Positions 1-64,000 of a stretch of DNA of 64,000 nt are shown one piece after another. This DNA is from Acuticoccus sp. MNP-M23. Lineage in GTDB: Bacteria > Pseudomonadota > Alphaproteobacteria > Rhizobiales > Amorphaceae. The notes beneath the pieces were generated by a model. That model was not told the DNA's origin. It ran no database searches and worked only from the letters and a program-made list of their open reading frames with translations. The position numbers were made by a program, and so were the translations under genes. The DNA lies in NCBI RefSeq assembly GCF_031195445.1, contig NZ_CP133480.1, positions 496,001 to 560,000 on the forward strand, read 5' to 3'. Numbering within the stretch: the first letter of the stretch is position 1; every line of letters starts with the position of its first letter.

Positions 1-1
1 G

Positions 2-757
2 CTGGGCGGTCTGGTCGCCACCGCTCTCGTCTACCGCCCCAATCGTATCATCATGGAAGCCAGAGGCCCCGCGGTCTACGAGAGCGAAAGCACGGGCAAA
101 ATCGCGGCAGACTGGGAGCTTGCCCACGCCAGCGCCCGGATTGACCTGTCGAGCGCCGCCGTCACCCGCTTCGACGCCGAGGTCAAGGGCGGCACCCTCA
201 CCGCCGGCAGCCTGCCGCCGATCAAGCTGTCCGAGCTGTTCGTCAACGCCCGCCAGAACCCGGCCAGTTCGCGCGATCTGGACCTTGCGCTGCGTGTCAC
301 CGGCCTCGACCCTGCACCCGGCGTCGACACCACCTCGCTCTCCGTGCGCGGGACACTGCGCGGCGGCGCTGCACTCCTCGCCGGCGATCCGAATGCCGTC
401 GCCCAACTGGCCGCAGCAGACGGTCTCACCTTCCGGCTGGACGAAGCCATGCTCGGCAGCGGGCCGATGCAGGTCGCTGCCAGCGGCGAACTGTCCCTCG
501 GCCAGGACGGCCATCTGAACGGCAAGCTCGACGTTGCCCTCGCCGGCTACGATAAAGGGGTGCCCTACGTCACGGTCTTCGCGCCCGATGTGCAGGACAC
601 CATCACGACGCTCCTCGGCAACCTTCTGATGTTCGCGCCGAAAACCACCATCGGCGACCGCCCCGCCCGCCGCCTCACGCTGATGGTGGAGGACGGCCGC
701 GTCTCCGCCGGGATCGTGCCGCTGTTCCGCCTGCCGCCGGTGGCCGTCCAGCTTTAG
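2..757 (+). CDS. DUF2125 family protein, 5' end missing
   Basis: The reading frame is open to the left window edge, so the N-terminus is missing. The first in-window codons encode a hydrophobic stretch (LGGLVATALVY), which fits the end of a membrane anchor, and the first in-window ATG is at 53. The rest looks like a beta-rich periplasmic protein and ends in GRVSAGIVPLFRLPPV, the closing signature I associate with DUF2125 proteins of Rhizobiales. The molecular function of that family is not known to me. The family call rests on memory of the C-terminal pattern. Confidence 0.75.
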   Translation: MGGLVATALVYRPNRIIMEARGPAVYESESTGKIAADWELAHASARIDLSSAAVTRFDAEVKGGTLTAGSLPPIKLSELFVNARQNPASSRDLDLALRVTGLDPAPGVDTTSLSVRGTLRGGAALLAGDPNAVAQLAAADGLTFRLDEAMLGSGPMQVAASGELSLGQDGHLNGKLDVALAGYDKGVPYVTVFAPDVQDTITTLLGNLLMFAPKTTIGDRPARRLTLMVEDGRVSAGIVPLFRLPPVAVQL

Positions 758-803
758 CAACTGGCTCTAGCCCGCGGGCACCGCGTTGCGTTATCAATGG
801 GGC

Positions 804-1502
804 ATGACCCAACCGCTGTTTCGCGACGACCCCTATCTCACCACCGCCAGCGCGACGGTTGCCGGCACCGGCGACGGCACGCTGATCCTCGACCGCTCGG
901 TGTTCTACCCCGCAGGCGGCGGACAGCCCGGCGACATCGGCCACCTGGAGACCGAAGACGGCACCACCATCGCCGTCACAGACGCGCGCTATACCGAAGA
1001 CCGGAGCGCCATCGCCCTCAGCGTGGACACCGTCCTTGCCCCCGGCACTGCCGTCACCCAGCATCTGGACTGGCCACGCCGCTACAACATCATGCGCATG
1101 CATACCGCGCTGCATCTGTTGTCCGTGGCGCTCCCCTATCCCGTGACCGGCGGGCAGATCGGCGCGACCGACAGCCGGCTCGACTTCGACATTCCCGACG
1201 CAACGCTCGACAAGGACGCGATTGCCGCTGCGGTTCAGGCCCTGATCGACGCTGACCACAAGGTGTCGACCGAGTGGATCACCGACGCCGAACTCGATGC
1301 GAAGCCCGACCTTGTGAAGACGATGGCCGTCAAGCCGCCTCGCGGCTCCGGCAAGGTCCGCCTTGTCCGCATAGGCGATATCGACCTACAGCCCTGCGGC
1401 GGCACCCACGTCGCCGCGACCTCTGAAATTGGCAGGATCGACGTGAAGAAGATCGAGAAAAAGGGCCGGCAGAACCGCCGCGTCCGGATCGCGCTGGCAT
1501 GA
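804..1502 (+). CDS. Alanyl-tRNA editing protein (AlaX-like)
   Basis: A free-standing trans-editing protein that hydrolyses mischarged Ser-tRNA(Ala) or Gly-tRNA(Ala). The zinc-site motifs are both present: HTALH (HxxxH) in the middle and CGGTH (CxxxH) near the C-terminus. The N-terminal FYPAGGGQPGD segment is the conserved editing-domain core. At 232 aa it is of AlaX size. I chose the ATG at 804; an in-frame TTG at 786 would add six residues. Its TGA overlaps the ATG of the next gene (ATGA), so the two are probably translated together. Confidence 0.88.
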   Translation: MTQPLFRDDPYLTTASATVAGTGDGTLILDRSVFYPAGGGQPGDIGHLETEDGTTIAVTDARYTEDRSAIALSVDTVLAPGTAVTQHLDWPRRYNIMRMHTALHLLSVALPYPVTGGQIGATDSRLDFDIPDATLDKDAIAAAVQALIDADHKVSTEWITDAELDAKPDLVKTMAVKPPRGSGKVRLVRIGDIDLQPCGGTHVAATSEIGRIDVKKIEKKGRQNRRVRIALA

Positions 1503-2335
1503 GCCTCGTCGATCCGGCCTGGCTTGCCGCGCGGCTCGGCCGCGTCGTTGTCCTCGACGCGTCCTGGCACATGCCGGACACCGGGCGCGACCCCGCCGCG
1601 GAATTTACGGACGGCCACATTCCGGGCGCCAGGCGCTTCGATATCGACACCATCGCCGACACCGAAAGCCCGCTCCCGCACACGCTGCCCTCACCGGAGC
1701 GCTTTGCCGCCGCGGTCGGCGCGCTCGGCATCGACAACGGCACCGAAGTGGTGGTGTACGAAGCCGGGCCGGTCTTCTCCGCCCCTCGCGCATGGTGGAT
1801 GTTCCGCGTGATGGGGCATGACGCGAAAATTCTGGACGGCGGCTTCGCGCGCTGGCGCGCGGAAGGCTTTCCGGTCGAAACCGGCGCTGCGGCCCCGGCA
1901 GGCCCTGCTAGCTTCACGGCGCGGTTCGACCCCAACCTTTACGCCGATGCCGACACCGTCGCCCGCACGCTGGACAAAGGCGGCAATGTTCTGGATGCGC
2001 GCGGTGCGCCGCGCTTTGAAGGTGCGGTGCCCGAGCCGCGGCCAGGCCTGCGCGCCGGCCACATGCCGGGTGCCAGAAACCTCCCTTACGCCAGCCTTGT
2101 TGCCGAAGACGGCACGCTCAAGAAGGGCGATGCGCTGAAAACAGCCATCGACGCGGCAGAGATCGACCCCCAGCGTCCTGTCATCACCAGCTGCGGTTCG
2201 GGCGTGACGGCGGCCATCCTGTCGCTGGCACTCAGCGAGATCGGCGTGCCGTCACGGGTCTATGACGGGTCGTGGACCGAGTGGGGCGGCGATCCGGCCC
2301 GGCCCGTCGCAACCGGCACATCAAGCAAAACTTAA
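1499..2335 (+). CDS. sseA: 3-mercaptopyruvate sulfurtransferase
   Basis: Two rhodanese domains in tandem (278 aa). The first is the inactive structural copy, with an early WHMPDTGRD segment. The second carries the catalytic cysteine at about residue 232 in CGSGVTA, the active-site loop that separates mercaptopyruvate sulfurtransferases from thiosulfate sulfurtransferases (CRxGxx). It moves sulfur from 3-mercaptopyruvate to cyanide or thiol acceptors. It starts inside the stop codon of the AlaX gene, which implies translational coupling. Confidence 0.9.
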   Translation: MSLVDPAWLAARLGRVVVLDASWHMPDTGRDPAAEFTDGHIPGARRFDIDTIADTESPLPHTLPSPERFAAAVGALGIDNGTEVVVYEAGPVFSAPRAWWMFRVMGHDAKILDGGFARWRAEGFPVETGAAAPAGPASFTARFDPNLYADADTVARTLDKGGNVLDARGAPRFEGAVPEPRPGLRAGHMPGARNLPYASLVAEDGTLKKGDALKTAIDAAEIDPQRPVITSCGSGVTAAILSLALSEIGVPSRVYDGSWTEWGGDPARPVATGTSSKT

Positions 2336-2378
2336 CCTTGTTACGCGATAATCAGGGCGGTCCGAATGGAGCGTCCCG

Positions 2379-2984
2379 ATGAACAATCCTTCGCTTTGTT
2401 TTCGCGTGATCGACGGTCACGCGCCACGGCCCCTCACGGGCTGGCGCGTTGTGCGCGAACGGGAAATCTGGGAGCGGCACTATCTCATCGGCCGCGAACA
2501 CAGCCTGTGCCTCTCGCAGGCGCGCAACGTGTTCCTGACGGCACACGGCACCCATGACGATTTCCGCACCGAAACATTGATGCTGGACGCCGCCTTCCCG
2601 CTCGACTGGATGGCGCTGAACGTGATCGAGCGGGCGCTGCCCCGTCGCCTTCGCAGCCTTGAGATTTACGGAACGGACGCCCAGTCCTTTGTCGACTCGC
2701 TGGCTGTGCCCGAGCTTGTGCAGGCCAGCGTCCATCGCCGCAGCCGCCTCCAGGTGCTTGGGGCCACCACCATGGATGTCAGCACCCTCACCGTCCCGCA
2801 ATGGAACGTGAGTGCCACAGCCACCACGTTCGAAAGCCGCAATGCCCACGCGCTGCGTGCCATTGTCGCCAGCGCCGGCTACGGTGCCCGCCAGCACGAA
2901 GACCTGCGTGACTGGTTGCAGCGCACTTCGGCGGCACAAACGCCGCCGCCCGCAGCGCGCCAGCGCGTCGGCTTCGCCAGCTGA
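2379..2984 (+). CDS. Hypothetical protein, 201 aa
   Basis: I do not recognise this protein. It has a soluble composition, no signal peptide or membrane segment, and no catalytic motif I can name. The central part (LRSLEIYGTDAQSFVDSL) looks alpha/beta. Strong G/C preference at third codon positions supports this strand over a longer antisense frame. The ATG follows a GGAG-like site in 'ggagcgtcccg'. It sits 43 bp after the sulfurtransferase gene, possibly in the same transcript, and converges with ratA. Confidence 0.6.
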   Translation: MNNPSLCFRVIDGHAPRPLTGWRVVREREIWERHYLIGREHSLCLSQARNVFLTAHGTHDDFRTETLMLDAAFPLDWMALNVIERALPRRLRSLEIYGTDAQSFVDSLAVPELVQASVHRRSRLQVLGATTMDVSTLTVPQWNVSATATTFESRNAHALRAIVASAGYGARQHEDLRDWLQRTSAAQTPPPAARQRVGFAS

Positions 2985-3034
2985 CGGTATTTTTCGGCCG
3001 CGGCCCATGAAGGCGCGGGCTGCGGGACCGATGC

Positions 3035-3490
3035 TCAGGTGGTGCCGTAGACCTTGTCGGCCCGCTCTTCGAAGGCCGAGGCAAAGCGGCGGAAGGCCCG
3101 GTCGAACACCGAGCCCATGACGGTCGCCAGCGTCCGGCTCTTGAACTCGTAGCGAATGTCGAAGTTGACGTCGCACGAGCTGTCATCGACCGGCGTGAAC
3201 GTCCAGCGGTTCTTCAGCTCCTGGAACGGCCCGTCCAGATATTCCACGTCGATGATGTCGCTCGCCCGGTCGAGAACGACGCGGGATGTGAAGGTTTCGC
3301 GCACGAACTTATAGGCGACCGTCATTTCCGCGACCAGAACCTCGCGCCCGTCAGGCAGCGTGTCCCGCCGCCGCACGGTGAGCGAGCGACACAGCGGCAC
3401 GAACCGCGGATAGGCTTTCACGTCGGCAACCAGGTCGAACATGTTGGCGGCGTTGTGCTTCACGCGCCGGGTCGTCTCAAACTGGGGCAT
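3035..3490 (-). CDS. RatA/COQ10-type START-domain protein
   Basis: A 151-aa single-domain protein of the SRPBCC (START/Bet v1) fold, in the Coq10/RatA subfamily. Typical signatures are [10 protein letters not shown] at the N-terminus, [18 protein letters not shown], and the FxxLxNRWxF strand. Coq10 proteins bind ubiquinone and help its use in respiration. The 'RatA toxin' label comes from E. coli and is not implied here. The start codon overlaps the end of lipA by 14 bp, so the gene is downstream in a lipA operon, an arrangement I recall from other alphaproteobacteria. Confidence 0.88.
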
Positions 3491-4463
3491 TGACCGTCGC
3501 CGCCGTGCCCTTTTGCGCGAACCGCTCCTGGCGGGCCGCCTTCAACTTCGCGAAATCGTCGCCGGCATGATAGGACGATCGTGTCAGCGGCGAGGCCGAA
3601 ACCATCAGAAAACCTTTGGCATAGGCGATGGTCTGATAGGCCGAGAACGATTTGGGCGGCACATATTCGGCGACCGCATAGTGCTTGCGCGTCGGCTGGA
3701 GATACTGGCCGATTGTCAGGAAATCCACGTCGGCGGACCGCAGGTCGTCCATCAGCTGCAACACTTCGTTCCGCGTCTCGCCGAGCCCGATCATGATGCC
3801 GGATTTGGTGAAGATGGTGGGGTCCAGCATCTTCACCTGATCGAGCAGGCGGAGCGAATGGAAATAGCGCGCACCCGGGCGGACGTTGAGGTAGAGCGAG
3901 GGCACCGTTTCGAGGTTGTGGTTGAACACGTCCGGCCGCGCCTCGACAACGCGCTCCATGGCGCCGGGCTTGCGCAAAAAGTCCGGCGTCAGCACTTCAA
4001 TGGTGGTGCCGGGGGAATTTTCGCGGATCGCGCGGATGGTAGCGGCCATGTGGTTGGCGCCGCCATCGTCCAGATCGTCACGGTCGACCGAGGTGACGAC
4101 CACGTGCTCGAGGCCGAGGGTCGCCACAGCTTCGGCGACCTTGCCGGGCTCCGCGGTGTCGAGCGGTTGCGGGCGGCCAGTGCGCACGTTGCAGAAGGCG
4201 CAGGCGCGGGTGCAGGTGTCACCCATGATCATGAAGGTCGCGTGGCGCTTGGACCAGCACTCGCCGATATTGGGGCAGCCGGCTTCCTCGCAAACCGTAA
4301 CCAGACCCTTTTCCCGCACGAGGTCCCGCGTTTCGCGCCAGACCGGCGACGTGGGCGCCTTGACGCGAATCCAGTCCGGCTTGCGTACCACAGGGCTTTC
4401 GGCGCGGCTCGCCTTCTCCGGGTGCCGCGGCTGTACGTTTACCCTGTCGACGACAGTGACCAT
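3477..4463 (-). CDS. lipA: Lipoyl synthase
   Basis: A radical SAM enzyme that inserts two sulfurs into octanoyl groups on the E2 and GcvH carrier proteins. Both iron-sulfur cluster motifs are visible: the auxiliary [12 protein letters not shown] near the N-terminus and the radical [11 protein letters not shown]. The C-terminal RSSY segment ([11 protein letters not shown]) is also conserved. I chose the ATG at 4463 ([10 protein letters not shown], 328 aa) because upstream in-frame codons give sequence unlike the family. The stop overlaps the ratA start. Confidence 0.95.
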
Positions 4464-4685
4464 AGGTTTGCTTCCCCCCTTCTTGAGCCTTCTACATAGG
4501 GGCTTTTCTGCCACGACGCGAGGGTCATGGGCGCTGGGTCGCATGCAGTACATGGCACCGATGCAAGCGTGCCTTCCAAGACCAGCCGGACTTTCCCGTC
4601 TCGCTCGTGCGCATAGGCAGCGTAGTACGGCGGCGGACGCCTCATCATGGTGCCGCTGGCCACGCAGCTGATCAGGCGAAGGGGA

Positions 4686-5147
4686 TCAGAAAACGAAATC
4701 ATCTTCCGGCAAAGGCTCGAACGCGTTTTCCATATAGTCCACACGGCCACCGGCCCAGACCAGCGCGATATCGAAGCGGATGTTGCAGCCGGCGTAGCGT
4801 TCGTTTTCAGAAAGCCATGCGTTTGCGGCGCGCGTTATCCGGCGTATTTTGCGCGTATCGACGGATTCCAGGCCGCCCCAACCATGCCGGCGGGCTTTGA
4901 CTTCCACAAACGCCACGGTGTCGCCACGGCTGACCACAAGATCGAGCTCGGCCCGTCCGGCGAGAACGCGTGTGCCGAGGATGGTATAATCACCCGCACG
5001 CAGAAACTGGCGGATCGAGCGCTCGGCCTCGATGCCGAATCGGAAGGCGCTCCGCCGGGACGCCACCTTGCGTGCTGGCGGCCGTGTCAGTGCAGCAGGC
5101 CAGCACAGTGAAAGCGCGCCATCCGCAGCCAATGATTGTGCGACCAT
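4686..5147 (-). CDS. YraN (UPF0102) family endonuclease-like protein
   Basis: A small protein with the restriction-endonuclease-like fold of the UPF0102/YraN family. Key pieces are GIEAERSIRQFL, AELDLVV (active-site Asp) and FVEVKAR (the ExK pair). Its substrate is not firmly established; it is usually regarded as a DNA- or Holliday-junction-associated nuclease. I chose the ATG at 5147; an in-frame upstream ATG at 5195 is possible. In many bacteria it follows rsmI, but here it stands alone between lipA and a D,D-carboxypeptidase gene. The 222 bp between it and lipA hold nothing I can identify. Confidence 0.82.
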   Translation of the reverse strand: MVAQSLAADGALSLCWPAALTRPPARKVASRRSAFRFGIEAERSIRQFLRAGDYTILGTRVLAGRAELDLVVSRGDTVAFVEVKARRHGWGGLESVDTRKIRRITRAANAWLSENERYAGCNIRFDIALVWAGGRVDYMENAFEPLPEDDFVF

Positions 5148-5216
5148 TGCGATTTTCTCCAAACACCGTTGAGAGACTACCAGCGACGGCTTCAATATAC
5201 AACCATTGCGCGAAAT

Positions 5217-6926
5217 TTAGTTCGGCGCGCTCGCAGCTTCGCGCACTTCGATCGCCGTTTCAGTGATTGACGGCTCGATCGGTGTGAAGGATACCGACCC
5301 GACATCCACAGGGATCACGGGCTTCGGCCGCGGACGGGGCGCGAGGCCGCCGCCGATAACGGTGCCGGACAGCGGGTTCGGGCGACTTTCGTCGGCACCG
5401 CCGAGGGCAATCTTGACCATTGGCATTGCGCGCACGGGTTGCAGATAGGAGAGCGGCTGGGCATCGGGGCGCGGCGGCAGGGGTCCGCGCAATTTGTCGT
5501 CAAGCGGGTTGGCCGGCGGGACAGCGCGGGACGGCACCCAATCATCCGGCGCAAGCTCGGAGCGGGCGGCGGCCGGTTCGGCACGGACCGGCCGCGCCAG
5601 AGGAAAGGTGACCGGGGACGGGCTCGTCCACGCTGCAGGGACCAGACCGTTGCCGGCAAGCGCGCGCGGTGCGGCATCTTCCGGCGCAATCACGGCGTCA
5701 GCCGCTTCGGTCGCCTCGGGCTTTGCGTCGGAGGGCGCATCGCCCGCCGGTGGAACGCGCGGTGTTTCCAGTGCCTTGCGGATCGCATCGTCCCGCGCGT
5801 TGCGGTTTTTTTGCCAGGCTAGCACCGCCTCGCGCTGCGCCATGAAGGCATCGAGACCCGCGTGAACCCCCTTGTCGTAGCGGGTCGCCGGACGCCGCGC
5901 GCCGCAGACGGTGCTCCTGATATCGACGACCGGTTCGCTGGCGGCGGGGAGCGCCTCCACCGTGCCAAGATCAGGGCGGGTGCCGGTCACCGGAGCAAAA
6001 GCCATCGGCGCATCCATGTTGCCGAAACCGTTGAGGTTGATCGCCCCGCCGTTCGCCACCGCCTCGAAGCCCTTGGCCAGCAGCTCCGCCGTCCGCTCGT
6101 CTCTTTCGCGCGACGTGGTGCCCCCCAGCACAACTGCGCCAAGCCGCAAGCCGTCGCGGGTGACGGTTGCGGCAAGGTTGAAACCGGACGCACAGATGAA
6201 GCCCGTCTTCATCCCATCCGTGCCGCGGAACTTGCGCATCAGATTGTTGTGGTTGCGCATGCGCTTCTTGCCAAGCTGCACGCCGCCCATCTCGAAATAG
6301 TCAGCGTACTGCGGAAAATCGTTCTGCAGTGCCATCATCAAAACAGCCATGTCGCGGGCGGTGATGATCTGCCGCGTGTTGGGGAGGCCATGGGGATTGT
6401 CGAACGAAGACGATGCCATCCCGATCTCGGCGGCGGTCTTGTTCATGGCATCGATGAAGCGGCCCGAGCTGCCACTCACGGCCTCGGCCAGTGCCACCGA
6501 CACGTCGTTGGCCGATTTCGTGAGGATGATCCGCAGCGCCGTTTCCACGGTGATCACCGTGCCCACCTTGAAGCCCATGCGGCTTGGCGGCTGCTGGCTG
6601 GCCTGCGGCGAGATGCGGACCGGGGATGTCATTGCCAACGTATCGGCCTCGATGGCCTTGAAGGTGACATAGGCCGTCATCAGCTTGGTAAGGGACGCCG
6701 GATACCACGGCGTCGACGCGCGATGCTTGGCGAGCACCTTGCCGTCCGCCATGTCGAACAGCAGGTAGGCGCCGATCTCGGCCCGCACGGCAGACAGCGG
6801 GACAAGACAGACCGCAACGATGCACAGGATCCGCAACGCAGACCGGGCGCCGCGTTCCCGCCAGCGCAGGAAAGCGCGCTTTGCTCGTCCGCCTCGCACT
6901 GTCAGTCCGCCGCACTGCCGGTTCAC
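5217..6926 (-). CDS. D-alanyl-D-alanine carboxypeptidase with long C-terminal tail
   Basis: A serine penicillin-binding protein (S11 family) that trims the pentapeptide of peptidoglycan. All three catalytic motifs are present: SLTK at residues 78-81, SAN at 138-140 and KTG near 240. A signal sequence spans about residues 30-49 and cleaves after VRA. At 569 aa it is longer than a typical S11 enzyme of about 380-400 aa. The extra C-terminal part, after about residue 330, is rich in Pro, Ala, Asp and Glu and lacks a clear domain, so it is probably a flexible periplasmic tail. Confidence 0.88.
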   Translation of the reverse strand: MNRQCGGLTVRGGRAKRAFLRWRERGARSALRILCIVAVCLVPLSAVRAEIGAYLLFDMADGKVLAKHRASTPWYPASLTKLMTAYVTFKAIEADTLAMTSPVRISPQASQQPPSRMGFKVGTVITVETALRIILTKSANDVSVALAEAVSGSSGRFIDAMNKTAAEIGMASSSFDNPHGLPNTRQIITARDMAVLMMALQNDFPQYADYFEMGGVQLGKKRMRNHNNLMRKFRGTDGMKTGFICASGFNLAATVTRDGLRLGAVVLGGTTSRERDERTAELLAKGFEAVANGGAINLNGFGNMDAPMAFAPVTGTRPDLGTVEALPAASEPVVDIRSTVCGARRPATRYDKGVHAGLDAFMAQREAVLAWQKNRNARDDAIRKALETPRVPPAGDAPSDAKPEATEAADAVIAPEDAAPRALAGNGLVPAAWTSPSPVTFPLARPVRAEPAAARSELAPDDWVPSRAVPPANPLDDKLRGPLPPRPDAQPLSYLQPVRAMPMVKIALGGADESRPNPLSGTVIGGGLAPRPRPKPVIPVDVGSVSFTPIEPSITETAIEVREAASAPN

Positions 6927-7061
6927 GCCACACCCTCAATCGCCGGCCGGTCCGCACATGAAGAGAGCCGATGCCCTTGCCGCCCGCTCGCATCTGCGTA
7001 TCACAGCCTTGCCGTCCAATCACGGACCGCACCGTCAGAGTCTAGGGGAAAGTATCCGACA

Positions 7062-7328
7062 ATGGGAACCGTCAGGGACAGGATCATTGCGCAGTTGAAT
7101 GCACAATTCACACCGCTGGCACTTGAGGTGATCGACGAATCGCACCTTCACGCGGGCCACGCGGGCGCACGGCCGGAAGGGGAAACCCACTTTCGCGTCA
7201 TTTTGACCGCGGATGCCTTTCGCGGCACCAGCCGGCTGGAGCGGCACCGGATGGTCAACGACGCCCTTGCCGAGGAACTTGCCGGCCCGGTGCACGCGCT
7301 TGCCGTCAAGGCCGACGCCCCGGCCTGA
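7062..7328 (+). CDS. BolA family protein
   Basis: An 88-aa BolA domain protein. The pattern LEVIDESHLHAGHAG followed by ETHFRV and the RHRMVNDALAEEL helix is diagnostic. BolA proteins pair with monothiol glutaredoxins to handle Fe-S clusters or regulate iron and stress responses. His residues in the HLHAGH loop are candidate cluster ligands. I chose the ATG at 7062, preceded by 'aggggaa'. It is divergent from the carboxypeptidase gene (135 bp shared upstream region) and convergent with pyrE. Confidence 0.9.
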   Translation: MGTVRDRIIAQLNAQFTPLALEVIDESHLHAGHAGARPEGETHFRVILTADAFRGTSRLERHRMVNDALAEELAGPVHALAVKADAPA

Positions 7329-7355
7329 ACGCCGGGCCAGCGCCGGCGCGTGACA

Positions 7356-8054
7356 TCAGCGCTCCGGCAGTGCCTCTATGCCGCCGCGCGCTGCGCTCCA
7401 CGCCAGCGGCGCGCGCAGGAATTCGTCCACTTCGTCAAGCTCTCCGGTGGGGAGGCTTTCCGTGGCGCGCGCGGCAGCCAGAACATCGGCCCAGCGGGCC
7501 AGGGCGTGGATCTCGATGCCGTGCTCGGCCAGCCGGTCGCGGCTTCCCGGAAACACATCGTGGTGAAACACCACGAAGCAGTGCGATACGGTCGCCCCCG
7601 CCTCGCGCAAAGCCTCGACAAAGCGGACCTTGCTGCCGCCGTCGGTGGCCAGATCCTCAACCAGGAGAACCCGCTGCCCGGCCGTCAGCTCGCCTTCAAT
7701 CTGGGCCAGGCGGCCGAAGCCCTTGGGCTTCTTGCGCACATATTGCATCGGCACGGCCAGACGGTCTGCAATCCACGCGGCGAAGGGGATGCCGGCCGTC
7801 TCGCCGCCGGCCACGGCGTCGAACGCTTCAAGGCCGGCAATGTCGGCCATCATGGTGAGCGACAGATCGATCAGCCGCGAGCGCACCCGCGGAAAGCCGA
7901 TAATCTTGCGGCAATCGACGTAAACGGGGCTCTTGAGGCCGCTAGTATAGGTGAAGGGCTCCGACGGCGACAGGTGCACCGCGCCGATCTCGAGCAACGC
8001 ACGGGCAGTGATTGCCGCGATCTCCTCGCGGGTCGCAACGGGAAATGAAATCAT
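7356..8054 (-). CDS. pyrE: Orotate phosphoribosyltransferase
   Basis: Makes orotidine 5'-phosphate from orotate and PRPP in pyrimidine synthesis. The PRPP-binding motif VLLVEDLATDGGS is in the C-terminal half, and FTYTSGLKSPVYVDCR and YVRKKPKGFG are family segments. Its 232 aa match the longer alphaproteobacterial PyrE form. It is monocistronic here, far from the pyrK-pyrD pair at 30634-32318. Confidence 0.93.
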   Translation of the reverse strand: MISFPVATREEIAAITARALLEIGAVHLSPSEPFTYTSGLKSPVYVDCRKIIGFPRVRSRLIDLSLTMMADIAGLEAFDAVAGGETAGIPFAAWIADRLAVPMQYVRKKPKGFGRLAQIEGELTAGQRVLLVEDLATDGGSKVRFVEALREAGATVSHCFVVFHHDVFPGSRDRLAEHGIEIHALARWADVLAAARATESLPTGELDEVDEFLRAPLAWSAARGGIEALPER

Positions 8055-8163
8055 TGAGGCCTCCAGCGGCAGACATCTGCCACGGCAAGGCCATGCGGCG
8101 CAATCATTCCGCGCAAAGGCTGCACCGCGTTGTGTTCAGGGTGCACCGCATTGCAGCTCCCCC

Positions 8164-9141
8164 CTACGCCACGCCGATCAGGATGCCTGCAGCCAGCACC
8201 AGCGCGCCGCCGACCACCACCTGCAGCGTCGCCCGCCAGAACGGCGTATCCATGAACCGCTTCTGGATCCAGGCGATCACCCAGAGTTCGATGAAGACCA
8301 CGATGATCGCGATGGATGTCGCCACCCAGAAATCGGGAATGAGGTAGGGCAGTGCGTGACCAAGGCCGCCCAGCGTGGTCATCAGGCCGGTGACGACGCC
8401 GCGGGTCAGCGGCGAGCCGCGGCCGGAAATCACCCCGTCGTCGGACGCGGCTTCCGTGAACCCCATGGAGATGCCGGCGCCCACGGACGCAGCAAGGCCC
8501 ACCAGAAACGTCTGCCAGGTGTCGCCGGTGGCAAAGGCAGCGGCGAAGATCGGCGCAAGGGTCGACACCGAACCGTCCATCAGCCCGGCAAGGCCCGGCT
8601 GCACATAGGTCAAAACGAACTTGCGGTGGGCCGCCTCGTCCTCTGCCGAGCGCGCCGATTCCGGCAACGCCTGTGCCTCGATGCTGTCCCACGCGGCTTC
8701 GTGGCCGGCTTCCGCCGCGGCAAGGTCGCCAAGGAGTTTTCGCGTCGACGCGTCTGACGTTGCCTGCGCGGCGCGGGTATAGAAATTGTGCGCGTCGGAT
8801 TCCATCCGGACGGCCTCGGCGCGCACCCGTTCAACGCCCAGTTTTTCCACCAGCCACACCGGACGGCGCGCATAGAAGCCGGCGACGTGTTCGCGCCGGA
8901 TCAGCGGGATCGCATCGCCAAAGCGCCTCTGATGCAGCTCGATCAGGCGTTGGCGGTGGGTATCCTCCTCTGCCGCCATGGCGTCCAGCGCCTCGGCGGT
9001 CGCCGGGTATTCAGCGCGCAGGGTGGACGCATACCAGCGATAGATCTGGGCGTCGTCCTCCTCCGAAGAGATCGCGAGCGCCAGCACCTCCTGGCTGGAG
9101 AGATCGCTGAAACGCCGCCGGTTGCCGAGTATCGAAAGCAC
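8164..9141 (-). CDS. mbfA: MbfA-type membrane iron exporter (rubrerythrin-VIT1 fusion)
   Basis: The N-terminal half is a ferritin-like di-iron domain (SSEEDDAQIYRWY, AAEEDTHRQRL, ESDAHNFY, AAEAGHEAAWDS give the Glu/His ligands). The C-terminal half is a CCC1/VIT1-like transporter with LAGLMDGSVSTLAPIF and several membrane helices. This is the MbfA architecture, shown in Agrobacterium and Bradyrhizobium to export iron and protect against peroxide. I chose GTG at 9141 (325 aa): AAGGAA lies a few bases upstream and conserved sequence starts there, whereas an upstream ATG at 9249 adds unrelated residues. An Irr-box-like palindrome lies about 20 bp upstream. Confidence 0.88.
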   Translation of the reverse strand: MLSILGNRRRFSDLSSQEVLALAISSEEDDAQIYRWYASTLRAEYPATAEALDAMAAEEDTHRQRLIELHQRRFGDAIPLIRREHVAGFYARRPVWLVEKLGVERVRAEAVRMESDAHNFYTRAAQATSDASTRKLLGDLAAAEAGHEAAWDSIEAQALPESARSAEDEAAHRKFVLTYVQPGLAGLMDGSVSTLAPIFAAAFATGDTWQTFLVGLAASVGAGISMGFTEAASDDGVISGRGSPLTRGVVTGLMTTLGGLGHALPYLIPDFWVATSIAIIVVFIELWVIAWIQKRFMDTPFWRATLQVVVGGALVLAAGILIGVA

Positions 9142-9157
9142 TGTGCCGTTCCTTGAA

Positions 9158-9174
9158 TTGGAATAATTCCATTG
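9158..9174 (-). promoter_or_regulatory. Candidate Irr box (iron control element) upstream of mbfA
   Basis: The palindrome TGGAATaATTCCA (9159-9171) sits about 20 bp upstream of the mbfA start. Its core GAA-N3-TTC and flanking T/A residues partly match the rhizobial iron control element, in which the iron-response regulator Irr binds TTTAGAA-N3-TTCTAAA-type sites. Agrobacterium mbfA is known to be repressed by Irr when iron is scarce. The outer arms are imperfect, so binding is an inference. Confidence 0.5.
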
Positions 9175-9346
9175 TATGGATTTATCTTCGCCAATCAAGA
9201 AAGCGCGCGAGGTGATTTCCACCGCAGCGCGCGGCGGCGGTTGGAGCATGGGGTTCGGCTGCGGGCCACTCCCCGCGCGCCGCTCCCTTGAAGAAGTGTC
9301 TGCGGCGTTCTAAACCGCAAACGCCTCATCCCCGGACCGGACAATC

Positions 9347-10564
<1,218 letters not shown>

Positions 10565-10608
10565 CGCTGCACCAATACGCCGGGCGGGCCTGACCCCGTT
10601 TCGAAGAG

Positions 10609-10639
10609 AAAAAGCCGGTTCCAAGAACCGGCTTTTTTT
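10609..10639 (+). terminator. Intrinsic terminator of argG
   Basis: A perfect 8-bp GC-rich stem (GCCGGTTC at 10614-10621 with GAACCGGC at 10625-10632), a CAA loop and a seven-T tract, with A residues upstream that can extend the stem. It lies 45 bp after the argG stop codon. The A-tract on the other side would let it act in both directions. Confidence 0.88.
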
Positions 10640-10919
10640 GCGTCCACCGCCGCGGTCCTGCCGGCCGCGCCACATCACGGAAGGCTGCACCATGAAGATC
10701 ATTGTCGTCGGCGCGTCGGGAGACATCGGCAGGGCGGCCTGCGAGGAGCTGGGCGCCCGTCACGATCTCATCCGCGTCGGCCGCTCCAGCGGCGACATTC
10801 AGGTGGACATGTCCGACCGTGCCTCCATCGACGCGATGTACGCGCGGGCCGGCAGGGTGGACGCCGTGGTCTCCACGGCCGGCGACGTCCACTTCGGGCC
10901 CCTTGAGGAGCACACCGAG

Positions 10920-11138
10920 GTTGTAGCTAACGCTGTAATTTCCATCAGAAAAATTTTCTGCGGATAGCCGCGTGTACAGCCCTGGAAGTTCATCAACCGA
11001 AAGATTTTCACTAAGGTTGTCAATGTTGATCGCTATCGAGCCGCCGCCTGCAGAGTACCTACTATAAAGTCCCTCCCGCGTTAGAAAATCGACTTCATAA
11101 TATTGCTCACCATCAATTTCGTAAAATGCGCTACCCAT
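10920..11138 (-). CDS. Small unknown protein in AT-rich insert, 3' end truncated
   Basis: The ATG at 11138 follows a strong GGGAGGAAATA ribosome site and shares one base with the preceding stop (TAATG), so the two insert genes are coupled. The protein begins MGSAFYEIDGEQYYEVDF and has about 73 residues from the insert itself. The frame then runs by chance into antisense dehydrogenase sequence and ends at 10515, giving 207 aa in total, so the native C-terminus is lost. There is no signal peptide. It is rich in Tyr, Ser, Asn and acidic residues. I do not recognise a family. Confidence 0.5.
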
Positions 11139-11473
11139 TATTTCCTCCCAGTGCAGCGTGTTCCGTCGCCGACTATGTCGACATTGTCTATTAATCCAAA
11201 CAATATTGACGGATAGACAAAAGTATTTAATATTCCGGCGAATCGACCATTTATTTTTATATAGTGTTCTATGCTGTAAAAATTAGGGTCTACATGATAC
11301 TCGTACTTGCTTGTTGATACTTCAGGTTCAGCGCCGCATTTATTTGAAATGTACCGAAGCGCGATATCTGCGCTCGAAGTAATGGCTTGTTGGGGGCCGA
11401 ACTCATTCGAATGCGCAGAGCACCATGATCCTAAAATAACTACCCACGCTATGGTGATAATTATAGCGCGCAA
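11138..11473 (-). CDS. Small secreted protein of unknown function in AT-rich insert
   Basis: A 111-aa product from a TTG start at 11473, with GGGAG about ten bases upstream. Residues 2-20 form a signal peptide (AIIITIAWVVILGSWCSA). The mature part of about 90 aa has two cysteines (near 51 and 107) that could form a disulfide, and an aromatic, Asn-rich centre. Its TAA overlaps the next ATG. Codon use is AT-rich, unlike every neighbour, which points to horizontal acquisition. I recognise no family. Confidence 0.5.
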   Translation of the reverse strand: MRAIIITIAWVVILGSWCSAHSNEFGPQQAITSSADIALRYISNKCGAEPEVSTSKYEYHVDPNFYSIEHYIKINGRFAGILNTFVYPSILFGLIDNVDIVGDGTRCTGRK

Positions 11474-11838
11474 CCTACTGTATCTCCCGCATCCTAGAGT
11501 TTGGCATCCGTCTTTTCCGTATCTGCTGTCAAGGGCAGGGCCTTCGCCAGAAGGTGATGGGGCAGATCAACCTCGTGCTGGCCGGCGTTGGCGCGGCAAC
11601 GGCCAATGGCGCGCTCGGCGGCTTTGTGGTCGGCTCTGCCGTAGAAATGCCGCGCGGCCTGCGGATCAACGTCGTCAGCCCCGGCGTGCTCGATGTTTCC
11701 GTGCCGCGCTACGGTGCATGGTTCCCGGGCCACGAGCCGGTGGCGTCCGGGCGGGTCGGGCGCGCCTATGCCAAGAGCGTCGAGGGGGCGATCACCGGGC
11801 AGGTGATCATCGTCGGCTGAGGAGAGCCGGCGGCCGGG

Positions 11839-13287
11839 TCAGTCGACGACGATCTTGACGAGCTGGCCCGGCTTCAGCGGATTTTCCGCGTCGATCCCGT
11901 TCAGCGTCTCGAACAGGGGGCGCTTCATCTCGTGGTCGACGCCGCGCATCCGGGCCGAAAGGCCCACCACCGTATCGCCCGGCTGGGCCGGCACCACCTG
12001 CAAGGTGAGCGGGCGCATGGCCGCCCGCTGCGACGGGGTCAGCACGCGGAACGAAGCCAGCGTGCGACGGAACGCATCCTCGTAGGCCGAAGCCGGCTCC
12101 GACGAGGCGAAGATGAAGCGGTAGACCCGCTCCGGCCCGCGCACCACCGCAATGCGGAACGACCAGCCGTCCACCAGCGCAGAGGCGATGGCCACAGGCA
12201 TCCCGCCCAGCGTGCTCGGCCGCACGGAGTCGGTGATCAGCCCCTTCACCCAGCCGGAGCGCAGATAGTCGCCAAGGTTTTCGCCCGAAGGCACCGACAC
12301 CGCGTCGAACCGGATGGCGGTGTGCTGCCCGTCGGTGGCGAGCACCGCGGCGGACGTGTTCTTCAGCACATAGCCCTGCGGCACGGTGAACGCGATGCCG
12401 AGTTCGGAGTGCGCGAACTCCCGCCCGCGCACATAGCCCTCGCGCGGGTCGTCGCCGAACAGCGCCCCGTCCAGGCTCTCAAGGTAGCCCTCGCGCTCGG
12501 TGAGGCCGATGCCGGGCGCCGCAAACGCGCGGGCTGCGCGGCGTGCGTTGTCCACTCTCGCCGGCGTCGACGGGTGGGACGACAGGAAGCTCGGCCGCGT
12601 GGCGCTGGCCGCGTTCATGGCCGGCAGCTCGCCGTAGCGGGCCATGGCGCCCAGGAAGCGTGCGGCGGCAAACGGGTCGAACCCGGCCTTTGCCAGTGTC
12701 TGCACGCCAATCTCGTCGGCCTGAAACTCCTGCCGCTGGCTGAAGGAGGCAAGGCTCACGTCCGCCGTCTCGCGGGTTTCGAGCCGGATTTCGGGGTCGT
12801 CCACCACATCGCTGACCCTTCGGGCCAGCGCGACGGCGCGGGCCTGCCGCTGGCGCTGACGCGCGTGGTCTGCCGTGACGTGGGCCAGCTCGTGGGCGAT
12901 CACAGCCGCAAGCTCGCTCTCGTCGTTGGCAAGGGTGATGAGGCCGCGCGTGATGTAGAGGTCGCCGGAGGGCAGCGCGAAGGCATTGACCGCCGGCGCG
13001 TTGAGGATGGTCACCTGGATCGACTGATTCGGATTCGCCGATGCCGCGACCAGACGGCCCACCAGCGAGGCGACCTCGCGCTCGATCTTGGGATTGTTGT
13101 AGACGCCGCCGTAGCTGGCGATGAGCTTTTCGTGCTCCTTGGAGCGCGGCGGGCGCACGGGTGCGGCGATGACGGCAGGGCCGGGCCGCGGCATGGCCGC
13201 GGTGATGACCGGCGATTCGCTGATCGACCCGCCGCAAGACGCCACAAGCAGCGCAGCAAGGACGGTTGCCGTCCATTTTGCCTTCAT
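11839..13287 (-). CDS. M48 family metallopeptidase, lipoprotein
   Basis: A zinc metallopeptidase (482 aa) with HELAH near residue 130 and the third-ligand segment EFQADEIG. The start at 13287 (MKAKWTATV) gives a lipoprotein signal with lipobox VASC, so it should be anchored in the envelope facing the periplasm. The C-terminus (VPAQPGDTVVGLSARM to NPLKPGQLVKIVV) resembles a LysM-like module. Envelope M48 enzymes such as BepA take part in outer-membrane protein quality control. Its ATG overlaps the stop of the SNase-like gene (ATGA): last gene of a three-gene operon. Confidence 0.85.
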   Translation of the reverse strand: MKAKWTATVLAALLVASCGGSISESPVITAAMPRPGPAVIAAPVRPPRSKEHEKLIASYGGVYNNPKIEREVASLVGRLVAASANPNQSIQVTILNAPAVNAFALPSGDLYITRGLITLANDESELAAVIAHELAHVTADHARQRQRQARAVALARRVSDVVDDPEIRLETRETADVSLASFSQRQEFQADEIGVQTLAKAGFDPFAAARFLGAMARYGELPAMNAASATRPSFLSSHPSTPARVDNARRAARAFAAPGIGLTEREGYLESLDGALFGDDPREGYVRGREFAHSELGIAFTVPQGYVLKNTSAAVLATDGQHTAIRFDAVSVPSGENLGDYLRSGWVKGLITDSVRPSTLGGMPVAIASALVDGWSFRIAVVRGPERVYRFIFASSEPASAYEDAFRRTLASFRVLTPSQRAAMRPLTLQVVPAQPGDTVVGLSARMRGVDHEMKRPLFETLNGIDAENPLKPGQLVKIVVD

Positions 13288-14063
13288 GGCGAGCGCAGGC
13301 CGCGCAGGGCGCGATCGGCGCGCAGCCGCTCGACCTGCCTTGGATGCTCGAGCCGGATCAAGCCGCCGTTCCACGCCTCCAAAACACCCCTTACACGGAT
13401 TTGCGTTCCCGCCAGGTCGGCAAGTTCGCTGTCCCAACCCCTGGCGTCGCTGCGCCGGACAAGTACGGTAAAATCGCTGTCGTAGTCTTCGCCGAAATTC
13501 AGATATACCGTGCTCCGCGTCTCGCCGACGCTCTTCACCAAACCGGACACCAGCGCAAAGGCGCCGGCCTCACTGGAAAGCGCGGGATTGGCTGCGGAGC
13601 GAACCCCATCCGGCCGCGCCCAGAACCCGCGCTGCTCCATTTCTGCTGCGCGCTCCGCCGTGAAGAGGACTTCGAGACACGCCTCCGACATACCAGTGGG
13701 ATCAACAAGCGCAAGACCCTCGCGAAGCCACCCGTCAAGAAGGCCGGGCCCTGTGTCTTCTAAGACAATATCGCCAATTATCCGCCCGTATCGGTCCGCC
13801 TGCGGTGCATCCGCCATGGCCCTCACCGCAACGCGGCGGCCAGCCAGCGCGGCGAGATCGAGCGAAGGCAGGTCCTCGCCCACGCTCGTGGTTGTGGCCG
13901 GGACGATGCCGCCGATCCGCACCTCCCGCCCATCCTCCAGCGTGACCGAAAGGTAGCCATCCGCGCCGGACACGATACCGGGCGCCAGCGGGGCGAAACA
14001 CGCCTCGGCCGCCGCCGCGGGGGCAGCCAGTGCCAGGGCAATGGCGAGCGCTGCCCGCTTCAC
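13284..14063 (-). CDS. SNase-like (thermonuclease fold) secreted protein, probably catalytically degenerate
   Basis: A 259-aa protein from a GTG at 14063 that overlaps the upstream stop (GTGA). A signal peptide (VKRAALAIALALAAPAAAA) directs it to the periplasm. The middle follows the staphylococcal nuclease fold: RIGGI, then DRYGR, a GLLDGWLREGLALV helix and AERAAEMEQRGFWA. The usual DTPE segment with its catalytic Glu is replaced by VPATTT, so nuclease activity is doubtful. A second beta-rich region follows (STVYLNFGEDYDSDF). Its role may be binding rather than cleavage. Confidence 0.7.
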   Translation of the reverse strand: MKRAALAIALALAAPAAAAEACFAPLAPGIVSGADGYLSVTLEDGREVRIGGIVPATTTSVGEDLPSLDLAALAGRRVAVRAMADAPQADRYGRIIGDIVLEDTGPGLLDGWLREGLALVDPTGMSEACLEVLFTAERAAEMEQRGFWARPDGVRSAANPALSSEAGAFALVSGLVKSVGETRSTVYLNFGEDYDSDFTVLVRRSDARGWDSELADLAGTQIRVRGVLEAWNGGLIRLEHPRQVERLRADRALRGLRSP

Positions 14064-14794
14064 AGCGTACAGTCGAAGATGACGTCCCCGGCGGGAAGCA
14101 TGAACGTCTTCGTTTCGGGACGCAGCGCGCTGTCGAGCCGGTCCACCGGCGGCAGCGCGATGCCGCCCGGTCCGCCGCCGATGATGAGGGGCGCCACCGC
14201 CACGCACAGGCGAGACAACGCGCCCGCCGCCAGAAAGGCGCTGACGGTGTGCGCGCCGCCTTCAATCAGCACCCGGTGCCAGCCGCGCTCGGCCAGCACG
14301 GCCAGAATGGCCTCGGGCGCAAGCGGCGCATTGGCGGACGGCACAACGTGCTCCACGTCCGGCGGATCGTCCGGCAGCCGTGCGCCGAACACCAGCCGCC
14401 CCGCACCATCGGCGCTGCGTAACATCCGCAACCCCGGCCCGGAGCGGCGCTTGCCATCAATCAGGATTCGCGCCGGGCTGGGACCTGCGCAGCAGCGAAC
14501 GGTAAGCTGCGGATCGTCGGCAAGGGCGGTGCCGGCCCCCACCACCACGGCATCCACATGGGCGCGAAGATGGTGCAGGAAGGCGATGGCTTCCGGCCCG
14601 TTCACATAGTGAGAATGGCCCGACGCGGTGGCGATCCGCCCGTCCAGCGACTGGCCCAGCTGGCCAACCACCAGCGGCGATCCCGCGGCTGCGGCCGCCT
14701 TGAGCGCAAGCAGCGTGGGCATTGCGTGGAAATCAAACATGCACGATGCCCCGCCGCCGGAAAGCCCGGCCGGTGAATTGCCGATAGAACCCAT
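14060..14794 (-). CDS. RibD C-terminal-domain reductase (dihydrofolate reductase-like)
   Basis: An NADPH-dependent reductase of the RibD_C/DHFR fold. GQLGQSLDGRIAT at the N-terminus, VVVGAGTALADDPQLTVR in the middle and VLIEGGAHTVSAFL near the end are family hallmarks. It lacks the deaminase half of bifunctional RibD, so its substrate may be a pyrimidine, pterin or another compound. I chose the ATG at 14794 (after AGCGGGGG); ATG 14740 is an alternative. It is the first gene of an operon with the SNase-like and M48 genes, and is divergent from the GTP cyclohydrolase II-like gene. Confidence 0.72.
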   Translation of the reverse strand: MGSIGNSPAGLSGGGASCMFDFHAMPTLLALKAAAAAGSPLVVGQLGQSLDGRIATASGHSHYVNGPEAIAFLHHLRAHVDAVVVGAGTALADDPQLTVRCCAGPSPARILIDGKRRSGPGLRMLRSADGAGRLVFGARLPDDPPDVEHVVPSANAPLAPEAILAVLAERGWHRVLIEGGAHTVSAFLAAGALSRLCVAVAPLIIGGGPGGIALPPVDRLDSALRPETKTFMLPAGDVIFDCTL

Positions 14795-15068
14795 GCACCC
14801 CCGCTGGTAACACGGCCGTGTGTTGGAGCTGCCCTCGGGCACGCCTATATGCACTGGCTGGAATGCTGTCGGCCTTTCTGCTCGTGCCACTCATCCGTTG
14901 GCTCCGTCGATGATTCGACTCTAATCAAGAGCGCGACGTATCGTCCGTGGTGGCACAGCGGCATATCGACAGCAGGGTGCAAACGCGTCAACTGGTCACC
15001 GCTTTTGCGTGGCAGGCTACGCCCGGAGCACTTTTGTAAGCCGGTCGTCCGGCCGAGGACTTGGATTT

Positions 15069-15770
15069 ATGGATCTCAAAGCTGCGATGAATGCCGAAGG
15101 CCTGGCCTTCATTTCTCTGACACCCGTCGAAATTCAACGCCGATTGTGGATCTGCCTCGGGTTCGAAGAGAGCGGCCATACGCTGGGTGACCATCCGCAT
15201 CTTGCCATGCTGTACGGCGGGCGGGACTGGCTGGCCGAGACCGACCTTCACGCAGCCGTGCTCGACGTTTTTCGCAAGCGGGAACGCGTGCTGACGCGCG
15301 TCCACTCCGAATGCATCCTCGGCGACGCGTTCGGATCCTCCATGTGCGATTGCGGCGATCAGCTGCGTCTGGCCATGGACGAGATGGAAGCCAAGCAGGA
15401 AGGCATTTTCATCTATCTGCGTCAGGAAGGCCGCGGCATCGGGCTGCGCAGCAAGCTGGACTGCCTTGCCCTCCAGTACGGCTATTCGGACGGCAAGCGC
15501 GGCCCGCGCCGCTACTCGTCCGACGAGGCGAACGTCGCCATGGGCTTCGACGTGGACGAGCGCGGCTATGGCGCAGCAGCCGGCGTGCTGAACGCGCTCG
15601 GGGTCACATCCGCCCAGCTGATCACCGGCAACCCGAAGAAGATCGCCGACCTGGAAGCTGCCGGCGTGAAGGTCGAGGGTGCCATCGACCTCTGGACCAA
15701 CGGCGCCTCTGCGCGGGCGATGGACGAGATCAAGGAAAAGATCTCGCGCGGCTACATCTACCAGCGCTAG
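15069..15770 (+). CDS. GTP cyclohydrolase II-like protein
   Basis: Opens the GTP imidazole ring in riboflavin synthesis, or a related step. The zinc ligands are in HSECILGDAF followed by CDCG (C-x10-C-x-C), then RQEGRGIGL, the DER segment and ITGNPKKI, all as in E. coli RibA. It departs from RibA in an extra stretch before SSDEANVAMGF and in its C-terminus. There is no fused RibB domain, although RibBA fusions are common in this order. I chose ATG 15069, preceded by AGGAC. It is followed after 8 bp by aconitase X genes, so a dedicated rather than housekeeping role is possible. Confidence 0.75.
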   Translation: MDLKAAMNAEGLAFISLTPVEIQRRLWICLGFEESGHTLGDHPHLAMLYGGRDWLAETDLHAAVLDVFRKRERVLTRVHSECILGDAFGSSMCDCGDQLRLAMDEMEAKQEGIFIYLRQEGRGIGLRSKLDCLALQYGYSDGKRGPRRYSSDEANVAMGFDVDERGYGAAAGVLNALGVTSAQLITGNPKKIADLEAAGVKVEGAIDLWTNGASARAMDEIKEKISRGYIYQR

Positions 15771-15778
15771 CTAGCGCC

Positions 15779-17005
15779 GTGGCCGTTTCCCTCACCAAAA
15801 CGGAACAGGCGATGCTGGACGGTGCCGAGGGGCCCGGCATAGCGAGCGCCATGCGGATCGTGGCGGAAGTCGCCACCATTCTGGGCGCACCGCAGCTCAT
15901 CCCCATTGCGTCGGCCCACATCGACGGATGCCTTTACCATGGCGACAGCGGCACCCGCTTTGCCCAGCATCTGGTGGATTGCGGCGCGCGGGTGAAGGTG
16001 CCGGCAACGCTCAACATCGGCTCGCTGGACCTCCTCAACCCCGCCTCGGTGCGGATGACCGGCGCCGCGCGCAAGTCGGCCCTTCGGCTGATGCGCGCCT
16101 ACGAGGGGCTGGGCTGCCGCGCGACGTGGACCTGCGCGCCCTACCAGGCCGGCCACCGCCCGGCGGCAGGCACCGACGTTGCGTGGGGCGAGAGCAATGC
16201 GGTGGTGTTCTGCAACTCCGTCCTCGGCGCGCGCACCAACCGCTACGGCGATTTTCTGGACATTGCCGCTGCCATTTGCGGCCGCGCCCCGCTCACCGGT
16301 CTCCACCTGCCGGAGAACCGGCGCGCGCAGCTGGTGGTGGACACCGGCGCCCTGCCCGCTGCCACCCGCGACGACGACGCCGCCTGGCCCGTGCTGGGCG
16401 CCCTTGTCGGCCAGCGCGCAGGCGATGCCGTGGTGGCGCTCACCGGCCTCGAAGGCTTTGCCACCGAAGACCGGATGAAGGCGTTCGGCGCCGCAGCGGC
16501 CGCGTTCGGCGCCACCGCCCTCTTCCACATTATCGGCGTGACCCCCGAAGCCCCGACCCTTGCCGCCATTGCCGACGAGACCGCGCCCCGCATGGTACTG
16601 ACGCCGCAGGACGTGGCGGATGGCTTTGCGCTCCTTTCCACTGCGCCCGATGATGCCCCGGTGACGGCAATCGGCGTCGGCTCGCCGCATCTTTCGCTGG
16701 CCGAATGCCGGGATCTGGCCGAACGCCTTGCCGGGCAGACCGTGCGCCTGCCATTTTACGCCAACACCGGTCGCCACGTTCTGGCTGCGCTGACACAAGC
16801 CGAACGCCATGCGCTGGAGGCTGCCGGGGTGACGATGATTGCCGACACCTGCATTGTCGCCACGCCAATCCTTTCCGGTGATGGCGTGCTGATGACCAAT
16901 TCGGGCAAGTTCGCGCACTACGCGCCCGGCAACATCGGCCATGCGGTGGTCTATGCCAGCCTTGCGACATGCGTCGATGTTGCGGTCAGCGGGGTGCGGC
17001 GGTGA
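15779..17005 (+). CDS. Aconitase X large (catalytic) subunit
   Basis: Aconitase X enzymes are dehydratases; the best studied bacterial forms act on cis-3-hydroxy-L-proline, and archaeal forms on mevalonate 5-phosphate. This 408-aa product has the opening LTKTEQAMLDGAEG, then ASAHIDGCLYHGDSG, KVPATLNIGSLDL, GESNAVVFCNSVLGARTNR and a late IADTCIV; Cys residues in several of these are candidate Fe-S ligands. GTG at 15779 is the likely start. The stop overlaps the small-subunit GTG, as expected for the split (two-subunit) type. No proline racemase or pyrroline reductase genes are nearby, so the substrate is open. Confidence 0.85.
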   Translation: MAVSLTKTEQAMLDGAEGPGIASAMRIVAEVATILGAPQLIPIASAHIDGCLYHGDSGTRFAQHLVDCGARVKVPATLNIGSLDLLNPASVRMTGAARKSALRLMRAYEGLGCRATWTCAPYQAGHRPAAGTDVAWGESNAVVFCNSVLGARTNRYGDFLDIAAAICGRAPLTGLHLPENRRAQLVVDTGALPAATRDDDAAWPVLGALVGQRAGDAVVALTGLEGFATEDRMKAFGAAAAAFGATALFHIIGVTPEAPTLAAIADETAPRMVLTPQDVADGFALLSTAPDDAPVTAIGVGSPHLSLAECRDLAERLAGQTVRLPFYANTGRHVLAALTQAERHALEAAGVTMIADTCIVATPILSGDGVLMTNSGKFAHYAPGNIGHAVVYASLATCVDVAVSGVRR

Positions 17006-17439
17006 CGCTTTTCGGGCGGGCGGTGTTTCCGGGCATCGCGTGTGCGCCGCTTCTCACCGTGCGCGGCCCGCTGAGCTTCTGGGGTGGTGTCGATCCGGCG
17101 ACCGGGCGGATCATCAATGCGCGCCATGCCGATTGCGGGCGCAGCCTTGCCGGACAGGTGGTCGCCATCGACGAGCTGGTCGGCTCATCCTCTTCCGCGG
17201 CGGTGCTGCTGGAACTGATCGCCAACGGCGCAGCCCCGGCAGCGCTGCTTCTGCGTCAGGTGGATGCCATTCTGGTGGTCGGCTGCCTCACCGCGCGGGA
17301 AATTGGTGACACCGCCCCACCGGTTGTCCACCTAGGCAGCCTGCCCGACCTGCCGGACGGGACGATGCTGCGCGTTCAGGCGGAAACCGCGCATGAACGC
17401 GCAACGATCAGCCCGGCGGGGGACGCCTGCACGGGCTGA
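17002..17439 (+). CDS. Aconitase X small (swivel, DUF126) subunit
   Basis: A 145-aa swivelling-domain subunit that completes the active site of the large subunit. FWGGVDPATGRIINARHADCGRSLAG and the Ser-rich loop ELVGSSSSAAVLLEL are the typical DUF126 pieces; a Ser in that loop is thought to act as catalytic base. It starts with GTG inside the large-subunit stop codon (GTGA), which couples the two. It converges with the secreted-protein gene at 17448. Confidence 0.85.
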   Translation: MTLFGRAVFPGIACAPLLTVRGPLSFWGGVDPATGRIINARHADCGRSLAGQVVAIDELVGSSSSAAVLLELIANGAAPAALLLRQVDAILVVGCLTAREIGDTAPPVVHLGSLPDLPDGTMLRVQAETAHERATISPAGDACTG

Positions 17440-17447
17440 GCGCCGGA

Positions 17448-17963
17448 TCAGTTCTCGGCGACGCTGGCTTCGCGCTCGAAGGTGACTTCGGACGTCACCA
17501 CCTCAACGCCGGATTCCATCATGTCAGTGGTGCGGATGGTGAAGGAATCTTCCGAAGGCGTCTCGATCACCATGCGGGCAACCGCATCGCCGTTCACATC
17601 GCGCGGAAACTGCATCTCGAGGTCGAGAAGGCCGGGCTTGGGCTCCCCGCCGTCCAGCTTGGCGACGCCCGCGTCCGACCCGGTGTAGGTGCCGGTATAG
17701 GTGTCGCCGCTCCGAACGAGCTGCGCACCGATGGCCCGCTTGACGATAATCATCGCGCGGCAATAGCCGTCGAACGAGACTTCATCGCCGGACTGCGCGC
17801 CTTCCACCTCGCACTTGACGTTCATCGGCTTGGACTTTTCGTTCTTCTGAACAAAGCCGGTGCCGGTCCAGGTGCCCGTAATGTCGGTGATCGTTGGCGT
17901 TTCGGCCAGCGCAGCCGTTGCAGTCAGCGCAAGTGCTGCTGCCAGAGAAATAGTTTTCAGCAT
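17448..17963 (-). CDS. Secreted hypothetical protein
   Basis: A 171-aa protein with a clear signal peptide (MLKTISLAAALALTATAALA, cleaved before ETPT). The mature part is beta-rich with several short Gly/Thr strands (GTWTGTGFV, TYTGTYTGSDAGVAKL), which suggests a lipocalin- or avidin-like barrel; this is only a shape inference. Two Cys residues could form a disulfide. The ATG at 17963 follows GGAG. No family recognised. Confidence 0.7.
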   Translation of the reverse strand: MLKTISLAAALALTATAALAETPTITDITGTWTGTGFVQKNEKSKPMNVKCEVEGAQSGDEVSFDGYCRAMIIVKRAIGAQLVRSGDTYTGTYTGSDAGVAKLDGGEPKPGLLDLEMQFPRDVNGDAVARMVIETPSEDSFTIRTTDMMESGVEVVTSEVTFEREASVAEN

Positions 17964-18259
17964 CAGAACTCCATTTCCGGACGGGCCCATGCCCTAGCGC
18001 CCGGTTGATGACCTGCGAGGATCGCCGCCGGTCCGCCTTCGGTTCCATGACAAAAGAGTTACGTCACCGAACCTCGAAGGCAAGCGGCGTTACACCGCCT
18101 TCACTATTGGCCGGTTTCTGAACGCGCGCTGTCAGCCACACTTGGAGGCCCGCTGCGAGGCAACGCACGGCTTGTTGTGCTGGCAGGGATTGCGCAGGTG
18201 CCGCAGATGGTGAAGTTTTTGCATCGCCACTGCATCACGCATTCTTGAAGGATCCCTCC

Positions 18260-18460
18260 ATGCGCACCACTCTCGCCGCCACCGCGGCTCTCGTCCCAGC
18301 GGCCGCGATGGCGCTTCTGGCAGGGCCGGCCAGCGCTCACCCCGGCCACATTGCGCAAAGCAGCGGTCACGATCACATCATCGTTCTGGTCGCTGGCGTA
18401 GGGCTTTGCCTTTGTGCCGCCGGCGCTGCGCTGCTGGTGCGCGGACGGCGGGACCGCTAG
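18260..18460 (+). CDS. Small His-rich single-span membrane protein
   Basis: A 66-aa protein with a signal peptide (LVPAAAMALLAGPASA), a short His-rich linker (HPGHIAQSSGHDH), one membrane helix (IIVLVAGVGLCLCAAGAALLV) and a basic RGRRDR tail. The histidines could bind metal. The overall plan resembles small alphaproteobacterial proteins grouped as DUF6732, from memory and unverified. The ATG follows AAGGA. The 296 bp between this gene and the divergent secreted-protein gene hold nothing else I can identify. Confidence 0.6.
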   Translation: MRTTLAATAALVPAAAMALLAGPASAHPGHIAQSSGHDHIIVLVAGVGLCLCAAGAALLVRGRRDR

Positions 18461-18494
18461 GCCCCGCCCGGAAGCTGCACCATAAGGCGTGCGG

Positions 18495-19406
18495 TCAGGC
18501 GGCAAGGCCCTCCGGTTCCGGAAGGCCTTCCGCCCGGCATGCGGCCGTCAGCGTGTTGGCCAGCAGGCAGGCGATGGTCATCGGGCCGACCCCGCCCGGC
18601 ACCGGGGTGATAGCCCCGGCCACCCGGCTCACTGCGGCAAAATCCACGTCCCCCACGAGCCGCGTCTTGCCCGGCCCCTTTTCGGGCGCATCAACCCGGT
18701 TGATGCCGACGTCGATCACCGTGGCGCCCGGCTTCACCCAGTCCGCGCCAATCATCTGCGGGCGGCCAACGGCGGCCACCAGAATATCGGCGCGGCGGCA
18801 GATCGCCTCAATCTCGCGGGTTCGCGAGTGGACCACCGTCACGGTCGCGCTGTCGCGCAGCAGGAGCTGCGCCATGGGCTTGCCCACAATGTTGGAGCGG
18901 CCGACCACCACCGCATCGAGGCCGGACAGCGCGCCGTGCCGATCCCTGAGCATCATCAGGCAACCAAGCGGCGTGCAGGGCACCAGAGCCGTCTGCCCCG
19001 TCGCCAGCCGGCCGACGTTGACGGGGTGAAACCCGTCCACATCCTTTTCGGGCAGGATCGCGCCCAGCACCGCGCCTTCCTCGATGTGCGCCGGCAGGGG
19101 GAGCTGGACGAGAATGCCATGCACGGCAGGGTCCGCATTCAGCTCTGCCACCAGCGCCAGCAGCGTCTCCTGCGACGTATCGGCCGGCAGGCGATGCTCG
19201 AACGAGGCCATGCCGGCCTCGGCGGTCTGCTTGCCCTTGTTGCGCACATAAACTTCAGAGGCGGGATTGTCCCCCACCAGCACCACCGCAAGGCCGGGGG
19301 TCAGCCCGTGTTCGGCCTTCAGCCTTGCCACATGTTCACCGACCCTTGCCCGAATTGAAGCGGCAAATGCCTTGCCGTCGATGATGTCCGCCACGCCGTC
19401 CGTCAT
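18495..19406 (-). CDS. folD: Methylenetetrahydrofolate dehydrogenase / methenyl-THF cyclohydrolase
   Basis: A bifunctional 303-aa enzyme linking 5,10-methylene-, 5,10-methenyl- and 10-formyl-tetrahydrofolate. [13 protein letters not shown] contains the active-site Lys (usually YxxxK). [10 protein letters not shown], and [14 protein letters not shown] for NADP binding, are conserved. It is downstream of fhs with only 3 bp between them, so the two form a one-carbon operon making 10-formyl-THF both from formate and from methylene-THF. Confidence 0.95.
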
Positions 19407-19409
19407 GTT

Positions 19410-21086
19410 CTAGAAAAGCCCCTCGATCCGTCCGTTGTCGTCAAGCCTGATGCGTTCGGCGGCCGGCACGCGCGGCAGGCCCGGCATGGTCATCAGGTCA
19501 CCGCAGATCGCCACCACAAAACCGGCGCCCGCCGAAAGCCGCACCTCGCGGATCGGCACGGTGAACCCGGTCGGCGCGCCAAGCTTCGCGGGGTCGGCAG
19601 AAAACGAATACTGCGTCTTTGCCATGCACACCGGGAAATGGCCGTAGCCCGCCGCCTCCCATGCGGCCAGCTGGTCCTTCACCGCGGACGAAGCCTCCAC
19701 GCCGTCCGCGCCATAAATCGTCCGCGCAACGGTTTCCATCTTTGCCAGAAGCGGCAGCTCATCATCGTAGATGGGCTTGAAATCGGCGGTGCCGCCATCG
19801 GCCAGCGCGGCAACGCGGGTGGCAAGGTCGGCACTTCCGGCGCTGCCATTTGCCCAGTGGCGGCAGATGATCGCTTCGCTGCCCGCCGCGGCGACAAACG
19901 CCTTCACGGCTTCGATCTCCGCATCGGAGTCCCCGGCAAAATGGTTGATCGCCACCACCACCGGCACGCCGAAGCCCTTCACGTTGCGGATATGGCGGCC
20001 AAGGTTGGCGCACCCCAAGGTCACCGCCTCCACATTCTCTGCGGCAAGGTCGGCCTTGGCGACGCCGCCGTTCATCTTCATCGACCGCACGGTGGCAACC
20101 AGCACCGCCGCCGCCGGCTTCAGCCCCGCCTTGCGGCACTTGATGTCGAAGAATTTCTCGGCGCCGAGATCCGCACCGAAGCCGGCTTCCGTCACCACAT
20201 AGTCCGCAAGCTTCAGCGCCGTGCGGGTGGCCACCACCGAGTTGCAGCCATGGGCAATGTTGGCAAACGGGCCGCCGTGAACCAGCGCCGGGTTGTTCTC
20301 CAGCGTCTGCACGAGGTTCGGCTGCATCGCATCCTTGAGAAGCACGGTCATTGCGCCGTCGGCCTTCAGATCGCGGCAGGTGATGGGCGTTTTTTCGCGC
20401 GTGTAGGCGACGATCATGTCGCCGAGGCGGCGTTCGAGATCCTTGAGGTCGTCCGCAAGGCACAGGATCGCCATCACTTCGGAAGCGACGGTGATGTCGA
20501 ACCCGCCCTCGCGCGGAAACCCGTTGGCGACCCCGCCCAGCGAAACGTTGACCGCCCGCAAGGCCCGGTCGTTCATGTCCACCACGCGGCGCCAGACAAT
20601 GCGGCGCACGTCGATCTGGAGCGCATTGCCCCAGTAGACGTGGTTGTCCACCATTGCGGCGAGAAGGTTGTGCGCGGCGGTGATGGCGTGGAAATCGCCG
20701 GTGAAGTGGAGGTTCATGTCCTCCATCGGCACCACCTGGGCATAGCCGCCGCCGGCCGCCCCGCCCTTCTGGCCGAAATTGGGGCCCAGCGACGCCTCGC
20801 GGATGCAGATTGCAGCGTTCTTGCCGATGTGGCGCAGGCCATCCCCGAGGCCCACCGTGGTGGTGGTCTTGCCCTCGCCCGCCGGCGTCGGGTTGACGGC
20901 GGTGACGAGGATCAGCTTGCCGTCAGGCCGGTCTGCCAGTGAGCCAATGAAGCCCTCGTCGATTTTCGCCTTGTCGCGTCCGTAGGGAAGAAGGGCGTCG
21001 GGCGGGATGCCAAGCATGGCACCGATTTCGGCGATGGGACGCTTTTGGGCGTCCCGTGCTATCTCGATGTCGCTCTTGTGGGCCAA
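19410..21086 (-). CDS. fhs: Formate-tetrahydrofolate ligase
   Basis: ATP-dependent synthesis of 10-formyl-THF from formate. The P-loop [14 protein letters not shown] and the [20 protein letters not shown]-like region are characteristic. I chose the TTG at 21086 ([13 protein letters not shown], 558 aa) because it restores the usual family length and has AAAGGGA upstream; in-frame ATG 21188 would add unconserved residues. Its 5' end is 102 bp from the divergent cobD start. Confidence 0.95.
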
Positions 21087-21188
21087 ATGCCAATCCCTTT
21101 CCGTTCCGGACGTCCCTGTCAGCGGGCGTTCGCCTCTCCATGCCACAGCTTCCAACGTGCGACGACAGACCGGGCGATAAATCTGCAA

Positions 21189-22193
21189 ATGACTTCACTT
21201 GCACTGACCGCTGCGATCACGCTCGCCGCCCTCGCACTGGAAGCTCTGGCCGGATATCCGGATCGCCTGTTCCGCGCCATCGGCCATCCCGTGACGTGGA
21301 TCGGCGCGCTGATCGCCGGGCTGGACCGTGCGCTCAACCGGGCGGACGCCGCGCCGCTGATGCGCCGGGTGGGCGGCATTCTCGCGCTGCTTGTCATTCT
21401 GGCGGTCGCCCTTGCCGGCGGCTGGCTGGTGGAGACGCTGCTTTTCGCGGCGCCGCTGGCACTCGGCATCGGTCTCACCGCTATTGCCGCCAGCAGCCTC
21501 CTTGCCCAGCGCAGCCTTCACCAGCATGTGGCCGCGGTGGCAAAGGCCCTCGAACTGGAAGGCGATGAAGCGGCAAGGCTTGCCGCCGGGCGCGCCGCCG
21601 TCTCCCGGATTGTCGGACGCGACACGACATCGCTCGACCAGTCCGGCATCTGCCGCGGCGCCATCGAGAGCCTGGCCGAAAACGCATCCGACGGGGTGGT
21701 CGCCCCGGCGTTCTGGATGTGCCTTCTGGGGCTGCCCGGCGCCGCCGCCTACAAGGCCATCAACACCGCTGACAGCATGATCGGCCACCGGACGCCGCGC
21801 CATGAGGCGTTCGGCTGGGCGTCCGCCCGGCTGGACGATGTGGTCAACCTGCCGGCCTCGCGCCTTTCGGGTCTTCTGTTCGTGGCTGCGGCGGCGCTGA
21901 TGCCGGCCGCCAGCCCGCGCGGCGCCATCGCCGCCATCGGCCGTGATGCGCACCGCCACCGCTCACCCAACGCCGGTTGGCCGGAGGCAGCGACCGCCGG
22001 CGCGCTCGGCATTGCCATTGCCGGTCCCCGCGCCTACGCCGGCCGAATGACGGACACCCCGGTGATGGGCTCTGGCGGCAGGCAGGCTCTTGGCCCGCAG
22101 GACATCCGCAACGCGCTCACGCTGTTTTGCATCGCCAACGGCCTTCTTGCCGCGTTGGTGGCGGCGGTTCTGGGGCTCGTACTGGCGTTCTAG
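21189..22193 (+). CDS. cobD: Adenosylcobinamide-phosphate synthase (CobD/CbiB)
   Basis: An inner-membrane protein (334 aa) that attaches the aminopropanol arm to adenosylcobyric acid. The family signatures include [21 protein letters not shown] at the N-terminus, [17 protein letters not shown] and [14 protein letters not shown]. Several hydrophobic helices are visible. Its TAG stop and the TAG stop of convergent cobQ lie on the same CTAG palindrome (22190-22193). Confidence 0.93.
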
Positions 22194-23674
22194 CGCGCCA
22201 GCGCCAGCATCGCGTCGATGTCCAGATGGGTTTCGAGGTGGGCGGCGAGAGCGTCCAGCGCCGCATCCACCCCAGCCTCATAGTCCAGTCCACCGGACCG
22301 GCCACCGAGCCGCTTGATCCAGTCCGCGCGCTGGGTATCGTCCGAAAACAGGCCGTGGATATAGGTGCCGACGACGCGCCCGTTGTGGCCCACCGCCCCA
22401 TCCGGAAAAGACGCACCGGCGCTGACCGTGATGTGCGCAAACGGCTGCGCCATCGCAGCGCCCGTGGTCTGTCCCATGTGCATTTCATAACCCGAAAGGG
22501 TCGCCCCCGAGAACGAGGTTCCGCGCACCGCCACCAGCCGCTTGTCGCCGCCAAGGCTGGTCTCGATGTCGAGAAGGCCGAGCCCGCGAATACTCCCGGC
22601 CTCGCCCTCCAGACCCGCCTCGTCACGAACGCAACACCCCAGCATCTGGAACCCGCCGCAGATCCCCAGAACATGGCCGCCCCGGCGCACATGGGCCGCA
22701 ATATCAATGTCGAGGCCGGACTGCTTCAGCGCCCGAAGATCGGCGATCGTCGCCTTGGAGCCGGGCAGGACCACAAGATCGGCATCACCCGGAATGGGGA
22801 TGTCCGGGCTTTGCCGCCGCACCGTTACGCCGGGCTCGGCCTCCAGCGGGTCCAGATCGTCGAAGTTGGAGATGGAGGGCAGCATTGGCGCAATCACCAG
22901 CAGCGTACCGGCCCCCTTTTCGGTGCCCGGCTGGCGCAGCGCCAGCGCATCCTCGGCTGGCAGGCGGCGCGCATCGTCGATGTGCGGGACGAGGCCGAAC
23001 GCGCGCCAGCCGGTGTCTGCTGCAATCCGGTCCATCCCGTCGGCAAACAGCGCCGGATCACCGCGGAAGCGGTTGACCAGAAAGCCGCACACCATGGCCG
23101 CATCCGCCGGATCGAGCACCGTGCGGGTGCCGACGAGGCTCGCAATCACGCCGCCGCGGTCGATGTCGCCGATCAGCACCACCGGCACATCGGCGGCGCG
23201 GGCAAGGCCCATGTTGGCAATATCGTTCTGGCGCAGATTCACCTCGGACGCGCTGCCCGCCCCCTCGATCAGAACAATATCCGCCTCGGCGCGCAGACTG
23301 TCGAGGCTTTCCAGCACCGGCGCCATCAGGCTCGGCTTCAACGTCTGGAAATCGGCGGCCTTCCAGCTGCCCAGCACCTTGCCCTGCACGACAACCTGCG
23401 CGCCCATCCCGCTCTGCGGTTTCAGGAGCACCGGGTTCATGTGGACGGTGGGCTGAACGCCGGCCGCCCGCGCCTGCAACGCCTGGGCGCGGCCGATTTC
23501 GCCGCCATCCAGCGTCACCGCGGCATTGTTGGACATGTTCTGCGGCTTGAACGGTCGCACCTTCAGCCCGCGCAGGGTCAGCGCACGGGCCAGCCCCGCC
23601 ACAATGAGCGACTTGCCAACGTCCGACCCGGTGCCCTGGAACATCAGCGCGCGAGCGCCCCCGGCCTTCGTCAT
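22190..23674 (-). CDS. cobQ: Cobyric acid synthase
   Basis: Amidates positions b, d, e and g of adenosylcobyrinic acid a,c-diamide using glutamine. The N-terminal P-loop-like GTGSDVGKS and [13 protein letters not shown] belong to the synthetase half. The nucleophile Cys of the glutamine amidotransferase half is in [11 protein letters not shown]. Length 494 aa is normal. ATG overlaps the cobU stop (ATGA), so the order of transcription is cobU then cobQ. Confidence 0.95.
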
Positions 23675-24225
23675 TTCAGCCTCATCGGCAAGCCGGCCGC
23701 CATGAAAACCACGCTGTCCGCCACCCCGGCCACCGCCTGGTTGAGCGCGCCCTGTTGGTCACGGAAGCGTCGGGCGAGCGCATTGTCGGGCACGATGCCA
23801 AGGCCCACCTCGTTGGACACAGCCACCCAGGGACCGCGCGGCGCTGCAAGCGCTGCAACCAGCGCGGCGCGTTCGGCCGCCATGTCGGCGTCAGCGAGCA
23901 GGCGGTTGCTGAGCCACAAGGTGAGACAGTCGATCAGCACCGGGCGGCCGGGCTCGGCCGCCTCCAGCGCCTCCAGAAGGTTGTGCGGGGCATCGCGGGT
24001 CTCCCAGCGCGCATCGCGGCGGGCGCGGTGGGTCGCGATCCGCTCGGCCATTTCGGTGTCGAACGCCTCGGCGGTGGCAATGTAGAGCCACGGCGGCGGC
24101 AATGTCTCGATCAGCCGCTCGGCATGGGTGCTCTTGCCGGAGCGCGCCCCGCCGATGACGAAGTGCAAGGTCGCGCCGGTGCCTGAGGCGAATGTCTGGG
24201 AGAGTTCGGGGATCATGGCGCGCAT
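23671..24225 (-). CDS. cobU: Adenosylcobinamide kinase / guanylyltransferase
   Basis: A bifunctional 184-aa enzyme (CobP in Pseudomonas nomenclature) that phosphorylates adenosylcobinamide and adds GMP in nucleotide-loop assembly. The P-loop GGARSGKST, the [12 protein letters not shown] segment, [11 protein letters not shown] and [24 protein letters not shown] are all typical. ATG at 24225 or 24216 could be the start. It is first in the cobU-cobQ pair. I looked for a cobalamin riboswitch in the 240 bp upstream and did not find a B12 box. Confidence 0.92.
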
Positions 24226-24465
24226 ACCGCATTGAAGTGTTTTCCAACGCAAGCGCGCAATTGTCTGTTTTTGCGCATGTGTCGCAACTTGACAGGCCCT
24301 GGCGATCGTTCGCACATGGCCCCCGATCGAACCCGCCACCGCATTGCTGCAACCGGCTGCGGGAAGCCCGCACAGGCCTCTGCCGCACCGGCGACCGGCC
24401 ATTGCGGCGACGCCTTCGCCACGGCACAACAAGGCGGCCACAAGCGCGCTTGAAAGGGGGCACGA

Positions 24466-25710
24466 ATGACGATCGGGCAATCGCACGCTCCCCCCTGTCC
24501 CGCTGATGCGCCCGCGGTTCCGGCGCGGCGTCGTGGCGCCTGCCCCAGCCTTGCCGCACCCATGACAACAGGCGACGGGCTGCTCGTCCGGCTGACGCCG
24601 GAGGGCGGCGCCTTCACGCCCGGCGAGCTTGGCGCGCTCGCCGATGCCGCGAGTGCCCACGGCAACGGGCTGCTGGAGGTGAGCGCCCGCGGCAATGTGC
24701 AGATCCGCGGCGTCCGGCCCGAAACGCTGGACGGCCTGCGCGATGCCGTCGACGCCGCCGGCATCCGCCCGCGCGAGGGCGTCCCCATCGACACCAACCC
24801 GCTGACCGCATCGCCTCAAGACGACTCCGCCCTCACCGCCGACCCGGCCCCGCTTGCAGCGAGCCTGCGCGCATTGCTCGCCGCCGAAACCTGGCCCCGC
24901 CGCCTCGGCCCCAAGGTTGCCGTCGTGATCGACGGTGGCGGGCGCTTCTCGCTTGCCGGCCTTCTGGCCGATGTCCGGCTCGATGCCGCCGAAAATGGCT
25001 GGCAGGTGGCGCTGGCCGGGCGCCGTTCAAACGCCGTCCCCCTCGGCCGCGGCAATGCCGAGGAGGCGGTGGCCGCGGCATTCGATACGCTGCGCCTTGT
25101 GGCCGCCGGAGGCCCCGTGTTCCGCGCCCGAGACCTTGATGCTGCCGACCTTGCATCGCTTTCCCAACGGCTGCGACCCGCCGGTCCGCTCACCGCAGCA
25201 ACCACGGCCCCGGTCGGTCTCGTGCCGCTTCGCTGCGGCGCTGCTGCGGCCCTCGCCCTGCCGTTTGGCGCTATCGACGCCGTGGCGCTGTCCGCTCTCG
25301 CAGCCGCCGGCAGCCGCGCGCTGGCCGTGCATCCCGCGGCCGGGCGCCGTCTGGTCTTCACCTTCAACACTGCCGCTGCAGCAAAGGCGTTTCTCGCGAC
25401 TGCGGCTGAAAGCGGACTGGTGGTCGATGCGGCTGACCGGCGCCTTGGCATCGAGGTTTGCGCGGGGAAGCCGGCATGTGCATCTGCTTTCGTCAACACG
25501 CGCGCCATTGCCGCCCGTCTTGCCGCAGACTTGCGCGCGCCGCTTCCGGGGGCGGTGCACATTTCGGGTTGTGCCAAGGGCTGCGCCCGGCCCGCCGCGC
25601 CCATTGCCGAGCTGGTGGGCACGGCCGATGGCCCGGAAATCCGCGCAACCAACCCCGCCATGGCTGATGCCTTGCGCGCGGCGGCAGCCGCAGGGGAAAC
25701 CGCGCAATGA
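24466..25710 (+). CDS. cobG: Precorrin-3B synthase
   Basis: An oxygen-dependent monooxygenase of the aerobic cobalamin pathway that prepares precorrin-3 for ring contraction. It is built from nitrite/sulfite-reductase-like repeats. The Fe-S ligand region is EVCAGKPAC followed by HISGCAKGCA near the C-terminus. The N-terminal LVRLTPEGGAFTPGEL and VSARGNVQIRG segments are also typical. At 414 aa it is slightly longer at the N-terminus than usual. The stop overlaps cobJ (ATGA). Confidence 0.9.
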   Translation: MTIGQSHAPPCPADAPAVPARRRGACPSLAAPMTTGDGLLVRLTPEGGAFTPGELGALADAASAHGNGLLEVSARGNVQIRGVRPETLDGLRDAVDAAGIRPREGVPIDTNPLTASPQDDSALTADPAPLAASLRALLAAETWPRRLGPKVAVVIDGGGRFSLAGLLADVRLDAAENGWQVALAGRRSNAVPLGRGNAEEAVAAAFDTLRLVAAGGPVFRARDLDAADLASLSQRLRPAGPLTAATTAPVGLVPLRCGAAAALALPFGAIDAVALSALAAAGSRALAVHPAAGRRLVFTFNTAAAAKAFLATAAESGLVVDAADRRLGIEVCAGKPACASAFVNTRAIAARLAADLRAPLPGAVHISGCAKGCARPAAPIAELVGTADGPEIRATNPAMADALRAAAAAGETAQ

Positions 25711-26477
25711 CAGGGCATCTTTATGTGATCGGCCTTGGGCCGGGCGATGTGCAATTCCGCACGGGGGAGGCAGAGGCCGCGCTCGCGGACGTCGCCCACG
25801 TGTTCGGCTACAAGCCCTATGTGGCGCGGGTTGCAGCGCGGGCTGGCCTCACCCGCCATGCCTCCGACAACCGCGAAGAGATCGACCGCGCCGCCGCGGC
25901 ACTGACCCTTGCGGCTGCGGGGGAGAAGGTTGCTCTGGTATCCGGCGGCGACCCGGGCGTGTTCGCCATGGCCGCGGCCGCCTGCGAGGCCGTGGAGCAC
26001 GGTCCGGCTCCCTGGCGCACCGTGCCTCTGACTGTGGTGCCCGGCATCACCGCCATGCTGGCGCTGGCGGCCCGCGTCGGCGCCCCTCTTGGTCACGACT
26101 TCTGCGCCATCTCGCTGTCCGACAATCTCAAGCCATGGGATGTGATCGAGATGCGGCTGCGCGCCGCAGCCCGCGCCGGCTTTGCGATGGCGTTCTACAA
26201 CCCCGTCAGCCGCGCACGCCCCTGGCAGCTCGGCCGCGCGCTGGACATCCTGCGCGAAGAACTGCCGCCGACCGTGCCGGTGATCTTCGGCCGCGCGGTC
26301 ACACGGCCGGACGAAGCCATCGCCATCGTCCCCCTTGCCGACGCCATCTCCGACATGGCGGACATGGCCACCTGCCCCATTGTCGGCACCGCAGAGACCC
26401 GCCTTGTGCCCCGGCCGGACCTGCCCCCGCTGATCTACACGCCGCGCACACTTGCCCCCGCAAAGGTGACGCCATGA
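25707..26477 (+). CDS. cobJ: Precorrin-3B C17-methyltransferase
   Basis: A SAM-dependent methyltransferase (256 aa) that methylates C17 and drives ring contraction. The tetrapyrrole methylase pattern is present: VIGLGPGD at the N-terminus, VSGGDPGVFAMAAA and VVPGITAMLALAARVGAPLGHDF. It overlaps cobG upstream and cobL downstream by ATGA junctions, so cobG-J-L-E form one tightly coupled operon. Confidence 0.94.
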   Translation: MTGHLYVIGLGPGDVQFRTGEAEAALADVAHVFGYKPYVARVAARAGLTRHASDNREEIDRAAAALTLAAAGEKVALVSGGDPGVFAMAAAACEAVEHGPAPWRTVPLTVVPGITAMLALAARVGAPLGHDFCAISLSDNLKPWDVIEMRLRAAARAGFAMAFYNPVSRARPWQLGRALDILREELPPTVPVIFGRAVTRPDEAIAIVPLADAISDMADMATCPIVGTAETRLVPRPDLPPLIYTPRTLAPAKVTP

Positions 26478-27697
26478 GCGAAGCCGCACGCCCCTGGCTC
26501 ACCATAGTCGGCATTGGCGAAGACGGGGTTGCCGGCCTCGGCGAAAATGCACGCGCCGCCATTTCCGCGGCGGATCTGGTGGTGGGCGGCGCGCGGCACC
26601 TTGCGCTGGCCGCACCGCTGATCGGCGGACGGCAGGAGACCTGGCCAAAGCCCTTCAGCCTTGCGCCGGTGCTGTCCCGCCGCGGTGAGGCTGTGTGCGT
26701 GCTCGCCTCCGGCGACCCGTTCTGGCACGGCGTCGGCGCGCTTCTCGCCCGCGAAGTGCCGGTCTGCGAGATGCGCGTTTTCGCCGGCCAGTCCGCCTTT
26801 GCCATGGCGGCGCAGCGGATGGGCTGGGCGATGCAGAATGTCGTTGCGCTGTCTCTCCATGGCCTGCCCGTCGCGCGGCTGCGACCCCACCTCAGCCCCG
26901 GCCGCCGGATTCTGGCGCTGACGTCGGATGAAAACGGCCCGGCCGAAATGGCGGCGCTCGCCACACGCCACGGCTTCGGCGACAGCGCGCTCACGGTGCT
27001 GGAAGCGCTCGGCGGCCCTGCCGAAGCCATTCGCCGCACCACTGCGGCCAGCTTCGATCTTTCGGGCCTCAACCCCCTCAACGTGGTGGCGCTCGATGTT
27101 GTGGGGTCTCCGGGTGCCGCCGCAATGCCGCTGAGCCCCGGCCTGCCGGACGACTGGTTCGCCCACGACGGGCAGATCACCAAGCGCGAAGCCCGTGCGC
27201 TGGCAATTTCTGCACTGGCGCCGTTGCCGGGCGAGATCCTGTGGGACATTGGCGCTGGCGCAGGCTCCGTTGCCATCGAGTGGATGCTGCGGGACGCGAG
27301 CCTTGGCGCCTTCGCAATCGAGGCGGTGCCGGAGCGGGCTGCGCGGATCGTGCAGAATGCCGAGGCGCTCGGCGTGCCGTCCCTGCGGCTGGTGGAAGGC
27401 CGGGCACCGGAGGCACTGGCCGGCCTGCCGCCGCCAGATGCCGTGTTTGTGGGCGGCGGCGCCAGCAATCCGGCCATTATCGATGCCGCACTGGCGGCAC
27501 TGCGGCCCGGCGGCCGGTTGGTGGTCCACGCCGTCACGCTGGAAACCGAGGCGGTGCTTCTGGCCTGCCACGCCCGCCTCGGCGGCAGCCTGACACGGCT
27601 TGAGATCGCCCGCGCCAGCGCTGTCGGCCGGATGCACGGCTGGCGGCCTGCCATGCCCGTCACCCAGTGGGTGTATGCCGGCAAGGTTGCGCCGTGA
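26474..27697 (+). CDS. cobL: Precorrin-6Y C5,15-methyltransferase (decarboxylating)
   Basis: A fusion of CbiE-type (N-terminal, C5 methylation) and CbiT-type (C-terminal, C15 methylation and decarboxylation) domains in 407 aa. The first domain shows TIVGIGEDG and LASGDPFWHGVG. The second shows the Rossmann SAM motif LWDIGAGAGSVAIEW. The start lies in the cobJ stop (ATGA), and its stop overlaps the cobE GTG. Confidence 0.94.
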   Translation: MSEAARPWLTIVGIGEDGVAGLGENARAAISAADLVVGGARHLALAAPLIGGRQETWPKPFSLAPVLSRRGEAVCVLASGDPFWHGVGALLAREVPVCEMRVFAGQSAFAMAAQRMGWAMQNVVALSLHGLPVARLRPHLSPGRRILALTSDENGPAEMAALATRHGFGDSALTVLEALGGPAEAIRRTTAASFDLSGLNPLNVVALDVVGSPGAAAMPLSPGLPDDWFAHDGQITKREARALAISALAPLPGEILWDIGAGAGSVAIEWMLRDASLGAFAIEAVPERAARIVQNAEALGVPSLRLVEGRAPEALAGLPPPDAVFVGGGASNPAIIDAALAALRPGGRLVVHAVTLETEAVLLACHARLGGSLTRLEIARASAVGRMHGWRPAMPVTQWVYAGKVAP

Positions 27698-28077
27698 GCG
27701 GCAGCATCATTGCGGGGTGGGGGTTCGCGTCGAACGCCCTCAGCACCGAGTTCCTGTACGCCATCGACAAGGCCTTGACCGACTACCGCGTCAACCGCTC
27801 GACCCTCATCCAGATTGCGATTCCGGCAGGCAAGTCTGACCGCGCAGCCCTCATCGCCGCCGATCGCCTAAAACTGCCGCTGTTTGCCATCAGCCACGAG
27901 GCGCTCGCGGCCGTCGAAGCGGATCTCGCCACATGGTCGGACCGGAGCATTGCGGCGACCGGATCGCCCTCCGCTTGTGAAGCCGCCGCCCTTTGCGGCG
28001 CGGGCGAAGGCGCGGTGCTTCTCGGGCCGCGCGTCGCCTTCGGGAAGGTCACCTGCGCGCTTGCACGGCGCAGATGA
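27694..28077 (+). CDS. cobE: CobE / CbiG C-terminal-domain protein
   Basis: A 127-aa protein matching the C-terminal domain of CbiG, the form called CobE in aerobic producers; its exact step is not settled. The signatures are a GWGFAS start, two helices, and SPSACEAAALCGAGEGAVLLGPRVAFGKVTCALA at the end. It begins with GTG inside the cobL stop (GTGA) and converges with cbiD. Confidence 0.85.
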   Translation: MSGSIIAGWGFASNALSTEFLYAIDKALTDYRVNRSTLIQIAIPAGKSDRAALIAADRLKLPLFAISHEALAAVEADLATWSDRSIAATGSPSACEAAALCGAGEGAVLLGPRVAFGKVTCALARRR

Positions 28078-28082
28078 TGGCT

Positions 28083-29216
28083 TCAGCTTCGGTCCACCGG
28101 ACGCATCGGGGTGCGGCCGACGAGGGTTCCCGCCCGGTCGAACAGCACCACCTCCAGCGAGACGGGGTGGGCAAGGCCCAGCACAGGCGCCGCAACGCCC
28201 CAGGCGCGCTCGGCCACAAGGTCACCCAGCGGAAGGCCGGCCGCCTGCGCATGCTGGAACGCCTCGGCCACCGTGTTGGCCGTCTCGATGGCGGTGCAGA
28301 CGGCCGCGCTGCCGCCTGCCCCGGCCGCGATGGCAGCAAGCGGCCCCATCTCGGCACGGCCGCGCTTGGAGTGGACGTCCAGCATCCCCTGGCCAAGCTT
28401 GGTCATCTTGGCCGGGCCGCCGGCCAGCGTCACCTTCGCCACCGGATGCGCCTTCAGATATTTCAGCGTGCCACCCACAAAGTCGCCCATCTCGATGAGC
28501 TGGGCGTCGGCAAGGCCGTGGAGCCGCTGCACCGCCTGTTCGGACACGGAGCCGGTGCTGGCGGCCACATGGTCGTGCCCCGTGGCGCGGGCCACATCGA
28601 TGCCGCGGTGGATCGAGTGGATCCACGCCGCGCACGAAAACGGAATGACGATGCCGGTGGTGCCGAGGATCGAAAGGCCGCCGACAATGCCAAGCCGCGG
28701 GTTCAGCGTTTTCAGCGCCAGCGCCCGGCCATCCTCCACGCCGATCTCCACCCCGAAGTCGAGGTCGGGGGCGACATCGCCGATGGCGGCGGCAATCATC
28801 GCGCGCGGGTGGGGGTTGATGGCAGGCTCCCCCGGCGGCACCGGCAACCCCGGCAGCGTGACCATGCCAACGCCCTCTCCAGCGGCAAAGCCAAGCCCCG
28901 CGCCTGGCGCCCGGCGCGTCACCCGCACCCACACCAGCGCGCCATGGGTCACGTCCGGGTCGTCGCCTGCATCCTTGACGATGGCGGCAAAGGCGGCGCC
29001 GTCTTCCAGCCCATGGCGGGCAAGGGCGAAGGCGGGTGTCTGCCCGCCGGGAAGCGTGATTGTGACCGGGTCCGGAAATGTGCCGCTGAGGAGGGCCGCC
29101 GCAGCCGCCTTGGCAGCGGCCGCCGCGCAGGCGCCGGTGGTCCAGCCGCGGCGAAGCGCGGTGGGCTCCGGCGTGTCGCCGGGAACGCCATGGTGCGGCG
29201 GATCTGCGCTATTCAT
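28083..29216 (-). CDS. cbiD: Cobalt-precorrin-5B C1-methyltransferase (CbiD)
   Basis: CbiD methylates C1 of the corrin ring. The start RRGWTTGACAAAAAKAA, the run NPRLGIVGGLSILGTTG and FVGGTLKYLKAHPVAKVTLAGGPAKMTKLGQG are diagnostic. I chose ATG 29216 (377 aa). CbiD is classically an anaerobic-pathway enzyme, yet it lies next to oxygen-dependent cobG; several alphaproteobacteria appear to use CbiD where others use CobF. It converges with cobE and is divergent from cobB. Confidence 0.92.
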   Translation of the reverse strand: MNSADPPHHGVPGDTPEPTALRRGWTTGACAAAAAKAAAAALLSGTFPDPVTITLPGGQTPAFALARHGLEDGAAFAAIVKDAGDDPDVTHGALVWVRVTRRAPGAGLGFAAGEGVGMVTLPGLPVPPGEPAINPHPRAMIAAAIGDVAPDLDFGVEIGVEDGRALALKTLNPRLGIVGGLSILGTTGIVIPFSCAAWIHSIHRGIDVARATGHDHVAASTGSVSEQAVQRLHGLADAQLIEMGDFVGGTLKYLKAHPVAKVTLAGGPAKMTKLGQGMLDVHSKRGRAEMGPLAAIAAGAGGSAAVCTAIETANTVAEAFQHAQAAGLPLGDLVAERAWGVAAPVLGLAHPVSLEVVLFDRAGTLVGRTPMRPVDRS

Positions 29217-29284
29217 CTGACACACATACTGAGTGGCGCTCGCCCCGTCACGGGTGTTGCGCGCACGAGCCGGAAGGAATGCCG

Positions 29285-30607
29285 ATGACGGTGCCCCGTG
29301 GGTTGATTGTGGGCGCCCCGCGCTCGGGTTCCGGCAAGACCAGCGTGACCATCGGCCTCCTGCGCGCTTTGGCGCGCCGGGGCGTGCGCGTCGCTGCCGC
29401 AAAGTCCGGGCCGGATTATATTGACCCCGGCTTTCACAAGTTTGCCACCGGCCGGATGGGCGTCAACCTCGACACGTGGTCGATGGCGCCGCCCCTCCTC
29501 GACACGCTGGCCGCCAGCGCCGCAGATGGTGCCGATCTTCTTGTGATCGAAAGCGCCATGGGTCTGTTCGACGGGATCGACGCGGCGCCCGGCCGCTCCG
29601 GCGCCGCCTCCGACCTTGCGCGCCGCTACGGCCTGCCGGTCCTTCTGGTGCTCGATGTTTCGGGCCAGTCGCGCACGGCGGCCGCGGTGGCACACGGGTT
29701 TGCAACGTTCGATCCGGAGATTGCGCTGGCCGGTGTCGTCCTCAACAAGGTGGGGAGCGAGCGGCACCGCAGTCAGGCGGCCGGTGCCATTGCGCGCGCC
29801 GGTATTCGCGTTCTCGGCAGTGTTCCCCGCAACCCGGACATGGCGCTGCCCGAGCGGCATCTGGGGCTGATCCAGGCGTCGGAACTTGCCGGCATAGAAG
29901 CGATCCTCGACGGGCTGGCCGATGTGATGGAAGCATCGCTGGACCTCGATGCCATCCTTGCGGCCGCTCGGCCGCTCGATCTTGCGACAGTGCCGAGTGG
30001 CCCGGCCCTGCCCCCGCCGGGCCAGCGGATCGCACTTGCGCAAGATGCGGCATTCTCGTTCGTCTATCCGCACGTTGTGGCGGGATGGCGCGCAGCGGGC
30101 GCCGAGCTTGTGCCGTTCTCACCCCTGGCAGACGAGGCCCCGCCCGACGATTGCGACTGCTGCTGGCTGCCCGGCGGCTATCCGGAGCTGCACGCCGGCC
30201 CCCTTGCCGCCGCCTCGCATTTTCGCGAGGGGGTGGCGCGGTTTGCGGCGCAGCGGCCTGTGCACGGCGAGTGCGGCGGCTTTATCGCGCTGGGGGCAAC
30301 GCTGGAGGACGCGGGCGGCGTGGTCCATCCGATGCTTGGCCTGCTGGGGCACGAAACGAGTTTTGCCAGACGCAAGATGAACCTTGGCTACCGCAGCGCC
30401 CGCCTCCTCGGCGATACGCCCATCGGCCTTAAAGATAGCGTGGTCCGCGGGCACGAATTCCACTATGCGCGGGTCGTGGCCGCCGGACCGGATGAAGCGC
30501 TGGCCGAAGTCTCGGACGGGATCGGCAACCTGATCGGCCCCTCCGGCGGCCGGCGCGGCAACGTCACCGGCACCTTCTTTCACGCCATCGCATCAGAGAC
30601 CGGCTGA
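29285..30607 (+). CDS. cobB: Hydrogenobyrinic/cobyrinic acid a,c-diamide synthase
   Basis: Uses glutamine and ATP to amidate the a and c carboxylates. The synthetase half has the P-loop PRSGSGKTS, then AKSGPDYIDPGFH and ESAMGLFDG. The amidotransferase half has its nucleophile Cys in VHGECGGFIALG and a terminal TGTFFHAI. ATG 29285 has AGGAA at good spacing, while ATG 29279 would overlap that site (440 aa from 29285). Divergent from cbiD. Confidence 0.94.
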   Translation: MTVPRGLIVGAPRSGSGKTSVTIGLLRALARRGVRVAAAKSGPDYIDPGFHKFATGRMGVNLDTWSMAPPLLDTLAASAADGADLLVIESAMGLFDGIDAAPGRSGAASDLARRYGLPVLLVLDVSGQSRTAAAVAHGFATFDPEIALAGVVLNKVGSERHRSQAAGAIARAGIRVLGSVPRNPDMALPERHLGLIQASELAGIEAILDGLADVMEASLDLDAILAAARPLDLATVPSGPALPPPGQRIALAQDAAFSFVYPHVVAGWRAAGAELVPFSPLADEAPPDDCDCCWLPGGYPELHAGPLAAASHFREGVARFAAQRPVHGECGGFIALGATLEDAGGVVHPMLGLLGHETSFARRKMNLGYRSARLLGDTPIGLKDSVVRGHEFHYARVVAAGPDEALAEVSDGIGNLIGPSGGRRGNVTGTFFHAIASETG

Positions 30608-30633
30608 GCGGTATTGCGAACGCGGGGCAGCGC

Positions 30634-31545
30634 TCAACGCCCCGTTGCGGCGACCCGCAGCGCCTCCCGGAAGGCGGCAAGCGTGGTGCCGCGGGCGTCG
30701 ATTTCCGCGGCGAGGCCATCGATCAGCCGAACCATGGTGGAGGGCCGGGCAAGGGTGCCCGTGCCCACCGCAACGGCGGACGCACCCGCGGCGAAATAGT
30801 CGCGCACGTCGGACAGGGTCATCACGCCGCCGCAGCCGATGACGGGAATGGCAACGCGGCCCGCCATATCGTCGACAATGCGCAACCCCACCGGCTTCAG
30901 CGGCGGGCCGGAAAGTCCGCCGGTGCGGTTGGAAACACGCGGTGCGCCGTTCTTGTCCAGCACCATGGCCGGCATGGTGTTGCCGGCAATCAGCGCATCG
31001 GCGCCGGCTGCCTCGCAGGCGGCGGCCACTGCGCCCGGCGCGGTTGCCGCCGGCGTCAGCTTGCACCACAGCGGCTTTGTGGTCACCGCGCGGCAGCCGG
31101 CCACAACGGCCTCGGCATCGCGCGGATCGGCGGCAAAGATCCGCCCGCCGGCCTCAAGGTTCGGGCACGACAGGTTGAGTTCCAGCCCGTCCGCATCGGT
31201 CCCGGAAAAGCGGGCGGCCATGTCCGCGAACTCGGCCGCGGTGTCGGCAGAGACCGACACGATCACCGGCGGCCTGTGCGCCTTGTAAAGCGGCAGCACG
31301 TCGCGGATGAACGCCTCCACCCCGTCCGACGGAATGCCGATGGCATTGAGGATGCCGCCCGCCGCCTCCGCAAGCCGGGGTGCCGGATGGCCCGTGCGCG
31401 CGCCCGGCGTGATGGTCTTGGGCACCAGCGCGCCCAGCCGGTCGATGTCGAAGACGCGGGCGTGCTGGAGGCCGAAGGTGCCGGATGCCGGCAGGACCGG
31501 ACAGGGGAGCGCAATGCCGCCGAGGGTGAGCGAAAGGTCGGCCAT
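30634..31545 (-). CDS. pyrD: Dihydroorotate dehydrogenase, class 1 catalytic subunit
   Basis: An FMN TIM barrel (303 aa). Class 1 is shown by the catalytic Cys in ELNLSCPNLEAGG (class 2 uses Ser) and by the PyrK partner next door. LPASGTFG, NTMPAMV and GGLSGPPLKPVGLRIV are conserved. With PyrK it would be the NAD-linked class 1B enzyme; most alphaproteobacteria I know rely on membrane class 2 PyrD. The ATG shares one base with the pyrK stop (TGATG). An alternative substrate such as another dihydropyrimidine cannot be excluded. Confidence 0.88.
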   Translation of the reverse strand: MADLSLTLGGIALPCPVLPASGTFGLQHARVFDIDRLGALVPKTITPGARTGHPAPRLAEAAGGILNAIGIPSDGVEAFIRDVLPLYKAHRPPVIVSVSADTAAEFADMAARFSGTDADGLELNLSCPNLEAGGRIFAADPRDAEAVVAGCRAVTTKPLWCKLTPAATAPGAVAAACEAAGADALIAGNTMPAMVLDKNGAPRVSNRTGGLSGPPLKPVGLRIVDDMAGRVAIPVIGCGGVMTLSDVRDYFAAGASAVAVGTGTLARPSTMVRLIDGLAAEIDARGTTLAAFREALRVAATGR

Positions 31546-32318
31546 CAGGCGGCCTCCCCGAAATCCGGTTGCGAGAGCGGAAAGATCGGCCCCTCGCACA
31601 CCAGAAGCGGCGGCCCGCCGCGCGTGCCGTGGATGCAGACCTTGCACACGCCAAGCCCGCACGCCATTGCGGCCTGAAGCGACGCCTCCCCCGGAATTTC
31701 GGCGCGGGCGGCATAGGCCTGCGAAACCGACATGGCGCTGTTTCCGGCGCCCGCGGCGATGAAGGCCGGGGCCGCTCTCGTCAATGCATTGCTGAGCGAG
31801 GCGAGCGGCACATAGTCCACCGCCGCGCCGGTTGCCTTGAAGGCGGCGAGGATCGGCCCGTCGGACGGGTTGGGGCCGTCCTCCACCATCAGGACGCGGT
31901 CGTTGTAACCGGCGGCCCGGCGTTCGTGGCAAAGCGCCAGCATGGTGCCGGCATGGTAGGCGTCAACGACAATGGTGATGGGTTCAGCCGGTGCCGAAAA
32001 GCGGTTGCCCAGCGGGCCGATCAGGGCGATCCGGTCGCCGGGTTGCGCGGCGGCGAGCATCTGCGTTCCGGCGGCCTTGATGTTGAAGGCGATGGCCAGC
32101 GCCCCGTCCATCCGCGGCACGAGGCTGAGAGGCCGCGGCAGGATCGGCGCGCCCGGTGCAAGGCTCGCCAGAAGGGCGAACTGCCCGGCACCGACGCCCT
32201 TGAAGGCATCCGGCCAGTCAAGCTGCAGCTCGCAGAGCGTGCCGTCGACGGCGATGCGCGTGATTGTGCAGTCCACGTCGACGACGTCGCGCGTTGCCTT
32301 GGTGCCGGGGGCGCTCAT
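31545..32318 (-). CDS. pyrK: Dihydroorotate dehydrogenase electron-transfer subunit PyrK
   Basis: A 257-aa FAD and [2Fe-2S] subunit that passes electrons from PyrD to NAD. RPLSL (FAD), GPLGNRF (NAD region) and the C-terminal cluster motif CGLGVCKVC followed after about 12 residues by a fourth Cys (LLVCEGP) are visible. It overlaps both neighbours: its ATG lies in the stop of the histone-deacetylase-like gene, and its TGA overlaps the pyrD start. Confidence 0.88.
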   Translation of the reverse strand: MSAPGTKATRDVVDVDCTITRIAVDGTLCELQLDWPDAFKGVGAGQFALLASLAPGAPILPRPLSLVPRMDGALAIAFNIKAAGTQMLAAAQPGDRIALIGPLGNRFSAPAEPITIVVDAYHAGTMLALCHERRAAGYNDRVLMVEDGPNPSDGPILAAFKATGAAVDYVPLASLSNALTRAAPAFIAAGAGNSAMSVSQAYAARAEIPGEASLQAAMACGLGVCKVCIHGTRGGPPLLVCEGPIFPLSQPDFGEAA

Positions 32319-33340
32319 CGGGCTTCCATGAAGGCGCCGAGGAAGGCTGCGGCGTTGTCGGTCAGCGAGGGGGCGAGATAGCCGCCCTCCTGGGTGATCA
32401 GGACCGGAAGCGGTTGCTGGCCGATGAGTTCGCCCGCCCGGCGCAGGCCCTCGGTGGTGACGGCCATGCCGCCGAGCGGGTCGCTCTCGTGCACGTCCAG
32501 CCCAAGGGCCAGAACCAGCGTGTCGGCGCCAAAGCGCGCCACGTCGTCCAGCCCTGCGGCAAGGGCGGCGAGCCATGCATCGTCAGTGCTTTTGAGCGGC
32601 AGCGGCCGGTTGCGGTTGTAGCCCTCCCCGGCTCCGGCGCCAGTCTCCGCCCCATGGCCCACGAACCAAGGGTAGAAATGATGCGGATCGGCGTGGATGG
32701 AGACGGTGAGCACATCCGCCCGGCCGTAGAAGATCGCCTGTGTGCCGTTGCCGTGGTGGACGTCAATGTCGAGGATGGCGGGCCGTGCGCCATCGCGCGC
32801 AAGGGCCGCGGCCGCAATGGCGGCGTTGTTGAGGAAGCAGTGGCCGCCGGCCACTTCGGCGCCGGCGTGGTGGCCGGGCGGACGGGTCAGCGCGTAGGTC
32901 TCGCGCGCACCGGCCGACAGCGCGGCGGCGGCGGCCACGGCGCAGTCGGCGGCCCGGCGCGCGGCATGGCCCGTGTGCGGGCCGACGGGGCACGCAAGGT
33001 CCGCCATGTGCCACCCTGCTCGGCCGACAAGACCGTCCGGATAGCTGGCCTCGGGCCGGCGCGGCTGGGCATTGCCCACAACTTCCGGGCCGGTGCCGGC
33101 CATCGCCTGCCAGTCCCGGGCCGCCTCGGCCAGAAATGCGAGGTAGCGCGGGGTGTGGACGGCGGCCAAAGGGGCCACGCCAGCATCCGGCGGCGTTTCG
33201 TGCGAAAGGCCGATCCGGTCCAGCGCGGCGATCAGCCGTGTCGCCCGCTCGGCCCGCTCCTCGTTGGCAGCCACCTTTCCGCGCAGGAGAAAGAACGACG
33301 GCGCGTGGGCCTCGGTCTCGGGAGCATAAAAGACGCGCAT
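32315..33340 (-). CDS. Histone deacetylase-like amidohydrolase (acetylpolyamine amidohydrolase type)
   Basis: A zinc deacetylase of the arginase/HDAC fold (341 aa). Catalytic parts are RPPGHHA (His pair), CFLNNAAIAA, the metal ligands in DIDVHHGNGTQ and LGLDVHESDPLGG, and the Tyr-bearing EGGY near the end. Bacterial members often remove acetyl groups from polyamines or acetyl-lysine. I used ATG 33340 (MRVFYAPE). It is the first gene of an overlapping operon with pyrK and pyrD, an unexpected pairing. Confidence 0.9.
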   Translation of the reverse strand: MRVFYAPETEAHAPSFFLLRGKVAANEERAERATRLIAALDRIGLSHETPPDAGVAPLAAVHTPRYLAFLAEAARDWQAMAGTGPEVVGNAQPRRPEASYPDGLVGRAGWHMADLACPVGPHTGHAARRAADCAVAAAAALSAGARETYALTRPPGHHAGAEVAGGHCFLNNAAIAAAALARDGARPAILDIDVHHGNGTQAIFYGRADVLTVSIHADPHHFYPWFVGHGAETGAGAGEGYNRNRPLPLKSTDDAWLAALAAGLDDVARFGADTLVLALGLDVHESDPLGGMAVTTEGLRRAGELIGQQPLPVLITQEGGYLAPSLTDNAAAFLGAFMEAR

Positions 33341-33479
33341 CAAGCCTCCACCGCCGCGCGGGGCAGCGGGCCCGGCCCGCCTGACAACGCCGCAACGCTG
33401 GGGCCACGCAATAGCGCGCGCTTTTGCACGGGCGCAAGCGTTGGCCGGCCCGGAACGATGGCTGGGAGGATGAAGGCTG

Positions 33480-33554
33480 TGGAGCGGGCGATGGGGATCG
33501 AACCCACGACATCAAGCTTGGGAAGCTTGCGTTCTACCGCTGAACTACACCCGC
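33480..33554 (-). tRNA. tRNA-Gly (CCC anticodon)
   Basis: Read on the minus strand, the gene runs GCGGGTG (acceptor 5' strand), a D arm AGCGGTAGA, an anticodon stem CAAGC/GCTTG around loop TTCCCAA, a T arm with GGTTCGATCCC, and CGCCCGC (acceptor 3' strand). Position 73 is T and CCA is encoded. The anticodon CCC decodes GGG. All four stems pair with only one G-T in the acceptor. The flanking stretches 33341-33479 and 33555-33695 hold no gene I can support. Confidence 0.95.
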
Positions 33555-33695
33555 ATGGCGCGCACATCATGCCGAAGCACAGGCGTTGTCAAGCCGGTCG
33601 AGGACGATCGAGGTCCGCGTCAGGGCGCTTGACGGGTCATGCCGCGGCGCAGCATGAGGGCGCAGTCTCTGCCCCGAGCCAACCGGAGTGCCCCT

Positions 33696-34514
33696 GTGCT
33701 TGAGCGTGTTCGCAAAATGGTGACGTCCCGGGTCTGGGAAGGGGTGATCATCACCCTCATTCTGGTCAATGCCGCGATCCTGGGGCTGATGACCTCGGAG
33801 CGGGCGATGGCCGCCGCCGGCCCACTGCTGACGGCGCTCGATCAGATCATCATTGCCGTGTTCGTGGTCGAAATCGTCCTGCGCATCGCCGTGTTCCGGC
33901 TGCGCTTCTTCACCGACCCGTGGAGCCTGTTCGACCTTCTGGTTGTGCTGATTGCCATCGCGCCGACCACGCGGGAATTCTCCGTCCTGCGGTCCCTGCG
34001 CATCCTGCGGGTGCTGCGGCTGATCTCGGTGGTCCCGTCGCTGAAGCGGGTGGTGGGCGGGCTGATTGCGGCGCTCCCCGGCATGGCGTCGATCATGGTG
34101 CTGATGGCGCTGATCTTCTACGTCTTCTCGGTGATGGCGACGTCCCTTTACGGCGCCACCTTTCCGGACTGGTTCGGCACCGTCGGGGAATCGTTCTATT
34201 CGCTGTTCCAGATCATGACGCTGGAATCGTGGTCCATGGGCATCGTGCGGCCCGTGATGGAAGCCCATCCCCTCGCCTGGCTCTTCTTCGTGCCATTCAT
34301 CATGGTCACGTCGTTTGCGGTGCTGAACCTCTTCATCGGTATCATCGTGTCCGGCATGCAGCAGGACGTGGAGGCGGAGGCGGCCGCCAGCCGGGATGCG
34401 ATGATGGAAGAGCAAAGCTCCATGCATGACGACATCAAGGCGCTCCGCCGCGACGTCAGCGCCCTGCGCGCGCTGATGGCGCAAGACGGCAGCACGGACC
34501 GCGGGGCACGCTGA
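33696..34514 (+). CDS. Voltage-gated sodium channel (NaChBac/NavAb type ion transporter)
   Basis: One six-helix channel unit (272 aa). The S4 voltage sensor has regularly spaced arginines (RSLRILRVLRLISVVPSLKR). The pore selectivity filter is TLESWSM, which I recall as identical to NavAb. S6 (VTSFAVLNLFIGIIVSGM) is followed by an acidic, then coiled-coil-like tail (DDIKALRRDVSALRALM), which in this family assembles tetramers. I chose GTG 33696 after CCGGAG; ATG 33639 or 33654 would extend the N-terminus. Its likely role is membrane excitability or sodium-dependent motility. Confidence 0.87.
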   Translation: MLERVRKMVTSRVWEGVIITLILVNAAILGLMTSERAMAAAGPLLTALDQIIIAVFVVEIVLRIAVFRLRFFTDPWSLFDLLVVLIAIAPTTREFSVLRSLRILRVLRLISVVPSLKRVVGGLIAALPGMASIMVLMALIFYVFSVMATSLYGATFPDWFGTVGESFYSLFQIMTLESWSMGIVRPVMEAHPLAWLFFVPFIMVTSFAVLNLFIGIIVSGMQQDVEAEAAASRDAMMEEQSSMHDDIKALRRDVSALRALMAQDGSTDRGAR

Positions 34515-34524
34515 GCAGCAACTG

Positions 34525-34558
34525 CATTCCGGCTGAGGACTTCATTCCGGCTGAGGAC
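34525..34558. repeat. Short direct repeat upstream of the Cache-like gene
   Basis: The 16-bp unit CATTCCGGCTGAGGAC occurs twice, at 34525-34540 and 34543-34558, with two bases between (18-bp period). It lies in the 142-bp gap between the sodium channel and Cache-like genes. The spacing could place two protein sites on nearly the same helix face, or it may be replication slippage. Confidence 0.6.
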
Positions 34559-34656
34559 AGCCCCAGGCGACAGTGGCGTGAGATGAAAGCTGCTGCGTAA
34601 GCGCACGGAAGCATTTTCGTGTGTGGGAATCTCAATCCGGATACGGAGGTCCGAAA

Positions 34657-35262
34657 ATGCGTGCCCGTGCAATGGCTGCAGCGCTTTGCGGTGCAGCAAT
34701 CGCCCTCCAGGCGCAAGCGTCTGAGAACAAGCCCGACCCCAAGAAACTGATCAACGCGCAAGTGATTGCGGAAGTGCAGGATGTGCTGTCGCGCGAAGTG
34801 GTCTCCTACGCGCTGCGGAACTTCAACCGAGTCCGCGGGGACCTCACCCCCGAGCAGATACTGGCGTTTGACGCCCAGTGGCGCCAAGAGCGGGAGCGAG
34901 AGCGAAAACCGCTGATCGTGGCAACCCTGTCCAACCCGTTGTCGACCTATGTGAAACGGGTCCAGGCGCGTTCGGTCGGCCTTTACGTGGAAATCATCCT
35001 GACCGACCACCACGGCCTGAATGTCGGTCAGAGCAGCATCACCAGCGACATGTGGCAGGGCGACGAAGCCAAGTTCCAGAAAACATACGAGCTCGGGCCC
35101 GGCTCCATCTTCATCGACGAGGCAGAGTGGCACGAAGAAACCAAGACCTGGCGCGCCCAGCTGAACCTCACCATCGAAGATCCGGCCAACGGTGAGCTGC
35201 TCGGCGCAGCCACCTTCGAACTCAATCTGACCGAACTTCAGCGGCGGGGTGCCCAATCATGA
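34657..35262 (+). CDS. Periplasmic single-Cache/PDC-like protein coupled to a chemoreceptor gene
   Basis: A 201-aa exported protein (signal peptide about 1-21) whose mature part resembles a stand-alone Cache (PDC) sensor domain. [21 protein letters not shown], then [18 protein letters not shown] and a final strand pair around [17 protein letters not shown] follow the usual order. A helical [20 protein letters not shown] segment precedes it. GGAGGT lies six bases before ATG 34657. Its stop overlaps the chemoreceptor ATG (ATGA). It probably binds a small ligand and may present it to the receptor, which is an inference from coupling. Confidence 0.7.
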
Positions 35263-36950
35263 AGAGCCTCTCCATAGCCAACAAGGGCACGCTTGCCTGT
35301 GGCGCCATCGCGGTCGTCTCAATTGCCGCATTCGGCATCGTGATCTGGACGACGATGCTGCAATCGCAGACCACCGAGCGGGTCCTCCAGACCTTCCGGC
35401 TCGCGATCGCCACCGTGGAATATCGCGACGCGGTGGACCAGGGTCACGCCGATCTTCTCAAGAAGATGATTCTCGGCGAGACCATCGACGAAGAAAAAGT
35501 CCTCAAATCCTTCTCCGAATCGCAAGACCAGCTGGAGGGTCTGCGTACCCAGATTGTCGGCCTCGACGGTGCCGCCGACTTCCTTGCACATGTCGACACC
35601 ATCTCCGCCCTTCGCGAGGAGTGGTTCCGCGATATCGCACTGCTACAGATCAGCGACATGGCTGATCCGGTCCGCGTCGACCTTGCGCGATTGCGCGAGA
35701 ACGACGTGCGCGGCCACGAGATCTGGGACAGCCTTGCAGAAGAAATGGACGTGCTGGTGGCCGACGCCCGCGCGCTGCGGGAAAATTACACGGCGAGTCT
35801 TGAGTGGGAACAGCGCATGCTGCTGATCGGCGGCATTGCAGGCGGCGTGATCGTCACCATCCTTGCGCTCCTCGTTACCATCTTCGTTCGCCGCAAGATT
35901 GCCGCCCCGCTGCGCGACCATACCAGGGTCGCCCTCGCGCTGCGGTCCCACGACTGGTCGGTGAAGGTGCCGCACCTCGACCGCCAGGACGAGATCGGAG
36001 AGCTGGGTCAGGCGCTCCAGACGTTGCGGGACGAGGGCCGCGTGGCGCAGGAAAACGACGCCAAGTACCGCATCGAATCCGAGGCGCAGATCAAGCAGGC
36101 CGCCGCTGTGAAGCAGGCTTCGGATGATTTCAAGACGACCTCGGCCGTCGTGCTGGAAGAAGTGGAATCGGCTGCGCTTGCACTGGCGGAAGCAGCGCAG
36201 TCTCTGGGTCTTCGTGCTGGCGAGGGGCACGCGCTGACCACCAGCGTTGCGGAAGCTGCCACCTCCTCGGGCGTCAACATGCAGAGCGTGGCCGCCGCCA
36301 TCGAGGAAATGTCGATCTCCGTGGACGAGATCAGCCGTCAGGTGCAAAGCGCCACACAGCTCACGCAACAAACGACCCAGGCCTCGCAGGCAGCCATCAA
36401 GCAGGTTTCCGGCCTTCTCGAAAAATCGAAGAAGATCAACGATGTGATCGAGCTGATCGACAACATCGCCGAGCAGATCAACCTGCTCGCACTCAACGCA
36501 ACCATCGAATCGGCCCGTGCGGGCGAGGCGGGCAAGGGGTTTGCCGTGGTCGCCCAGCAGGTGAAGGAACTGGCCGACCAGACCGGCAGCGCCACGGAGG
36601 AAATTTCCAAGGTCATCTCGGACGTTCGCAAGGAAATTACCGATGTGGTCCACGCGATCGAGGGGATCGGCACGTCCATCAACGCGGTCAACGACAACTC
36701 GTCGACGGTGGCGGCTGCCGTGGAGCAGCAAAGTGCCGCAATCAACGAGATTTCATCCAACGTGGGCGCGGTGTCGACCCAGACCAACTCGGTGGCCGAC
36801 AATGTGAAGGGCGTTGCCAAACAGATTGGCGAGACCCACACGCTGGCCGAAAGTGTCCGCGGTCTTTCCTCGCGCGTGAAGGACAACGGCACGAAGATGC
36901 AGACGGAGATCTCATCCTTCTTCGACGCCATCCGCAACAGGGCGGCCTGA
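35259..36950 (+). CDS. Methyl-accepting chemotaxis protein
   Basis: A 563-aa transmembrane chemoreceptor. TM1 is at about 10-33, then a helical periplasmic domain of about 150 residues (four-helix-bundle type), TM2 at about 187-211, a HAMP domain to about 263 and a long signalling coiled coil. The hairpin tip near residues 404-440 is the conserved [19 protein letters not shown], followed by GKGFAVVA. I see no CheR-binding pentapeptide at the C-terminus. It is translated from inside the Cache-like gene's stop. Confidence 0.93.
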
Positions 36951-36961
36951 TCACGCAACCT

Positions 36962-37002
36962 GGAGGCCAGCGCACGCCGTGAACCGGCAAGTGCTGGCCT
37001 CC
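36962..37002 (+). terminator. Strong hairpin after the chemoreceptor gene
   Basis: A perfect 10-bp inverted repeat, GGAGGCCAGC (36962-36971) with GCTGGCCTCC (36993-37002), starts 12 bp after the chemoreceptor stop codon. It has no T tract, so it may be a Rho-dependent terminator or an mRNA 3'-end stabiliser rather than a classical intrinsic terminator. Confidence 0.45.
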
Positions 37003-37110
37003 CCATTGTAAAGCGCGTTCCCCCGCCATTCGCCGCGCAGGCGCTCGGCACATGGGTGCACCGCGCAAACGGGCCTTCCGCGGCGCCGCATTGCGGAATA
37101 AAGCGGTCCG

Positions 37111-37911
37111 ATGACCACAGTCACCATGCTCCACGCCGTCACCCGCGACAGGCACGACTTCGCCCCCTTCGCCGCGACAATTGCCCGGATGAACCCGCGC
37201 CCCCAGGACCTTCTGGGTCACGGAGAAGCGCCGCGGGCCCCCCGCTACCGCCTCCAGGATTTCGCCGCCGCCGTGCGCTGGCCGGATGCAAACGCCGCTG
37301 AGGCTTCCGCCGCAACAGGCACACCCGGCGACGGGCCGCTGTTTTACGGCCACTCGCTCGGCGGCCTCGTCGCCCTCGCCGTGGCGCAAGACAACCCCGG
37401 CCGCCTCCGCGGTCTGGTGCTGGAAGATCCGCCACTGTTCGAATCGCGCCAGCCGCGGCTCGACACCACCCCGTGGGCCGGCGGCTTTCGTGCCCTCAAG
37501 CGGATCATGACCGGCAAGGGCCGCGACCGCACCCTGGCCGAGTGGGAAGCCGCGGTCGCCCTGTGGCCCTCGGGCCACGGCACACAGACAATTGCGGAAC
37601 AAGGCGGCACGGATGCCGTGGCCCGCCGCGCCCGCCAGATTGCCGCACTCGACCCCGCCGTTCTGGACGCGATGGTGGATCCGGATCTCCACCATGCGTT
37701 CGACCCCATCACCGCAATTCGCGCGGCACGATGCCCGGTGACCATCCTTGTCGGCAACCGCGAGGAAGGCAGCGCACTCAGCGCCCAGGACCTCGTGATT
37801 CTTGCCGCCGAACCCAGCGTCACCCTTGTGCGCATTCAGTCGGCCGGCCACTACCTGCACGAAGCAAGGCCCGACCTTTGCGCCGATGCGCTCAAGGCCC
37901 TCGCGCCCTAG
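37111..37911 (+). CDS. Alpha/beta hydrolase
   Basis: A 266-aa soluble alpha/beta hydrolase. The nucleophile elbow is GHSLGG (Ser at about 82) and the late AGHYLHEARP offers the catalytic His; the acid is probably in the ILVGNREEGS region. The early part lacks the usual HG oxyanion motif in its common form (MLHAVTRDRHDF). Substrate unknown. The upstream ribosome site is weak. Confidence 0.8.
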   Translation: MTTVTMLHAVTRDRHDFAPFAATIARMNPRPQDLLGHGEAPRAPRYRLQDFAAAVRWPDANAAEASAATGTPGDGPLFYGHSLGGLVALAVAQDNPGRLRGLVLEDPPLFESRQPRLDTTPWAGGFRALKRIMTGKGRDRTLAEWEAAVALWPSGHGTQTIAEQGGTDAVARRARQIAALDPAVLDAMVDPDLHHAFDPITAIRAARCPVTILVGNREEGSALSAQDLVILAAEPSVTLVRIQSAGHYLHEARPDLCADALKALAP

Positions 37912-37965
37912 CGGCGCGCCCGTACGCCACCGGCACCGGCGACCGCTGCCACTGGAGTTCCGACG

Positions 37966-38937
37966 ATGACGCACAAGCCCGCCGCGGCCGCCGCCAGCGC
38001 CGTTCCTGCCGCAGTGGCGCCCGCGTTCACCGCACGGATGGACGGCCCGGCCTGGGTGATGCTGGTGGCCCTGTCGGCGCTGTGGGGTTGCTCGTTCGTC
38101 TTCGTCGAAGTGATCCTGACCGCTATCCCGGTGCTCTCCCTTGTGGCGCTGCGCGTCCTCTTCGCCGCACTCACCCTGTGGATAGCGGTGGGACTGATCG
38201 GCGCGGCGATCCCGCGGGCGCCGCGCATCTGGGGCGCCTTCGCCGTGCTCGGCTTCGTCAACAATGCGGTGCCGTTTTCGCTCATCGTCTATGGGCAAAC
38301 CGAAATCACCGCCGGGCTCGCCGCCATCCTCAACGCCACCACACCGCTGTTCACCGGGCTCATTGCCGGCATCGCCCTCACCGACGAGAGGCTGACGCCC
38401 GCCAAGCTCGGGGGCATGGCGCTCGGCCTCACCGGCGTTGTCGTCATGATAGGCCCCGGCGCCATCCTTGCCCTTGGCGAGGAGATCTTGCCCGAACTCG
38501 CGATCCTCGGCGCCGCGCTCTCTTATGCCCTTGCCGCAGTCTACGGCCGCCGCTTCAAGCGGTTCGGCGTGCGACCTGTTGTCATTGCCGCAGGACAGAC
38601 CAGCGCGTCGGCCACCATCATGGTGCCGTTGGCACTCTTCATGGACGGCCCGGCGGTGTTCCAGGTGGACAGCCCGCTGATCTGGGCGGCGGTCGTGGCC
38701 AATGCCTGCCTGTCCACAGCGTTGGCCTACATTCTTTATTTTACAATTCTGGGGCGTGCCGGGGCCACCAATGCCAGCCTCGTTACGGTGCTGGTGCCAG
38801 TCTTTGCGGTCATTGCGGGCACGCTTCTCCTCAATGAATCGCTGGCAATCGAACAGATCTGCGGTATGGGCTTGATCTTCGCGGGACTTGCCGTGATTGA
38901 CGGAAGGCTGTTCAAGAGATCAACCGAACGTCCATGA
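37966..38937 (+). CDS. EamA/DMT family transporter
   Basis: A drug/metabolite transporter of 323 aa with ten hydrophobic helices in two EamA halves. The first half starts MLVALSALWGCSFVFVEVIL and the second includes LAYILYFTILGRAGATNASLVTVLVPVFAVIAG. A hydrophilic Ala-rich N-terminus precedes the first helix. Substrate cannot be told from sequence. It follows the hydrolase gene after 54 bp, so they may be co-transcribed. Confidence 0.88.
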   Translation: MTHKPAAAAASAVPAAVAPAFTARMDGPAWVMLVALSALWGCSFVFVEVILTAIPVLSLVALRVLFAALTLWIAVGLIGAAIPRAPRIWGAFAVLGFVNNAVPFSLIVYGQTEITAGLAAILNATTPLFTGLIAGIALTDERLTPAKLGGMALGLTGVVVMIGPGAILALGEEILPELAILGAALSYALAAVYGRRFKRFGVRPVVIAAGQTSASATIMVPLALFMDGPAVFQVDSPLIWAAVVANACLSTALAYILYFTILGRAGATNASLVTVLVPVFAVIAGTLLLNESLAIEQICGMGLIFAGLAVIDGRLFKRSTERP

Positions 38938-39031
38938 GCTGGCAGGGAGCGTTGCGCCCGCAAAAACGCTATGCTATCGCCCGCCCGAAACGTGAGGCCG
39001 CCGCGCCGCCCTTGCAGAAAGACGATACGCT

Positions 39032-39586
39032 TTGGCCAGACCGACCACTTCAGGCGTTGAATTGCGCTACGGCTCCGCCCTGTTCGAACTCGCACGCGAT
39101 GCGAATTCGATCGAGAGCGTGGAGACGGACGTCAATTCATTGCGCAAAATGCTCGACGAGAGTGCAGACCTCGCCCGCCTCATCAAGAGCCCGCTGTTCT
39201 CGGCGGACGTTCAGGGCAAGGCCCTGTCCGCCATCATGGACAAGGCCGAGATCACCGGGCTGACGGCCAATTTCGTCAAGCTCGTCGCCAAGAATCGCCG
39301 CATCTTCGCCCTGCCGGGCATGCTGAAGGCATTTGGCGAGCTGCTCGCAGACCACCGCGGCGAGACCATCGCCGTCATCACCTCCGCGGAGGCCCTGAGC
39401 GAAAGCCAGGTGACCGCGTTGAAGGAAGCGCTGGCCGAGAAGGCCGGCGGAACAATCAAGCTCGAGACCCACGTGGACCCGGCCCTCATCGGCGGTCTTA
39501 TCGTGCGCTTGGGAAGCCAGATGATCGACACCAGCGTTCGGACCCGTTTGCAGGGTCTGCGCGCCGCCATGAAGGAAGCCGCATAA
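39032..39586 (+). CDS. atpH: ATP synthase F1 delta subunit
   Basis: The stator subunit that ties F1 to the b subunits. The N-terminal helical domain has ELRYGSALFELA. The C-terminal DPALIGGLIVRLGSQMIDTSVRTRLQGL is the conserved tail. I used TTG 39032 (184 aa), which gives the expected N-terminus. The atpA ATG follows its TAA directly. Confidence 0.95.
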   Translation: MARPTTSGVELRYGSALFELARDANSIESVETDVNSLRKMLDESADLARLIKSPLFSADVQGKALSAIMDKAEITGLTANFVKLVAKNRRIFALPGMLKAFGELLADHRGETIAVITSAEALSESQVTALKEALAEKAGGTIKLETHVDPALIGGLIVRLGSQMIDTSVRTRLQGLRAAMKEAA

Positions 39587-41140
<1,554 letters not shown>

Positions 41141-41161
41141 GCGCGCTTTCTGGCAAATCAC

Positions 41162-42073
41162 ATGGCATCACTGAAGGATCTCAAGAACCGCATCGCCTCC
41201 GTGAAGGCGACGCAGAAGATCACCAAGGCGATGCAGCTCGTCGCCGCGGCGAAGCTGCGCCGTGCGCAGGACGCCGCCGAGGCGTCCCGCCCCTACGCCG
41301 AGCGGATGGCCCACGTTCTGGCCAACCTCGCTGCCTCCACGGTGAACGACCCCGACGCGCCCCTCCTTCTGACGGGGCGCGGCGAAGACAAGGTGCACCT
41401 CCTGGTGGTGTGCACCGCCGACCGCGGCCTTTGCGGTGGCTTCAACACGTCCATCGTCCGCAAGGCGGTGCAGGATGCACTGAAGCTGCAGGCCGAGGGC
41501 AAGACGGTTCGCTTCCTGTGCGTCGGGCGCAAGGGCTACGATGTTCTGCGCCGCGCGTATCGCGACCAGATCATCGGTCTGATCGAATTCCGCAACGTGC
41601 GCCGCATCGGCTATCCGCAGGCGCAGGAAGTGGGCGAGAAGATCGTCGGCCTGTTCGAAACCGCCGATTTTGATGTCGCGACGCTGTACTATGCCGAGTT
41701 CAAGTCGGTCATCAGCCAGAAGCCGACCGCGCTTCAGCTGATCCCGGCGGCACCGGCCGCGACCGTCGAAGGCACCGAAGAAGACGACAAGGCGCCTGAC
41801 GACGCAGCCACCGGCCCCGCCGTTTACGAATACGAGCCGGAGCCTGCGGAAATCCTCGACGTTCTGGTGCCCAAGAACATCACGGTGCAGATCTTCCGTG
41901 CGCTGCTCGAAAATGCAGCCTCCGAGCAGGGCGCGCGGATGACCGCGATGGACAACGCCACCCGCAACGCCGGCGAAATGATCGACAAGCTGTCGATGCA
42001 GTACAACCGGACGCGCCAGGCGCAGATCACCAAGGAGCTGATCGAGATCATCTCCGGTGCCGAAGCGCTCTAG
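41162..42073 (+). CDS. atpG: ATP synthase F1 gamma subunit
   Basis: The central rotor shaft (303 aa). The N-terminal [29 protein letters not shown] and the C-terminal [29 protein letters not shown] coiled coil are typical. There is a moderately long acidic insertion around [12 protein letters not shown], in the globular part. A terminator follows 32 bp after the stop, and the expected atpD and atpC do not follow. Confidence 0.97.
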
Positions 42074-42104
42074 CAGGACGGCAACAGCCACAGTCAAACG
42101 ATTG

Positions 42105-42130
42105 CGCGCGGCCTTCGGGTCGCGCGTTTT
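42105..42130 (+). terminator. Intrinsic terminator after atpG
   Basis: A 9-bp stem (CGCGCGGCC at 42105-42113 with GGTCGCGCG at 42118-42126, one G-T pair) closed by a stable TTCG tetraloop, followed by TTTT and then CGTTT. It ends the atpHAG transcript before any beta or epsilon gene. Confidence 0.8.
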
Positions 42131-42292
42131 CGTTTGTGCCCCTCGCGCGGCTCGGCTTGAATAGGGCGTTGATTGCGGCGTGCTTTGCGCGCAGAAGAGC
42201 GGGGATTGCGTAGAACCGCCGCCCGGCCGCGTTGCCCGCCCCGGCGCCATGGCACAGGCTCGCGCACCGCGTTTGCGTTGGAGATGGATCTC

Positions 42293-43300
42293 ATGAAGAC
42301 GACGGAGCTGGTGCGGCCGAACCTCACCACCCTGCTCGACGAAACCGCCGCGACGCAGGAACAGGCCATCGGCGCCATCCGCCGCGCCCTCGCCGGCACG
42401 CTCGGCAAACGCTTCGACGATGCCATTGCGCTGATCACCGATGCCGCCGCAGAAGCGCCCCGCCCCGCGCGCCGCCGGGTGATCGTCAGCGGCCTCGGCA
42501 AATCCGGCCACATCGGCCGCAAGATTGCCGCGACCCTCGCCTCCACCGGCACGCCGGCGCACTTCGTTCATGCCGCCGAAGCCAGCCATGGCGACCTTGG
42601 CATGGTGACGCCGCAGGACGTGATCCTGCTCCTGTCCAATTCCGGCGAAACCGCCGAGCTGCGCGACATCCTCACCTACGCCAAGCGCTTCGCAATCCCC
42701 CTGATCGCCATCACCGGCAACGCCAAATCCACCCTCGCCCGCGTTGCCAGCGTTGCGCTGGTCTACCCCAAGGTGCGCGAGGCGTGTCCGCTTCAGCTGG
42801 CGCCCACCACCTCCACCATGCAGCAGCTGGTCTTGGGCGACATGCTCGCCATCGGCCTGATGAGCGACGCCGAATTTTCCGCTACCGACTTTGGCCTCTA
42901 CCACCCCGGCGGCAAGCTGGGTGCCCAGCTCGCTCGCGTCGATTCCATCATGCACAAGGCGAACGCCCTGCCGCTGGTGGAGCACGACGCGCCCATGGGC
43001 GAGGCGCTGATCGAGATGAGTTCCAAGGCGTTCGGCTGCGTCGGCGTGATGAAGAACGGCGCGCTGATCGGCATCGTCACCGACGGTGACCTCCGCCGCC
43101 ACATGTCCGCCGGCCTGATCACCGCCACCACCGCCGGCGTGATGACGCCGAACCCCGCGACCATCGAGGGCGGAATGCTCGCCGTCGAGGCTCTGGCGGA
43201 GATGAACGCCAAGGCGATCACCAGCCTCTTCGTCACCAAGGACCAGCGCCCCGTGGGTATTGTCCATGTGCACGATCTTCTGCGCTACGGCGTGCGCTGA
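42293..43300 (+). CDS. kdsD: D-arabinose 5-phosphate isomerase (KpsF/GutQ family)
   Basis: Converts ribulose 5-phosphate to arabinose 5-phosphate, the first step of Kdo synthesis for lipopolysaccharide. An N-terminal SIS domain ([33 protein letters not shown]) is followed by two CBS domains ([31 protein letters not shown]). I chose ATG 42293 (335 aa), since GGAG is too close to ATG 42284. The kdsA gene follows 4 bp after its stop. Confidence 0.92.
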
Positions 43301-43304
43301 CGCC

Positions 43305-44150
43305 ATGCCCGGACCCAACGCCGCCGTCCGCCTCGGCACCATCACCTTTTCCAACACCGGCCCGCTGACGCTGATTGCCGGCCCCTGCCAGATGGAAAGC
43401 CGCGACCATGCGTTCGACATGGCCGGCGCGCTCACCGAGCTGACCCGCGAGCTCGGCATCGGCTTCGTCTACAAGTCCAGCTTCGACAAGGCGAACCGCA
43501 CCTCGCTGTCCGGAAAGCGCGGCATGGGCCTCGACAAGGCGCTGCCGGTGTTCGCGGACGTGCGCAAGGAATTCGGCGTCCCGGTGCTGACCGACGTCCA
43601 CACCGCCGAACAGTGCGCGAGCGTTGCCGAGGTCTGCGATATCCTCCAGATCCCCGCCTTCCTCTGCCGCCAGACCGACCTTCTGATTGCCGCCGCCAGA
43701 ACGGGCCGCGTGGTCAACGTGAAGAAGGGGCAGTTTCTGGCCCCCTGGGACATGAAGAACGTCCTCTCCAAGATCACCGAGAGCGGCAATTCCAACGTGC
43801 TTCTGACTGAGCGCGGTGCCTCCTTCGGCTACAACACGCTGGTGTCCGACATGCGGTCCCTGCCGATCATGGCCGCCATGGGCGCGCCCGTGGTGTTCGA
43901 CGCCACGCATTCGGTACAGCAGCCGGGCGGCCTTGGCGGCTCGTCGGGTGGTGACCGCCGCTTCGTGCCGCCGCTTGCCCGCGCAGCGGTGGCCGTCGGT
44001 GTTGCGGCGGTCTTCGTCGAGACCCATCAGGATCCGGACAACGCGCCGTCGGATGGTCCCAACATGGTCCCGCTGCCGGACATGCGGCACCTCCTGCAAA
44101 CATTGATGGCCCTTGATGCCGTTGCCAAGGGTGCCGGCAATCCGGCTTGA
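43305..44150 (+). CDS. kdsA: 3-deoxy-8-phosphooctulonate synthase
   Basis: Condenses arabinose 5-phosphate with phosphoenolpyruvate to Kdo 8-phosphate (281 aa). [30 protein letters not shown], the [13 protein letters not shown] motif and [12 protein letters not shown] are family landmarks. The Cys in GPCQMES and the absence of the usual Asn in the KxxxN-type loop should be checked before calling it metal-dependent or independent. Directly downstream of kdsD, so consecutive steps share one operon. Confidence 0.94.
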
Positions 44151-44244
44151 GTTCCACAGGGTGCCGCGCGGTCTGGAACTTGCAGACACGATCGCCCGGC
44201 CGCCCCGCTTTTCCCCGATGGCCACCTATTGAGGCCCCAGCGCC

Positions 44245-45633
44245 ATGAACCTTGACGCCCTGAAGTCCGATCTTGCCGGTGTCGCGCTGGAGGACAATCC
44301 GCGGATCGTCCAGCAGAAAAGCCGGGACTTCTACTGGTACTCCCCCGTGCTGAAGCGCCAGCTCGAAAACGTGACGGCCGACCTCGTGGCCGCACCCACC
44401 AGCGAAGACGAGCTTCTGTTCATCCTCGGTGCCTGCTTCCGCAACAACGTGCCGGTGACCGTGCGTGGCTCGGGCACCGGCAACTACGGCCAGGCCATGC
44501 CGCTGGCCGGCGGTCTCGTCCTCGATCTGGCGCGCATGAACAAGGTGAAGCACATCGGCCAGGGCTATGTTGTGGCCGAACCCGGTGCCATCCTTGCCGA
44601 CATCGACAATGAAACGCGGGCCAGCGGGCAGGAGCTGCGGCTTTCGCCGTCCACCTACCACACGGCCTCCATCGGCGGTTTCGTTGCCGGCGGCTCCGGC
44701 GGCGTCGGCTCCATCCGCTGGGGCGGGTTGCGCGATACCGGCAACATCATCCGCCTGCGCATTGCGGCAATGGATGGCTCGGCCCCCTCTGTGATCGACC
44801 TCAGCGGCGCAGACCTTGCCAAGGCGAGCCACGCCTACGGCACCACCGGTGTCATCACCGAAGTGGAGATGCCGCTTGCCCCCGCCTACGACTGGGTGGA
44901 CATGCTGGTCTCCTTCCCTACCCTGCGCGGCGCCGCCACCTGCGCCGAGCAGCTTGCCGGGGCCGACGGTCTGCTCCTGAAAAACCTCTCCGTGGTCGAC
45001 ATGTGGGTCACGCCGTATTTTCGCCGCCATGCGCCCTATGTGCGGGACGGCGAGGCGTTGATGATGGTCATGGCCGCTCCCTTTGCCGCGAGCGACGTGG
45101 CGCACATGGCCCGCCGCGCGGGCGGCACCCTCACCATGCGCAGCGACCAGCTTGCCGAGGATGTCCGGCGCACCCTCCCCGCCGCATTCGAGCTTGGCTG
45201 GAACCACACCACCTTGCGGGCGCTGCGCGTGGACCCGGCCATCACCTACCTGCAATCGCTCTATCCCCAGCCCTCCATCGCCGACAAGGTCATCAAACTT
45301 GCCGAACGCTTTGGCGAGGAGATGCCCACGCATCTGGAATTCGTCCGCTTCGACGGTGCGGTCGGCTGCTTCGGGCTGCCCCTGGTGCGCTACACCACCG
45401 AAGAGCGGCTGGAGGAGATCATCCGGATCCACGAGGACGAGGGCTGCCCGATCTTCAACCCGCACCGCTATACGCTGGAGGAAGGCGGCATGAAGCAGAC
45501 CGACGAAGTGCAGCTCGCCTTCAAGCGCCGGGCCGACCCCAAGGGTCTCCTCAACCCCGGCAAGATGGTCGCCTGGGACAACCCGTCCTACGACTACGGC
45601 AAACCCTACCTGTTCCCGACATTGTCCGCCTGA
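44245..45633 (+). CDS. FAD-binding oxidoreductase (GlcD/vanillyl-alcohol oxidase type)
   Basis: A 462-aa flavoprotein with a PCMH-type FAD domain: PVTVRGSGTGNYGQAMPLAGG, and ASIGGFVAGGSGGVGSIRWGG. The C-terminus DPKGLLNPGKMVAW is the usual end of the 2-hydroxyacid dehydrogenase (GlcD) group. Substrate not evident. It is translationally coupled to the following NAD(P)H oxidoreductase gene through a TGATG junction. Confidence 0.85.
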   Translation: MNLDALKSDLAGVALEDNPRIVQQKSRDFYWYSPVLKRQLENVTADLVAAPTSEDELLFILGACFRNNVPVTVRGSGTGNYGQAMPLAGGLVLDLARMNKVKHIGQGYVVAEPGAILADIDNETRASGQELRLSPSTYHTASIGGFVAGGSGGVGSIRWGGLRDTGNIIRLRIAAMDGSAPSVIDLSGADLAKASHAYGTTGVITEVEMPLAPAYDWVDMLVSFPTLRGAATCAEQLAGADGLLLKNLSVVDMWVTPYFRRHAPYVRDGEALMMVMAAPFAASDVAHMARRAGGTLTMRSDQLAEDVRRTLPAAFELGWNHTTLRALRVDPAITYLQSLYPQPSIADKVIKLAERFGEEMPTHLEFVRFDGAVGCFGLPLVRYTTEERLEEIIRIHEDEGCPIFNPHRYTLEEGGMKQTDEVQLAFKRRADPKGLLNPGKMVAWDNPSYDYGKPYLFPTLSA

Positions 45634-46220
45634 TGAAAGTCCTTCTCGTCTACTGCAATCCCAATCCTGAGAGCTTCACCGCGCACCTGCGCGACCGCGC
45701 TCTGGCCGCGCTTGATGCCCGCGGCGCCGAGGTGCGCGTGCGCGACCTTTACGGCGACGGCTTCGAGCCCGTGATGGACCGTGCCGAGCGCGCCGGCTAC
45801 CACACGGAAGGCGAGAACGAGCGCCCCGTGGCCGGAGAGCTGGCGGACCTCAGATGGTGCGATACGCTGATTTTCGTCTACCCCACCTGGTGGTTCGGCC
45901 TGCCCGCGATGCTGAAGGGCTGGCTCGACCGGGTGCTCGTCCCCCACGCTACCTTTTCCATGCCCTCCGAAGAGGCGCCGATCAGCGGCCAGCTCGCCAA
46001 TATCCGGACGCTCGCCATCGTCACCAGCTGCGGTGCGCGCTGGCTCCAGTCCAAATTCATCGGCGAGCCCGGCCGCCGCACGATCCTGCGCGGGATGCGC
46101 TTCATCTGCCATCCGCGCTGCAAGACGCGCTACGCCGCGATCTACAAGATCGACACGTCGACGCATGAACAGCGCACCGCCTATGCGCAGCACGTCGAGC
46201 GGCTGGTCGGCAAGCTCTAG
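45633..46220 (+). CDS. Flavodoxin-like NAD(P)H-dependent oxidoreductase
   Basis: A 195-aa FMN/FAD protein of the NQO1/MdaB/KefF fold. LLVYCNPNPESFTAHLRD at the N-terminus binds the flavin phosphate. TLIFVYPTWWFGLPAMLKGWLDRVL is the family hallmark. Start ATG shares a base with the stop of the FAD-oxidoreductase gene, suggesting the two act in one redox reaction or pathway. Confidence 0.88.
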   Translation: MKVLLVYCNPNPESFTAHLRDRALAALDARGAEVRVRDLYGDGFEPVMDRAERAGYHTEGENERPVAGELADLRWCDTLIFVYPTWWFGLPAMLKGWLDRVLVPHATFSMPSEEAPISGQLANIRTLAIVTSCGARWLQSKFIGEPGRRTILRGMRFICHPRCKTRYAAIYKIDTSTHEQRTAYAQHVERLVGKL

Positions 46221-46256
46221 AACCCTTGCGGGTTGAGTTTCAGGGGCCTATGCACC

Positions 46257-46269
46257 CGAAAGGGTTTCG
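46257..46269. promoter_or_regulatory. Inverted repeat upstream of the MarR gene (possible operator)
   Basis: CGAAA-GGG-TTTCG, a perfect 5-3-5 inverted repeat about 52 bp before the MarR start. MarR proteins often bind palindromes of this size near their own gene. No second copy was identified, so this is tentative. Confidence 0.3.
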
Positions 46270-46320
46270 ACCTGTCCTGCGGCGCATCGCGCCGTTCGAT
46301 GGGCACTCCGTGAGGTGCCG

Positions 46321-46818
46321 ATGCCGTTCCAATACTCCAAGACCACAATTTATCGTCTGACGCAGGCCGCCAAGGCCCAGCGGTCCCGGTTTGGAACGCG
46401 TCTTTCGGGAATAGGGCTCCACCCCGGCCAGGAAGGCGTCCTCAAGGCGCTGACGGTGCAGGACGGCATGACCATGAGCGAGCTTGCCGCGGAGCTTGGC
46501 GTCCAGCCCCCCACCGTCACCAAGATGGTGACGCGCCTTGCGGCCTACGGCTTCGTGATGCGGCAGACCTCGCCCGACGACGGCCGCCTGTCCCGCGTCC
46601 ATCTCACCGAACCCGGCCGGGCGCTGATCGGCGACATCGACAAGATCTGCAAGCGGCTTGAGAAAGAGGCGCTCGAAGGCTTCGACGAGAAGGACCGCAA
46701 GCGCTTCCGCAAATATCTGCGCAAGGTGGAAAAGAACCTGCTCAAGGCCGGCGGCGCCCCCATCGGCCCCGACAGTGACGACGACGAAGACGACACCGCC
46801 GAAGACGCGACCACCTGA
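46321..46818 (+). CDS. MarR family transcriptional regulator
   Basis: A 165-aa winged-helix regulator. The recognition part is MTMSELAAELGVQPPTVTKMVTRLAAYGFV and the wing is RQTSPDDGRLSRVHLT, the DxRxxR-type MarR signature. It has a Lys-rich dimerisation helix and an acidic tail (DSDDDEDDTAED). I chose ATG 46321 after TGAGGTG. The EamA transporter gene starts at the base after its stop, so it may regulate that transporter. Confidence 0.88.
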   Translation: MPFQYSKTTIYRLTQAAKAQRSRFGTRLSGIGLHPGQEGVLKALTVQDGMTMSELAAELGVQPPTVTKMVTRLAAYGFVMRQTSPDDGRLSRVHLTEPGRALIGDIDKICKRLEKEALEGFDEKDRKRFRKYLRKVEKNLLKAGGAPIGPDSDDDEDDTAEDATT

Positions 46819-47736
46819 GTGCCGATAGCGCCGCAATTTTCAGACAGCGGGACCTTGCGCGCGATCCTTCTGATGATGGTCGCGGCGGGAATGTTCGCCT
46901 GCCTCGATGCCACCGCCAAATTCCTAGGCGAGGCGCAGCTTCTTTCCATCGACATCGTGTGGCTGCGCTATTCCACCCACGTCATCCTCCTCGGCATCTT
47001 CCTGCGCGTGTGGTCTCATTTCGAGGCATTCCGCACCCGTCGTCCGTGGATGCAGCTTCTGCGCGGACTTCATCTTCTCGGCGCCACTTACTTCAATTTC
47101 TGGGCGCTGAAATATCTCCAGCTCGCCGAAGCCAGTGCCATCATGTTCTGTTCGCCGCTGATCGTGACCGCCCTTGCCGGACCGATCCTCGGCGAAAAGG
47201 TCGGCATCCGGCGCTGGGCGGCCGTCGGCGTCGGCTTCGTGGGTGTGCTGATCGTCACCCGGCCCGGCATGGGCGTGATGCACTGGGCCATCATCCTGTC
47301 GCTCATTTCGGTGTTCAACTATGCGATGTACGCGCTCCTGACCCGCAAGATGAACAAGACCGAATCGGCTGAAAGCCTCCTCATGATGTCCGCGCTGGTG
47401 GGCGTCTTCGTCCTCTCCCCGGTCGCCTACAGCGCCGTTTCGAGCCTCACCACACCCAAGCTCTGGACACTGGCATTCATGATGGGCCTGTTCGGCGCGG
47501 TGGGGCACTACGCGCTCGTTGTCGCGCACCGGACGGCCGGCGCCTCCACACTGGCGCCGTTCATCTACACGCAGATGGTGTGGATGATCCTGTTCGGCTT
47601 CCTCATCTTCGGCGACGTGCCGGACACGCTGACCATTGTGGGCACCGCCATCATCGCTGGCGCCGGCCTTTACATCCTCCACCGCGAGCGGGTGCGCGGG
47701 CAGGTGATCGCCTCCCACGAACCCGAGGTGCAGTAG
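46819..47736 (+). CDS. EamA/DMT family transporter
   Basis: A 305-aa membrane protein with ten hydrophobic helices in two EamA repeats, beginning LRAILLMMVAAGMFACLDATAKFLG. The segment WALKYLQLAEASAIMFCSPLIVTALAGPILGEKVG is typical of the S-adenosylmethionine/drug-metabolite exporter group. GTG 46819 follows the MarR stop without a gap, which supports co-expression and possible MarR control. Confidence 0.87.
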   Translation: MPIAPQFSDSGTLRAILLMMVAAGMFACLDATAKFLGEAQLLSIDIVWLRYSTHVILLGIFLRVWSHFEAFRTRRPWMQLLRGLHLLGATYFNFWALKYLQLAEASAIMFCSPLIVTALAGPILGEKVGIRRWAAVGVGFVGVLIVTRPGMGVMHWAIILSLISVFNYAMYALLTRKMNKTESAESLLMMSALVGVFVLSPVAYSAVSSLTTPKLWTLAFMMGLFGAVGHYALVVAHRTAGASTLAPFIYTQMVWMILFGFLIFGDVPDTLTIVGTAIIAGAGLYILHRERVRGQVIASHEPEVQ

Positions 47737-47796
47737 CGCAAGCCTCTGGCCGCGGCCTCGCGCGTACGGTAAACCGCCGCACCGGAGGAGACCTTG

Positions 47797-48978
47797 ATGC
47801 TGACAACAATTTCGGGCTTTGACCGCATCGGCGAGGAAAATGCATTCGCCGTGCTTGCAAAAGCCAATGCGCTCGCCGCCGGGGGGATGGACGTCATCAA
47901 CCTTGGCATTGGCCAGCCGGATTTCCCGACCCCGCCGCACATTGTCGAAGCCGCCGTGAAGGCGCTGCGCGATGGCCACCACGGCTATACGCCTGCCCCC
48001 GGCATTCCGGCGCTGCGCGAAGCGGTTGCGGCCGACATGACCATGCGCACCGGCGTCGACACCTCGCCCGACAACATCCTCATCGTGCCAGGCGGCAAGG
48101 TGACCATGTACATGGCCATCGGCATGTTCGGCGAACCCGGCGTCGAGATCCTTTACCCCGACCCCGGATTCCCGATCTATCGCTCGATGATCGAGTTCAC
48201 CGGCGCCACCCCGGTGCCGCTGCCGATCCGCGAGGAAAACGGTTTCGCCTTTTCCCCGGCCGATGTTGCGGAGCGGATCACCGAGAAGACGCGGCTGGTG
48301 ATCATCAACTCGCCGGCAAACCCCACCGGCGGTGTCAGCACCCCAGACGATGTGCGGGCGCTGGCCAGGATCCTCGAAGTGCACCCCAACGTGGCGGTGA
48401 TGTCCGACGAGATCTACAGCCGGATGACGTATGATGGCCAGGAGCACCTTTCACTGGGCTCGTTTCCGGAACTGCGCGACCGGCTGATCCTGCTGGACGG
48501 CTTTTCGAAGACCTACGCGATGACGGGCTGGCGGCTCGGCTGGTCGCTCTGGCCTGATGCGTTGTTCGACAAGGCGCGCAAGCTGGCGGTGAATGCGTGG
48601 TCCTGCGTCAACGCGCCGGCACAATATGCAGGCATTGCGGCACTGACCGGACCGCAGGATGCGGCAGACGACATGGTGAGCGCCTTCGACGACCGGCGCA
48701 AAGCCGTGACGGCTGCGCTCGGCGCCCTGCCGGGGGTGACATGCGCAGTGCCCAAGGGGGCGTTCTACGCGTTCCCCAACATCAGCGCCACGGGCTGGAA
48801 GGCGAAGCCCCTCGCCGACGCGCTTCTGGCGGAAACCGGCGTTGCGCTGATTGGCGGGCCGGATTTCGGGACGCTGGGCGAGGGCTATGTGCGCCTGTCC
48901 TACGCCGCCGCCAAGGACCGCATTCTGGAAGGCGTTGGCCGGATGGGTGATTTTCTGGCAAGCAATCCGCCGCGATGA
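47797..48978 (+). CDS. Class I/II pyridoxal-phosphate aminotransferase
   Basis: A fold-type I aminotransferase (393 aa). LGIGQPDFPTPPHI, NSPANPTGG, the PLP Lys in DGFSKTYAMTGWRLGW and a late YVRLSYA (substrate-carboxylate Arg) are present. Aspartate or aromatic amino acids are plausible substrates, but specificity is not readable. I used ATG 47797; the preceding codon is TTG. It is downstream of the EamA gene (60 bp). Confidence 0.88.
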   Translation: MLTTISGFDRIGEENAFAVLAKANALAAGGMDVINLGIGQPDFPTPPHIVEAAVKALRDGHHGYTPAPGIPALREAVAADMTMRTGVDTSPDNILIVPGGKVTMYMAIGMFGEPGVEILYPDPGFPIYRSMIEFTGATPVPLPIREENGFAFSPADVAERITEKTRLVIINSPANPTGGVSTPDDVRALARILEVHPNVAVMSDEIYSRMTYDGQEHLSLGSFPELRDRLILLDGFSKTYAMTGWRLGWSLWPDALFDKARKLAVNAWSCVNAPAQYAGIAALTGPQDAADDMVSAFDDRRKAVTAALGALPGVTCAVPKGAFYAFPNISATGWKAKPLADALLAETGVALIGGPDFGTLGEGYVRLSYAAAKDRILEGVGRMGDFLASNPPR

Positions 48979-49012
48979 AGAATGGCTGGCGCCACGGCGC
49001 CAGCGCCTCTCT

Positions 49013-49026
49013 CCTTTGCGCAAAGG
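49013..49026. repeat. Palindrome between convergent genes
   Basis: CCTTTGCGCAAAGG is a 14-bp perfect palindrome, preceded at 48986-49003 by a CTGGCGC/GCGCCAG hairpin with a four-base loop. Both lie between the aminotransferase and the convergent YjbQ gene, where a bidirectional terminator would be expected. No clear T tract is present. Confidence 0.35.
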
Positions 49027-49036
49027 CGGCTCGGCT

Positions 49037-49483
49037 CTAGCCGACGAAGGCCAGCTCGACCTCGCGCGCCCGGCCCCGGGCCCGGTGCTCGATGAGATAG
49101 ATCCCCTGCCAGGTGCCCAGAGACATCCCGCCCTCGGCACAGGGGATGGCAAGGCTGACGTCGCACAGCATCCCCTTGATGTGGCCGGGCATGTCGTCGG
49201 CGCCTTCATCGTTGTGGCGGTAGCCGGCATTTGGCGGCGCGAGCGTCGCAAGGCTGTCCAGAAGGTCGGCCTGCACGTCGTCGTCGGCATTTTCCTGGAT
49301 GGTGAGCGACGCCGTGGTGTGCCGCACGAACGCCGTGAGAAGGCCTGCCCCCGCGCCGATCTCATGCAGCCAGCTGCGTACATCGCGGGTGATGTCGGTA
49401 AAGCCGGGGCCGCGTGTCGGCACCGTCAGCCGGCCGCGGACAACGCGCGCAACGGGCGTGTCCGACAGGGTCTCGACCGCCAT
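49037..49483 (-). CDS. YjbQ family protein (UPF0047, secondary thiamine-phosphate synthase type)
   Basis: A 148-aa single-domain protein. FVRHTTASLTIQENAD, the GHIKGML segment and LGTWQGIYLIEHR carry the conserved His, Asn and Glu residues of the family. Members can replace ThiE weakly in vivo, but their physiological role is unclear. I chose ATG 49483. Confidence 0.85.
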   Translation of the reverse strand: MAVETLSDTPVARVVRGRLTVPTRGPGFTDITRDVRSWLHEIGAGAGLLTAFVRHTTASLTIQENADDDVQADLLDSLATLAPPNAGYRHNDEGADDMPGHIKGMLCDVSLAIPCAEGGMSLGTWQGIYLIEHRARGRAREVELAFVG

Positions 49484-49532
49484 CAGCAAGGCCCGCTGGC
49501 GGCGGCGTTGATGATTGTCTTGCCGGCGGCAA

Positions 49533-50036
49533 TCACCGGCCGGTCTCCTCGTCTTCATTCAGCGACTTTACGAGGTCGCGGAAGCGGCGGAATGCATAAT
49601 CGGTCACGTCGATCGCCTCTTTCAGGTCGCGGCGGCGGGTGTTGCCCGACCCCGCGTCCACCGCGACGGGATCAACGTCATCCACCAGCGCCTTGATCAT
49701 GCCGAGGCGCTGCTTGAGCACTTCGACCTCGGCTTTCAGCGCCTGGTTCTCGGCAAGCATCTCGCCGGATGCCGGGAAGCCCCGCTCGCCTTCGGGCGCT
49801 TCACGCCGCACCACCGTGCGGCAGGTGAACATCGGCTGGGACTGGGCGCAGAGCTGGACCTCGCCGGTCGTCCGGTCGAGCCGCAGGATGTCCTCGCCTA
49901 CGCGCTCGATCTGGAACCGATCGTCCGGGTTTGCACCGGGTCCGGTATCGGCCGGCGACGTCTGTGCCTGGGCGATGGATGCCGCGCCGACGCACAAGGC
50001 GCAGGCTGCGGCGATGGTCGCGAATTTCCGGGTCAT
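49533..50036 (-). CDS. Secreted coiled-coil hypothetical protein
   Basis: A 167-aa exported protein (signal peptide MTRKFATIAAACALCVGAASIAQA). A small domain with a Cys pair (LCAQSQPMFTC) is followed by a coiled coil (GEMLAENQALKAEVEVLKQRL) and a charged helical tail. It is directly downstream of the Do protease gene (63 bp) on the same strand, so an envelope-stress or chaperone-linked role is possible. No family recognised. Confidence 0.7.
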   Translation of the reverse strand: MTRKFATIAAACALCVGAASIAQAQTSPADTGPGANPDDRFQIERVGEDILRLDRTTGEVQLCAQSQPMFTCRTVVRREAPEGERGFPASGEMLAENQALKAEVEVLKQRLGMIKALVDDVDPVAVDAGSGNTRRRDLKEAIDVTDYAFRRFRDLVKSLNEDEETGR

Positions 50037-50099
50037 GGGGTTCCTCCTCGTCTTCAGGACCAACGGCCCGAAGCGCGATCGGGTTCGCCGGGCCGGATA

Positions 50100-51581
50100 T
50101 CAGTCTTCCAGCCGAAGGGCCGTGAAGCGCAGGTCGCCCTCGTTGTTGGACAGCGTCAGGAGTGCGGTCTTGCGGCCATCCTCCTTGAGCTTGGCAATGC
50201 GCGCCTCGATGTCCTGCGGCGTTTTCACTTCGCGCTGGCCAACTTCGAGGATGATGTCGCCTGGCACGATCCGCTTGTCGGCTGCCCGGCCGTCCGCTTC
50301 GACGGCGGTGACCACCACGCCTTCGATATCCTTCTCGATCTCGAATGTGGAGCGCTGGGTTTCCGACAATGCCTTCAACTCCATGCCCAGAAGGGTAAGG
50401 CCCACCTCGGTGTCGGCGGCGGGCTCCTCGGCCTCGTCATCGACCGCAAGGGCAGCGCGGGCTTCGCTTTCCTCCAGCTGGCCGACATCGACGGCAAGCT
50501 CCACGGACTTGCCTTCACGCAGCACCGTGACGGCAACCCGCTTGCCGATGGCGGTGTTGGCGACAATGCGCGGCAGCTCACGCATGGAATCCACTTCCTT
50601 GCCATCGAACAGCGTCACCACGTCGCCGGCCTGCATGCCGCCTGATGCGGCCGGCCCGTCATCCTCCACGCCCGCGATCAGCGCGCCGGTGGGTTCGTCC
50701 ATGCCCAGATTGTCGGCAATGTCGTCGCTCACTTCCTGGATGCGCACGCCGAGCCAGCCGCGCCGCGTCTCGCCATATTCGAGAAGCTGGGTGATGACGG
50801 CGGTGGCGATCTCGGAGGGGATGGCAAAGCCGATGCCGATGGAGCCGCCGCTGGGGGAAATGATGGCAGTGTTGATGCCGACGACGTTGCCGTCCATGTC
50901 GAACAGCGGACCGCCCGAGTTGCCACGGTTGATGGCGGCATCGGTCTGCAGGAAGTCGTCGTAGGGGCCGCTTTGCAGGTTGCGGTTGCGGGCGGAGATG
51001 ATGCCCACCGTCACCGTGCCGCCAAGGCCGAACGGGTTGCCGATGGCCATCACCCAGTCGCCGACGCGCATGTCGTCGGATGCGGCGAAGTCCAGCGGTT
51101 TCAGCGGATCTTCGGGTGTGACGCGCAGGACCGCCAGGTCCGTCTTCGGATCGCGGCCGACGATTTCGGCTTCGAGCTTGCGGCCGTCGGCGAAGTTCAC
51201 GATCACCTCGTCCGCGTCCTTGATGACGTGGTTGTTGGTGATCACGACGCCATCGGCGGAGATGACGAAGCCGGAGCCCAGCGACTGGACGCGGCGCGGG
51301 TCGGGGCTGCCTTCGTCACGGTCGAAGAAATCGTCGAAGAATTCCTGGAAGGGGGTGTCTTCGCCCTCTTCTGAATCGGTGGACGGGGCTGCGGGGCGCC
51401 GCCCTTCCACGCGCTGCGAGGTGGAAATGTTGACCACCGAATCGAGCAAACCCTCGGCAAGGTCTGCCACGGAGCGAGGGCCAACCTCCTGAGCGTGCGT
51501 GGGTGCCGGCACGGTCGCCGACAGGAGCAACAGGCCAACCGCAGCAGCCGCGGTCGCCACGTTTTTCATGGGTGACGTCAT
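50100..51581 (-). CDS. Do-family periplasmic serine protease (DegP/DegQ)
   Basis: A 493-aa protease/chaperone. After a signal peptide (cleaved near THAQ), the trypsin-like domain has His in ITNNHVI, Asp in DPKTDLAV and Ser in NRGNSGGPLF. Two PDZ domains follow, the first around GWLGVRIQEV to ASGGMQAGDVV and the second around DIEGVVVTAVEADGRA. The LA loop contains an acidic stretch (DSEEGEDTPFQEFFDDFFDRDEG). It lies downstream of the hflK-hflC-DUF2065 group, 97 bp after it. Confidence 0.93.
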   Translation of the reverse strand: MTSPMKNVATAAAAVGLLLLSATVPAPTHAQEVGPRSVADLAEGLLDSVVNISTSQRVEGRRPAAPSTDSEEGEDTPFQEFFDDFFDRDEGSPDPRRVQSLGSGFVISADGVVITNNHVIKDADEVIVNFADGRKLEAEIVGRDPKTDLAVLRVTPEDPLKPLDFAASDDMRVGDWVMAIGNPFGLGGTVTVGIISARNRNLQSGPYDDFLQTDAAINRGNSGGPLFDMDGNVVGINTAIISPSGGSIGIGFAIPSEIATAVITQLLEYGETRRGWLGVRIQEVSDDIADNLGMDEPTGALIAGVEDDGPAASGGMQAGDVVTLFDGKEVDSMRELPRIVANTAIGKRVAVTVLREGKSVELAVDVGQLEESEARAALAVDDEAEEPAADTEVGLTLLGMELKALSETQRSTFEIEKDIEGVVVTAVEADGRAADKRIVPGDIILEVGQREVKTPQDIEARIAKLKEDGRKTALLTLSNNEGDLRFTALRLED

Positions 51582-51678
51582 TGAACCCCCCTATGCTCGA
51601 ACCCGGGCCAGCATACCCGCTATTTGAAATATTTGCGTCAGAGTCAGGTCACGCAGACAGCCCGAGGTCAGATACGGG

Positions 51679-51864
51679 TCAGCCTCGTGCAAGCCAGACG
51701 ATAACAACGCCGGCGGCAAGCGCAACGACGCCGCCCACACGCATCGTGTCGAGCGGCGTGTCCATCATCCGCGCCATAAGATCGCGCATGGTCTTCGGAA
51801 AGAGCGCGTAAATCGTGCCCTCGACGGCGAGCACGAGGCCCGCCGCCAAGAAAATTTCATTCAT
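51679..51864 (-). CDS. DUF2065 small membrane protein
   Basis: A 61-aa protein with two hydrophobic helices (IFLAAGLVLAVEGTIYALF and VGGVVALAAGVVIVWLA), the DUF2065 pattern. Members commonly sit next to hflC, as here: its ATG overlaps the hflC stop (ATGA). Function unknown; a role with the HflKC-FtsH complex is inferred from position. Confidence 0.85.
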   Translation of the reverse strand: MNEIFLAAGLVLAVEGTIYALFPKTMRDLMARMMDTPLDTMRVGGVVALAAGVVIVWLARG

Positions 51865-53354
51865 TCGGTCTTCTGCTCGGGCCGGACGATGGTCACGTTG
51901 CCGCGCTGCGTCTCGTTGACGCCTGCGGTTGCCGCAGCGGGCGCAGGGGCCGCAGCACCCGAACCGGTATCGGCATTCACGTCAGCGTTGGCAGCACTGT
52001 TTGCGGCAGGCAGCGGTGCCGGGTCTGCGTTGGCCACCGCTTCGGCGGTGCTCTCCTCGGCCGGCGTGGTGGCGCCGGACGCGTCGGCACCCTCCTGCGG
52101 CGCCACATCGCTATCGGATGCAGCATCGTTCGCCGGTTCGGTTGCCGGCGCGGTTGCGGCGGCTTCCGACGACGGGGTCACCGTGGTCTCGGGCGCCGCT
52201 GCGCCTTCACCGGCCGGTGCAGGCTCGTCATTGCCAAGGTCCACTTCGAGCGCGGCCTCAAGACCGGCCTGCGCTGCGGCCTTCGCCTCTTCGACAACCG
52301 CATCGAGGTTGGCCTGGGCCTCCGCAACGCTTTCGGCGGCCGTGGCCTTCGTCACCTCATCGGCCGGGCGGACGATCGGCGCATCCGTCTGCGTTGCGGT
52401 CAGGTCAGGCGCCGGAAGGTTGGCGTCGCCGGTCTGCTCGCGCGAGGCGAGACCGTCGGCACGCTCGCCGGCGGCACGGGCCGTGCGGGAAAGGCCCGCC
52501 GGATCGTTGAAGTAGCGGAAGAAGTCCGCATCCGGCGACAGGACGAGGCGGGTGTCCTGAGCTGCCAGCGATTCCACGTAGGCCTGCATCGCGCGATAGA
52601 ACGCGAAGAATTGCGGGTCCTGCGTGTAGGCCTCGGCGAAGATCGCGTTCTTGCGACCGTCACCCTGACCACGGACCTGCTCGGCCTCCCGCTGGGCTTC
52701 GGCGCGCAGCACCGTTGCCGTCCGGTCGGCCGCCGCACGGACACGCTGCGAGGCTTCACGGCCCTGCGCGCGGATCTGTGTGGCTTCCTGCTCGCGTTCG
52801 GTCTGCATCCGCTGGAAAATGGCTTCGGAGTTGGCTTCCGGCAGATCGGCGCGCCGGATCTTCACGTCCACCACTTCCACGCCGATGTCCCGCGCACGGG
52901 CCGCCACGTCCTGCTGGATGCGGCTCATCAGCTCCGGCCGGTCATCGCGAACGATGTCCTGGAAGGTCGCATCGGCGAGCACGGCACGCAGCGAGGACTG
53001 GGCGTACGTGGACAGGCGCGACGCACCTTCGTTCACGTTGTTCACCGTCTGGTAGAAGCGCACCGGATTGGCGATCTGGTAGCGCATGAACGCGTCCACC
53101 ACGAGGCGCTTCTGGTCCGCCGCAATGATTTCCTGCGCCGGGACGTTGAGGTCCAGCACCCGCTTGTCGAGGTAGCGCACGTCCTGCACGAACGGGATCT
53201 TGGCGTTGATGCCCGGATCGCGCACGGCCTGGCGCACTTCACCGAACTGCAGGACCAGCGCCTGCTGGGTCGGGTTGATGATGAAGAAGGAGTTGAGCGC
53301 GGCGACCACGACGGCCGCCAGGATCACGAGAAAGGCGATGAGGCCGACGCGCAT
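51861..53354 (-). CDS. hflC: HflC, FtsH modulator, with long low-complexity tail
   Basis: An SPFH-domain membrane protein that with HflK forms a cage around the FtsH protease. N-terminal anchor (IAFLVILAAVVVAALNSFFI), then VLQFGEVRQAVRDPGINAKIPFVQDV and a Arg/Gln/Glu-rich coiled coil (REASQRVRAAADRTATVLRAEAQREAEQ). HflC normally ends soon after the DFFRYFND region (about residue 280). This one continues for about 200 residues rich in Ala, Glu, Pro and Thr, giving 497 aa. ATG overlaps the hflK stop (TAATG). Confidence 0.93.
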   Translation of the reverse strand: MRVGLIAFLVILAAVVVAALNSFFIINPTQQALVLQFGEVRQAVRDPGINAKIPFVQDVRYLDKRVLDLNVPAQEIIAADQKRLVVDAFMRYQIANPVRFYQTVNNVNEGASRLSTYAQSSLRAVLADATFQDIVRDDRPELMSRIQQDVAARARDIGVEVVDVKIRRADLPEANSEAIFQRMQTEREQEATQIRAQGREASQRVRAAADRTATVLRAEAQREAEQVRGQGDGRKNAIFAEAYTQDPQFFAFYRAMQAYVESLAAQDTRLVLSPDADFFRYFNDPAGLSRTARAAGERADGLASREQTGDANLPAPDLTATQTDAPIVRPADEVTKATAAESVAEAQANLDAVVEEAKAAAQAGLEAALEVDLGNDEPAPAGEGAAAPETTVTPSSEAAATAPATEPANDAASDSDVAPQEGADASGATTPAEESTAEAVANADPAPLPAANSAANADVNADTGSGAAAPAPAAATAGVNETQRGNVTIVRPEQKTE

Positions 53355-54565
53355 TATCGGGCTCCCTGGGTCTGGTTGGCCGCAGGCCGGGCTTCGTTCA
53401 GCCGGTCAAGCGGAAGGTAGGGGACGACGCCGGAGCCGTTGCCGCTCTGGTCGATGATGATCTTGTCGGTGCCGGCCAGAACGCGCTCCATGGTTTCAAG
53501 ATAGATCCGCTGCCGGGTGACTTCCGGCGCCTTGCGGTACTCTTCGTAGACCGAGAGGAAACGGTCCGCCTCACCGGTTGCCTCGGCGACGACCTGGTCG
53601 CGGTAGGCGCTGGCGTTTTCCACGATCCGGGCGGCTTCACCGCGGGCCTGCGGAACGATGTCGTTGGCGTAGGCATCCGCTTCGTTCTGAAAGCGCTCCT
53701 GGTCCGCGCGGGCTGTCTGCACGTCACGGAACGCGCCGATGACGGCCTGCGGGGGGTCGACCTTCTGGGTCTGCACCTGGCTGACTTCGATGCCGGCGCC
53801 GTAGCTGTCCAGCGTCTCCTGCATGAGCGCCTGAACGTCCTGCTCGATCTGCTGCCGCTCCTGGGTCAGGATCGGCTGAATGTTCTTCTGGCCGACCACT
53901 TCACGCATCGCGCTCTCGGCGACCTGCTTCACGGTACCGGCCGGATCTTCCACGTTGAAGAGATAGTTGGCGGGGTCGGAAATGCGCCACTGGACCTTGA
54001 AGTCCACGTCGACGATGTTCTCGTCGCCGGTCAGCATCAGGCTTTCCTGCGGCACGTCCCCGCCGCGTCCCTCACCGGTCGAGCCGATGTTGACTTCGCG
54101 GATACGCAGCACGTCCGGCGTGTAGACCTCACCGAACGGGTACGGCCAGTTGTAGTTCAGGCCCGGCTGCGTGGTGCTCTGGTATTTGCCGAGCACCAGC
54201 TCGACGCCGAGTTCGCCGGGGCCGACGCGGTAGAAGCCGGTGAGGCCATAGACCACGGCCGCCGCGATGATCGCGAGCAGCACGCCGCGTGCACCGATGG
54301 CACCAGCCGACGGGCCACCACCGCCGCCGCCCGCGCCGTTGCCGCCACCGCCCTTGCGGGGCAGCACGCGCTTCAGCTTGTCCTGGCTGCGGCGCAGCAG
54401 ATCCTCAAGATCGGGCGAACCCTGATCGTTGCCACCACGCTGGGGTCCTTGCCCCCATGGGTTGGGCTTGTTCGGGCCGTTGCTGTTGCCGCCGCCGCCC
54501 CATGGGCCGTCACCGCCGCCCCATGGTCCGCCGCCTTTACCGCCCGACTGGTTGTTCCAGGGCAT
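53354..54565 (-). CDS. hflK: HflK, FtsH modulator
   Basis: A 403-aa SPFH protein. A Gly/Asn/Pro-rich N-terminus (PWGGGDGPWGGGGNSNG) precedes a membrane helix (GVLLAIIAAAVVYGLTGFYRV). The SPFH part is shown by ELGVELVLGKY, GLNYNWPYPFGEV, and MLTGDENIVDVDFKVQWRI. The C-terminal coiled coil is rich in Ala, Glu and Arg. ATG 54565 follows GAGGGGAGC. First gene of the hflK-hflC-DUF2065 operon. Confidence 0.95.
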   Translation of the reverse strand: MPWNNQSGGKGGGPWGGGDGPWGGGGNSNGPNKPNPWGQGPQRGGNDQGSPDLEDLLRRSQDKLKRVLPRKGGGGNGAGGGGGGPSAGAIGARGVLLAIIAAAVVYGLTGFYRVGPGELGVELVLGKYQSTTQPGLNYNWPYPFGEVYTPDVLRIREVNIGSTGEGRGGDVPQESLMLTGDENIVDVDFKVQWRISDPANYLFNVEDPAGTVKQVAESAMREVVGQKNIQPILTQERQQIEQDVQALMQETLDSYGAGIEVSQVQTQKVDPPQAVIGAFRDVQTARADQERFQNEADAYANDIVPQARGEAARIVENASAYRDQVVAEATGEADRFLSVYEEYRKAPEVTRQRIYLETMERVLAGTDKIIIDQSGNGSGVVPYLPLDRLNEARPAANQTQGAR

Positions 54566-54699
54566 TCCCGCTCCCCTCAAAGTCCGAAATCTATCGCGCT
54601 ACGCACAATCTCGTTTGTGCACATAGGCACCCGCTGTCGGAGCGCAAACGCGGCCAAACGCGCAAGGCGCATATAGGCCGACGCAGCGCAATGTTTCAA

Positions 54700-55194
54700 T
54701 CAGCGACAGGCCTTCAGGCGCCGAAAGGTCATGTAGGTGAAGTTGTGGTCATCATTCGGACCGCGAACGCCCGGTCGTTCTTCGGCCAGCGCGAACGCGG
54801 CTTCGTCGATATCGGGGAAGCGCGTGTCCCCCTCCGGTGCGGCATGAACGCGGGTGAGATGAATGGTGTCCGCCAGCGCCATCCCTTCGGTGTAGATCCC
54901 CTCGCCGCCCGCCAGAAACACCGGGCGGCCCGCCCGCTCCACGGCTTCGGCCAGGCTTTGCGCCGTCTCCACGCCCTCCAGCGGCGCACGGGTGACCACA
55001 ATGGTCCGCCGGCCGGGAAGCGGCCGGCCGATGGACTCGTGCGTGCGCCGGCCGATCACCACGGTGTGCCCGAGGGTCAGCGCCTTGAAATGCTTGAGGT
55101 CGCTGGACAGCCGCCACGGGATCTGCCCGTTTTGCCCGATCACGCCGTTTTCAGCGGCTGCGACAATCAGCGCGATGTTGGTATCAGACGGCAA
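54700..55194 (-). CDS. folA: Dihydrofolate reductase
   Basis: Reduces dihydrofolate with NADPH, regenerating the cofactor used by thy[49 protein letters not shown] and FLAGGEGIY are typical. I chose TTG 55194 (164 aa), which gives the correct N-terminus and has AAGG upstream; the ATG at 55224 is an alternative. The start overlaps the end of thyA by 11 bp, so the two are coupled. Confidence 0.93.
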
Positions 55195-56023
55195 TGGGAG
55201 CCTTGATGGTCGGATGCGGGTCATAACCCTCGACGACGATGTGCTCTGCCTTGATGGCAAAGAGATCGCGCGGCGCGCCGTCAAGCGACAGGGTCGGCAG
55301 CGGGCGCGGTTCGCGGGTGAGCTGCAGGCGGGCCTGGTCGAGGTGGTTGAGATAAAGATGCGCGTCGCCGAGCGTGTGGACGAGGGTGCCGGGTTCCAGC
55401 CCTGTGGCGTGCGCCATCATGTGGGTGAGGATCGCATAGGACGCGATGTTGAACGGCACGCCGAGGAAAACGTCGGCGGAACGCTGGTAGACCTGGCAGG
55501 ACAGTTTGCCGGCGGCCACGTGGAACTGGAAGAGAAGATGGCAGGGCGGCAGCGCCATCTTGTCGAGATCGCCGACATTCCACGCCGAGACGATGTGGCG
55601 GCGGGAAGCCGGATCGCTCTTGATCGCCTCCACCACGCGGGCGAGCTGGTCGATGGGGCCGTTCTCGGTGGGCCATGCGCGCCACTGGTGGCCGTAGATC
55701 GGACCAAGCGCGCCATCGGCATCCGCCCACTCGTCCCAGATGGTGGCACCGCGCTCACGCAGCTGGCCGGCGTTGGTCTCACCGGCGATGAACCATAGTA
55801 GCTCCGCCACCACCGATTTCAGGTGCACCTTCTTGGTGGTGACGAGCGGCAAGCCCTTCGACAGGTCGTACCTGTCCTGATGGCCGAATACGGACAGGGT
55901 GCCGACGCCGGTGCGGTCCGCCTGGCGGACGCCCTCGTCGAGGACCCGTTTTAGGAGCTGGTGATAGGCGTCCAAGGCGGCCTCCTCGCCCGTGCATCCG
56001 ATCGTTTGGCCGATCGCGTCCAC
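55184..56023 (-). CDS. thyA: Thymidylate synthase
   Basis: Methylates dUMP to dTMP with methylene-THF. [19 protein letters not shown], the catalytic Cys in [30 protein letters not shown] and HLYLNHLDQ are all present. At 279 aa it has about 15 extra N-terminal residues relative to the common 264-aa form, so a later start is possible. Upstream of folA in the same operon. Confidence 0.95.
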
Positions 56024-56154
56024 CGGACTGCTTGACGTTTGGACAGACCTGAGCCTGCCCGCAAGCCAACTTCAAGCCACGTTTGCGCCTGTCCAGACGA
56101 TATCCCCGCCGTTTCCACCCTTCTCAAACCGCGCTCTCTCCCCTATATTCCGTT

Positions 56155-56184
56155 TTGCCAGCGACGGTTGGCTATGGCGATAAA
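56155..56184 (+). promoter_or_regulatory. Possible promoter of the tmRNA gene
   Basis: TTGCCA (56155-56160) and GATAAA (56179-56184) are spaced by 18 bp and would start transcription near 56191, just before the acceptor piece. A TATATT at 56144-56149 is a competing -10 element with a poor -35. Confidence 0.35.
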
Positions 56185-56189
56185 TGGTT

Positions 56190-56480
56190 AGCGCAATAAG
56201 CTCTTCGGACCCGGGGGCGGTACCCGGCGCCTCCACCCAAGCCGCGACCCACAGTGCGGGACGCGGTTTCGGCGGGGGCGAAATAGGATCGACGAGGGTG
56301 TAAAGGCTTTTCTTTCGCTCGGTATGGTACCACCGTTATCGGACCAAACCTGTAGTTGCAAATGACAACTATGCTGAGGCTCGTCTCGCTGCGTAACGCA
56401 GTGCGATAACCTTGACTAAGCCCTTTCCCTTAGCCGGGCGAGGCGGGGTTCGGAGGCACCCGGCAACAGAAGCCTCCACT
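56190..56480 (+). ncRNA. ssrA: Circularly permuted two-piece tmRNA
   Basis: The acceptor piece comes first: it has a T-arm stem CCGGG/CCCGG and ends in CGCCTCCA (56228-56235). After a spacer of about 37 nt, the coding piece starts at 56274 with GGGGGCG, which pairs with CGCCTCC to rebuild the acceptor stem. The tag frame starts at resume codon GCA (56358) and encodes ANDNYAEARLAA, with TAA at 56394-56396. A downstream pseudoknot uses GCCGGG/CCCGGC and GAGGC/GCCTC. This order is the alphaproteobacterial permuted form. CCA is not exactly encoded (CCACCC), so the tail is probably added enzymatically. End coordinates are approximate. Confidence 0.93.
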
Positions 56481-56743
56481 TCATTCCAGCATCGCGGACC
56501 ACAACCTTTGCAGGCCCATACAGCGTGCAAGTGCCGCCAGTTCCGTGCGCCGGGCACAGCGTCACGCCGGACAAACCAGCTATTTCAGTGCTCTTGCCGC
56601 GTAAACGACTTGTCACGCGGTTTGCAAAGGCCGAAAAGATCGCGACTGCTAAAAAAACACCCGTGCCGATCAATACCGCAATCATGACCCGTTGGATTGA
56701 TGGGGCGGACACGCTACCTATGCCGCATTGAAGGAGGTGGATC

Positions 56744-57289
56744 GTGGTTGACGACCTCATCCGTTACGACGTTCTGGTGCAAGACGCCCTGCGCGGTGTC
56801 GTGCGCAAAGTGATGCGCGAGGTGGCCGACGGCGGTCTTCCCGGCGAGCATCACTTCTATATCGCGTTCGACACGACTGCGCCCGGCGTGCGCATGTCCT
56901 CCCGGCTGCGCCAGCAGCATCCGGAGGAGATGACCGTGGTGCTGCAGCACCAGTTCTGGGATCTCTCGGTCACCGAACACACGTTCGAGGTGGGGCTGTC
57001 GTTCGGCGGTGTGCCGGAACGCCTGCTGGTCCCGTTCGCATCGGTGAAAGGGTTCTTCGACCCGTCGGTGCAATTCGGTCTTCAGTTCGACCCGGCCAAC
57101 AATTCGCCCGAGGCGCAGAAGCCGACGGGTCCCACAGCCGTGCCATCGCTGGCCGCAGCAGCCGTCCAGCCGCCCGCCCAGGACGACGATGCCGGCGACG
57201 CGGACGATGACGACGAAGCCGCCACGCCGCCCGCGGCCACCGAGGGGGCCGAGGTCGTCTCCCTGGACGCCTTCCGCAAAAAACCTTGA
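56744..57289 (+). CDS. sspB: ClpXP adaptor SspB (alphaproteobacterial type)
   Basis: Delivers ssrA-tagged proteins to ClpXP. RYDVLVQDALRGVVRKVMREVA, HHFYIAFDTTAPGVRMS, HPEEMTVVLQHQFWDL and the FGVPERLLVPFASVKGFFDPS-like strand match the SspB fold. A long acidic, Pro/Ala-rich linker (DDDAGDADDDDEA) leads to a C-terminal VVSLDAFRKKP, the position of the ClpX-binding tail. GTG 56744 has AAGGAGG six bases upstream. It lies about 260 bp after the tmRNA gene whose tag it should recognise. Confidence 0.93.
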   Translation: MVDDLIRYDVLVQDALRGVVRKVMREVADGGLPGEHHFYIAFDTTAPGVRMSSRLRQQHPEEMTVVLQHQFWDLSVTEHTFEVGLSFGGVPERLLVPFASVKGFFDPSVQFGLQFDPANNSPEAQKPTGPTAVPSLAAAAVQPPAQDDDAGDADDDDEAATPPAATEGAEVVSLDAFRKKP

Positions 57290-57747
57290 TGGAGGGGCAG
57301 AAGCGCATCGGGCTGGCTGCACACGACGCCGTCAAGGTGCAGCTCGGCGCATGGGCCTTTGCCAACGAGGCGGTCCTCTCCGACCATGTTCTGACCGCGA
57401 CCGGCAACACCGGCCGCGTCATCATGGAGGCCACCAACCTTGACGTGACGTGCCTGCGCGCCGGCACGCTGGGCGGCGACCTGGAGCTTGGCGCGCTGGT
57501 CGCCGACAACCAGATCGACATTCTGATCCTGTTTTCCGATCCGCTGACGGCCCAGCCGCACGATGTGGACCCCGCGCCCCTGCTGCGTATTGCCACAATC
57601 GCCCAGATTGCGGTGGCCACAACCGAAACGACGGCGGACTTCATCATCCGCTCCGAGCTTCTGAGCAAACCCTACTTCCGCCGGGCGCACGACGCATCGC
57701 AGCTGCAGCCCGCGCAGCGCAGCATCACCCAGCGCAAGCGCACCTGA
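57289..57747 (+). CDS. mgsA: Methylglyoxal synthase
   Basis: Converts dihydroxyacetone phosphate to methylglyoxal, a glycolytic bypass under phosphate stress (152 aa). KRIGLAAHDAVKVQL, TATGNTGRVIMEATNL, and LRAGTLGGDLELGALVADNQIDILILFSDPL carry the substrate-binding and catalytic Asp residues. The ATG overlaps the sspB stop (TGATG), so the two are co-translated though functionally unrelated. Confidence 0.95.
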   Translation: MEGQKRIGLAAHDAVKVQLGAWAFANEAVLSDHVLTATGNTGRVIMEATNLDVTCLRAGTLGGDLELGALVADNQIDILILFSDPLTAQPHDVDPAPLLRIATIAQIAVATTETTADFIIRSELLSKPYFRRAHDASQLQPAQRSITQRKRT

Positions 57748-57764
57748 GCGGCACAGCGCCGCGA

Positions 57765-57782
57765 CGCCTGCCCGTGCAGGCG
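57765..57782 (+). terminator. Hairpin after mgsA
   Basis: A perfect 7-bp stem CGCCTGC/GCAGGCG with a CCGT loop, 18 bp after the mgsA stop codon, followed by CCCCCTT rather than a T run. It could end the sspB-mgsA transcript but is not a classical intrinsic terminator. Confidence 0.35.
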
Positions 57783-57888
57783 CCCCCTTGCGCCATTGCG
57801 TCACGCCCGCGTGACTTGCGATCCGCCTTGGATGGCCCGACCCTCGCATCCGAACTTTCCGTTCAACCCGGTGAGGAAGGACTGTTCG

Positions 57889-58704
57889 ATGCACGCAACT
57901 TTCAAGGCACTGGCTCTGGCGGGGCTCGCGGTTGCGCTGTTCGCCGCGCCTGCGGCCGCACAGGTTTCCAACTGTCAGGCCATCGCAAACAACCTGCCCG
58001 GCGCCAAGATCTGGCGCGCCGCCACAGGCACCGCTGACCCCTATGCGGTGGAGATCAGCTACGTCGGCCATTCCACCTTCCGCATCGTCGCGCCCGACGG
58101 CACCACCATCGCGACCGATTATTCAGGCACCCACGGGGGCGACAAACTGCCGGACGTGGTGACCATGAACCATGCCCATTCCAGCCACTGGACCCCCAAT
58201 CCCGACCCCGGCATCCCCCACGCGCTCAAGGGCTGGAACCCCGAGGGCGGCCGGGCGAACCATTTTCTGAATGTGGGCGAGGTGGTGATCCGGAACGTGC
58301 CCAGCGACATCCGCTCCTGGGGCGGCACCATCGAGGAAAGCGGCAACTCGATCTTCGTGTTCGAGATTGCGGGGTTGTGCATCGGCCACCTCGGCCACCT
58401 GCATCAGGAGCTGAACGACGCCCAGATTGCCGAGATCGGCCGGCTCGACATCGTGTTCGTCCCCATCGACGGTGGACGCACCATGCCGCATGGCGAAATG
58501 ATGAGCGTCATCAGCCGGCTGCGCGCGTCGCTCGCCATCCCCATGCACTGGTTCAGCAACTACAATCTGAATGAGTTTGCCGCCCGGACCCGCGCCGACG
58601 GCCTGGCCGTCGCCATGAATCCCGGACCGACGCTGACCGTCTCGCTGAACACGCTGCCCGACATGCCGACGCTCCTGGTCATGCCGCGCGAGTTTCCGTT
58701 CTGA
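57889..58704 (+). CDS. Secreted MBL-fold metallo-hydrolase-like protein
   Basis: A 271-aa exported protein (signal peptide ALALAGLAVALFAAPAAAQ) with a beta-lactamase-like fold of the UlaG/YtnP type: EISYVGHSTFRIVAPDGTTIATDYSG and later LCIGHLGHLHQEL. The usual HxHxDH metal motif is altered to NHAHSSHWT, so the Asp is replaced by Ser; a Glu or other residue might compensate. ATG 57889 follows GGTGAGGAAGG. Substrate unknown. Confidence 0.78.
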   Translation: MHATFKALALAGLAVALFAAPAAAQVSNCQAIANNLPGAKIWRAATGTADPYAVEISYVGHSTFRIVAPDGTTIATDYSGTHGGDKLPDVVTMNHAHSSHWTPNPDPGIPHALKGWNPEGGRANHFLNVGEVVIRNVPSDIRSWGGTIEESGNSIFVFEIAGLCIGHLGHLHQELNDAQIAEIGRLDIVFVPIDGGRTMPHGEMMSVISRLRASLAIPMHWFSNYNLNEFAARTRADGLAVAMNPGPTLTVSLNTLPDMPTLLVMPREFPF

Positions 58705-58720
58705 CAACGGGCTGGGCGGC

Positions 58721-59323
58721 TCAGCCCTTCGGCCGCTCCATCTGGAACAGCGTGGTGGTGGCCGCATAGTCGCGGTAGCCGCAGCGGGCGATGGGCTGAA
58801 GGCGGGTGAGGTCGACCATCCCGTCCACCAGCACGCTCTCGTCGATGTGGATCATCACCACCTCGCCAAGCACCATGGTGTAACGCCCCCGCTCCCCGGC
58901 CGCGTTTTTCAGCGCGACCGTCTCCACGTAAACGCACTCCATCGCAACGGGCGTCGCGGCCACGCGGGGCGGCTTCACCAAGGTGGACGGCGCGGTTTCA
59001 AGCCCGGCAAACGCGAACTCGGACTCCCCGTGCTCCAGCGGCGCGGACGAGCGGTTCATCGCCTCGCGCAGATCGTAGGTGGCAAGGTTGCAGACGAACT
59101 CGCCCGTTGCCTCCACATTGGACAGGCTGTCCTTCGCTCCGAACGACGAAAACATAACGAGATGCGGGTGGTCGCACACCGCATTGAAGAAGCTGTAGGG
59201 CGCCAGATTGGGCCGCCCCTCGGCATCCAGCGACGAGATCCAACCGATCGGACGGGGTGCCACCAGCGCCTTGAAGGGGTCGTGCGGCAGCCCGTGGTCG
59301 TTCACGCGAGGGTCGTATTGCAT
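58721..59323 (-). CDS. Flavin reductase family protein
   Basis: A 200-aa FMN-binding split-barrel protein. FKALVAPRPIGWISSLDAEGRPNLAPYSFFNAVC is the classic N-terminus and SFGAKDSLSNVEATGEFVCNLAT follows. Members supply reduced flavin to monooxygenases or act as small oxidoreductases. It is 10 bp downstream of the nitroreductase gene, so they share a transcript. Confidence 0.9.
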   Translation of the reverse strand: MQYDPRVNDHGLPHDPFKALVAPRPIGWISSLDAEGRPNLAPYSFFNAVCDHPHLVMFSSFGAKDSLSNVEATGEFVCNLATYDLREAMNRSSAPLEHGESEFAFAGLETAPSTLVKPPRVAATPVAMECVYVETVALKNAAGERGRYTMVLGEVVMIHIDESVLVDGMVDLTRLQPIARCGYRDYAATTTLFQMERPKG

Positions 59324-59333
59324 TTAAGTGGCC

Positions 59334-59912
59334 TCAGTTTGCCGGATCGGCGGGTGGGACGAACCGCGTTGTGATGGCTTCCATGTCGGGACGGGCACGG
59401 TCGGCGGGCGCCATACCGGGCGTGCCGATGTGGATGAACCCGGCCACCCGTTCCGCCGGCTTTATGCCGATGGATGCCTTGGCCGCGTCGTCGTAGGCCA
59501 TCCACTCGGTCAGCCACTGCGCCGAGAAACCATGGGCTGCCGCAGCGTGCATCAGGTTGAGGCAAACCGCCCCGGCAGACAGGATCTGTTCCCATTCTGG
59601 GATCTTGGCGTGGACTTCTGCCGTGCTGACGACGGCAACCACCAGAGGTGCCCGCGTGAAGCGAGTGAGCTCGGCCTCCCGCCTTGCAGGATTATCATCC
59701 GCATGTGCGATTGCACAAAACTGTTCCCCGGCGTACACACGCGCATCGCCTGCAAAGACGATGAACCGCCAGGGTGCCAGTTTGCCATGGTCGGGGACGC
59801 GCGCTGCGCTTTTCAGCATCGCGTCGAGCATTGCCGCATCCGGCGCCGGCTCCGTGAGCTGCACCGACGGCACCGTCCGACGCGTTGCCAAATAGTCACG
59901 CAGATTGCTCAT
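59334..59912 (-). CDS. Nitroreductase family protein
   Basis: A 192-aa FMN-dependent reductase. RRTVPSVQLTEPAP at the N-terminus, KSAARVPDHGKLAPWRFIVF (FMN binding) and GAVCLNLMHAAAAHGFSAQWLT are typical of the YdjA-like subgroup. Co-transcribed with the flavin reductase gene downstream. Its upstream region contains a GCGATC/GATCGC inverted repeat (59959-59983). Confidence 0.9.
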   Translation of the reverse strand: MSNLRDYLATRRTVPSVQLTEPAPDAAMLDAMLKSAARVPDHGKLAPWRFIVFAGDARVYAGEQFCAIAHADDNPARREAELTRFTRAPLVVAVVSTAEVHAKIPEWEQILSAGAVCLNLMHAAAAHGFSAQWLTEWMAYDDAAKASIGIKPAERVAGFIHIGTPGMAPADRARPDMEAITTRFVPPADPAN

Positions 59913-59958
59913 TGCCCGATCCTTCGTTTGTAAACAGCACTTTTGGTGTCAAACTGCT

Positions 59959-59983
59959 GCGATCGTTGAAATACAGTGATCGC
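59959..59983. promoter_or_regulatory. Inverted repeat in divergent promoter region
   Basis: GCGATC (59959-59964) and GATCGC (59978-59983) form a 6-bp inverted repeat with a 13-bp spacer, in the 153-bp region between the divergent nitroreductase and secreted repeat-protein genes. It could be an operator for either. No regulator gene is next to it. Confidence 0.3.
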
Positions 59984-60065
59984 TCAGGCAATCTGAATGC
60001 GCACATGATGTGCGGCCCCGCTGTGCGTCTTTTTCGCAACAGTGTGGGGAATGACGAGGGACACG

Positions 60066-61052
60066 ATGAACCGCTGGGCAACCTGCTTTTTCCTTTCGTG
60101 CTTCGTTGTGCCGACCGCCGCCGTGGCGGCGACGCCCATCCCCAAGCCTAAACCAATTCTGCCCGCCGGGGCCGACCCGCAGTCGGCAATCGCCCGCATG
60201 GTAAATGGCGGGAATACGATGGACGGGTCCGTTGTCGCCTACGCCCCGGCGAACGGCCCGTCGCTGGAGCCTGCCAGCGCCACCCAGTCGACGCTTTATG
60301 TGGTCGGCAAACTTGCCGACAATGGCGATCCGATCGGTGACGGCCTGGTCTGGCGCGTCTTCCGCGACTTTCCGGATGCCAATGGCGAGCTTCCGCTGGT
60401 CCACAAGGGCCGCGGCGGCGATCTGGAACTACGGGTCAAGCCGGGCCGCTACATCGTCCATGTCGCCTACGGCCGCGCTGCGGTCTCCCGCGTGGTCAAC
60501 GTCAGGGGTTCTGCCACCAGCGAGACATTCGTGCTCAACGCCGGTGGCCTCCAGCTGAACGCCGAGGTGGACGGCGTGGACACCGTAGACCGCAAGAATC
60601 CCGCAAAGTTTGAAGTCTATTCGCTTCGCAATGGCGAGCGCCAGCTCGTCGGCAACGTCCGCGCCGGGGCCATTGCCCGCCTGTCGGCCGGCAACTACCA
60701 CGTCATCAGCAAATACGGGAACGTCAACGCGGTTCGCACAGCGGACGTTCTGGTCGAAGCGGGGAAGCTGACCCGCGTGTCGCTCCGCCATAAGGCTGGC
60801 GAAATCAGCCTCAAGCTTGTCCGCAATACCGGCGGCGAAGCCATCGCGGACACGGCGTGGACGGTCTATAATGGCGAAGGCGAAGAAGTGTTCGAACGGG
60901 TCGGCGCCCACGCCAACGTGACCCTTGCGGCAGGCGACTATGCCGTGGTTGCCAAACACCGCGACACCGAATTCCGCCAGTCCTTCACGGTATCCTCCGG
61001 CAAGGCCTCCGCCGTGACGGTCGTTGCCAAGCAGCTTTCCTCCCCGCTCTAG
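60066..61052 (+). CDS. Secreted protein with three ~80-residue beta repeats
   Basis: A 328-aa exported protein (signal peptide about 1-22, cleaved at AVAA). After a Pro-rich linker (TPIPKPKPILP) come three degenerate repeats at roughly residues 94-168, 180-252 and 263-325. Each has an aromatic VY/VF strand, a Gly, then a L-x-AG-x-Y-x-V turn (VKPGRYIV, LSAGNYHV, LAAGDYAV) and a V-x-x-G strand end. This resembles carboxypeptidase-regulatory/Ig-like beta sandwiches. Function unknown; cell-surface or periplasmic binding is a guess. ATG 60066 follows GAGGG. Confidence 0.7.
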   Translation: MNRWATCFFLSCFVVPTAAVAATPIPKPKPILPAGADPQSAIARMVNGGNTMDGSVVAYAPANGPSLEPASATQSTLYVVGKLADNGDPIGDGLVWRVFRDFPDANGELPLVHKGRGGDLELRVKPGRYIVHVAYGRAAVSRVVNVRGSATSETFVLNAGGLQLNAEVDGVDTVDRKNPAKFEVYSLRNGERQLVGNVRAGAIARLSAGNYHVISKYGNVNAVRTADVLVEAGKLTRVSLRHKAGEISLKLVRNTGGEAIADTAWTVYNGEGEEVFERVGAHANVTLAAGDYAVVAKHRDTEFRQSFTVSSGKASAVTVVAKQLSSPL

Positions 61053-61086
61053 GGTCTACGGGATACGCCATCCGGGCAGGCCGGCT

Positions 61087-61117
61087 CAGTGCCACCGGAA
61101 GCGACCGGCACTCTTTA
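61087..61117. terminator. Hairpin between convergent genes
   Basis: AGTGCC and GGCACT pair around a short inner region containing CCGG repeats, followed on the plus strand by CTTTATT. It lies between the secreted repeat-protein gene and the convergent superoxide dismutase gene and overlaps the latter's stop codon. A weak bidirectional terminator is plausible. Confidence 0.35.
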
Positions 61118-61801
61118 TTCACCGTCGATGTAGCGCTGCTCGATTGCGGCCCAGTTGACGAGCTGGCTTGCCACTGCGCGCACATAATCTTCCACACGGG
61201 CGTCGTAGTCGAAGATGTAGGCGTGCTCCCACAGATCGATGCCCATCAGCAGCTGCCGTCCGATGGCGTGCGGGCTGTCGGCATCGGGCCAGCCTTCGAG
61301 GTAGAGGCCCTCCCCTTCCGCGCTCAGCCAGACCCATCCGGTGCCGAACACGCCGGACGATGCGATCACCAGTTCGTGGGCAAAACCGTCCAGCCCGCCG
61401 AACTCACGGTTGATCGCCTCTTCCAGCACCGGGCCCGGCGGCGACGGACCACCCGCAAACTGCGCGAAATAGAAAGTGTGGTTGTAGTGCTCGGCCGCCA
61501 TCTCATAGACGGCAAGGTCGCCGGCATCACCAGCTGCCCGGATCACCTCTTCCAGCGACATGTCCGCATAGGCGGTGCCCTCGACCAGGAGGTTCAGCCG
61601 GTCCACGTAGCCCTGATGAAAGACGTTGGCGTGGAGCGCAACGGTCCGCGCTGACAGATGCGGCTCGAGCGCATCCTCGGCGAAGGGGAGCGGCGGACGG
61701 GTGAACGGGGTGGCCGCACGCGCAATGGATGGCCGCGCCAGAGCGGCCCCCGCAACCGCGCAACCAAAGCCTGCCAGAGCAGAACGCCGTGTGAGCGCCA
61801 C
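61115..61801 (-). CDS. Tat-exported Fe/Mn superoxide dismutase
   Basis: A 228-aa superoxide dismutase with a twin-arginine signal (LTRRSALAGFGCAVAGAALA). The four metal ligands align: His in VALHANVFHQGYV, His in EHYNHTFYF, and Asp and His in GIDLWEHAYIFDY. The active-site second-shell position usually His (HxxxHH) is Phe here, with only the second of the pair kept. Export suggests protection from external or periplasmic superoxide. GTG 61801 follows GGGAGGTGC. Confidence 0.88.
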   Translation of the reverse strand: MALTRRSALAGFGCAVAGAALARPSIARAATPFTRPPLPFAEDALEPHLSARTVALHANVFHQGYVDRLNLLVEGTAYADMSLEEVIRAAGDAGDLAVYEMAAEHYNHTFYFAQFAGGPSPPGPVLEEAINREFGGLDGFAHELVIASSGVFGTGWVWLSAEGEGLYLEGWPDADSPHAIGRQLLMGIDLWEHAYIFDYDARVEDYVRAVASQLVNWAAIEQRYIDGE

Positions 61802-61903
61802 AAGCACCTCCCGGCAGCATCGCTGCCCTGTCACCCGGCGCCAATCATGCCCGTCGATACGGCCCGGTCAACCTTGCCCGCGCCGCACCCGGCGCGCAGG
61901 TGC

Positions 61904-62749
61904 TCAGCCGCCGGTCCGCTGCTTTTCGGTGTTGCGGCGGATCATCTCCATGGTGGCGAGCAGCAGCACCGAAAGGGCCACCAGAATGGACGCCAGCGCC
62001 AGAATGGTGGGGCTGATTTCCTCGCGCAGGCCGGAGAACATCCGCACCGTCATCGGCGTCTGCTCCGGACCCGCCAGGAACAGCACCACCACCACCTCAT
62101 CCAGCGACGTGATGAAGGCAAACAGCGCACCCGCCACAATCCCCGGCAGAAGCAGCGGCAGGATCACCTTGAAGAACGTGGTGGTCTGGTTTGCACCGAG
62201 GGATTGAGAGGCCCGGATCAGCTGGTTGTCGAAGCCGGACAGTGCCGCCGTCACCGTGATCACCACAAAGGGCGCGCCCAGCACCACGTGGCTCATGATG
62301 ATGGCGAAGTAGGTCTGCGACAGGTTCACGCGGGCATAAAACGCAAAGAGCGCTGCCGCGGTGATGATCAGCGGCACGATCATAGGCGAGATCAGGAACG
62401 CGGTGATCAGCGCACGCAGTGGCATCTCGCGGCGCGACAGGCCAAGCGCTGCCAGCGTGCCAAGGGTGGTGGCAATCAAGGTCGACGTGATGGCGATGAA
62501 GAACGAGTTGCCGATGGACGACATCCACTCGTCGCTGCCCAGAAGCGCCTCATACCAGCGCAGCGACCAGCCGGCCGGGTCGAACGTCAGCATTTCCCTG
62601 GTGAAGGTGAAGTAGGGCTCGGCGTTGAACGACAGCGGGATGATCACCACGATCGGCGCGATCAGGAAGAAGAAGATCAGCCCGCAGATCACCAGGTAAG
62701 TCCAGTGCCAGACCCGTTCCAGACGGCTCGCATGTTGGGGAAGCGCCAT
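61904..62749 (-). CDS. ABC transporter permease, PotC type (polyamine/opine/iron family)
   Basis: A 281-aa inner-membrane permease with six hydrophobic helices. The EAA loop that contacts the ATPase is ASQSLGANQTTTFFKVILPLLLPGIVAG. IPLSFNAEPYFTF and GRRSRWY-like segments near the first loop match spermidine/putrescine permease subunit C. It pairs with the PotB-type permease upstream, with 6 bp between them. Confidence 0.9.
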   Translation of the reverse strand: MALPQHASRLERVWHWTYLVICGLIFFFLIAPIVVIIPLSFNAEPYFTFTREMLTFDPAGWSLRWYEALLGSDEWMSSIGNSFFIAITSTLIATTLGTLAALGLSRREMPLRALITAFLISPMIVPLIITAAALFAFYARVNLSQTYFAIIMSHVVLGAPFVVITVTAALSGFDNQLIRASQSLGANQTTTFFKVILPLLLPGIVAGALFAFITSLDEVVVVLFLAGPEQTPMTVRMFSGLREEISPTILALASILVALSVLLLATMEMIRRNTEKQRTGG

Positions 62750-62755
62750 GGTCGT

Positions 62756-64000
62756 TTACCCGAACTTCAGCCGGTCGACGCCGACAAGCTTGTTGAACAG
62801 CCAGTAGAAGACGAGCACGCCCACAAGGAGCAGCGTTGCCAGCGCAAGGGCCAGGCGCAGCTGGGAGAGCGAGCCGGTCATCCGGTCTGCAATGAGGTTG
62901 GAGATGAACACGCCGGATTCGCCGCCGACAAGCGCCGGGGTAATGTAGTACCCGATCGCAAGGATGAAGACGAGCAGAACGCCGGCCGCAAGCCCCGGAA
63001 TGGTCAGCGGAAAATACACGGTCAGGTGAGCACGCAACGGGGTAGCGCCCATGGAGCGGGCGGCCCGCGTCAGGCTCGGCGGGATGGTTTTCATCACCGA
63101 GTAGAGCGGCAGGATCATGAACGGCAGAAGGATGTGCGTCATCGCGATGATGGTGCCGATGCGGTTGTAGATCAGCCGCACGCGCCCGTCGTCGCCGACG
63201 ATATTGAACAGCACCAGCAGGTCGTTGACCACGCCCTCCTGCTGGAGGAGCACGATCCACGCCGACGTCCGCACCAGCAGCGATGTCCAGAACGGCAGAA
63301 GGACGAGGATCATCAGTAGGTTGGCCTTCTTGGCCGGGAGGTTCGACAGAAGGTACGCGATGGGATAGCCGAGGATGATGGTCAGCGACGTGATGAGAAG
63401 GCTCATCCACGCCGTCTGCCAGAAGATCCCGCGGTAGACCTGAAGGTTCTCCGGCCGTTCCACGACCTCACCGTCGGTGTTGTACTCGTAGTCCAGCGCA
63501 CGAAGATAATAGGCCGGCGTGATGGTGCGGGATTCGCGCTGGATCAGCTTCCAGATCTCGGGCTTGCCCCATTCGTCATCGTCGGCAATCAGCCCTTCCT
63601 TGAAGGGGGCGGCCAATTCATCGGCAGCGCGCATGGACCCCATCATGGTGGAGCGAGCGCCCGGCAGCTCGGCATTGAGGCGCGCAGCCGCCCGGCCGAT
63701 GGTGGAGCGGCCACCATCGTTCAGGTCCTCCACCATGGCGCTGTAAACGGCTTCGGAGGGCAGGCCCTCCTTGTCCCAGTCGCCAATGGCTTCGGTGGTC
63801 TTGGGCAGATAGGCCGCAATCTCGGGGTTCTGCACCGAGCGGGTCATCATCTGCACGATGGGAATGGTGTAGGTAATCAGGAGGAACGCGAACAACGGGA
63901 GCACCAGGAGCATGGCATTGCGCCGGGCTCGACCGTTGGCGGCGCGCAGCGCCTGCTTGAGGGGCTTGCCGTCCGCAGTTGTCAGCGGCTGGCCGGAAGG
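62756..64000 (-). CDS. ABC transporter permease, PotB type, 5' end beyond window
   Basis: The frame is open to the right window edge. An ATG at 63913 would leave the first membrane helix (MLLVLPLFAFLLITYTIPIV) with no N-terminal cytoplasmic segment; upstream in-frame codons (TADGKPLKQALRAANGRARRNA) look like that segment, so the true start is beyond 64000. The large periplasmic loop after helix 1 is about 150 residues long. The EAA loop is AARSMGATPLRAHLTVYFPLTIPGLAAG. The ATPase and binding-protein genes are probably further upstream outside the window. Confidence 0.9.
   Translation of the reverse strand, partial: PSGQPLTTADGKPLKQALRAANGRARRNAMLLVLPLFAFLLITYTIPIVQMMTRSVQNPEIAAYLPKTTEAIGDWDKEGLPSEAVYSAMVEDLNDGGRSTIGRAAARLNAELPGARSTMMGSMRAADELAAPFKEGLIADDDEWGKPEIWKLIQRESRTITPAYYLRALDYEYNTDGEVVERPENLQVYRGIFWQTAWMSLLITSLTIILGYPIAYLLSNLPAKKANLLMILVLLPFWTSLLVRTSAWIVLLQQEGVVNDLLVLFNIVGDDGRVRLIYNRIGTIIAMTHILLPFMILPLYSVMKTIPPSLTRAARSMGATPLRAHLTVYFPLTIPGLAAGVLLVFILAIGYYITPALVGGESGVFISNLIADRMTGSLSQLRLALALATLLLVGVLVFYWLFNKLVGVDRLKFG

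Follow-up and report, generated by a model that had tools for sequence, protein, structure and literature searches.

A foreign-looking, low-G+C fragment with apparently orphan reading frames interrupts a dehydrogenase gene in Acuticoccus sp. MNP-M23

Within a 64,000-nucleotide stretch of Acuticoccus sp. MNP-M23 (hereafter the window; positions 496001-560000 of a 4.945-Mb contig, in a genome of 5.16 Mb in 7 contigs), we found a PRK07578-type dehydrogenase (SDR) gene that is doubly broken, by a foreign-looking, AT-rich insert of approximately 619 bp and by a 75-bp deletion. We consider it reasonably probable that the insert is a piece of foreign DNA that illegitimate recombination brought into an accessory, dispensable gene. 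The interrupted gene (10692-11820, plus strand) lies between two genes that were identified as ORF calls and that we named from their protein sequences. The upstream neighbor (9347-10564, plus strand), whose 3' part is conserved in relatives at the DNA level, is presumably an argG-like gene (argininosuccinate synthase), and a terminator-like hairpin with a T-run, read by eye, follows it at 10608-10639 on the plus strand. The downstream neighbor (11839-13437, minus strand), also conserved in relatives at the DNA level, we take to encode an M48-like peptidase. An Rfam search of 10500-11900 returned five weak matches, none of which reached the gathering score or lay inside the insert.

The two parts of the SDR gene were searched separately against NF005754 (PRK07578), a family whose curated whole-protein cut-off is 167 bits. 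The 5' part (10692-10919, plus strand) scored 101.4 bits over positions 1-75 of 200, and most of the 3' part (11539-11820, plus strand), searched as 11554-11820, scored 89.6 bits over positions 119-198. Each half therefore falls short of the cut-off, and the genome holds no match above it; judged by its sequence, the split gene appears to be a broken PRK07578 relative and no working member of the family. We also compared it with the intact homologues of four genomes (G001, G026, G044 and G046) at the level of both DNA and protein, using BLAST and reading codons side by side. All four homologues read straight through the insertion point and lack the insert. Past the residue aligned to 10917-10919 they have five more codons, followed by a G-L-x-x-K-V-M-G-Q stretch whose counterpart in the window starts near 11539, where SDR homology returns in a frame different from that of the 5' part. 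Measured against these homologues, approximately 15 bp of the SDR gene were lost and replaced by the insert (10920-11538), whose edges are good to about 3 nt. The initial annotation had read the coding sequence as clean up to about 10919 and as resuming in another frame beyond the insert, and both the homology and the NF005754 matches of the two parts bear this out.

The same comparison revealed a second lesion that the initial annotation had missed, a deletion of 75 bp that keeps the frame and lies near 11586, downstream of the insert and separate from it. The SDR of the window passes from LAG almost directly to AATANG, where the intact homologues have 25 further residues in between. Since the deletion removed the stretch aligned with GSFTLTSG, which is presumed to contain the catalytic serine of SDR proteins, it would very likely inactivate the SDR on its own. 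The gene thus resembles the PRK07578 dehydrogenase (NF005754) in the match of each half to the family and to intact members, and differs from it in being interrupted and in having lost these internal residues.

Homologues above the NF005754 cut-off were present in 6 of the 61 genomes searched, namely the four already mentioned together with G045 and G059, whose homologues contain no internal stops; the genome under study was not among them, and only one of seven congeners was. To these congeners we added two further members of the family, giving nine family relatives in which the gap separating the 3' end of the argG-like gene from the peptidase-like gene was measured from DNA match edge to DNA match edge. 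This gap is 64, 96, 118 and 131 bp in G003, G005, G004 and G002, respectively, and since the neighbors lie so close together there is no SDR gene at the site in these four of the nine relatives. In G006 a gap of approximately 770-774 bp (727-1501 of locus L019) is filled with other sequence, so this site could accommodate different genes from one lineage to another. The remaining four relatives showed no short gap among the at most six candidates scored per genome: the two matches lie about 2.4 kb apart in G009 and on different contigs in G007, the argG-like end alone was matched in G008 and neither flank in G001. Because 6 of 61 genomes exceeded the cut-off and the neighbors are adjacent in four of nine family relatives, the SDR is an accessory gene, apparently lacking in most close relatives and seen at this site only here.

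The insert is set apart from its surroundings by composition. Its G+C content is 43.8% (over 10920-11535) against 66.3% for the whole window, and 600-bp windows away from it average 66.5% (sd 3.2%) and reach 57.2% at the lowest, which upholds the earlier description of the insert as the sole tract so low in G+C within 64 kb. The tetranucleotide profile likewise marked it as an outlier, with a distance from the rest of 0.80, compared with a mean of 0.365 (sd 0.040) and a highest value of 0.49 across 207 other stretches of 619 bp; values of 0.62 and 0.46 were obtained for the SDR parts, which are too short for comparison on the same scale. When insert DNA was sought in 60 relatives, none was found among the matches listed (at most six candidates per genome). 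From its composition and its absence from the relatives searched, we infer that the insert is foreign, having been acquired horizontally from a low-G+C donor. Elsewhere in the window, the next lowest-G+C 600-bp stretch, which starts at 56279, is overlapped by a tmRNA (56143-56487, plus strand) that ARAGORN marked with an asterisk (perhaps the permuted type) and that carries the tag ANDNYAEARLAA.

Two open reading frames were called on the minus strand of the insert. ORF1 (11138-11473, 111 aa) is complete from start to stop; it opens with a TTG, before which inspection by eye showed only a modest Shine-Dalgarno sequence, and its product is probably exported, as suggested by a hydrophobic, signal-peptide-like N-terminus that was also judged by eye. 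The ATG of ORF2 at 11138 shares a base with the ORF1 stop codon (TAATG) and lies five bases downstream of a Shine-Dalgarno sequence, GGAGG, at 11148-11144. The 73 codons of ORF2 inside the insert (10920-11138) include no stop, and the frame continues through the SDR antisense to 10515. The whole open frame (10515-11138, minus strand) spans 207 aa and ends in the 3' end of the argG-like gene; its length is probably a by-product of antisense frames in high-G+C DNA. ORF2 is most simply read as the front of a gene that was cut at the left junction: because it reads on into SDR antisense, the left edge of the insert would lie inside a gene, as a fragment would show. The initial annotation had described the insert as a small unknown cassette of two coupled genes with good start signals. 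ORF1 is indeed whole, and the Shine-Dalgarno sequence and TAATG coupling of ORF2 are good; however, ORF2 is truncated at the left junction, ORF1 starts less convincingly, and the cassette description is not supported.

We weighed the coding potential of these frames against the composition of the insert itself. When the insert was dinucleotide-shuffled 2000 times, a complete ORF reached the length of ORF1 in 38 shuffles and an open run of at least 132 codons occurred in 20; for this composition the length of ORF1 is unusual but not overwhelming. G+C content by codon position is flat (0.43/0.42/0.41 in ORF1 and 0.52/0.38/0.42 in ORF2) and lends no support to coding. Although neither this codon-usage signal nor a homologue was found for the two ORFs, the length of ORF1, its signal-like N-terminus and the Shine-Dalgarno sequence and coupling of ORF2 favor their being real genes. 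AlphaFold models from single sequences had mean pLDDT values of 47.3 for ORF1 and 43.9 for the 73 residues of ORF2, too poor for a fold search.

Homologues were sought with ORF1 (P0001) and with the start of ORF2 (P0002, 82 aa including 9 C-terminal residues read from SDR antisense). Neither protein matched a Pfam, NCBIfam or padloc family at E-values up to 10, and the PHROG search yielded one match of unknown function at E 0.37; no homology to toxin-antitoxin or effector-immunity families was seen in these four collections. There was no match in plasmid or phage records by tblastn (E up to 1) or in plasmid records with the DNA of 10900-11560. Pattern-based locus searches gave 88 and 219 pattern matches in genome contigs and 10 and 18 in viral contigs, none of which was confirmed, and the best sequence matches in the PDB had E-values of 0.11 and 1.1. 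In a sample of 297 genomes of the order (E≤0.01), each protein was found in its own genome only and was absent from the 296 others. Their absence from the nine family relatives and the rest of this sample led us to reject the idea that the insert is an ancestral spacer. In a class sample of 385 genomes, P0001 matched 14 at E≤0.1, its own included, the best of the others (E 0.0047, 27% identity) lying within a 355-codon frame, and P0002 at E≤0.01 matched its own genome only. P0002 also matched 6 of 398 genomes of a phylum sample at E≤0.1, again including its own, with a best other E-value of 0.046. These weak matches are about what per-genome E-values yield by chance over so many genomes. Neither ORF therefore appears to have a convincing homologue among the plasmids, phages, viral and genome contigs, and order, class and phylum samples covered, in agreement with the initial annotation, which had recognized neither protein.

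The events that we favor would have begun with an accessory SDR gene between the argG-like and M48-like genes, interrupted by a low-G+C fragment of approximately 619 bp. The fragment would be part of another organism's gene pair, comprising about 65 bp of upstream sequence, a complete small gene and the 5' part of a coupled gene. It would have entered through illegitimate recombination, independent of Ku and of site-specific machinery, taking the place of about 15 bp of target sequence, and it would have been tolerated because the SDR was dispensable; we infer both the route of recombination and the neutrality of the insert. Illegitimate recombination of a stray fragment fits because the edge lies inside ORF2, the loss of target is small and the ends are not recognizable as those of an element. 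The longest word shared between the insert edges is 4 nt, a length attained by 98% of 2000 randomly chosen position pairs, and the longest inverted end word is 5 nt, reached by 83% of random pairs; neither a target duplication nor a terminal inverted repeat is thus present beyond chance, as the initial annotation had stated. A repeat search at the insert returned only short, imperfect or internal pairs. No second copy of the insert was found in the genome among the 40 candidates scored out of 92 from a first look, nor in the protein searches. An IS element, transposon or MITE was rejected on the chance-level terminal repeats and target duplication and the single copy.

Two known processes invite comparison. 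Homology-facilitated illegitimate recombination (HFIR) involves the loss of some target bases and requires homology at one end. As one report describes, it allows small foreign linear DNA to integrate without site-specific machinery (PMC3240628). The insert resembles its products in the apparent lack of such machinery and in the loss of about 15 bp of target. HFIR is the closest named process; recognizing its one-end homology needs the donor, and the donor of the insert was not found. In rhizobia, Ku/LigD end joining captures foreign DNA. This non-homologous end joining, a topic of PMC7719229, would similarly leave a foreign piece and a small target loss when heterologous DNA is captured. However, Ku (PF02735, E≤0.001) was not detected in the genome, which speaks against Ku-dependent capture, and we rejected it, although in an assembly 98.29% complete the absence is not absolute; in a control of 14 genomes, Ku was detected in Bacillus subtilis only.

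The main rival to fragment capture is that the insert is what remains of a larger integrative element or island, such as a phage or plasmid, that entered the SDR gene and was mostly deleted, leaving no recombinase or ends. We regard this as rather unlikely, while recognizing that later pruning of a larger import would likewise produce a truncated ORF2 and a minor loss of target. Deletions would leave an ORF2 cut at the edge and some 15 bp of target missing, and a second deletion does lie nearby in the same SDR gene. According to a survey, integrative elements account for many of the genes acquired recently (PMC2718499). The insert ORFs share with the ORFans of such elements a small size, a deviant composition and the apparent want of homologues; they are unlike them in that no element was found around them. 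Against a larger import stand the results for the insert proteins in PHROG (E 0.37 at best) and padloc (no match), the lack of matches to plasmid records with DNA and protein queries and to phage records with protein queries, and the positions of the only tRNA or tmRNA genes in the window, at 33480 and 56143.

That the insert is instead a self-contained mobile cassette, of integron type, a MITE or the like, with a pair of orphan genes whose products are possibly a secreted and a cytosolic partner, as in a toxin-immunity or effector-immunity pair, we consider very unlikely. Two coupled small ORFs without homologues, one of them exported-looking, in a single AT-rich block would suit such a cassette, but ORF2 has no stop inside the block, the block is single-copy without terminal repeats or target duplication, and its proteins fall into none of the families searched. 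The core motifs of integron attC sites are GTTRRRY and RYYYAAC, and neither strand of 10851-11600 contains a match to them; with ORF2 running through the left edge, an integron gene cassette was rejected. An artefact we also consider very unlikely: although no homologues of the ORFs were found, the length of ORF1 recurs in the shuffles and codon-position G+C is flat, the two SDR parts follow each other in the expected order within a single contig of 4.945 Mb, which argues against misassembly, and the ORF2 start signals and the signal-peptide-like opening of ORF1 argue against chance frames in AT-rich noncoding DNA. Most far-fetched is the idea that the insert is the first known example of a pair of orphan genes, one for an exported protein and the other for its coupled partner in the cytosol, that moves between genomes as a compact unit, and that ORF2 is now expressed as a fusion of up to 207 aa whose C-terminus comes from SDR antisense.

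Taken as a case of fragment capture by illegitimate recombination, the locus gives the impression of a commonplace remnant of DNA transfer and gene decay that includes orphan ORFs, and not of a new genetic element. A single example whose donor was not found settles nothing by itself. It does offer a clean case in which an apparently dispensable gene has come to carry a foreign-looking piece of DNA and its orphan genes, while neither mobile-element machinery nor Ku was detected, and such cases bear on how ORFans reach genomes.
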